This document shows, piece after piece, positions 1 through 37,001 of a stretch of DNA of 37,001 nucleotides. This stretch comes from Marinilabilia sp. Lineage in GTDB: Bacteria; Bacteroidota; Bacteroidia; Bacteroidales; Marinilabiliaceae. The number at the start of each line of letters is the position of its first letter. The stretch's first letter is position 1. The stretch covers positions 1 through 37,001 of the forward strand of contig NZ_JADQBH010000303.1 of the NCBI RefSeq assembly GCF_016278715.1, read 5' to 3'. The position numbers and the translations under genes are program-made. The notes beneath the pieces are model-generated. The model was not told the DNA's origin. It ran no database searches and was given only the letters and a program-made list of their open reading frames with translations.

Positions 1-1090
1 ACCCAAAAAACAAAGCAACCAAACTAAACAATACGGCCTCACTCACAAATTGTCCGGCCAAATGAAATCGCCTGGCACCAAACAGCCTTCTCACACCTGC
101 TTCCCTGGCACGTTCCAGTGCCCTGGCTGTCGTAAGGTTCATAAAGTTAAAGGCCGTGACCAATAATATAAAAAACGCCACACCAAGAAAAATAAAAACA
201 TAAGCCTTGTTGGTCGTTTTCCCTATCTCAAAATCCTGGTTCGAGAACAGGTAAACATGGTCCAATCGCTGAAAACTAAATTCCAGATTGGTTTTACGTT
301 CACCGGAGAATATGGCCATATCCTCCTCCTCCATCTCGGACCGAATATCCCCGGCAAAAGATTCCTCCAAAGAATGAGTATCTAAACCAGGAACCATTTT
401 TACATATGTATAACTGACCAATGAAAACCAGCTCTCAATCATTCTGGAATAACTATCTCCGTAATAATCTCTTAGTTGCTGTTCCATTACTGAAAAGGGC
501 AGGATAAAGTCGTACTGCAAATGACTATTTTGAGGAACATCCTCAAAAACACCCTTCACTTTATATTTCCGGCCCTTGTTGATACGGATCTCCTCATCCA
601 GCGGATTTCTGTCTCCAAAAAGGCGCGATGCAGCAGAACGGGAAATAACCACACAAGAAGAATCTGAGAGACACCCACGGGGGCTGCCAAGCAAAAAAGT
701 TTTTGAAAAAACGTCAAAAAAAGAAGAATCCGCATAAAGAATTTCTGATTCAAAAGAAGTACCATATTCACTATAAACGGGAACCTCAGCTCCATCTACA
801 ACTCGGGTAACCGACTCCACCTGGGGATATTGTTGCAATCTGGATGCCAACACCATGGGCGAAAGGGCGGCATTGACCTTTTCATTTTCCATATTCCCGG
901 TAGTAATTACACGGTATATGTCCTGATAACGATCATAATGCTTGTCGAACGAAAACTGATAAAAAACATACTCCAGCACAAAAATACTCATTGCGATGCC
1001 TACCGAAAGCCCCATAAGGGTAAGCAAAGAAAACCCACGATGTAAAAAAAGTGTACGAAGTGATATTTTTATATAGTTCAAAATCCTCAT
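1..1090 (-). CDS. ABC transporter permease, FtsX/MacB type (partial)
   Basis: This frame is open from an ATG at 1088-1090 down to base 1, so the gene loses its C-terminus at the window edge (about 363 codons visible). It starts MRILNYIKISLRTLFLHRGF, followed by a hydrophobic segment (about residues 18-45), then a long periplasmic region of MacB_PCD type with the usual 'DIYRVITTG' and 'SAASRLFGD' stretches. A second membrane segment (AYVFIFLGVAFFILLVTAFNFMNL) begins the FtsX core and is followed by 'TARALERAREAGVRRLFGA'. Family members are about 780-800 residues and carry two such units, so only the first half is present. The ATPase gene ends 46 nt upstream on the same strand, which suggests an operon. 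By family the complex would be a mechanotransmission-type exporter or lipoprotein/efflux system in the inner membrane; the substrate is unknown. The start is supported by the typical N-terminus of the family. Confidence 0.88.
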   Translation of the reverse strand, partial: MRILNYIKISLRTLFLHRGFSLLTLMGLSVGIAMSIFVLEYVFYQFSFDKHYDRYQDIYRVITTGNMENEKVNAALSPMVLASRLQQYPQVESVTRVVDGAEVPVYSEYGTSFESEILYADSSFFDVFSKTFLLGSPRGCLSDSSCVVISRSAASRLFGDRNPLDEEIRINKGRKYKVKGVFEDVPQNSHLQYDFILPFSVMEQQLRDYYGDSYSRMIESWFSLVSYTYVKMVPGLDTHSLEESFAGDIRSEMEEEDMAIFSGERKTNLEFSFQRLDHVYLFSNQDFEIGKTTNKAYVFIFLGVAFFILLVTAFNFMNLTTARALERAREAGVRRLFGARRFHLAGQFVSEAVLFSLVALFFG

Positions 1091-1136
1091 AATTCTTCTT
1101 GTAATGCAATCCCACTAAAACAAAAGCCTTCTTTAT

Positions 1137-1817
1137 TTAATCCCTGTTAGAAGCCGATGAAACCACATGTCCATCGAAAAGTTGAATAACCCTTTGTCCA
1201 TGGCGTGCTTCATCCTTCGAATGCGTGGCCATAACAATGGTTTGACCCTCTTCGTTCAGTTGTCTCAACAACTCCATGAATTCCTCCCTTTCCCCCGAAC
1301 TCAGTCGACCTGTTGGCTCATCGGCCAATAAAAAATCCGGAGAACAACTCAAAGCCCTGGCAAGAGCCACCTTCTGCTGAACAAAGTCTCCAAAGTTTCC
1401 CGGATATTGCTTTCTCAAATGAGTTAAACGAAACCGGTCGAGCAGTGCTTCAACTGTCTTTTTTCTTTCTTTTCGACTAGTAGAGACATACAATAAAGGC
1501 AATTCAATATTCTCATATATAGTGAGTTCTTCAATCAGATGAATCTGCTCAAAAATAAAAGCAATGTGATCTCTGCGAATGCGATTGCGCCGACGTTCGG
1601 AAATCCCGGACACCTCCTCTCCCCGAAAGAATATTTCTCCGGACGATGGCACCTCCACCAGGCCCAACAACCCAAGCAAAGTAGTTTTTCCACTTCCGGA
1701 AGGCCCTGTGATTACAACATACTCTCCCTCTTCAATATCAATATTGATATTCCGGAGAACATATTTTTCATTATTTCCCCGACGAAAAAACTTTTGCAGA
1801 TTTCTGGTATGAATCAT
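1137..1817 (-). CDS. ABC transporter ATP-binding protein, LolD/MacB-like, degenerate motifs
   Basis: This 226-residue ATPase partners the adjacent permease. The Walker A motif GPSGSGKTT (about residues 38-46) and Walker B 'LLADEPTG' are intact, and the H-loop 'MATHSKDEA' is present. Other motifs deviate. Where relatives read 'FVFQ' the Q-loop region reads 'FIFEQIHLI', so Gln appears replaced by Glu. The ABC signature 'LSGGQQQR' is replaced by 'FGDFVQQK'. The D-loop 'GNLDS' reads 'GRLSS'. The overall length and flow match the LolD/MacB class, so it is not truncated. Such changes at the dimer interface may slow or alter ATP hydrolysis; this is inference. The stop is 46 nt before the permease start. 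Two tandem palindromes lie 13-49 nt upstream of the ATG. Confidence 0.88.
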   Translation of the reverse strand: MIHTRNLQKFFRRGNNEKYVLRNINIDIEEGEYVVITGPSGSGKTTLLGLLGLVEVPSSGEIFFRGEEVSGISERRRNRIRRDHIAFIFEQIHLIEELTIYENIELPLLYVSTSRKERKKTVEALLDRFRLTHLRKQYPGNFGDFVQQKVALARALSCSPDFLLADEPTGRLSSGEREEFMELLRQLNEEGQTIVMATHSKDEARHGQRVIQLFDGHVVSSASNRD

Positions 1818-1829
1818 AAAACTTAAATA

Positions 1830-1866
1830 TGTTCGATAATGGACACTATGTGTTCACTCGCGTACA
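1830..1866. promoter_or_regulatory. Two tandem palindromes TGTNC-N6-GNACA, candidate response-regulator sites
   Basis: On the plus strand TGTTC-N6-GGACA occupies 1830-1845 and TGTTC-N6-GTACA occupies 1851-1866. The second extends to GTGTTC...GTACAC. Their centres are 21 bp apart, about two helical turns, so dimers would sit on one face of the DNA. They lie immediately upstream of the ABC ATPase start and in the divergent region shared with the sigma-54 response regulator gene. I infer that the regulator encoded at 2489 binds here. No -24/-12 sigma-54 element was seen nearby. Confidence 0.5.
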
Positions 1867-1867
1867 C

Positions 1868-2488
1868 TCCTGAGTTTTCTCTTTCAGTGCTGCGTCTTCA
1901 CCTAAATAGCTCACATACAGTTAATCAATCAAATTAAACAATGAAACCTGAATGACCATTATAGCCTCACAGAATCATGAAATAATGTTGAGTACAAGTT
2001 TCATTCGGTCAAGGATTTAAAAAAGGTTGGTTTAAATTAATCTCAATCTTGTCATTGAAATTCAAATCACAAACCAGACCAAAAACATCAAAGTGCTGAA
2101 ATAATGGCATTTAACCTTAACACCCTATATAATTTCCTGCCAGATCAAGAAAAAATTGTTCGAAATCGAACAATTTTCTTCAAAAATGCTCATTTTTTTA
2201 ATACATTTGAAAACCTGACTCCCAAACCAACATAGCTCGTTAGAAAACCTTAACACAGAGACGCAAGAACCCAAAGTTTTTATAATCAAAGAATTAACAA
2301 ATTGCAAACGCTCAACGAGGTATAAAAATAATTCATTGGCGTCCGGTTAAAAGATTGAGATTGCTTCACTGCGCTCGCTATGACAGGGCATTGCAGGACC
2401 TTGGGGGTTGGAGGGGAATGATTTTCAGCAAGGTCGGAAATCAACCCCAATATAAAAAACCAATTTAACACAGAATAAAACTCCGGTT
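1868..2488. other. Intergenic region with a dispersed-repeat copy, no gene seen
   Basis: This divergent spacer carries no convincing gene. Around 2258-2276 it contains the 'ACACAGAGACGCAAG' type of low-complexity sequence. At about 2350-2445 it contains a repeat similar to the one at 15475-15585: 'GATTGAGATTGCTT', then 'ATGACAGG', then 'TTGCAGGA', ending in a hairpin built on GATTTTC...GGAAATC. The promoter of the response regulator gene must lie here but I could not place it. Confidence 0.5.
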
Positions 2489-3865
2489 ATGGCACAAAAA
2501 ACAGGAAAAATACTTGCAGTGGATGACAATACAGATATTCTGTTTGCCTTGAAACTGTTGCTTCGTCCTCATGTGGAACAAATCACTACGGAAACCAATC
2601 CGGAAAACATTCCTGCCCACATGAAGGAAACAGATTTTGATGTGGTTTTACTCGACATGAACTTCACACAGGATGCCATCAGTGGTAGGGAGGGTTTTCG
2701 CTGGCTGGAAAAAGTTCTTGAAATAGACCCACAAGCCGTTGTGCTATTTATTACCGCTTACGGAGATGTTGAGAAGTCTGTTCAGGCCATAAAATCGGGG
2801 GCTACCGACTTCATCATTAAGCCCTGGCAAAACGAAAAGCTTTTGGCCACCATCTCATCTGCCATAAAGCTTAATCGCTCCAAACGCGAAGCAAGCGATT
2901 TAAAAGAAAAGCAAAAGGAGATTAACACCATCATGGATCAGCCTTTTGCCGATTTTATTGGAGTATCGCCCGGAATGCAACAGGTTTTTAAAACCATCCA
3001 AAAAGTGGCAGGCACCGATGCGAATGTCCTGATTCTTGGCGAGAACGGGACAGGCAAGGAATTGGTGGCCCGGGCATTGCACCGACATTCGCTTCGCAAA
3101 GAAGAACCATTTGTAAGTGTTGATTTGGGAGCCCTGAGCGAAAGTCTTTTCGAAAGCGAACTCTTTGGCCACGTAAAAGGTGCATTTACCGATGCTAAAA
3201 CCGATCGCCCGGGCCGTTTTGAACTGGCTTCGGGAGGCACCATCTTCCTAGATGAAATAGGAAACCTGTCGGTTCCCATGCAGGCCAAATTACTCACCGT
3301 TCTTGAACGCAGAGAGGTTACCCGTGTGGGAGCCAACAAACCAAAGCAAATTGACATCCGGCTCATCAGTGCCACCAACATGGCATTGAAGCAAATGGCT
3401 GCTGAAGATAAGTTCCGGCAGGATTTAATCTACAGAATCAATACCGTTGAAATTGAGATACCCCCCCTGAGAGAACGCCCTGAGGACATTCCCTTACTTG
3501 CAGACCATTTCCTGAAAATTTATGCCCGAAAATACAACAAAAAGGTCAATAAACTTTCCGCCCAGGTCATTAAAAAATTCAACTCCTATCCCTGGCCAGG
3601 TAACGTGCGCGAATTTCAACATGTTCTGGAAAGAGCAGTCATTATGAGCGATTCGCAAAATCTGGATGAAAACAGCTTCCACCTGTCGGCACACGGAAGT
3701 TCAGGCGATGCCTTTGATTTTGACAGTTACAACCTGGAAGATATAGAACAAACAGTAATTGAGAAAGTCATGCGGATGCACAGTGGAAACATTTCCAAAG
3801 CCGCTTCCGATTTGGGCCTGACAAGAACTTCTCTTTATCGCAGAATGGAAAAATATGGGCTTTAA
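2489..3865 (+). CDS. Sigma-54-dependent response regulator, NtrC/AtoC family
   Basis: This 458-residue protein has the complete three-domain layout. The receiver domain spans about residues 7-125, with acidic pair D12/D13, phospho-acceptor D56 in 'VVLLDMNF' and conserved K111 in 'IIKPW'. The AAA+ domain spans about 153-380, with Walker A GENGTGKE (184-191), the sigma-54 contact loop GAFTDA (231-236) and Walker B 'IFLDEIG'. A Fis-type helix-turn-helix closes the protein ('NISKAASDLGLTRTSLYRRM'). The usual loop is GAFTGA; the Asp variant is discussed as a finding. The gene overlaps the downstream kinase gene by 11 nt, so the two are translationally coupled and form one two-component system. It is divergent from the ABC transporter genes, which are its likely target. 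Confidence 0.95.
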   Translation: MAQKTGKILAVDDNTDILFALKLLLRPHVEQITTETNPENIPAHMKETDFDVVLLDMNFTQDAISGREGFRWLEKVLEIDPQAVVLFITAYGDVEKSVQAIKSGATDFIIKPWQNEKLLATISSAIKLNRSKREASDLKEKQKEINTIMDQPFADFIGVSPGMQQVFKTIQKVAGTDANVLILGENGTGKELVARALHRHSLRKEEPFVSVDLGALSESLFESELFGHVKGAFTDAKTDRPGRFELASGGTIFLDEIGNLSVPMQAKLLTVLERREVTRVGANKPKQIDIRLISATNMALKQMAAEDKFRQDLIYRINTVEIEIPPLRERPEDIPLLADHFLKIYARKYNKKVNKLSAQVIKKFNSYPWPGNVREFQHVLERAVIMSDSQNLDENSFHLSAHGSSGDAFDFDSYNLEDIEQTVIEKVMRMHSGNISKAASDLGLTRTSLYRRMEKYGL

Positions 3866-5216
3866 TTCATTTCGTACCAATTTCATCATCCGAAGTCTGT
3901 TGCTGACAGCTTCCATTTTCGGACTCAGTTATCTTTGGTACAATACAGAACTGACCATGACCCTTATTCTTGCGGGGCTGCTGGTATTGTTTCAGATTGT
4001 AGCCATGATTTTTTATGTTGATCGAACCAACCGGGTACTCAATAATTTTCTGGAGTCCATCAGGTACTCCGACTTCACCCGGACATTTCAGATAGAAAGC
4101 ACAGATTCTTCATTTGATAAATTAAAAAAGTCCTTCAACGAGGTCATTGAAGATTTCCAGGCTGTCCGCGCCGAAAAAGAAGAGAATTTTTTCTACCTGC
4201 AAACGGTTATCCAACATATTGGCATCGCCCTGATTGCTTTTCAAAAAGATGGCACCGTTGAACTCATCAACAACGCCACAAAAAAACTGTTCCAGGTTCG
4301 GGCATTGCACAACATTCAGGGACTTAAAGAATTCAGCCCGGAAATTGTACAGAAACTGCTGACCATCAAGCATGGAGAAAACGATCTGATTCGTGTAAGG
4401 AAGAAAGACGACTTGCTGCAACTGGCCATTTATGCTACCGAGTTTCGAATACACAGCAGAACCATATTACTGGTTTCCATTAAAAACATTCAACAGGAAC
4501 TGGATGAAAAGGAGATGGAATCGTGGCAAAAACTGATTCGGGTGCTGACCCATGAAATCATGAATTCCATCACACCTATTTCGTCACTTTCATCCACGGT
4601 CAAACTGCTCATCCATGAAATTACGACATCTTTGGAGACCCAAAATGTTAACAAGGACGACACAGAATCGTTGAAAGAGGTGGAACAGGCACTGCAAACC
4701 ATACACAAACGCACAGACGGACTTTTACACTTTGTGAATACTTATCGAAATCTGACAAAGATCCCAACGCCCACTTTTTCTATTTTTAAAGTGTCTCATC
4801 TTTTGGCAAACATCCGGGAACTTCACGAAAGGGAAATCAAAGAAAAAGGGATTACATGCAATGTTATTACCGAGCCGCAATCGCTGGAATTATCGGCTGA
4901 CGAACACCTCATCGAACAAGTGCTGATAAATCTGGTAAAAAATGCAATTCATGCGTTGGAAGAGACAGAAAACCCACAACTCGAAATTAAAGCTTTTCTA
5001 AATCGTCGGGGACGAATAACCATACAGGTAACTGACAACGGCAAAGGAATTTTACCCGATGTGCTGGACAAAATTTTTATTCCGTTTTTTACTACCAAAC
5101 CTCAGGGATCAGGTATCGGGCTCAGTTTATCCCGCCAGATAATGCGCCTTCACGGGGGAAGTATCAATGCCTATTCCGAACCGGAAAAGGAGACGAAATT
5201 TTCGCTGACGTTTTAA
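3855..5216 (+). CDS. Membrane histidine kinase, NtrY-like
   Basis: This 453-residue kinase starts inside the last codons of the response regulator gene. Two hydrophobic segments (about residues 11-28 and 33-54) anchor it with almost no periplasmic loop, so it may sense within the membrane or in the cytoplasm. A HAMP/coiled linker and a PAS-like segment (about 110-210, 'TVIQHIGIALIAFQKDGTVELINNATKKLF') precede the H-box 'LTHEIMNSITP', with phospho-acceptor H233. The ATPase domain has the N-box 'NLVKNAIHALEE', G1 'DNGKGI' and G2 'GSGIGLSLS'. The layout matches NtrY-type partners of sigma-54 response regulators that are common next to ABC permeases in Bacteroidota. No stem-loop terminator was seen after the stop. 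Confidence 0.93.
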   Translation: MGFNSFRTNFIIRSLLLTASIFGLSYLWYNTELTMTLILAGLLVLFQIVAMIFYVDRTNRVLNNFLESIRYSDFTRTFQIESTDSSFDKLKKSFNEVIEDFQAVRAEKEENFFYLQTVIQHIGIALIAFQKDGTVELINNATKKLFQVRALHNIQGLKEFSPEIVQKLLTIKHGENDLIRVRKKDDLLQLAIYATEFRIHSRTILLVSIKNIQQELDEKEMESWQKLIRVLTHEIMNSITPISSLSSTVKLLIHEITTSLETQNVNKDDTESLKEVEQALQTIHKRTDGLLHFVNTYRNLTKIPTPTFSIFKVSHLLANIRELHEREIKEKGITCNVITEPQSLELSADEHLIEQVLINLVKNAIHALEETENPQLEIKAFLNRRGRITIQVTDNGKGILPDVLDKIFIPFFTTKPQGSGIGLSLSRQIMRLHGGSINAYSEPEKETKFSLTF

Positions 5217-5647
5217 TAAATGGTGAGTTTAGTGTTTTGATTTTGGGGTTCTTGAGTTTCCGGAGTTCATGCTTCATGCTTCTTTCATACCAAAACCTAT
5301 AAAAAGTGTCGCCACTGCCGTGGCTGTTTCATGATAATAATGGATTACGGAAATTTTGGGCTTAAGATTATATTCGGTTGTGTATTTTTAGAGATTGCTA
5401 TAGCTATATTTCCTTGTATTTTCCTGATGAATAAGAGGTTCTTCTGTGGTAATTGGAATTCACCACACAAAAGTTTTAGCCCCCGGAAGCGGGCTGAAGT
5501 ATGGTAGTAATAGAGTCTGATCTTTCGGAAAAAAGCAACCTCTGTGGTAGCAAAAAATTTTGTTGGAATTCTAACTTTGATTGAAAAACAGTTCCGGAAG
5601 CAAAAAAGCTACTTCCTCATCAATTCAAAAGCTCATTCCTTAGTGCC
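5217..5647. other. Intergenic region, no gene seen
   Basis: This lies between the convergent kinase gene and rex. I see no plausible coding frame. It contains short palindromic pieces: TGTGGTAATT...AATTCACCACA near 5437-5459 and a small hairpin AGCCC...GGGCT near 5480-5497. Either could be part of transcription ends or a decayed dispersed repeat, but neither is followed by a clear T-run. Confidence 0.4.
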
Positions 5648-6313
5648 TCAATAACTTTTTCCCCGCTGCTTAATTTCGTGCAAACGATTAAACATCACCG
5701 CCAGATGGGCATAAAGAGAAGTGTTCTGAACCACCACATCATCAGGCGTTTTGATACGCACAGGAGTAAAATTCCAAATTGCACGGATACCTCCCTCAAC
5801 CATTAGATTGGCTACTTGCTGGGCACTTTCAGTGGGAACTGTAAGAATTCCAATCTCCACACCTTCTTCCCGCATCAGTTTAAAATCATCGATGTGATGA
5901 ATTGGAACATCCAGTATTTCGCGCCCGACCACTGCTGGGTCGATATCAAAGGCCTTAACTACATTGAGACCATACTGTTTCAAGCCATGGTCGTGAAGAA
6001 GCGCGCGCCCCAGACTTCCGGCACCAAACAAGAACGCCTGGTCAACAACACGAAACCCGAGGAAATCTTCCAATGCATCAATAAGGGGCTCCACTTCGTA
6101 CCCAACACGGGTTTTTCCGGAAATTCCGGTATAAGCCAGATCCTTGGTCACCTGAGTCGGATCTACCCCCATGTCACCCGCAATATTAGTCGAGGAGATA
6201 TAACGGTCACCCTGCTTGGACGCAATTTTCAGGTAAGCCAGATAACAAGGCATACGTCTTAGCGCCGGCTCAGGTACCGGGAAGCTCTTCTTTTTGCTGT
6301 TTCCTTCCTCCAT
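5648..6313 (-). CDS. rex: Redox-sensing transcriptional repressor Rex
   Basis: This 221-residue protein matches Rex throughout. An N-terminal winged helix (about residues 14-80) has 'ALRRMPCYLAYL' and the recognition region 'DPTQVTKDLAYTG'. A Rossmann fold follows, with the nucleotide-binding motif GAGSLG (97-102) in 'AFLFGAGSLGRALLH'. Later family blocks are 'KAFDIDPAVVG', 'GILTVPTESAQQVAN' and 'GGIRAIWNFTPVRI'. Rex senses the NADH/NAD+ ratio and represses fermentation and respiration genes when NADH is low. The gene seems to stand alone, with its start about 135 nt downstream of the tRNA pair on the same strand. I saw no Rex operator palindrome in its own upstream region. Length is normal for the family (about 210-225). 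Confidence 0.95.
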   Translation of the reverse strand: MEEGNSKKKSFPVPEPALRRMPCYLAYLKIASKQGDRYISSTNIAGDMGVDPTQVTKDLAYTGISGKTRVGYEVEPLIDALEDFLGFRVVDQAFLFGAGSLGRALLHDHGLKQYGLNVVKAFDIDPAVVGREILDVPIHHIDDFKLMREEGVEIGILTVPTESAQQVANLMVEGGIRAIWNFTPVRIKTPDDVVVQNTSLYAHLAVMFNRLHEIKQRGKSY

Positions 6314-6412
6314 GATATTTTTCGATGAGTGAGATTCGTTCTTAATACAAAATTAATGAAGTTTTTTATTGCTGAAAGAAATCATTAATAAAAAACACCC
6401 GACCACTACAAA

Positions 6413-6440
6413 CAAAAAAAGGACCCCAAAAAGGTCCTTC
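6413..6440 (-). terminator. Rho-independent terminator after the tRNA-Val pair
   Basis: Read on the minus strand, AAGGACC and GGTCCTT form a 7-bp stem around a T/G-rich loop and are followed directly by a run of seven T. It lies just beyond the second tRNA, in the position expected for the end of the tRNA transcript. Confidence 0.8.
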
Positions 6441-6448
6441 TGATTAGG

Positions 6449-6523
6449 TGGGCGATAAAGGATTCGAACCTTTGACCCCTTGGGTGTAAACCAAGTGCTC
6501 TGAACCAACTGAGCTAATCGCCC
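6449..6523 (-). tRNA. tRNA-Val (TAC), second copy
   Basis: Read on the minus strand, a 75-nt cloverleaf folds fully: acceptor GGGCGAT/ATCGCCC, D-stem GCTC/GAGC, anticodon stem CTTGG/CCAAG with loop TTTACAC (anticodon TAC, valine), and T-arm AAAGG-TTCGAAT-CCTTT. The discriminator is A. The next three bases are CCT, so the CCA end is not encoded here and would have to be added. The sequence is identical over its length to the copy at 6548-6622. The terminator at 6413-6440 follows. Confidence 0.96.
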
Positions 6524-6547
6524 TTTTGAGAAAAATCGTGGTCGTGG

Positions 6548-6622
6548 TGGGCGATAAAGGATTCGAACCTTTGACCCCTTGGGTGTAAACCAAGTGCTCT
6601 GAACCAACTGAGCTAATCGCCC
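6548..6622 (-). tRNA. tRNA-Val (TAC), first copy
   Basis: This is an identical cloverleaf to the copy 24 nt downstream, with the same TAC anticodon. Here the discriminator A is followed by CCA, so the 3' end appears to be encoded, unlike in the second copy. The two genes are in tandem on one strand and probably share one transcript that ends at 6413-6440. Confidence 0.96.
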
Positions 6623-6684
6623 GTGTTTTTTCTCAAAAGCGATGCAAATATAGAAGAGTTTTTCTCAACCACCAAACAAAAAAA

Positions 6685-7971
6685 TTATTTTTCCAGTACT
6701 TCCGCCACAACAAACGTGCTCCCACCGATGAAAATCAAATCATTATCGGATGCATTTTTTTTTGCAGCCTCCACTGCCGTTTTTACATTCTCATAAACCT
6801 GTCCCTGCAATCCGAGTTTTTCAGCCGCACGGGCAAGCAATTCCGGCTCCATGGCACGCGGGATTGTTGCTTTGGTAAAATAATAACGGGCATTTTCGGG
6901 CAATAACCGTAACACACCTTCCAAATCCTTGTCATTAACCATCCCCCACACAATATGCACATTTTCTTTTTCGGTACTTCTCAACTGCTCCATCACCCGG
7001 TCAATACCATCTGCATTATGACCTGTATCACAAACCATCAAAGGATTGTCGGATATTTTCTGCCAACGCCCCATCAGACCGGTATTTTTCACGACATTTT
7101 GAATTCCGGAAAGAATAGCCTTTTCCGATATTTCATACCACGCTCTGCTCAACAGGTTCAAAGAAGCAACAACAGTAACAAGATTTTCCTGCTGATAACG
7201 CCCCATCAGAGGCAAACTATAAACTCCTCCCCCGATCTTTGCTTCAACATCAACTTCCTGGCAATCCTCCTTCTCCACAACTCTATTCACACTGACCATA
7301 TCGGATGCAAAAAACAGAGGAGCCCTCTCCTTTCCTGCTTTATGGCGGAACACAGACGCTGTTTGTTCCTGATAACGCCCCAAAACAACCGGAACTCCGG
7401 TTTTAATTATTCCGGCCTTCTCTCCTGCGATGGCCTCCAAGGTATCCCCCAAAAACATTGTATGATCCAATCCTATATTGGTGATCACCGACAAGTCGGG
7501 GGTTATAATATTGGTTGAATCAAGACGCCCGCCCAAACCAACCTCAATAATGGCCACATCTACTCCTTTGTGCGAGAAATAATCAAAAGCCATGGCCACC
7601 GTCATTTCAAAAAAGGAAGGTGCAACACGCTCTATAACGCCCCGATGTTGTTCCACAAAGAGAATCACCTCCTCCTCAGAAATCATATTACCATTTATCT
7701 TTATCCTCTCTCTGAAATCAAGTAAATGAGGTGAAGTGTACAATCCTGTACGGTACCCGGCACTTTGCAATACCGATGCAAGCATGTGGGAGACACTCCC
7801 TTTACCATTAGTTCCGGCAACATGAATGGTTCGGAATTTCCGGTGGGGATGCCCAAAATACTTATCCAGAGTCAACGTATTGGCCAGATCGGATTTATAG
7901 GCCGCCTTGCCGGTACGCTGATACATGGGCAACTGCTCAAAAAGATAATTTAAAGTTTCCTGATAGTTCAT
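6685..7971 (-). CDS. folC: Bifunctional folylpolyglutamate synthase/dihydrofolate synthase
   Basis: This protein of about 428 residues belongs to the Mur ligase/FolC family. It ligates glutamate to dihydropteroate and folates using ATP. The P-loop 'HVAGTNGKGSVSHML' lies near residues 50-64, followed by the folate-binding 'TGLYTSPHLLDFRERI'. Central blocks 'VGLGGRLDSTNII' and 'ITNIGLDHTMFLGDTLEAIAGEKAGIIK' are intact, and the C-terminal Rossmann-like domain contains 'CDTGHNADGI' and 'WGMVNDKD'. I chose the ATG at 7969-7971; a TTG lies one codon upstream. The gene stands alone, upstream of the tRNA pair on the same strand, and ends about 60 nt from the first tRNA. Confidence 0.95.
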   Translation of the reverse strand: MNYQETLNYLFEQLPMYQRTGKAAYKSDLANTLTLDKYFGHPHRKFRTIHVAGTNGKGSVSHMLASVLQSAGYRTGLYTSPHLLDFRERIKINGNMISEEEVILFVEQHRGVIERVAPSFFEMTVAMAFDYFSHKGVDVAIIEVGLGGRLDSTNIITPDLSVITNIGLDHTMFLGDTLEAIAGEKAGIIKTGVPVVLGRYQEQTASVFRHKAGKERAPLFFASDMVSVNRVVEKEDCQEVDVEAKIGGGVYSLPLMGRYQQENLVTVVASLNLLSRAWYEISEKAILSGIQNVVKNTGLMGRWQKISDNPLMVCDTGHNADGIDRVMEQLRSTEKENVHIVWGMVNDKDLEGVLRLLPENARYYFTKATIPRAMEPELLARAAEKLGLQGQVYENVKTAVEAAKKNASDNDLIFIGGSTFVVAEVLEK

Positions 7972-8153
7972 CAATACCTAATTTTTTTCTAGAATCTACA
8001 ACCCACCGGAAGAAAGTAGATGACTGAATTAACCCGTCAGTATTCAACAACAAGTTTTTATCAGGTTAGTCTCAGATTCTGATAACATCAGCGCAAAAAT
8101 CGCAATATTTCTGAATAGAAAGAAGATTATTGTAACAATTAACAAGAAGTAAC

Positions 8154-8185
8154 AAAAAAAGTCTGCCGGCATAAAACCGACAGAC
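8154..8185 (-). terminator. Rho-independent terminator after the GH20 gene
   Basis: Read on the minus strand, GTCTGTCGG and CCGGCAGAC form a 9-bp stem with one internal mismatch around a TTTTATG loop, followed by seven T. It lies 35 nt past the stop of the hexosaminidase gene and ends the polysaccharide locus. Confidence 0.8.
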
Positions 8186-8220
8186 CCTTTGTCTAATAAA
8201 ACCACTATTGACTTTAAGTT

Positions 8221-9858
8221 CTAGTCTTTAAAATAATTCACACCCAGCACATCCAGACGTCGCTTGTGAACATCTAACCTCTGAAGAAAATCATTATAGT
8301 TTTTCTTTTCCACAGGAGTCCAAACAATTTCAGACAAAGCCACGGCTCTCGGGAAAGCCATATATTCCGCATGCCCGGGAGTTTTAATATATTCTGACCA
8401 GAGATTGCCCTGAGCGCCAATTATGAACTTAGCTTCCTCAGACGTTAACGTGTCCGGCACAGGATGGTAGGAATAAACTTTCTCGAGAGGCAAAAAATGC
8501 CCGATAGCCAAAGGCTCTCCTTCAGGATCTGTCTGGTAATAATCGAAATACAAATGAGATACAGGTGTCATTACCACGTTATGCCCCATTTTTGCAGCCT
8601 GAATTCCTCCTTTCTCACCCTGCCAGGACATCACTGTTGCTCCCGGAGCCAGCCCGTCTTCCATAATCTCATCCCAACCGATGATACTTCGGCCATGCCG
8701 GCCCAGAAACGCCTCAATCCTGTGTACAAAATAGCTTTGAAGCTCCTGTTCATTTTTTAAGCTTTCGTCAGCTATCCTGGCCTGACAAAATTCACACTCT
8801 TCCCAACGGATTTTGGGACATTCATCTCCTCCAATATGAATATAACGGCTTGGAAAAAGTTCCATTAATTCGAGCAGGACATCCTCCAGAAATTGGAAAG
8901 TTTCCTCTTTACCGGCACAGAACACCTCAGGGAAGACCCCCCATCGGGTTACGGTTTTATAAGGTCCGCCAGTGCAGCCCAGATGAGGATATGCGGCCAA
9001 TGCAGCCTGCGCATGCCCCGGCATTTCTATTTCCGGAATCACTGTCACGAAGCGTTCTTCGGCATATTTTACAACTTCTTTTACCTCCTCCTGTGTATAA
9101 TAGCCACCATAAGGTTCTCCATCATAGACAAAAGGCTCTTCCAGACCATGCCCTACAAGCGTTTCTTCGCGTTGACTGGCCACTTCCTGCAACATCGGAT
9201 ATTTCTTTATTTCCAGGCGCCATCCCTGATCATCAGTCAAGTGCCAATGAAATACATTCATCTTATGAAGGGCAAGCAGATCGATATATTTTTTAATAAA
9301 ACTTACAGGGAAGAAATGACGACTCACATCCAGGTGTAACCCTCTGTACGGAAAAGCCGGTTCATCAAATATTTCCACTGCCGGAACTTTCCATTCCATA
9401 TCCGGAAACAAAACTTCCGATTCAATCTCAGGGGGTAACAACTGCCGTAACGTTTGCACCCCGTAAAAAAGTCCTGTAACTCCGGAAGCTGAAACTCGTA
9501 TTTCAGAATCCGAAACGATTAAAGAATAACAACCGGGAGCTCCTGTAATTGCAGGATCCAGCTCCAGGAAAATTGTATTTTCCTCAGCATGATCCTTCAC
9601 AAAAACTTCAAAGCTATAGCCGGTAGCAGGACTTAACAATTGGGACAGATAGTTGGCCACTCCCTTCTGCTCCTCTTCATCCTCTCTCACAACAATCCTC
9701 GTGTTCCTATTTAACTGAAACGCCCCTTCAAAAGACTTCATTTTGACCGGTTTGGGAATCACAGCCAGCTCTCTGGAAGCTTCTTCCTCTTTACCACATC
9801 CTGTCAATGATGCAACAATCAACATCCAAATTGACACCATAAAAGCTATCTTTCTCAT
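8221..9858 (-). CDS. Beta-N-acetylhexosaminidase, GH20, lipoprotein
   Basis: This 545-residue enzyme has a lipoprotein signal with lipobox LTGC (Cys21), so it is likely anchored in the outer membrane or periplasm. A GH20b-type N-terminal domain (about 25-160) precedes the TIM barrel. Family motifs are 'YRGLHLDVSRHFFP', 'NVFHWHLTDDQGWRLEIKKYP', 'VIPEIEMPGHAQAALAAYP' and the catalytic pair D345-E346 in 'YIHIGGDECPK'. Later blocks are 'IIGWDEIMEDGL' and 'GNLWSEYI'. By family it removes terminal beta-GlcNAc or GalNAc, with neighbouring-group help from the acetamido group. It follows the susC/susD-like pair on the same strand but is separated from it by a terminator hairpin. It is the only hydrolase in the locus, so the target glycan is probably GlcNAc-containing, such as chito-oligosaccharide or glycoprotein glycan. 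Confidence 0.95.
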   Translation of the reverse strand: MRKIAFMVSIWMLIVASLTGCGKEEEASRELAVIPKPVKMKSFEGAFQLNRNTRIVVREDEEEQKGVANYLSQLLSPATGYSFEVFVKDHAEENTIFLELDPAITGAPGCYSLIVSDSEIRVSASGVTGLFYGVQTLRQLLPPEIESEVLFPDMEWKVPAVEIFDEPAFPYRGLHLDVSRHFFPVSFIKKYIDLLALHKMNVFHWHLTDDQGWRLEIKKYPMLQEVASQREETLVGHGLEEPFVYDGEPYGGYYTQEEVKEVVKYAEERFVTVIPEIEMPGHAQAALAAYPHLGCTGGPYKTVTRWGVFPEVFCAGKEETFQFLEDVLLELMELFPSRYIHIGGDECPKIRWEECEFCQARIADESLKNEQELQSYFVHRIEAFLGRHGRSIIGWDEIMEDGLAPGATVMSWQGEKGGIQAAKMGHNVVMTPVSHLYFDYYQTDPEGEPLAIGHFLPLEKVYSYHPVPDTLTSEEAKFIIGAQGNLWSEYIKTPGHAEYMAFPRAVALSEIVWTPVEKKNYNDFLQRLDVHKRRLDVLGVNYFKD

Positions 9859-10060
9859 TGGTTTAAAATTTAATTATAAAGGTCTAATAAAACGCGTCCC
9901 GAACATTCGGAACTCGAATCATTTAAAATATTTCAATCGCCTGACAAACATCCGCTTAAGGTCTAAGAGCGAAAAAAACCGCTTCGCTCCTGCATAATTA
10001 AATTATTCGAACCTTCTTTTGTTACGGACCGGGTTATATTACCCTTAACCAGAATCTATT

Positions 10061-10098
10061 AAAAAGGCATTTCCGGAATAATATAACCGGAAATGCCT
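10061..10098 (-). terminator. Hairpin terminator between susD-like and GH20 genes
   Basis: A perfect 12-bp inverted repeat (AGGCATTTCCGG / CCGGAAATGCCT, 10-nt loop) lies 36 nt past the susD-like stop. On the minus strand a TTTTT run follows. It should end or attenuate the susCD transcript ahead of the GH20 gene, so the enzyme is either made by readthrough or has its own promoter. Confidence 0.8.
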
Positions 10099-10133
10099 CA
10101 CAAACAGTACTTCATATTATCCATGAGAAAATA

Positions 10134-11735
10134 CTACTCCAAATCCACATCCCACCAAAGTGGGGTTGCTCCATTATCAGGACCGTCAAGAAGTGCTTCT
10201 ATATTGGAATAAAAAGGATTCAAATCTCTTTCCGAAGGAGGAAAGTTCAACCGTCGCACAAAGTGTTCTGAAGGAATTACTCCCCCACTGTGATTAACGA
10301 TAACAGGGAAAATCTTGGGATATCCGGTTCTTCTCACCTCAGTCCAACCTTCAACTCCTTCAGGGAATATGGCCAACCATTTTTGAATACTTATCTTTTG
10401 TTGCTTAATCTCATCCGATGCTTCTTCCACCCATCTTGGAGAGACATTGTTTAAATATTCATTACCTGCTTCGACACTGTTTTCCGGATGGATGGGATCG
10501 ACGTAAGGTGCAGCCACATTATCCTGACTAAGATAATCACCTGCAGACACGCCCCACTGGGCCATTGATGTCTCAACGCCCTTGACATAAAAATCACCGG
10601 CCGTGCCCCCAACATTCCATCCTCTCAGGGCACCTTCAGCCAACAGGAAATAAACTTCGGCAGAAGTCATCAATATGGCGGGTGATTCAGTGGAAATGTT
10701 CAATTGAGAATGTTCCACATAAGTCCCCTTATCTTCTATTTCAATTCCCTGACGGATGCCTTTAAACTCATATCCCTGGCTGATTAAATCCTCATCGATA
10801 GCGGGCTTGAAATAAGCAGGCAAACGGGGATCGTTGTACCCTTTCATTATTGATTCGATAGGAGCCCCCATCAACACATCATTCCAGGAACTACTCAGAA
10901 CAGCCAAAGGATGTGTATATCCTTTTCCGCTTACAGCAGCAACACCGTCCAGCATCAGTCCATATGGAGCATTCACAGCAGCCTCTGCTTCCTGACGGGC
11001 CTTCTCCGGGGATACATTGGCAATATGAATAGCCAGCCTCAGGCGTAATGAGTTGGCGAATTGAATCCATCTTTGGTAATCGCCTCCAAAAAATTGATCA
11101 AAGTTCTGAAAAGGAGTGGCGCCGGGGTTATCCTGAATAAAAGTTTCCAGATTAGTCACAGCATCACTCAAATCATTAAAAAAGGCATTGTAAGCTTCTT
11201 CCTGAGAATCATAAGTGGTACCTGTTTGAGACTTTCCATACTCGGTATAAATGATTGGCCCGTATAGATTGGAAATTCGATGCATAGCGGTAACTTTTAA
11301 CACCTTAGCAACGGCGCCAAAATGAGCATATTCATCCACCGCCTTTTTTTCCACTTCCAGAGCAGCAGTCATAAAATGAGCATAAGTGTATTCCCATGCG
11401 GCAAAATTCCAGCCATCAACCAGAGAATATGTCAGGTTATTCACATTGGCATTAAAGGGCGTAGGAGACATCATATACCCCGAGTAAATATCAGCATTCA
11501 GGTTTTGGGCAATTTGGTAAGTCCAGTCTTTGCCATCTCCCCAGTTGTAGTTCATGTATATCATTTGCTGCATTTGAGGGAAATAGGCTCCGATCATATT
11601 GTAATCACCTTCCAGTTGTTCCTCTGTAATTCCTGCCGGATTGGTATTCAATTCATCAAAATGGTCAGTACATTTCAGAAACAAAAGGGGAACAATTGTC
11701 AACAACAGAATTGTTTTAAAAATATATTTTTTCAT
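10134..11735 (-). CDS. SusD/RagB-like nutrient-binding outer-membrane lipoprotein
   Basis: This protein is about 533 residues from the preferred ATG at 11733-11735, which gives a clean signal MKKYIFKTILLLTIVPLLFL followed by Cys. Another ATG three codons upstream (11744) is possible. The mature start 'CTDHFDELNTNPAGITEEQ' is typical of the SusD-like_2 group. It contains TPR-like helical blocks such as 'ANSLRLRLAIHIANVSPEKARQEAEAAV' and 'ILMTSAEVYFLLAEGALRGW', and ends with 'RRLNFPPSERDLNPFYSN', which is characteristic of the group. SusD proteins form the lid of the SusC transporter at the cell surface and bind the glycan. The start lies only a few nt past the susC-like stop, so the two are cotranscribed. 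Confidence 0.93.
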   Translation of the reverse strand: MKKYIFKTILLLTIVPLLFLKCTDHFDELNTNPAGITEEQLEGDYNMIGAYFPQMQQMIYMNYNWGDGKDWTYQIAQNLNADIYSGYMMSPTPFNANVNNLTYSLVDGWNFAAWEYTYAHFMTAALEVEKKAVDEYAHFGAVAKVLKVTAMHRISNLYGPIIYTEYGKSQTGTTYDSQEEAYNAFFNDLSDAVTNLETFIQDNPGATPFQNFDQFFGGDYQRWIQFANSLRLRLAIHIANVSPEKARQEAEAAVNAPYGLMLDGVAAVSGKGYTHPLAVLSSSWNDVLMGAPIESIMKGYNDPRLPAYFKPAIDEDLISQGYEFKGIRQGIEIEDKGTYVEHSQLNISTESPAILMTSAEVYFLLAEGALRGWNVGGTAGDFYVKGVETSMAQWGVSAGDYLSQDNVAAPYVDPIHPENSVEAGNEYLNNVSPRWVEEASDEIKQQKISIQKWLAIFPEGVEGWTEVRRTGYPKIFPVIVNHSGGVIPSEHFVRRLNFPPSERDLNPFYSNIEALLDGPDNGATPLWWDVDLE

Positions 11736-11747
11736 AATCACCATCTC

Positions 11748-14700
11748 TTAAAAGGTTAATTTTACATTCAAACCATAGCTTCGTGTACCCGGCATTCCGA
11801 ATACATCCACTCCCTGAAGGTTATTACCAACAGACAACTGCGCTTCAGGATCGTAAGGGGCATCTTTGTAAATAAAAAACAGATTGCGTCCAATCAGAGA
11901 TACCTTTGCATTTTTCACAAAAGAGTCTGTGCCAAAAACTTCTTCACCAAGGGAATATCCCAGAATAACTTCTCTCAACCTTACATTTGTGGCATCATAA
12001 ACATAATATTCAGAAATACCATTTCGACCTCCTACCCGGTTGTAAAATTCTCTGACATTATTGATTTTCCGGCCTTCCAGCTCCACATATCCGCGATCGC
12101 GGGCCTCTGCGGTTTCCTGGGTTACACCAAACTGATCAAGATCAGCCTGAGTTAAGGAAATTGCATCTCCACCGAATCTTCCATCAATCAGGAATTGAAA
12201 ATTAAAATTCTTTACAGTAATGCTGTTGTTCCATCCCAGAGAGAAATCGGGAGATGCATTGGCTATCTTAATAAATTCCTCCTGACGTGTTGGTAAATCA
12301 TTCTCGTCGTAAATAATTTCGCCGGATTCGTTTCTGGCAAATGCCACACCATAAATATCACCGAAAGAACCACCCTCCACCAGTTTCATCCAGTAAGAAT
12401 TGGAAGTCTGATCTCCGAAGCGAAATTCCTTCAAATCAGGATGCAACTCTTTCACTGTGTTTTTATTAGTTGCAAAATTGATGGTACTTTTCCAGAACAA
12501 ATCATTCTCAGCCAAAGGAGTAATTCCAACAACCGCTTCAAAACCCTCATTTTGAATATTTCCGGCATTCACATAATAGGATGAGAAACCGGAACCGGCA
12601 GGAGCAGGAAGTGTAAAGAGTTGGTTCTCGGTATTGGTCTTATAGTAAGTAAGGTCAAGAGATAGCTTATTGGCAAACATCCGCCACTCAGTTCCCAGCT
12701 CCACAGATTTGGAAAGTTCGGGCTTCAGATTATCAAAGGGTGCTTCAGAATTAAAGATAAGATTTCCTCCTGCCGCCAAAGAATTAGTCGGATTACTGAT
12801 ATAAACAGGTATATCGTTACCCACACTACTCCAGGATCCCCTGACTTTACCAAAGTCAATAAAGCCGGGCATATTCATCATATCCGAAAGCACTGCCGTT
12901 AACCCTACAGAAGGATAAAAGAAACCCGAATTTTCACTATCGGTGTTTGCAAGAGCTGAAGACCAGTCATTTCGTCCGGTCACATCCAAAAACAAAAGGT
13001 CTTTAAAACCAACCTGTGCGGTTCCGAAAACAGACTGCATTTGGCGATGAAGATCCATCTCCTCAATATATCCAATATCCATATTGGCAACTGTAAACAC
13101 ATTGGGAAGGTGCAAATTATTGGGTCTGGAATCCAGCCGTTCACTTCGCACTTTTGTATCATTCACACTGGCTCCCAATGATGCGTTAAGCGAAATATCC
13201 CCAAAAACATTGTTATAGTTCAGCAAAAAATCTCCATAATTCAGTATCTCTTCACGATTCATAACGATGTACCTCCCATTGCTACCGGCAAGAGCTGTAT
13301 GTGTAGATGCATAAATTCTCTTATTGTACCGGTCGTTGGTGTAATCCACATTTCCTCTGAGTTGAACATTCAGATTACTGTTAATGTCCAGCCTGGCAGT
13401 CAATGAAGATAAAACCCTGTTTCTCCGATCCTTGCTGGGCATACGATTATTAATCCAGTAAGGATTTTGCTCCATTGCCTCTAATTCCTTGTGCCAATTC
13501 TGAACATTCAGGTTTCGATCAATGGAATAGACTTCAAAATCTTCCTTATAAGGTTGCATATCCATGCCTCTGGGGAATCGATATAAGCCAACCAAAGGAT
13601 TTAGATAATAACCACCGGCCACAGGCTTATTGGTTATTGACTGGTTTAACAGGTTTACATTGGCATCAAGAGATAACTTATCATTAAAAAACTTTCCTGA
13701 TTCTCTGAAGTTCAGGTTATGTTTTTTAAGTTTATTCCCATCAATAATTCCTTTTGCTGAAGTATTGGCATAAGAAAAATAGGTCTGCATTTTTTCGCTG
13801 CCCGAAGAAAGAGACATACTATTAATGGTTGTCACCCCTGTTTTAAAAAAATCATCCACATAGTCGGCTGAACCATTGATCTTATCACCCCAGCTGAAAC
13901 CACCGGAGCTGTGACCGTACTTATCCTGAAATTCAGGAAGGGAAACAGCAGACTCCACTGTGGTATTGGAACTAACATTCACGGTAGTTCTTCCGGCCAG
14001 TCCTTTTTTGGTAGTAATAACAATGACCCCGTTGGCCGCCTGTGTACCATAAAGTGCAGCAGCTGAAGCACCTTTAAGAATATTAATACTCTTGATATCC
14101 TCGGGGTTGAGGTTCGAAATACCATCTCCACTATCCCGGCCGCCGGCATCATTAGTACCTCCTATAGATGTACTGGGTTGTTCCGAAACGCTGTTCAACA
14201 TTGGCATACCATCAATTACATAAAGTGGCTGGTTGTTACCTCCGGCAGAACGGTTACCACGAATCAGCATCTTGGAAGAGCCACCCAGACCGGAACTGCT
14301 TTTGGTAATAACGACCCCGGCACTTTTTCCTGTCAACGAATTTACCAGGTTGACATCCTTAGCATCCGTAAGTTCGTCTCCGCTCATGGATTGAGTGGAA
14401 TAGGTCAGCCCCTTGCTTCGTTTCTCAATTCCCAAAGCAGTAACAACAACCTCCTGAACATTGATGACTGAAGGTTCAAGATCAACATTGATATTTTCCT
14501 GGCCGTTAACAGGCACCTCCGTGGTTTTAAATCCAATAAAAGAAAAAACCAAAGTAGCATCCTCCGGAAGCATAATCTGATAATTTCCATCAACATCCGT
14601 AATTGTGCCGTTCATCGTTCCCTTTTGTACCACAGAAACACCGGGAATAGGTTCTCCTCCCGTAGAAGATTCAGCAACTGTCCCCTGGACAGTAATCTGC

Positions 14701-14777
14701 TGAGCTGCAACCTCTCCCACAATAAATGTAAGAAATAGAAGAATCAGCATTTGTTTAAAAAAATTCGTTTTTTTCAT
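11748..14777 (-). CDS. SusC/RagA-like TonB-dependent outer-membrane transporter
   Basis: This 1009-residue protein has a signal peptide ending near 'VGEVAAQ', then a carboxypeptidase-regulatory-like domain (about 28-110: 'ITVQGTVAESSTGGEPIPGVSV', 'GTITDVDGNYQI', 'LVFSFIGFKTTEV'). A TonB-box-like stretch 'VQEVVVTALG' follows. The plug domain contains 'LTGKSAGVVITKSS', 'LIRGNRSAGGNNQPLYVIDG' and the highly conserved 'INILKGASAAALYGTQAANG'. The remainder is a beta-barrel that ends in 'SYGLNVKLTF' with the terminal Phe expected for outer-membrane insertion. It imports oligosaccharides in an energy-dependent way, with the SusD-like partner encoded directly downstream. A 39-residue micro-ORF lies 27 nt upstream of its start. 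Confidence 0.95.
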   Translation of the reverse strand: MKKTNFFKQMLILLFLTFIVGEVAAQQITVQGTVAESSTGGEPIPGVSVVQKGTMNGTITDVDGNYQIMLPEDATLVFSFIGFKTTEVPVNGQENINVDLEPSVINVQEVVVTALGIEKRSKGLTYSTQSMSGDELTDAKDVNLVNSLTGKSAGVVITKSSSGLGGSSKMLIRGNRSAGGNNQPLYVIDGMPMLNSVSEQPSTSIGGTNDAGGRDSGDGISNLNPEDIKSINILKGASAAALYGTQAANGVIVITTKKGLAGRTTVNVSSNTTVESAVSLPEFQDKYGHSSGGFSWGDKINGSADYVDDFFKTGVTTINSMSLSSGSEKMQTYFSYANTSAKGIIDGNKLKKHNLNFRESGKFFNDKLSLDANVNLLNQSITNKPVAGGYYLNPLVGLYRFPRGMDMQPYKEDFEVYSIDRNLNVQNWHKELEAMEQNPYWINNRMPSKDRRNRVLSSLTARLDINSNLNVQLRGNVDYTNDRYNKRIYASTHTALAGSNGRYIVMNREEILNYGDFLLNYNNVFGDISLNASLGASVNDTKVRSERLDSRPNNLHLPNVFTVANMDIGYIEEMDLHRQMQSVFGTAQVGFKDLLFLDVTGRNDWSSALANTDSENSGFFYPSVGLTAVLSDMMNMPGFIDFGKVRGSWSSVGNDIPVYISNPTNSLAAGGNLIFNSEAPFDNLKPELSKSVELGTEWRMFANKLSLDLTYYKTNTENQLFTLPAPAGSGFSSYYVNAGNIQNEGFEAVVGITPLAENDLFWKSTINFATNKNTVKELHPDLKEFRFGDQTSNSYWMKLVEGGSFGDIYGVAFARNESGEIIYDENDLPTRQEEFIKIANASPDFSLGWNNSITVKNFNFQFLIDGRFGGDAISLTQADLDQFGVTQETAEARDRGYVELEGRKINNVREFYNRVGGRNGISEYYVYDATNVRLREVILGYSLGEEVFGTDSFVKNAKVSLIGRNLFFIYKDAPYDPEAQLSVGNNLQGVDVFGMPGTRSYGLNVKLTF

Positions 14778-14804
14778 AGATTAAGAATTTTTAGTTCAAC
14801 AAAA

Positions 14805-14924
14805 TTATTTGGTAAAAACTGTGTAATAGAAGAGGGCCAGCATTAGCAAAATCCCAATGATTAAACCTCCGCGTATTTTCTTGTAGAGTTTCATTTTTTT
14901 TTCTTCGTCTTCAGACTGTATCAT
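14805..14924 (-). CDS. 39-residue single-pass membrane micro-protein upstream of susC
   Basis: A short frame starts at the ATG at 14922-14924 and stops at 14805-14807. The protein begins MIQSEDEEKKMKLYKKIRGG, which is acidic and then basic, followed by about 16 hydrophobic residues (LIIGILLMLALFYYTV) and ends FTK. The charge pattern predicts one membrane helix with the N-terminus in the cytoplasm. It lies between a good Bacteroidota -7 box (14959-14966) and the susC-like start 27 nt downstream, so it would be the first gene of the locus transcript. I know no family for it. It could be a real small protein or a leader peptide that tunes susC translation; chance is not excluded. Confidence 0.5.
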   Translation of the reverse strand: MIQSEDEEKKMKLYKKIRGGLIIGILLMLALFYYTVFTK

Positions 14925-14958
14925 CTTTTTAATGATTCGTTTTCGATTTTAGTTTAAA

Positions 14959-14966
14959 CAAATGTA
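14959..14966 (-). promoter_or_regulatory. Candidate -7 box (TACATTTG) for the susC operon
   Basis: On the minus strand TACATTTG exactly fits the Bacteroidota sigma-ABfr -7 consensus TAnnTTTG. It lies about 35 nt upstream of the micro-ORF start. No TTTG -33 box is present at the normal spacing, which fits a promoter that needs an activator such as the HTCS encoded upstream. Confidence 0.5.
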
Positions 14967-15020
14967 TTTGGAACCGACCATCTCCCACACTCTGCCTGTC
15001 CCTAAAAATGAGCCATTTGA

Positions 15021-15063
15021 TGCAACAATAACACTGATGTTGCAAAAGATTCTCCATGTTGCA
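15021..15063. promoter_or_regulatory. Cluster of three TGTTGCA elements, candidate HTCS operator
   Basis: On the plus strand TGCAACA lies at 15021-15027, and its inverse TGTTGCA lies at 15038-15044 and again at 15057-15063. The first two form a palindrome with a 10-nt centre. The last two are direct repeats 19 bp apart with similar flanks (ATGTTGCA). They sit 55-105 bp upstream of the -7 box of the susC operon, where an AraC-type activator would bind. Confidence 0.5.
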
Positions 15064-15179
15064 TTTTGGGAAATTTTGATGTCTCATAAAACCGCCACTA
15101 AAAAGGAGACATAATTACCTGCAGATAAAAAGAATTGCAATAAAGAGGTGATAAGAAGTAAACAAGCTGAAAACCTGAG

Positions 15180-15319
15180 AGCAAATAGCCCAAGGACAAC
15201 GCCCTGGACTTAGGGGTATCCCCCACCTCCTCTCACATTATTGGGCGCGAGGTGACCAATAATGTGAGAAGGTAGCATTTATTCCAACTTTTTTTTGGGG
15301 GTAGCCCCAGGCTATTGCT
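15180..15319. repeat. Nested inverted-repeat element of about 140 bp
   Basis: Three nested pairs share one centre near 15250. The outer arms are AGCAAATAGCC and GGCTATTGCT. The middle arms are GGGGTATCCCCC and GGGGGTAGCCCC. The inner arms are a perfect 14-bp pair (15231-15244 and 15256-15269, TCTCACATTATTGG / CCAATAATGTGAGA) around an 11-nt loop. No transposase frame is present, so it looks like a non-autonomous dispersed palindromic repeat. Confidence 0.6.
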
Positions 15320-15474
15320 TAAAGACCCACGGCCATTTAAAAACACAACCAAACTTTGTAAGAAATGAACTAGTGTAATTAGGAAAAAGAGAAAAGACTC
15401 GCTCCTGGGAAGACTGAATAATTCATAAACCAGATCATTGATTTCCGGTTAATATATTTTTGGTGTACGTTTGA

Positions 15475-15585
15475 AAAATTGAGATTGCTTTACCGAATGC
15501 TCGGGATTCGCCATGACAGGTCTTTGCAGGAGATTAAGTGTTAGGGGATGATTTTCTGCAAAGCGGAAAATCATCCCCTAACAAC
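15475..15585. repeat. Dispersed repeat, second copy of the element near 2350-2445
   Basis: It shares with 2350-2445 the ordered blocks 'ATTGAGATTGCTT', 'ATGACAGG', 'TTGCAGGA' and 'GGGGATGATTTTC'. Here the end is a near-perfect hairpin, AGGGGATGATTTTC / GAAAATCATCCCCT (about 15543-15580). The core resembles intergenic repeats known from many bacterial genomes. Confidence 0.6.
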
Positions 15586-15695
15586 CCTGTTAAAATCTTT
15601 AATACAAAATCATTGGGAACAGGGCGAAGCAAACTTTTTTTCAAAATAATAGTTTTCCCGGACATTAGTGATTTTTTTAAGTATAAACCACCCAG

Positions 15696-18600
15696 TTATG
15701 AGAAATTGTGAATCTCTGTTCGTTTGGACTTTCTATACAAAGAAGGAGAAAGAGAAAACTCCTGTCGGAATATCTTAATAAAATGAGACACATTACCAAA
15801 TCCCACCTTAAAGGCTATTTCGGATACCTGCAGGTCTGTATCCGAAAGCAACAAAGCTGCTTCTTTCAACCGGAAAGACCGAATAAACTCAGTGGTGCTT
15901 TTACCCACAATAGCCTTCAACTTTCTGTGAAGATTGCTTCGACTCATACATACAGCATCACACAGGGCCTCAACGGAAAAATATTCATTGTCAAGGTTGG
16001 CTTTAATAACAAACACCACTTTCTTCAGAAATTGCTCCTCAATTAAGTCTATTTTCTTATCAACAGAATTGTTCTCATACAAATAGGACGAGAGGTATTC
16101 TTTCATTTTTTCACGATTAAGAATAAGCCCTCTCACATAGGCCTTCAACAACTCCATATCAAAAGGCTTGGACAAGTATAAGTCAGCTCCGTACTCCAAC
16201 CCTTCAATCTTATCACTCGACTCTCCCCTCGCCGACAACAAAATAACCGGGATATGACTCAAATTATCGTTGGTTTTAATTTTCCTGCACAATTCAATGC
16301 CATCCATATTCGGCATGATGACATCACTTAATACCAAATCGGCTTGATGAAGAGCAAGCCAATCAAGTGCCTGAGTACCATCCTTCACCCCTGACACCCG
16401 ATATAAACTACTAAGTTCATCAGTTAAAAAGGCCAAAACTTCCTGATTGTCCTCTACTACAAGAATATGTTTTTCCCCGGAAACACTCTTCTGTTCCGGA
16501 TTTTTATCAGATTTCTTTACTTCCGATCCATTAGAGGTGAAAAACCCCTGAACCGTTGAATTAAAAACAACTGGAGAAACATACTCATGCTCATATCTGG
16601 AAGCGACAGGAAAGACTTTAAAAAAGATTTCAAAAGTGGTACCTTTTCCTTCTCTACTGGTAACTTTAATGTCTCCATTGTGAAGGTCCACTAATTGTTT
16701 TACCAGTGCAAGACCTATTCCGGTTCCCTGTTGATAATTATTTACGGCCTTTCCAAACTGCTCATATCGATTAAATAATCTATCCAAATTCTCCTTTGAT
16801 ATTCCTGTCCCATCATCTACAACTTTAAAACCTACCTTTAATGGACGGTTATCAACAATAGAAGAAGACATTTTTGCTCCAACCACCTTGTCACCTGAAT
16901 TCTGACCGGCATCAGCTTCTTCCAGTAAAGTAAAAGTCACGTGCCCACCCTTTTCACAATACTTCAAGGCATTAGACAACAAATTGTTAATAATCTTTCC
17001 AACTACATTTTTATCAAACTTCAACCAGGAGTATGACAAGTGACCATTAAATTTCAAAATTATCTGTTTCTCCTGGGCCAATCCCTTAAACTGACCAACG
17101 GTCTGTCCACAAAATTTAGAGAAATTCTCCTCCGAAAAATTAAGTTGTAAATGACCTGATTCAATTTTACTTACTTCCAGAATCTGATCAATTAACTGAG
17201 TAAGATAACCGGCATTGTGTGCTACACCCGATAATGACTCAGTTATCTCCTGTGAAAGGCCGCCTTGGCTGAGAATCTTCCTTACAGGAAGTAAAATCAA
17301 TGTTAAAGGGGTGCGAAATTCATGAGAGATATTCGTGAAAAATTGCGAACGCATTTCACTCAATTCTTCCATCCTCAGCCGTTCTTTTTTCTCAAAAGAA
17401 AGATTCTTCTTCATCTCAATAAGGAAGATGGAATATTTCATATAAGCAAAGACCAGAATTCCAAAAACTCCGAGAAATCCGAAGAATGCAAAACGCGTTT
17501 TATACCAGGGAGGTAAAATCTCAATATTAAGCGTTGCCGGTTCGTCACTCCAAACCCCACTGTTATTCATCCCCCTTACCTGAAGAGTGTATGCTCCCGG
17601 TGGAAGTTTGTTAAACCTGGCCCAACGCTCCTCCGAGGGGATACTCCAATCTTCAGAAAGCCCTAACAGACGGTAAGAATACCTGGTCTTTTCAGGCATA
17701 AAAAAGTTCAAGCCGGAAAAAAACAAGGCAAAAGAATTATTCTCTGCTGTCAACTCAATACTATTTGCATATTGAATAGTATTCTCAAGGATATTAGATA
17801 CATCATCCGGAAAAATCTCCTGATTATCGACAAAAAGGTTTTCAAAGATTACTTTTGGGGGCCGATCATTTAACAATAGGTTTGTCGGCTTAAAACAGTT
17901 GAGGCCTTTGGGACTTCCTGTCATTATATAACCATTCTTTAACAACATTGCAACCTGCATTACACTGCTATTAAGACCATCCCGCGCATCAAGCATTAAC
18001 AACTCCCCATCTGCTACACGATAACGATTCAACCCATTATAGGTTGCAATCCAATAATCTTGCTGACAGTCCTGAAAAACATCATAAACTTTATCGTGAC
18101 TCAGCCCCTTTGCCGTATTAAAAATGGTCAGACTATCATTTTCCCCTACTTTGACGACCCCTCCGCCATTCGTAGACAACCAGGTAGAGCCATCTTTACT
18201 GTGATATATATCTGTAACCGTATTTCTGCCAACGCCACTATTATTAAGTGAATCATACAGAAATACTGAGAAATCGTTAAGGTCTTCAGAAATTCTAACG
18301 ACACCGTTGCTGGTCCCTACCCACAAACGCTGTTTTTTATCTTTTGCAAGACTCAGAATATAGGGATTCAGACAAGAATCAAGTTCGGCATTAATAGTGT
18401 TTAGAGATGAAACAACGCCCGTTTGCTTATTAATTCTGAAAAGACCTCTTCCCAGGGTCCCTGCCCATATTTGATGTTTCCCGGCCCCTTCAATTGACCA
18501 AACATGACTGGCATTGTCAAAACTTTCTTTTTGAGTCAAATGGAAAGTTTGAAAACTATCATGTTCTTTGCCCGGGGTAAAAACGCTTATTCCGTTTCCA

Positions 18601-19877
18601 TAGGTCCCCAACCATATATCCCCTTCCGAATCCTCATATACTCTCCTTACAACATCTATATATTTAAGCTTCGTATGATTATTGAAATTCTCAAACCGCT
18701 CAATTACTCTCCCATCCATTTCCATCATGAACAAACCACCTCCGTCTGTACCAACCCAAATACGGCCCCTGGTGTCCTGAAAAACATCTATGACATTCTC
18801 ATTCAGAGCAGAATGATCAACTCCTCCGTCCTCACCCGTCAACAAAAACTGATTGAACAAGGGATTATACTTAAACAACCCTTTCCCGACTGTTCCAACC
18901 CAGGTAATTCCGGATTCCTCCAGATATAATGCTCTTACACCTTCATTTTCGAAAAGATTAAATTTGTTGGAATATTTTTTTCCCCCGGAAGGCTTTAAAG
19001 AAGTTTCATCCAACTCTAGAACACCAGCTCCATCCGTCGCAATCAGAAACTGCCCGTCCAAATCCTTCTCTATGTCCAAAACAATGGTTACAGGCTGACT
19101 TGAGGTATCAAACAAAGGTATATTCTCATAGCGTTTGGACTTAATATTGAAATGATACAACCCCATATTATTGGTTCCCAATAATAATTTGTCCGGCCCT
19201 GCCTGCTCAATGCAATTAATTTCCATTCCAGGAAAGGGATACAACTCAATACTATCGGCCAATTCATTGTATCTCCCTATTCCATTGCCATATGTCCCTA
19301 CAAACACTGAATCTTCTGACAAAACGTATCCACAATAAATCTGAGACTTCAATCTCGTTTCGGATGACATATTCTTTACCACAGGCCTAAGCAACTCCAT
19401 TTCATAGGAATACCAGCACAAGCCGCCTCCCATCATTCCTACATAAAACCCATCCTTTCCCCCGGTAAAAATAGTCCCGATATGCTTAGCAGGATTTGAT
19501 GACTGCTCAAAGAAAACCTCTTCAAAAAGATCTCTCTTGTCATCATAAAAACAGAGTCCATCTTTTGTTCCAACCCATAAAGTTCCATTATTATCCAGAA
19601 AAAGAGAAGTAATAAAATTATTAGGTAAGGAGTTTGGCTTTCCTGAATTATGGTAATATGGAACGGCTTCATACCCGTTGTATCGATTTAATCCATAGTA
19701 GGTTCCTATCCAAACATAGCCGGAACTATCTTTGATTATCTCCGAAACAGATCCGTTACTCAAAGCATCCTCTGCATCAATTACTTCATACCGGACATCA
19801 GTGGGGACCTGTTTTTTACCACTGACAACCTGAGCAATCGAGATAATAAAAAAGAACAGAATTATTTGGGAATTCAT
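15696..19877 (-). CDS. Hybrid two-component system regulator (HTCS) with AraC-type output
   Basis: This single 1393-residue protein combines sensor, kinase, receiver and DNA-binding domain. After a signal peptide (about 1-20, 'IILFFFIISIAQVVSG'), about 700 residues form two seven-bladed propellers with repeated 'D..G.IWVGT..GGL' blades. A Y_Y_Y domain (about 715-785, 'YSYRLLGLSEDW', 'GAYTLQVRGMNNSGVWS') and one membrane helix (about 797-817) follow. The kinase has H852 in 'FFTNISHEFRTPLTLIL', then an ATPase domain with 'NNLLSNALKYCEKGG', 'VVDDGTGIS' and 'GTGIGLALV'. The receiver has D1185 in 'LVLSDVIMPNMDG', and the AraC helix-turn-helix closes the protein ('VSEIAFKVGFGNVSHFIKIF'). HTCS proteins sense breakdown oligosaccharides in the periplasm and activate their neighbouring susCD locus. 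It is encoded upstream of that locus on the same strand. Confidence 0.96.
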   Translation of the reverse strand: MNSQIILFFFIISIAQVVSGKKQVPTDVRYEVIDAEDALSNGSVSEIIKDSSGYVWIGTYYGLNRYNGYEAVPYYHNSGKPNSLPNNFITSLFLDNNGTLWVGTKDGLCFYDDKRDLFEEVFFEQSSNPAKHIGTIFTGGKDGFYVGMMGGGLCWYSYEMELLRPVVKNMSSETRLKSQIYCGYVLSEDSVFVGTYGNGIGRYNELADSIELYPFPGMEINCIEQAGPDKLLLGTNNMGLYHFNIKSKRYENIPLFDTSSQPVTIVLDIEKDLDGQFLIATDGAGVLELDETSLKPSGGKKYSNKFNLFENEGVRALYLEESGITWVGTVGKGLFKYNPLFNQFLLTGEDGGVDHSALNENVIDVFQDTRGRIWVGTDGGGLFMMEMDGRVIERFENFNNHTKLKYIDVVRRVYEDSEGDIWLGTYGNGISVFTPGKEHDSFQTFHLTQKESFDNASHVWSIEGAGKHQIWAGTLGRGLFRINKQTGVVSSLNTINAELDSCLNPYILSLAKDKKQRLWVGTSNGVVRISEDLNDFSVFLYDSLNNSGVGRNTVTDIYHSKDGSTWLSTNGGGVVKVGENDSLTIFNTAKGLSHDKVYDVFQDCQQDYWIATYNGLNRYRVADGELLMLDARDGLNSSVMQVAMLLKNGYIMTGSPKGLNCFKPTNLLLNDRPPKVIFENLFVDNQEIFPDDVSNILENTIQYANSIELTAENNSFALFFSGLNFFMPEKTRYSYRLLGLSEDWSIPSEERWARFNKLPPGAYTLQVRGMNNSGVWSDEPATLNIEILPPWYKTRFAFFGFLGVFGILVFAYMKYSIFLIEMKKNLSFEKKERLRMEELSEMRSQFFTNISHEFRTPLTLILLPVRKILSQGGLSQEITESLSGVAHNAGYLTQLIDQILEVSKIESGHLQLNFSEENFSKFCGQTVGQFKGLAQEKQIILKFNGHLSYSWLKFDKNVVGKIINNLLSNALKYCEKGGHVTFTLLEEADAGQNSGDKVVGAKMSSSIVDNRPLKVGFKVVDDGTGISKENLDRLFNRYEQFGKAVNNYQQGTGIGLALVKQLVDLHNGDIKVTSREGKGTTFEIFFKVFPVASRYEHEYVSPVVFNSTVQGFFTSNGSEVKKSDKNPEQKSVSGEKHILVVEDNQEVLAFLTDELSSLYRVSGVKDGTQALDWLALHQADLVLSDVIMPNMDGIELCRKIKTNDNLSHIPVILLSARGESSDKIEGLEYGADLYLSKPFDMELLKAYVRGLILNREKMKEYLSSYLYENNSVDKKIDLIEEQFLKKVVFVIKANLDNEYFSVEALCDAVCMSRSNLHRKLKAIVGKSTTEFIRSFRLKEAALLLSDTDLQVSEIAFKVGFGNVSHFIKIFRQEFSLSPSLYRKSKRTEIHNFS

Positions 19878-20328
19878 GATTCACGGGCTAATTTGAAGTG
19901 ATTGTTAATTTACAAATATAAAAACAAAAATCACTTAAATCAGCTTCACCCCCGATCATGAATGATGATTAAAACCAATTACCTGTGTGTCAATTATTAA
20001 ATTGGTTTACTTAGTATTTTATGTGTTCTATTTTCCCCAGACAGGGTTTATAAAGCGTAGCTGTAGCAACGGTTAAAAACCCCAGCGAAGCAGAAAGATA
20101 AAAAGCGCTTGAAACTAGTTACGGAATTTAGTAATTGTCACACTAGTGTTGCCTTCGCGAAATAGTGCTTCAAATATTTTGCTTTCATTTTTTCTATTTG
20201 CAAGGCACAATTTGGAAGCATAGCCAAAGCTACGGTGATAAATTTTAACGATGCAAAAGGGAAAAGAGAATGTAAAATATGAAATATCATTTTCCCCTCG
20301 CACTACCAGCCAACATTCATCCTTGAAA
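19878..20328. other. Intergenic region, probable dispersed-repeat remnant
   Basis: No convincing gene is present. A 62-codon minus-strand frame at 20115-20303 ends '...GNTSVTITKFRN'. I recall similar tails on small unsupported proteins in related genomes, which suggests a repeated non-coding element rather than a gene. The promoter of the HTCS gene should lie between 19878 and about 19990, but I could not place it. Confidence 0.35.
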
Positions 20329-21282
20329 TCATAAAACAGAAGCCAGATAAAATACCAACGGAAGAGTGAGTAAACTCAGCAAAGTAGTCAGAAAAACATT
20401 CTCTGCCGCACGGTCATCTGCTGCCCCGTAAGCTTTGGCCATAATCACAATCATACTCATACAGGGCATAGCTGTTTCGAGCACAATGATGGTTTTTGCC
20501 ATCTGCCCCAACTCTACACCCAGATAACTAACTGCCAGACTAATAACAACCAAAAGAATTACCGGAATTAAAATCAGCTTGTTGAGACTCAACAAATAAA
20601 TATCAGGTCTTTTCATGGCCCCCCTAATACTGGTTCGGGCTAATGTAGAACCTATATACAATAACGCCAGCGGACTGGTAGCTTTTCCGATGCTACTCAA
20701 CGGAATGTGTACCATCTCGGGAAGTTTTAACTGAATTAAAAACATAACAATCCCCACAACAAACGCTACCGTATTGGGGTTCAGAAGATTTCGAAAACGC
20801 TCACGAAAAGAAACATCCACCTGCCCTTTGAGCCGAAACACCGCATAAGTCCATTGCATAAAACTGGACACCATATAATAAATTGTTGCATACAGCAAAG
20901 CTTCTTCATCAGGATACAAAGCAGCAACCAGGGGAAAACCCAGAAAAACAATGTTTCCAAACATGGTGTGCAACTCATGCACCACACCCACTCGTGTAGG
21001 AAGCCTCAGAATCCTTACGGAAAGTTTCCCAATAACATACATTATCGCCACCGACACAACAGAGAAAAAAGCAGCCCATCCTCCATTAACCAATACTTCG
21101 TGCGACATCTCCATGCGCGATACAGTGGTAACAATCAATAAGGGCAGAGTTATGTTGAACACTAACCGGGATATGGAAAATCTAAGGTCTTCATTGATCA
21201 CTCTCAGCCAGCTACCAATAGCTCCGACCAACACGATGATTCCGGCAATAATGATTTGTTCCGTGATGATTTGGGTTTGCAT
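20329..21282 (-). CDS. AEC-family (auxin efflux carrier type) transporter
   Basis: This integral membrane protein is about 317 residues from the ATG at 21280-21282. The frame is open for 23 more codons upstream, but that stretch has no family likeness and runs into the shared promoter region. About ten hydrophobic helices are visible, in two groups of five around a more polar middle (about residues 145-175, 'FRLKGQVDVSFRERFRNLLNPNTVAF'). 'FNITLPLLIVTTVSRM' near the N-terminus and 'ETAMPCMSMIVIMAKAYGAADDRAAENVFLTTLLSLLTLPL' near the C-terminus are characteristic of the AEC family, which exports or imports small organic acids. The substrate cannot be told. It is divergent from the WYL regulator gene and has no evident link to CRISPR. 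Confidence 0.88.
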   Translation of the reverse strand: MQTQIITEQIIIAGIIVLVGAIGSWLRVINEDLRFSISRLVFNITLPLLIVTTVSRMEMSHEVLVNGGWAAFFSVVSVAIMYVIGKLSVRILRLPTRVGVVHELHTMFGNIVFLGFPLVAALYPDEEALLYATIYYMVSSFMQWTYAVFRLKGQVDVSFRERFRNLLNPNTVAFVVGIVMFLIQLKLPEMVHIPLSSIGKATSPLALLYIGSTLARTSIRGAMKRPDIYLLSLNKLILIPVILLVVISLAVSYLGVELGQMAKTIIVLETAMPCMSMIVIMAKAYGAADDRAAENVFLTTLLSLLTLPLVFYLASVL

Positions 21283-21426
21283 TTTTTTTGTTTTAAGCTG
21301 GCAAAAATAAGGAAAAGAAAAAACTAATACTGAAAATGGAATGTTTTGCAAATTTTAATTTTTACCTTTAATTGTTAAAATATCAACTTGCATTCTCCAA
21401 AACCCAACCACTATCGCCTTAACCCA

Positions 21427-22335
21427 ATGGAAGAACACAAAAAGTTACAAAAACTACTCGAACTTATCATACTCCTCTCCAATGAATTAAAATACACCAA
21501 AGAGGATATAATGAACAGATTCGACCTATCCGCACGAAGTTTCGACCGATACATAAAAACACTCCGGGATGCCGGATTTATTATATCATACCCAAAAAAC
21601 GGCTACTATTGGATTGACAAAGATTCTGAGTATTTTAAAGAGCTTAGCGAACTGCTTCACTTTTCCCGTGAAGAGGCTTTTATTCTTTACAATGCCATCC
21701 ATTCCATCAGTAACGAAAACGTACTGAAGCAAAACCTGATTCGAAAGTTATACAGTCTATATCAATCTGAAAATATTGCCAGTACTATTGTTAATCAGCA
21801 ACAATCAACAGTTATACATGATCTAACCAAGGCTATAAGAACAGGTTACAAAGTGATTTTACACGGGTACAGTTCCGCAAACAGCAGTGAACAAAAAGAC
21901 CGGTTGGTAGAACCCTTCAGCTTTACCACCAATTATGTATCTACCTGGGCTTACGACCTGAATGCCGGATGTTGCAAGACTTTCAAAAATACCCGCATTT
22001 CTTCTGTACAAATTCTCAACCAACCCTGGGAGCATGAAGCTTTGCACTCAGAGGGATTAATGGACGTTTTCCGAATCAGTACCGACCAACAAATCCCGGT
22101 AAAATTAAAACTGTCCCTGCGGGCCTGCGAACTAATGAAAGAAGAATATCCTCTGGCCGAAAACTACATTACTCCAACTGAGGATAACAGCTTTTTATTC
22201 GAAGCCCCTGTTTGCAGTTTTGATGGCGTTGGTCGCTTTACAATTGGCCTTTGTCACGAAATCGAAATTCTTGAACCACCTGAACTAAAAACGTTCATTA
22301 CAAAAAGAATGAAAAAGTTTTTAGCTCGCCAGTAG
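21427..22335 (+). CDS. WYL-domain transcriptional regulator, CRISPR-associated
   Basis: This regulator has 302 residues from the ATG at 21427; a TTG 13 codons upstream is less likely. The N-terminus has a helix-turn-helix ('YTKEDIMNRFDLSARSFDRYIKTLRDAGF', about residues 25-55) that resembles DeoR/HTH_11 domains. The middle and C-terminus form a WYL domain (about 130-295, with 'AIRTGYKVILHGYSSANSSEQKDRLVEPFSFTTNYVSTWAYDLNAG', where 'STWAYD' stands in for the usual W-Y-L core). It lies 48 nt upstream of cas6 on the same strand with no terminator between, so it is probably the first gene of the cas transcript or its close regulator. A WYL protein is known to control a type I-D CRISPR system in Synechocystis (Sll7009). 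A similar repressor or activator role, perhaps responding to nucleic-acid ligands, is inferred here. Confidence 0.88.
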   Translation: MEEHKKLQKLLELIILLSNELKYTKEDIMNRFDLSARSFDRYIKTLRDAGFIISYPKNGYYWIDKDSEYFKELSELLHFSREEAFILYNAIHSISNENVLKQNLIRKLYSLYQSENIASTIVNQQQSTVIHDLTKAIRTGYKVILHGYSSANSSEQKDRLVEPFSFTTNYVSTWAYDLNAGCCKTFKNTRISSVQILNQPWEHEALHSEGLMDVFRISTDQQIPVKLKLSLRACELMKEEYPLAENYITPTEDNSFLFEAPVCSFDGVGRFTIGLCHEIEILEPPELKTFITKRMKKFLARQ

Positions 22336-22383
22336 TTGGCGAAAGAGGATTGTATGTTTGAAAAATTTAAATAAAACCACTAA

Positions 22384-23181
22384 ATGAGATTTCAAATCAC
22401 TTTTAACCGAACCGGGAAGCAAAAAATGCTTCCAATGGATTATCAATACTACATTAGCGCATGGATTTATAAGGTTTTAAAACAGGCCGACAGTAAATTC
22501 GCGGGGTTTCTGCACGATAAAGGATACGGAGATAGCCCTCACAAACTCTACAAACTTTTTTGCTTTTCCCGGCTAAATTTTGGCAAGCCAACAATGTGGA
22601 AAGAACGCAAACTCTTTGAGATAAAAAGCAATACGCTTAGCCTCAATGTTTCTTTTGATGTTCCCGAAGCAGCCACCACCTTTATTAAGGGCCTTTTTAT
22701 GGAGCAGGACTTTTTTCTGGGTAATCGCTTTAATGGAATTGAAATGAAAGTTACCAATATAGAAGCTTTGCCGGAGCCTCAATTTACTGAAACAATGCAT
22801 TACCGTCTTTTATCTCCATGGGTGGTAGGTTTCAAACCTGAAAACGCCAAACAAGCTCAATACCTCAAACCTGAAGATGAAGGATTTCTTAAACTATCAG
22901 AAAAACACATTCTTGAAAAATACAATAACACCCACCAAGCAGAATTAACTCCCGATATGATCTCCCTAAAACCACTACCCCCTTTTAAAAGAAGTGGTTT
23001 TTTAATTAAACCTGATACTCCTCAACAAACAAGAGTTGTGGGTAACATCTTTGACTTTGAACTGACTGCTCCTGAAATAGTCCATCAAATGCTTTGGAAT
23101 GCAGGAGTGAGTGAGAAAAGTACTTTGGGATTTGGCTGGGTAGAAATAAAGAATGAAAAGAATTTCATCTATTCAAAATAG
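22384..23181 (+). CDS. cas6: CRISPR-associated endoribonuclease Cas6
   Basis: This 265-residue Cas6 cuts the repeat in the pre-crRNA and leaves an 8-nt 5' handle. The N-terminal half contains 'FAGFLHDKGYG', with the likely catalytic His at H44, and 'KLFCFSRLNFG'. The C-terminal half carries the ferredoxin-fold glycine-rich loop 'NAGVSEKSTLGFGWVEIKN' (about 238-256), the family hallmark. The repeat end ATTGAAAT fits the expected handle. The gene opens the cas operon and is 6 nt from cas8b. Its base composition (roughly 40% GC by eye) is nearer to cas1 than to cas8b or cas3. Confidence 0.93.
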   Translation: MRFQITFNRTGKQKMLPMDYQYYISAWIYKVLKQADSKFAGFLHDKGYGDSPHKLYKLFCFSRLNFGKPTMWKERKLFEIKSNTLSLNVSFDVPEAATTFIKGLFMEQDFFLGNRFNGIEMKVTNIEALPEPQFTETMHYRLLSPWVVGFKPENAKQAQYLKPEDEGFLKLSEKHILEKYNNTHQAELTPDMISLKPLPPFKRSGFLIKPDTPQQTRVVGNIFDFELTAPEIVHQMLWNAGVSEKSTLGFGWVEIKNEKNFIYSK

Positions 23182-23187
23182 AAAAAT

Positions 23188-24921
23188 ATGCTAGACACTG
23201 TAATTAAAATAGGTAAACTATACCGCGAAGCACCAAATGCCCATGTTTATCATGAGCAAATAAACAACATTTGGAAAGATGTGGAAGCTTTAGCCAAGAA
23301 AAAGGACAAAGATGGAAATTCAATTGAAACAGTCTTTTATGAACTGCCCGTTATTGAGTTAGGAGATTCTTTTGAATTTAATTTCAACAAAACATCCATC
23401 ATCAAAGATGAAGATAAACAGAAACAACTTCATTATTTAAACTTTAAGACATCAAAAAAAGATGCTGAAAAGCGATATCTTCTTGGAGACATTTGTTACA
23501 GTCATTTCAGAGACAACAAAAATTCATTACAAGAATTTGGAAACTATAGATTATTTGGAAAATGGGAAAGAAAAAGTTCTTTCCAAGGATCGGAAGAAGT
23601 TTCGAAATCAATTGAGAACCTTTTTATTCAGAAATTCAGAAATGAATTTCGTGATAATAAGAGTCGAATTGAAGAGATATTAAAGTCTAAACCTTCTGTA
23701 GTGATTCATTTTAACTTTAATAATAAAAGTTGGTTTGAATTGGATGGCCTGATTGAATCAATTGATAAGATCCTTTCTTCAAATTTGGTAATCCAGGATA
23801 AAAAAACCGGGAAGTTAGTTCTTGACAAATATTTATACAAAACCCTAGGTGGTGTGACACCGGGATTTGGAGATGAAAATAAATACAAGAACAAATTATT
23901 TACTACTGATGAAATAGTAAGCTTAATATATGCGACCCAGGTTTATCAGGAACCAAGAATAAGGATTAATAATGTTGGAATAATAGCACTTCCTCATTCA
24001 AAAAAAATAACTTCACAAGAAATTGTTCAGTTTTTTAATAAAGAAAAGAATACAATAAAGGAGGAAGTTGCAAAAGAAGAAAAGATTTCCACAGAAACTG
24101 ATGATCTTTTTAGGGAGTTTATTCAAAACGATTTTAACGATGCTGTAAAATTCGATATTATTTTTTCGAGTATTCCAAAATCTCCAGCTGGGGTTTACAG
24201 TGATTTAGTTGAAATATCAAATATTGAAAAGAGTTTATTAAAGCAGGTTCATGAAAAAATTAAAAACGTAAAAGTTCAACTTCAGGAACAAGCTCACAAG
24301 GAGTTTCCCAATTCCAAAGCTCCATATAATTTTTCCATTAAGAATAGTTTTTTGAAAATATTGGGCGACTTGACGTCTGATAAAAAGAAATATCAGTTTC
24401 ACTTACTGAAAGTATTACCACAAATCTATTCAGATACTTATTATCAAGACCCGCTATTGCTTCCGGCCCTCATTGGGAAAGTTGAACACAACATTCGCAA
24501 TGGAGGACAATCTTTTAGTACCCTTAAATACGACTTTTACTTTTTAATAAACATTCAAAAAAATGATAATCTTATGAAGATTACAAGCACAAAAAGTTAT
24601 GCCCTTGGCCAGAACCTTGGCATTATGGCACGTCAATTTGCGGCCTGGCGTGATGACTGTCCAATTAAATCGTTCGAAAAATCTTATGTAGGGAACCTCT
24701 CACGCCGGATAACAACGCTCGAAGAATTGGTGAAGTTTGCAGGATTTATAAATGAAAAACTAACCATTCACGAAAGGCTATTTCCGGATGTAAAAAAAGC
24801 GTATTTGGAACTGGTAGAACTTATCCGCGATTTCGAAGGCGAAAAATACAGTAAACATAACTGTGCATTAGGCTTCTTTGAAAGCTATTATGGCAATTTC
24901 CAAAAGCAAGAAAACAAATAA
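23188..24921 (+). CDS. cas8b: Type I-B Cascade large subunit Cas8b (Csh1/TM1802-like)
   Basis: This 577-residue protein is placed by its position between cas6 and cas7 and by its C-terminus, which resembles Cas8b/Csh1 ('YALGQNLGIMARQFAAWRDD', 'EKSYVGNLSRRI', 'ALGFFESYYG'). In Cascade it recognises the PAM and helps open the DNA. The N-terminal part is very divergent and lysine-rich, as is usual for Cas8. I saw no CXXC zinc pairs, which some Cas8b proteins have. GC is about 33% in a sampled N-terminal line and about 43% in a C-terminal line, so the gene may be mosaic. An in-frame ATG at 24574 (Met463) could start a separate 115-residue small subunit. The exact Cas8 subgroup is uncertain. Confidence 0.8.
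   Translation: MLDTVIKIGKLYREAPNAHVYHEQINNIWKDVEALAKKKDKDGNSIETVFYELPVIELGDSFEFNFNKTSIIKDEDKQKQLHYLNFKTSKKDAEKRYLLGDICYSHFRDNKNSLQEFGNYRLFGKWERKSSFQGSEEVSKSIENLFIQKFRNEFRDNKSRIEEILKSKPSVVIHFNFNNKSWFELDGLIESIDKILSSNLVIQDKKTGKLVLDKYLYKTLGGVTPGFGDENKYKNKLFTTDEIVSLIYATQVYQEPRIRINNVGIIALPHSKKITSQEIVQFFNKEKNTIKEEVAKEEKISTETDDLFREFIQNDFNDAVKFDIIFSSIPKSPAGVYSDLVEISNIEKSLLKQVHEKIKNVKVQLQEQAHKEFPNSKAPYNFSIKNSFLKILGDLTSDKKKYQFHLLKVLPQIYSDTYYQDPLLLPALIGKVEHNIRNGGQSFSTLKYDFYFLINIQKNDNLMKITSTKSYALGQNLGIMARQFAAWRDDCPIKSFEKSYVGNLSRRITTLEELVKFAGFINEKLTIHERLFPDVKKAYLELVELIRDFEGEKYSKHNCALGFFESYYGNFQKQENK
24574..24921 (+). CDS. Possible internally translated Cascade small subunit (Cas11-like)
   Basis: An in-frame ATG (Met463 of cas8b) opens a 115-residue helical C-terminal fragment that starts MKITSTKSYALGQNL. 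In several type I-B, I-C and I-D systems the small subunit Cas11 is made from an internal start near the 3' end of cas8 or cas10d, and its size is about 100-130 residues. No separate cas11 gene is present in this operon. The upstream sequence is A-rich but lacks a clear Shine-Dalgarno motif, which is common in Bacteroidota. Confidence 0.4.
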   Translation: MKITSTKSYALGQNLGIMARQFAAWRDDCPIKSFEKSYVGNLSRRITTLEELVKFAGFINEKLTIHERLFPDVKKAYLELVELIRDFEGEKYSKHNCALGFFESYYGNFQKQENK

Positions 24922-24943
24922 TAACCTATTAAAACATATAATC

Positions 24944-25885
24944 ATGGCTAACGCAATTGAAAAATCAGAGATTTTATTTCTTTTTGAAAGCAAATATACC
25001 ATTCCTAATGGTGACCCTTTTACGGGGGAACAACGGTACGACGAAGAGACCAAAAGAATTTTGGTTTCTGATGTTAGGATAAAAAGATATGTACGGGACC
25101 ATTTTATTGCCCAGAATTTTTTATCAGAAAATAATGAAAAATATACGGTTTATGTTTTCAATGACCGGTCACAAGTAACCGAAGGGAAAAATGAATCCGG
25201 GGCTTCTGCACGAATGCAGGTATTATGGAATGGGAAAAAGCCTAAGGATAAGAAAGAGATTCCAGAAGCAGCATTGAAGCTAATGCAAAGTTGTATTGAT
25301 GTTCGCTTATTTGGCGGTATTTCTACAGAAAAGGAAGCAGCAGTAAATATAACCGGACCCGTTCAGTTTGCTTTGCTGAATCCGTCTTTGAACAAAGCCG
25401 ACCTCCGGATTCACCAAAACACTTCAGTATTCTCCTCAAGCACTGAAAAATCAAGAGGTGCAATCGGAACAACTACAGTAGTTCCATATGCTATTAATCA
25501 AATTCATGGGTGGATAAATCCATACTCTGCTCAACTAAGCGGACTTAAGTCAGAAGATATTTCGGAACTCTTCTCTGCCATGTGGAAAAGTCTAAACAAT
25601 ATCAACACACGGAGCAAGTCAAATCAAAGCTCGGTCATACTAATCCAAATTGTTTACAACGAACCTGATGACAAACTTTATGGTACAGATTCCTTAATAT
25701 CCATTGAGTCGGAAAAAGAGGAAGAACAAATTCGCTCCATGGAAGATTACTCGTTCAATTTCGAAAAGCTGGCAGAAGCTACCAAATCGCCCAAAGTAAA
25801 GGAGATTCGCTTTTACACGGAAATTGAAGATTTGAAAAAAGTTATATCAGGTCTGGATCCCAAATTTAAAGAAATGGAGTTGTAA
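24944..25885 (+). CDS. cas7: Cascade backbone subunit Cas7 (Csh2-like)
   Basis: This 313-residue protein matches the Cas7/Csh2 family from its first residues: 'EKSEILFLFESKYTIPNGDPFTGEQRYDEETKRILVSDVRIKRYVRDHF'. It continues with 'CIDVRLFGGISTEKEAAVNITGPVQFALLNPS', 'STEKSRGAIGTTTVVPYAI' and 'LFSAMWKSLNNINTRSKSNQ'. Several copies line the crRNA in Cascade. I chose the ATG at 24944, 22 nt past the cas8b stop. An ATG at 24878 is in frame but lies inside cas8b and adds residues with no family likeness. The stop is one base before the cas5 start, so expression is tightly coupled. Confidence 0.94.
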   Translation: MANAIEKSEILFLFESKYTIPNGDPFTGEQRYDEETKRILVSDVRIKRYVRDHFIAQNFLSENNEKYTVYVFNDRSQVTEGKNESGASARMQVLWNGKKPKDKKEIPEAALKLMQSCIDVRLFGGISTEKEAAVNITGPVQFALLNPSLNKADLRIHQNTSVFSSSTEKSRGAIGTTTVVPYAINQIHGWINPYSAQLSGLKSEDISELFSAMWKSLNNINTRSKSNQSSVILIQIVYNEPDDKLYGTDSLISIESEKEEEQIRSMEDYSFNFEKLAEATKSPKVKEIRFYTEIEDLKKVISGLDPKFKEMEL

Positions 25886-25886
25886 T

Positions 25887-26582
25887 ATGGAAGCGATTCT
25901 ATTGGAAATAAAAGGAAAATGGGCTCAGTTCAGGAAAGCCGAGACCAATAACAATCCGCTATCTCACGATTTCATGACTAAAACTGCCTTTATTGGTTTA
26001 CTAGGTGCAGTAATTGGTGTCGAAAGAAATCAAATGCGTCAACACTTTCCCTTACTGTGCGATGGACTTGTCTTTGGCTTGCAAATAAACAACGAAGTAC
26101 AAAAACAATCGTGGGGATTCACCTTTCGCAGTGTAACTCACGCATGGGAAAAAGCCCCAAAGCAAATGGAGTTCATAAAAGATCCCAATTATACAATTTT
26201 GCTCGGGCTAAAGGATGAAGGTTGCAGGGAGCAATTTGAATATTTCCGTGCACATATCAAGGAAGGCAAGGCATGTTATCCTCCGGTTTTAGGGTTGCAT
26301 AATTGTCCGGCAGACATAAAATTTCTTGAAAGCGGTATTATTGAATCGAAACAAGGAAATTTCGAAACTTATGGATTTGTTACAACAGATTATCAACCCA
26401 TAATTGATAACATGAGTGAATTCAGGATTGGATTTGATAAGATTCCTACATTCCAGGATGATAATTTCTGGAACGTTCCTGAAAGATTTGTATCGGTTAC
26501 ATACCCTTCTAACCAGCGAAAACTGCTGGTGTCTGGTGAATTTCATGAATTTAACAAACAAACACAATGGTGTCTGATCTAA
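25887..26582 (+). CDS. cas5: Cascade subunit Cas5 (Cas5h/Cas5b type)
   Basis: This 231-residue protein has the Cas5 N-terminal fold: a first beta strand 'ILLEIKGKWAQFRKAETNNNPLSHDFMTKTAFIGLLGAVIGVER', which corresponds to the 'F(R)...S..vPp.sal.GllgailG' pattern of the family. Cas5 caps the 5' handle of the crRNA and contacts Cas8. The length is normal for the type I-B version. It follows cas7 by one base, and its last 16 nt overlap the start of cas3. Confidence 0.9.
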   Translation: MEAILLEIKGKWAQFRKAETNNNPLSHDFMTKTAFIGLLGAVIGVERNQMRQHFPLLCDGLVFGLQINNEVQKQSWGFTFRSVTHAWEKAPKQMEFIKDPNYTILLGLKDEGCREQFEYFRAHIKEGKACYPPVLGLHNCPADIKFLESGIIESKQGNFETYGFVTTDYQPIIDNMSEFRIGFDKIPTFQDDNFWNVPERFVSVTYPSNQRKLLVSGEFHEFNKQTQWCLI

Positions 26583-28987
26583 ATTTTGAATCACATCCCG
26601 GTAAGCCACTTGAAAAACATATACGGAGGGTACTGCAAGGTACCCTCCATAATTTTTCTTCTCCTATAGCAGAACTGGCAGCACTATTTCATGATATGGG
26701 AAAAATCAATCCCAACTTTCAACAAAAGCTATACGGGAAAACAGCAGGATATAATAACCATTCTTATCTATCTGTTATTGCATTTATTAATTATGCACTT
26801 TCGAACCCATCTGAGATAAAAGAGAAAGCAGGAATAAATACGAATAAAGATTTGGCTTTATTTATTTTCCAGGTTTCGATACTTATAGCGAAACACCATC
26901 AACATTTACCAAATTTTGATTTAGCGTTTTCTGCTTCTGAAGAACTGGAGAATGCAATCACTTTCGCTTTAAAAGAAAACCACCATTTCCCAGTATCAGC
27001 CTTTCTTAAAGAAAAAATGAAAATCAATAGTAAACCATTTGATCTAAATTTTAACAAAAGAAATAAAGGCTTTCTATCGTTTTCAAATAAGTACCATGTA
27101 CCAGCATGGAAAAAAAATCCGTTAAAGTATTTTCTTGACACCCAAATGGGATTTGCAGCCCTGATAGAATCAGACAAGCGTGATGCCGGCAATAATAAGG
27201 ATTACAATTTTAAGGAATCCGTTAAACAGAATACCTTTCAACTGCGCAACTCTCTCGAAGAAAAATTCATCGAATTTGATGCAGTAAGATCAGGCTCAAG
27301 TCTGAATGAGCTAAGAACGAATATTCGTTTAGAGGCAATCAAAGGAACAAGAGAGGGATTAAAAAGAAAAGAACACATCTTTACCCTAACAGCACCTACA
27401 GGAGCCGGAAAGACATTTACCCTGCTTGCCATTGCTGATGAAATAAGAAAACAAAAAGGAGTGTTGGGAATAATATACACACTTCCATTTTTGTCAATAA
27501 CCGAGCAAGTACAAACAATTGCAAAAAATCTTCTGGATGATGTTTTGTCAGTGAATTCAAAGGCGGAAAATCATCGTATTGATATAGCTCAGGAAAACTA
27601 TGAAACAGACCAAAGTCAGGACAATTTATTCAGGGTTTTAAGAGAAGATTTCATCGCAAATACATTTGATCATCCTTTCATCATCACCACGTTTGTTCAG
27701 TTTTTTGAAACCCTTGTAAGCAATAGGAATTCTACTTTGCTAAAACTGCCCAATTTTGCCAATCGTATCCTTTTGATTGATGAAATACAGGCATTACCTC
27801 CACGGTTATACATATTCTTCAGTGCATGGCTTGATGCATTTTGTAAACGTAATAACTCATTTGCGGTATTATCAACCGCAACAATGCCAAATTTTGAAAT
27901 TCCAAAAAAGGAGTATTTAGATTTGGATAAACGTGCCGATTTGCTCTTCAATGAATATGTTGTTCCGAAGGATTTGATTCATTCGCGCAAGTATTTTGAT
28001 GAGGATATCTTTAACCGATACAAAATAAATGTAATCCAAGAATCACTTGATTCAATCAGTCTCTCCAAGTTATTGCTAAGTGAGAAGCAGTCCTGTTTGG
28101 TTATCTTAAATACCATAGATGACACGAAAGAACTGTACAATTTATTGACAGAGGAAACAGCAAATATATTGTTATTGAACACGCATTTCATACCGGATGA
28201 CAGAACGCGAATAATTGAAGAAGCTAAAACCCTTCTTAACTCAGGGGAAAAAGTTTATCTGATTTCCACTCAATTGATTGAGGCTGGAGTTGATATTGAT
28301 TTTCCCATTGTCTATAGAGATTTATGCCCTTTGCCCAGTCTTATTCAGAGTGCGGGACGCTGTAATAGAAACAAAAAAATCCCGATGGGACAGGTGATGT
28401 TTTTCCAACTGGTAAATGAAGAAGGAAGCTCAAGGGCTAATTTGATATATCGGAATGAAGCAAAACATTTTCTTGATTTTTGCAAAACAAATATTTCATC
28501 TGACATAGAAGAAAATAACTTATTTGATGTGCAAAGTAAGTTTTTTGACTCCATTAAAGAAAATCTTAGCATAGGAGACTTCTACCCAAGCAAATATCAT
28601 TCAGAAAACATGATTGAATGTGTAAATAATGCGCGTTTCGAAACTCTTGGACGATTTAAACTGATAACCGAAGAAATAGGTATACAACAGCAATATTACA
28701 TCTCCAAAAATGAAAACGATGATACGTCCGAAGTGCTGAGCTCCCTCCTTGAAGATTTACGAGCCTGCGACAATTATGCAGCAAGTAAAATAATTAAAAT
28801 AAAAATCAATTCATTAATTAAATCCATCAGCGGTCGGATTTTGAATATTCGTGTTAACAATTTCAATAAAGACCAAGTGCCTCAGGTTTTTGATGCTGAA
28901 ATTTTGGGCATTAAATTCATTTCAAAAGATTATTATTCCAAAACAACGGGCCTAAAAGTCGGAAATTCAGAAAACTGCTTTCTATAA
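26567..28987 (+). CDS. cas3: CRISPR-associated HD nuclease-helicase Cas3
   Basis: This 806-residue protein joins an N-terminal HD nuclease to an SF2 helicase. HD residues include H10, H42-D43 in 'LFHDMGK' and the later 'AKHHQHLP'. Helicase motif I is 'TAPTGAGKT' (about 275-283), motif II is 'DEIQALPP' (D405-E406), motif III is 'LSTAT', and motif VI is 'QSAGRCNR'. A Cas3-specific C-terminal domain follows. After Cascade binds the target, Cas3 is recruited, nicks the displaced strand and degrades it 3' to 5'. All key motifs appear intact. The gene overlaps cas5 by 16 nt and cas4 by 1 nt. A sampled line has about 27% GC, lower than in cas1. Confidence 0.96.
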   Translation: MVSDLNFESHPGKPLEKHIRRVLQGTLHNFSSPIAELAALFHDMGKINPNFQQKLYGKTAGYNNHSYLSVIAFINYALSNPSEIKEKAGINTNKDLALFIFQVSILIAKHHQHLPNFDLAFSASEELENAITFALKENHHFPVSAFLKEKMKINSKPFDLNFNKRNKGFLSFSNKYHVPAWKKNPLKYFLDTQMGFAALIESDKRDAGNNKDYNFKESVKQNTFQLRNSLEEKFIEFDAVRSGSSLNELRTNIRLEAIKGTREGLKRKEHIFTLTAPTGAGKTFTLLAIADEIRKQKGVLGIIYTLPFLSITEQVQTIAKNLLDDVLSVNSKAENHRIDIAQENYETDQSQDNLFRVLREDFIANTFDHPFIITTFVQFFETLVSNRNSTLLKLPNFANRILLIDEIQALPPRLYIFFSAWLDAFCKRNNSFAVLSTATMPNFEIPKKEYLDLDKRADLLFNEYVVPKDLIHSRKYFDEDIFNRYKINVIQESLDSISLSKLLLSEKQSCLVILNTIDDTKELYNLLTEETANILLLNTHFIPDDRTRIIEEAKTLLNSGEKVYLISTQLIEAGVDIDFPIVYRDLCPLPSLIQSAGRCNRNKKIPMGQVMFFQLVNEEGSSRANLIYRNEAKHFLDFCKTNISSDIEENNLFDVQSKFFDSIKENLSIGDFYPSKYHSENMIECVNNARFETLGRFKLITEEIGIQQQYYISKNENDDTSEVLSSLLEDLRACDNYAASKIIKIKINSLIKSISGRILNIRVNNFNKDQVPQVFDAEILGIKFISKDYYSKTTGLKVGNSENCFL

Positions 28988-29490
28988 TGCGAGTAACAGG
29001 TACTCTAATATCATATTTTTTTTATTGCCATAGAAGACTATGGTTACATGCCAACGATATCAAACTTGAGGACAACTCAGAAGATGTTTCCATGGGAGTG
29101 CTAATTGAAGAAACTACATATTCTCAACGCTCTGATAAATATAAACAAATTGAATTAGGTCCTGTAAAGATTGACTTCTTCGATTGGCAAAACAAAATCA
29201 TTCATGAAGTAAAAAAATCAAGTAAGTTCCATGAAACCCATATCTGGCAAATCAAATACTACATTTATATAATGGAGAATGCAGGTATTGGAGGAGTAAC
29301 CGGAATGCTAGAATATCCTACCGAGAGAAAAAAAGAGAATGTATTTCTGTCACAACCTGACCGGATATGTATTGATGAATTAAAAAATAAAATCACTCAA
29401 ATAATTCAATCCGAAAAATGTCCTCCGGTACTGAATAGCCACAGGTGTAAAAATTGCGCATACTCTGACTTTTGTTATGCAAAAGAATAG
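28987..29490 (+). CDS. cas4: CRISPR adaptation exonuclease Cas4
   Basis: This 167-residue protein has the Cas4 Fe-S cysteines, C14 in 'SYFFYCHRRLWL' and C154, C157, C163 in 'HRCKNCAYSDFCYAKE'. The PD-(D/E)XK core is D63 in 'VKIDFFDW', E74 and K76 in 'IIHEVKKSSK', and the RecB-type 'QIKYY' (about 89-93). Cas4 works with Cas1-Cas2 to trim prespacers at the PAM and fix their orientation. The ATG overlaps the cas3 stop by one base and cas1 starts 10 nt downstream, so the adaptation genes follow the interference genes without a break. Confidence 0.95.
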   Translation: MRVTGTLISYFFYCHRRLWLHANDIKLEDNSEDVSMGVLIEETTYSQRSDKYKQIELGPVKIDFFDWQNKIIHEVKKSSKFHETHIWQIKYYIYIMENAGIGGVTGMLEYPTERKKENVFLSQPDRICIDELKNKITQIIQSEKCPPVLNSHRCKNCAYSDFCYAKE

Positions 29491-29500
29491 CTCATAAACT

Positions 29501-30505
29501 ATGAAAAAATCTTTTTACCTCTTCAACCCCGGCCGTCTCTCTCGAAAAGACAACACCCTCAAATTCGTTGCTTTTGATGAAGATGGCCATGAACAAAAAC
29601 CGCGCTATTTGCCCATTGAAAATGTGGACGAATTATATGCCTTTGGAGCTCTTGATGCCAATTCGGCCCTTTACAATTTTTTGGGTCAACAACAGATTCC
29701 TGTTCATTTCTTCGATTATTACGAGAACTATACCGGTTCCTTTATGCCCAAAGATAGTTTGTTGAGTGGAAAAGTCCTGATGGCCCAGACAAGGGCACAT
29801 GACAATAGCTCAAAGCGCATAGAACTGGCACGCCTGATTCTGGAAGGCGCGGTTCACAATATGGTTAAAAACCTGAGGTACTACGATAAGCGTGGGAAAG
29901 ACCTGTTACCTGTAATAGAACGCATTGAAGGACATCTTGAGCAATTTAAACATGTAAAAGCCATTGACGAACTAATGGGACTGGAAGGCAATATCCGGCG
30001 CACCTATTACGAAGGGTTTGAATTGATTGTAAATGATTTCAGCATGAGTGGCCGTAGTATGCGTCCGCCACAAAATGAAGTAAATGCCCTGATATCTTTT
30101 GGCAATATGATGTGCTACAGTCAGTGCCTAAGGGCCATTCACCAGACGCAACTCAATCCGGTCATTTCATTTTTGCACACTCCCGGAGAACGGCGCTTTT
30201 CACTTTCACTTGACCTGGCCGAAGTTTTCAAGCCCATTCTGGTAGACCGGGTGGTTTTCAAGGTGCTCAACAAAAGAATTATCGGCCCCAAAGATTTTGA
30301 CGATTCCCTGAACCGCGTGGTCTTAAAAAATGCAGGAAAAAAAGCATTTGTAAAAGCCTTTGAAGATCGTCTTACGGAAACAATTCAACACAGGGCATTA
30401 AACCGTTCCGTCAGTTATAAGCACCTCATCAAGCTGGAATGCTACAAACTGGTAAAACACATTCTGGAAATTGAAGAATACAAACCTTTTAAAATGTGGT
30501 GGTGA
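29501..30505 (+). CDS. cas1: CRISPR integrase Cas1
   Basis: This 334-residue Cas1 is of the type I-B kind. Metal-binding residues are E162 in '[13 protein letters not shown]', H226 in '[12 protein letters not shown]' and E241 in '[11 protein letters not shown]'. The N-terminal beta domain ('[18 protein letters not shown]', '[14 protein letters not shown]') and the helical C-terminus are complete. With Cas2 it inserts new spacers at the leader end of the array downstream. GC is about 43% in a sampled line, higher than in cas3 and cas4. The gene is followed by a 73-nt gap before cas2. Confidence 0.97.
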
Positions 30506-30578
30506 GTTTAGCTGGTAAACTGGCGAAATAAATAACCAAATTGCCCATCACTCCATTACACTACCAAATCATTAATTC

Positions 30579-30842
30579 ATGTATATCATTCTAATGTACG
30601 ACGTTAACGAAAAGAGAACAGGAAAAATGCTCAGGTTATGCCGTAAATATCTAAGCTGGATACAAAACTCTGTTTTTGAAGGTGAAATATCAGACGTAAA
30701 ACTAAAAGAATTAAAAAACATGGCTGCCATGATTATGGACTATGAAACAGATAGTTTGATTATCTTTAAAACCCGGAATGAAAAATGGCTGGAGAAAGAA
30801 ATAGTTGGTATGGAACGTGCTGAAACAGGCAACTTTCTTTAA
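30579..30842 (+). CDS. cas2: CRISPR adaptation protein Cas2
   Basis: This 87-residue protein has the Cas2 ferredoxin fold: first strand 'MYIILMYDVNEKR' with conserved D8, then 'LRLCRKYLSWIQNSVFEGEIS' and 'DSLIIFKTRNEKWLEKEIVG'. It dimerises and bridges two Cas1 dimers in the integration complex. It is the last cas gene. The leader and array start right after it, and the short 73-nt gap after cas1 has no terminator. Confidence 0.96.
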   Translation: MYIILMYDVNEKRTGKMLRLCRKYLSWIQNSVFEGEISDVKLKELKNMAAMIMDYETDSLIIFKTRNEKWLEKEIVGMERAETGNFL

Positions 30843-31067
30843 CTCGAAATTGTCGAACCCTCCTTTTTCAGATTCTCAGAGAGGAAAATTCTTCTTTTCT
30901 CTTCCCAAAAAGCTCTTTGACATACTGGTTTAGAACAACTTACAATCCGTTGTCGAACAAGGGGCAAAATCCTTTTTTTATACATCGACAATTTTTCTCC
31001 TCAAAACATTGGGTTTCCTGCTTATGAAACCCTTATTTTGGGGAAATATTTTGAGCTTTTTTGACGG
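30843..31067 (+). promoter_or_regulatory. CRISPR leader
   Basis: This AT-rich stretch lies between cas2 and the first repeat. TTGTCGA occurs at 30850-30856, again at 30950-30956 (exactly 100 bp apart), and in inverted form at 30985-30991. An 'AGCTCTTTGACA' block at 30911-30922 is echoed by 'AGCTTTTTTGACG' at 31054-31066, touching the first repeat. TTTGACA could also serve as the -33 part of a promoter. The orientation is set by Cas1/Cas2 upstream and by the repeat 3' end ATTGAAAT. Confidence 0.75.
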
Positions 31068-34000
31068 CTCCCAATCGTACCGTGGTGGAATTGAAATCCC
31101 ATATTGGAAATTGTGTATCGAAAACTCCATTAGCTCCCAATCGTACCGTGGTGGAATTGAAATGAATACTTCGACATCTTAATTACAGTGCCTAAATAAA
31201 CTCCCAATCGTACCGTGGTGGAATTGAAATAAAATGTTTCATGTGAAACTTTAAATTCTTGATTTTACTCCCAATCGTACCGTGGTGGAATTGAAATTAA
31301 ACAGATACTTTAGGATTGACGGAGAAGCGGACGGCCTCCCAATCGTACCGTGGTGGAATTGAAATTACCCTGTTGGCGTGTTCGGGTTGAATATGATAAC
31401 TCCTCCCAATCGTACCGTGGTGGAATTGAAATAAAGTTGACACAGTGATAAAGGTTCAAACTCAAATCACTCCCAATCGTACCGTGGTGGAATTGAAATT
31501 TTCCAAACGTCTTTATGGATTCGTTTCGCCACTTTCTCCCAATCGTACCGTGGTGGAATTGAAATTTAAAATTCAAAGTTTTGCCGGGTTGCAGCTTGGT
31601 CTCCCAATCGTACCGTGGTGGAATTGAAATACAATCCAATCGGGGTGTCCTTCTTTGATGATTCTCTCCCAATCGTACCGTGGTGGAATTGAAATACACG
31701 AACACACACCTACTCAGAGGCCGGGACTTACTCCCAATCGTACCGTGGTGGAATTGAAATTAGGCAGACTAGAAGAAATCAAGGTTCAAAAGCTAACTCC
31801 CAATCGTACCGTGGTGGAATTGAAATTTTATTAGTTCATTCGCTGACTTTGTTTTAAGATAACTCCCAATCGTACCGTGGTGGAATTGAAATCAAATAAT
31901 ATCACACTAATTAAAAATGGCAAAAACACTCCCAATCGTACCGTGGTGGAATTGAAATAAAGAAAACAATATGAGCTACAATGGTGTAAAGAAGCTCCCA
32001 ATCGTACCGTGGTGGAATTGAAATATGGTAAGAGATTTTGAACTTCGCAACCTTGATACAGCTCCCAATCGTACCGTGGTGGAATTGAAATTTATTGTTC
32101 AAAATCCACCAGAAATAACATTTTCTCAACTCCCAATCGTACCGTGGTGGAATTGAAATAAACAAAAAACTTACACTCATTTAAAAGGTTTAGGAACTCC
32201 CAATCGTACCGTGGTGGAATTGAAATATGAAAAAGAGTGGTTCTAAAAGAAGAGCAGGATTTACTCCCAATCGTACCGTGGTGGAATTGAAATATATGTA
32301 ACCGGGTTTAGTAAAGAGAATTTACCGGCTCCCAATCGTACCGTGGTGGAATTGAAATAATTTATTCTGGAAAAGATAATTGGAAGAATGGTATGCTCCC
32401 AATCGTACCGTGGTGGAATTGAAATACAAGTATCTTCACTTTCAGACATAAAGAAGTTTACTCCCAATCGTACCGTGGTGGAATTGAAATACAATTGTTT
32501 CATCTGGCAATGTATCTGCATCTTTCTCCCAATCGTACCGTGGTGGAATTGAAATCGGTGTTGCATTTAACTCATCTGCTCATAGGGAACTCCCAATCGT
32601 ACCGTGGTGGAATTGAAATCTGGAAGAGTGGCAAGAAAAGAAATCTTTGGAAGCTCCCAATCGTACCGTGGTGGAATTGAAATCAAGTTGCCCGGAGTGG
32701 TCAAGATAAAGATGGAGATCTCCCAATCGTACCGTGGTGGAATTGAAATACAGCTAAATTTAACCAATTAAGGCCGGGTAAGTTGCTCCCAATCGTACCG
32801 TGGTGGAATTGAAATAATTGTTTCTTTGCTCTTTGTATTTCATCTTCCAGCTCCCAATCGTACCGTGGTGGAATTGAAATAAGTTAGGTGATGATCAATT
32901 AGGTTTTACTTTAGGTCTCCCAATCGTACCGTGGTGGAATTGAAATGAAGAAGATGGTAAATTAGCCACAGTAGAACTTGAACTCCCAATCGTACCGTGG
33001 TGGAATTGAAATGTTGTTACGTCATCGTTCAGCAACTTTTCAGGAATCTCCCAATCGTACCGTGGTGGAATTGAAATATCTTTCAAGAAAGGATTTACAG
33101 TAGCCAATAGTCCCTCCCAATCGTACCGTGGTGGAATTGAAATCAACAAGAAGGTAAGAGGATTGAAACGTCAACTACTCCCAATCGTACCGTGGTGGAA
33201 TTGAAATTCAGTAAGACCGCTTGTAGATAGTGGACAATTTGAAACTCCCAATCGTACCGTGGTGGAATTGAAATGACTGCCGAAGAGGGAGTATGGGAGT
33301 TGATCAACCTCCCAATCGTACCGTGGTGGAATTGAAATATGTGATGCAATTCACCGGTAAGTGGAGAGAGTCTCTCCCAATCGTACCGTGGTGGAATTGA
33401 AATAAAACACCAGTCTTTCAATTCGTGACCGGGCAGCTGGCTCCCAATCGTACCGTGGTGGAATTGAAATAGTTCAAGCAGGCTGCGGGGCCAATAGCCG
33501 AGAAGCTCCCAATCGTACCGTGGTGGAATTGAAATTAAATAAGTCGGCAGACGGATTAGCCGCGCCGTTCTCTCCCAATCGTACCGTGGTGGAATTGAAA
33601 TGACCTCACCACCACCGTCATGCCCCTCTTTATTCACTCCCAATCGTACCGTGGTGGAATTGAAATCCATTTGGTCAATAACTTTAAGGACGGCCTGATG
33701 CTCCCAATCGTACCGTGGTGGAATTGAAATCCGTGTGGTGCGAAAGGGCAATAACCAACATGTTCCTCCCAATCGTACCGTGGTGGAATTGAAATAACTC
33801 TGAGATCTGCTTTGCCCTGATGATTAATCCCTCCCAATCGTACCGTGGTGGAATTGAAATAAACTTGAAATAAACAAAAAGCGCAAATGGGGTAAGCTCC
33901 CAATCGTACCGTGGTGGAATTGAAATCCACTTGGTCAATAACTTTAAGGACGGCCTGATGAAACTCCCAATCGTACCGTGGTGGAATTGAAATACAGCCG

Positions 34001-37000
34001 TAAGGTGACTGCTGACATGGAGCGTCTTACTCCCAATCGTACCGTGGTGGAATTGAAATCATCAATACCAAGTCGGGCACCGATCGTATTACCCTCCCAA
34101 TCGTACCGTGGTGGAATTGAAATTCCCGTTAAGTCGCTTAATGTCATCACCGGTTTTATTCTCCCAATCGTACCGTGGTGGAATTGAAATACATTGAAGT
34201 TCACCGAAATTATGAGAAGATAATCACTCCCAATCGTACCGTGGTGGAATTGAAATTGAAGTTGGCCGGCATTACCTTCTTTCAGAAGATGCTCCCAATC
34301 GTACCGTGGTGGAATTGAAATAAAAATGGGAGGCACTTCAGCAATTAGACGTTATACTCCCAATCGTACCGTGGTGGAATTGAAATGTAATTGTATTCTC
34401 ACGCCGCTTTTTCATATTGAACTCCCAATCGTACCGTGGTGGAATTGAAATATTGATCGTATCAACGATGACATTGTTGAAATAACTCCCAATCGTACCG
34501 TGGTGGAATTGAAATTCTTTAACAACTGGCTGGTGCCTCTGGCTGCATTTGACTCCCAATCGTACCGTGGTGGAATTGAAATACCAGCACCGTAGTCGAT
34601 GACGGGGACATCATTCTCTCCCAATCGTACCGTGGTGGAATTGAAATTACCAAAGATTACACAAAAAAAGATTGGGATTTAGGCTCCCAATCGTACCGTG
34701 GTGGAATTGAAATCTTAGGAAGTGGTGGGGTGGCAATTGCTTGTTATGACCTCCCAATCGTACCGTGGTGGAATTGAAATATCCAACCTCCGTTTTCGTT
34801 GTGTAAACATTCAGGCTCCCAATCGTACCGTGGTGGAATTGAAATACCGATTTACTTGCAGAAATTACTAACGGTGAAAAGCTCCCAATCGTACCGTGGT
34901 GGAATTGAAATTTTTAAAGAAGATAAGGCTAACAAATTGGCAAAGATCTCCCAATCGTACCGTGGTGGAATTGAAATAGTGGAAGTACAGGTAACAGTTA
35001 CGCTTTAATTGGCTCCCAATCGTACCGTGGTGGAATTGAAATTCTTTAAAAGCCGTTGTTCTGGACTACAATAGTGGACTCCCAATCGTACCGTGGTGGA
35101 ATTGAAATAAGACCCGGAAATTTCGAATTGTAGTTCTCTAAGTCTCCCAATCGTACCGTGGTGGAATTGAAATTCCAAAATGACCGGGCTAATTACTGGG
35201 TAAGGAACTCCCAATCGTACCGTGGTGGAATTGAAATAATCATTTTCAACACCGGGGTTTGTACCCGGCCACTCCCAATCGTACCGTGGTGGAATTGAAA
35301 TGACCCTTTCTGTAAAAGGACATAATCCCGGAGTGGACTCCCAATCGTACCGTGGTGGAATTGAAATATGATATAAATGAAACGATTTCAAAGTGTGTTT
35401 CTTGCTCCCAATCGTACCGTGGTGGAATTGAAATATAAACGGAAATACTTCATGGCAAGAAACACACTTTCTCCCAATCGTACCGTGGTGGAATTGAAAT
35501 CAAAATTGTAAAGAACTATTTAAACAGACCATTGTCTCCCAATCGTACCGTGGTGGAATTGAAATATTTTCAGCGAGCTTCCTAAAGACGTAAAAATCAA
35601 CTCCCAATCGTACCGTGGTGGAATTGAAATCACTTCGTGTCTTTTGACGGGCAATTGACAATATTCTCCCAATCGTACCGTGGTGGAATTGAAATCAGAC
35701 AAAACGAGATATGGAAAAACAAGCAAGATCTCCCAATCGTACCGTGGTGGAATTGAAATGCGTTATTCTCTTCTTCCTTGATCTGCTCCATTTCCCTCCC
35801 AATCGTACCGTGGTGGAATTGAAATATGCAAACCATGCTTGGTAGTAAATCCGAAGCGGACCTCCCAATCGTACCGTGGTGGAATTGAAATCCCGTTTTT
35901 GTTGAGCCGATGTGATTTTAGACCGTGCTCCCAATCGTACCGTGGTGGAATTGAAATTTCCTGATGATAACCGCCGCGCAAGTTGTTTTCGCTCCCAATC
36001 GTACCGTGGTGGAATTGAAATTCAATATGAAGCCTTGCTCCACTATCAGAAGTCAGACTCCCAATCGTACCGTGGTGGAATTGAAATTAAAAATATCAGC
36101 CCCATTTAACCCTAATTCGTTTTTCTCCCAATCGTACCGTGGTGGAATTGAAATTCCTCAAATGCCGAAACAAGAGCGTTCCTTAAATCTCCCAATCGTA
36201 CCGTGGTGGAATTGAAATAAGAGGGCGCAACACGCTCAGTAATTCGTGAACGCTCCCAATCGTACCGTGGTGGAATTGAAATCCTCCCTGAAGGATGGCG
36301 GTTTTCCCGGTGTTCTGGCTCCCAATCGTACCGTGGTGGAATTGAAATCACTTTGTCAATGAGAATGATAGTATAAAGGAATACTCCCAATCGTACCGTG
36401 GTGGAATTGAAATATGGTGGAAAACATGGCTATTGCTAATGGTAAGAACTCCCAATCGTACCGTGGTGGAATTGAAATTCGTTTACTCGGATTTCAGGAA
36501 TTCAAGAATCTGCTCCCAATCGTACCGTGGTGGAATTGAAATTACAAGCAGTACAAGGCCACATCAGGCGAAAAAGTACTCCCAATCGTACCGTGGTGGA
36601 ATTGAAATTGAGAATAAAGAACCTTTGCTTGAACAATTTCAGTCTCCCAATCGTACCGTGGTGGAATTGAAATTTCCTGTTCTTTCCCGGCGAAGAATAT
36701 CACGACCTTCTCCCAATCGTACCGTGGTGGAATTGAAATATCCAAGACCGTCAACTGCCGACAAGTCGATATCGCTCCCAATCGTACCGTGGTGGAATTG
36801 AAATCCTTCTACCGCCGCGTTGAATCTGGAACCATACCCGTCTCCCAATCGTACCGTGGTGGAATTGAAATAAACTTATATATAACGAATGTGGAGACCA
36901 TGGCGACTCCCAATCGTACCGTGGTGGAATTGAAATCAATTGCCGGAAGAGTATCAGACAAAAAAAAAGAATCTCCCAATCGTACCGTGGTGGAATTGAA

Positions 37001-37001
37001 A
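31068..37001 (+). CRISPR. Type I-B CRISPR array, 91 repeats, open at the right edge
   Basis: A 30-nt repeat beginning CTCCCAATCG, with TACCGTGGTG in the middle and GAATTGAAAT at the end, recurs with a period of 64-68 bp. By hand count there are 91 copies; the last, at 36973, lacks only its final base because the window ends. There are 90 spacers of about 34-38 nt. All repeats read as identical, with no decayed trailer-end copies, so the true end lies beyond the window. The last eight bases match the usual type I-B crRNA handle. Transcription runs from the leader on the plus strand. Spacers 40 and 44 are near duplicates, and spacers 66 and 67 overlap on opposite strands. Confidence 0.99.

Follow-up and report, generated by a model that had tools for sequence, protein, structure and literature searches.

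Spacers 40 and 44 of the CRISPR array carried by the window (the whole 37,001-nt stretch of DNA analysed, which is the entire contig C220) are best explained as two separate captures at one PAM-defined site, which would lie within the gene for the MuA-like transposase in Mu-like Bacteroidota phages; we put the probability of this reading at roughly 0.84. The kind of event is already known, and the pair is a clear case of it. The first-pass annotation had argued that variants of a single virus lineage were captured independently at the same PAM. That is supported as the best reading and the annotation holds in its main point; beyond confirming it, we correct the coding frame, identify the virus group and propose a PAM. 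It may be noted that neither this array nor any same-site pair directed at a Mu-like transposase is described in the literature searched, drawn largely from outside subscription journals and in the portions available.

The type I-B locus and its array

The array is preceded by a run of cas genes on the same strand, as follows:

22384..23181, + strand, cas6 (Cas6b); PADLOC Cas6b, 1e-69
23188..24921, + strand, cas8b1; PADLOC Cas8b1 PDLC01107, E 2e-74, with no Pfam or NCBIfam match
24944..25885, + strand, cas7 (Csh2); PADLOC Cas7b, 3e-52
25887..26582, + strand, cas5b; PADLOC Cas5b, 2e-25
26567..28987, + strand, cas3; PADLOC Cas3b, 6e-133
28987..29490, + strand, cas4; PADLOC Cas4b, 2e-60
29501..30505, + strand, cas1b; PADLOC Cas1b, 4e-163
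30579..30842, + strand, cas2; PADLOC Cas2b, 3e-41
30843..31067, + strand, presumed leader, so called from its position between cas2 and the first repeat
31068..37001, + strand, CRISPR array with the 30-nt repeat CTCCCAATCGTACCGTGGTGGAATTGAAAT; 90 exact copies and a final copy cut by the contig end, 90 spacers

With Cas8b, Cas7, Cas5, Cas6, Cas3, Cas4, Cas1 and Cas2 all present among the predicted proteins, the CRISPR-Cas system beside the array is, on gene content, of type I-B. The order cas6-cas8b-cas7-cas5-cas3-cas4-cas1-cas2 with the array adjoining is like that of type I-B systems with Cas4 (the Cas8b1 kind). Also, TIGR02590 and TIGR03641 scored above cut-off and TIGR02592 (Cas5h) below it, with 63 of 97 bits.

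The last repeat of the window is short of one base and the array reaches the contig end. On the minus strand of another contig of the same genome, C33, 61 further repeats start at the contig end and enclose 60 complete spacers and 1 cut one (numbered here with the prefix c); they are probably the far part of the window array, to which we would join them. The C33 array stops 170 bases short of a reading frame of 446 codons (counted as far as the first stop or the edge of the available sequence), which we take to have a phoH-like look. Since the genome (4.95 Mb) is in 326 contigs and may be a mixture, the spacer order rests on the assembly. The set of 151 used throughout combines the 90 spacers of C220 with the 60 complete ones of C33 and the cut one at the end of that contig; in it, 22 spacers are of 34 nt, 49 of 35 nt, 48 of 36 nt, 28 of 37 nt and 4 of 38 nt. 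The sole substituted repeat of the 151 complete ones lies at C33 13480-13509, within locus L009 (G000:C33:6000-14468). Neighbouring arrays with similar repeats were seen in G031 and G027.

The near-duplicate pair and how it may have arisen

The two spacers under study are the following:

33667..33700, + strand, spacer 40, 34 nt, T version; forward frame 2 reads HLVNNFKDGLM
33927..33963, + strand, spacer 44, 37 nt, C version; forward frame 2 reads HLVNNFKDGLMK

They have a common 5′ end, and the sole differences between them are base 4 (T or C) and the 3′ AAA of spacer 44. The first-pass annotation had given these differences, together with the coordinates and lengths, exactly, and its spacer numbers are right when counted from the cas2 side with the first repeat at 31068. 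Neither length, 34 or 37 nt, is unusual for the array. In the all-vs-all comparison of the 151 spacers the pair has E = 1e-13, far above chance, and the remaining pairs with E of 0.02 or less are c8/c11 (34 nt), s66/s67 (15 nt, opposite strands) and c27/s48 (12 nt, E 0.006). Spacers c8 (C33 13903-13938, 36 nt) and c11 (C33 13706-13739, 34 nt), with two other spacers between them in locus L009, are the same over 34 nt from a common 5′ end, c8 being 2 nt longer at its 3′ end. The same 5′ end with a ragged 3′ end is therefore seen in 2 of the 2 near-duplicate pairs that lie on one strand. A search of IMG/VR by degenerate peptide gave no match for the target of c8/c11. The adjacent spacers 66 (35368-35404) and 67 (35435-35470) overlap by 15 nt at their 3′ ends on opposite strands, as if captured from one DNA stretch in converging directions. 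If polarity is read from cas2 and the presumed leader at the left, spacer 40 would be the newer of the pair and spacer 44 the older.

Long arrays are hard for short-read assembly and the contig ends inside a repeat, so that one copy might be put down to an assembly error. But the copies carry two differences of different kind and have differing flanking spacers, and an assembler would presumably sooner collapse two such copies than invent one; we find this origin hardly credible. A separately captured version could have come in from a sister strain by recombination between arrays, and this too would yield two versions with different 3′ ends. However, three unrelated spacers lie between 40 and 44, no neighbour of either is repeated, and two captures are still presumed, which leaves recombination very improbable.

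A third alternative is that a repeat-spacer unit was duplicated inside the array and then mutated. In its available portion PMC11472070, which reviews spacer duplications and repeated acquisitions, describes duplication via replication misalignment and calls multiple independent acquisitions of one spacer rare. Such a history would nevertheless require one unit to have acquired both a substitution and, precisely where spacer meets repeat, a change of 3 nt, in an array whose repeats are near-invariant. The 151 complete repeats (4530 nt) hold one substitution, at which rate the chance of at least one substitution per 34 nt is 0.0075, and drift of a duplicated unit is thus unlikely. Also, a copied unit would keep its length, while both near-duplicate pairs differ precisely at the non-PAM end, and the c8/c11 pair would need a second border change. 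Conversion could keep the repeats alike, which weakens the argument from their invariance; all the same we regard duplication as improbable.

The target gene

All 12 of the 12 residues of HLVNNFKDGLMK are identical to the MuA-like transposase of the IMG/VR contig L013, with 6 nt mismatches across all 37 positions. When IMG/VR was scanned degenerately with the first 11 residues, L013 was the single contig returned. Its target gene encodes 677 aa and matches phrog_310 (transposase), and the contig also has Mu portal and Mu F genes. The source of L013 is sample 3300040801, a number that occurs in PMC8605020, on brackish microbial mats of the Etang de Berre.

Against the transposase the forward-frame peptides score 60 (spacer 40) and 65 (spacer 44), as compared with a shuffled-peptide maximum of 42. 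The first-pass annotation had read the SNP as a silent Lys change in the reverse frame IRPSLKLLTKW; its arithmetic is right, but the coding frame of the target is the forward one. Tried as coding, the reverse frame does have a match in L052 (44 for spacer 40, 42 for spacer 44), in an antisense frame overlapping the transposase gene, but the forward frame scores higher. Read in the frame assigned by this homology, the base-4 SNP is a silent change of a His codon, CAT/CAC. At the homologous site the codon is CAC in 82, CAT in 40 and TTT in 1 of 123 distinct site contexts taken from 189 hits, many of them related.

The closest phage sites have 6 mismatches (L013 for both spacers, L163 for spacer 40), followed by 9 in L152-L154 and L237, and no exact protospacer of either spacer was found on a Mu-like phage. 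By BLAST, spacer 40 reaches 38.0 bits and spacer 44 reaches 44.4 bits, where reversed and complemented spacer controls (the same comparison on the two strands) give at most 34.9 bits. No protospacer of the two spacers came up when IMG/VR was searched with the exact pattern (base 4 set to N), the GTDB 220 species genomes with the degenerate peptide, or 394 other genomes of the class with up to 3 mismatches allowed, and the genome itself has just the two spacers and no protospacer outside the array. INPHARED was compared with the window array (E up to 10) and the C33 array (E up to 0.5), and the best E values, 0.1 and 0.3, were taken as chance. A phage pair with both exact SNP versions and a shared 5′ PAM, for which the first-pass annotation had suggested looking, did not turn up in the collections searched. 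Since neither spacer has an exact protospacer in these collections, both source phage variants are ones that we infer.

A tblastn search of INPHARED with the L013 transposase gave 38 records, all below 60% identity; among the 30 matches listed, many are annotated as transposase and some as MuA-like. With the same protein (E 1e-20), 7 of 71 genomes of the family have matches, and there are none in the host's own genome or in 4 congeners. Comparison of solved structures with the transposase alignment gave none at E 1.

Other spacers against Mu-like phages

An alignment (A1) of 9 transposases was used for profile scans, of which the best 80 of 109 genome loci and the best 80 of 232 IMG/VR loci were taken. 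The 151 spacers were compared ungapped with L013 and L026-L222, and later with a 32.6-kb contig, L237/L238 (IMGVR_UViG_3300033692_000021). Besides 40 and 44, 9 of the 151 spacers match Mu-like contigs with 0-3 mismatches, and 6 of these 9 lie within spacers 35-45:

33339..33373, + strand, spacer 35; 0 mismatches in the ATPase gene (phrog_6891) of L154 and L237, 11 in L152
33404..33440, + strand, spacer 36; 2 mismatches in the MuB-like ATPase gene (phrog_296) of L154 and L237
33471..33505, + strand, spacer 37; 2 mismatches in the Mu F-like gene of L237
33602..33636, + strand, spacer 39; 2 mismatches in the L173/L174 transposase gene, 8-9 in L152-L154 and L237
33731..33765, + strand, spacer 41; 2 mismatches in L152/L153 and 3 in L154/L237, in a 130-aa early ORF
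33994..34029, + strand, spacer 45; 0 mismatches in the MuA-like transposase gene of L152/L153, 2 in L154/L237
C33, spacer c7; 0 mismatches in the Gp36 gene of L237
C33, spacer c26; 1 mismatch in the DUF3164 gene of L152, L153, L154 and L237
C33, spacer c4; 2 mismatches in the large terminase gene of L237

Against L013 and L026-L222 the reversed-spacer control gave nothing below 8 mismatches (one at 8, two at 9). The L237/L238 comparison was run without a reversed control, and the next best match there has 9 mismatches. A weak match of c26 in the transposase genes of L046 and L050 (80% over 30 nt) was superseded by its 1-mismatch match in the DUF3164 gene. Of the host's spacers, eight match the long Mu-like contig L237/L238 with no more than 3 mismatches. 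L152 and L153 show no difference over their shared 10.9 kb, and L154 is 93.9% identical to them. Spacer 45 has its exact match in L152/L153 and spacer 35 in L154/L237; array neighbours therefore record different variants of one phage.

In the window the Mu-type set comprises 8 of the 90 spacers, all in 35-45 (s40/s44 counted by peptide; 38, 42 and 43 excluded). For one fixed 11-spacer stretch the hypergeometric P of this clustering is 2e-9, or 2e-7 when multiplied by 80 stretches, the stretch having been picked after seeing the data. For spacers 42 and 43 every match has 10 mismatches or more. Outside the stretch, the peptide of spacer 14 (31959-31994), KENNMSYNGVKK, is like a frame of 78 aa in L237 (score 46, as against at most 41 for shuffled peptides), and spacer 14 is possibly a further Mu-type spacer. 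A scan of the late region via the portal gave 9 loci, in which the best spacer match, 20 nt at 95% with E 0.002 (c32, L230), was taken as chance.

L237 carries phrog_310 and phrog_296, and in its late part PF06074 (Mu portal), PF04233 (F) and PF07030 (Gp36). Judged by these predicted genes, the target is a Mu-like transposable phage, with transposase A and ATPase B at one end and portal, F and Gp36 late, and the s40/s44 site falls in the homologous gene of L013. DUF935 we take to be the Mu portal family. The targets are like the fF4 kind (Flavobacterium columnare) in that they carry a transposase, two ATPases, DUF3164, a Mu portal and a terminase, but unlike fF4 they are uncultured contigs, and the likeness is one of gene content. 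The available portion of PMC7761591, which also treats CRISPR spacers, gives Bacteroidota Mu-like phages a transposase, one or two ATPases, DUF3164, DUF935 and a terminase.

PAM and strand

GCA precedes 4 of the 4 protospacers with 0-1 mismatch (s35, s45, c26 and c7). The flanks of the other five are GCT (s36), GCC (c4), GCG/GCA (s41), TCA (s39) and GTA (s37), and GC stands at -3/-2 in 7 of the 9 Mu-type protospacers. GCA, as read from L152, L153, L154 and L237, is thus the apparent PAM of the I-B system here. The I-B PAMs tabulated in PMC8482600 are CCA, CCN, CCT, TAC, TCA, TCN, TTA, TTC, TTN, TTTA and TTG, and unlike these GCA is absent from that table passage, though it comes here from one array and few protospacers.

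That a 5′ PAM fixes the 5′ end of the spacer holds for the array, and we extend it to the s40/s44 site from neighbours and homologues. The homologous site is preceded by GCA in 52, ACA in 31, GAA in 20, AAA in 18, AAC in 1 and GAC in 1 of the 123 distinct, non-independent contexts; the flank is CA where the preceding residue is His and AA where it is Asn. L013, the closest phage, has GAA before the site, and 38 of the 123 contexts read GAA or AAA. From the array flanks and the homologous contexts, GCA or NCA would therefore be expected before both sources.

With s40/s44 taken by peptide as one site, the spacer equals the coding strand at all 10 mapped sites, on either genome strand. In the phage frames used, GCA is only a little more frequent on the sense strand (443 to 360), and the chance of 10 out of 10 at that rate is 0.003. 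Spacer 38 may have a weak antisense match to the phage repressor (score 38), which would make it 10 of 11 if counted. By codon scoring 99 of the 151 spacers are called sense (binomial P 0.00016); the method gets 80% of known genes right, it miscalled s39 and s40, and base composition could imitate the array-wide excess. The numbers are small, and a possible coding-strand preference is noted rather than claimed. The slight preference of I-B systems in the available portion of PMC8482600 (55% targeting the coding strand) is opposite to the excess here.

Two probable captures and the question of escape

Under the two-capture reading the window's own type I-B adaptation machinery would have captured the site twice, spacer 44 first and spacer 40 later, and the base-4 difference would stand for two phage variants with the silent His codons CAC and CAT. 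The 5′ ends would be the same because the PAM (GCA, from the other spacers) fixes that end, and loose trimming of the non-PAM end, in an array with spacers of 34-38 nt, would account for the differing 3′ ends. L237/L238 have 1233 GCA places on both strands, from which about 0.04 coincident pairs are expected for about 11 spacers (55/1233, equal places); a favoured site or priming is therefore likely to have driven the second capture. Since CAC and CAT are both common at the site, ordinary phage variation explains the base-4 change without CRISPR selection.

A special case of the two-capture explanation is that the silent His change at seed base 4 let the phage escape spacer 44, and that the mismatched crRNA then primed acquisitions including spacer 40. 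Base 4 lies at the PAM-proximal end, within what we take to be the seed (exact positions assumed), so that escape and update is possible. Of the two versions, T lies closer to the presumed leader, and spacers 41 and 45 have matches in phages of the same type. Haloarcula hispanica has a CRISPR system of type I-B. It acquires spacers by priming according to the available portion of PMC3936756, and PMC10011333, likewise in its available portion, reviews seed and PAM escape and priming. Against this, C/T at the His codon is common standing variation (CAC and CAT being the two frequent codons of the 123 contexts), 7 of 34 positions would count as seed by chance, neither exact version was found in any phage of the collections searched, and two of the spacers between the pair, 42 and 43, lack a Mu-type match. 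The clustering of Mu-type spacers bears on priming, but the order of events is not readable from the cluster. We hold escape and update only tentatively, as the less likely course. The fuller story, in which the array recorded a whole turn of an arms race (44 captured, a silent seed escape where the protein allows little else, and the site re-captured as 40, with a GCA PAM and a coding-strand preference), we regard as doubtful.

Implications

Imprecise acquisition during priming is said to have been described by Jackson in 2019. The pair is like cases of re-capture or primed update of CRISPR memory in that the two spacers share the site and the PAM end, with the presumably newer copy nearer the presumed leader. 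Unlike studies of such updating, it comes from a natural array, without a time series and with the exact sources not found. In the available portion of PMC6452263, Sulfolobus islandicus spacers that perfectly match rod-shaped viruses are on average closer to the leader than mismatched ones. The present analysis links this long I-B array from nature with a particular group of phages and gives a testable PAM, and its two same-site pairs allow one to test in real populations whether old spacers are updated after escape.
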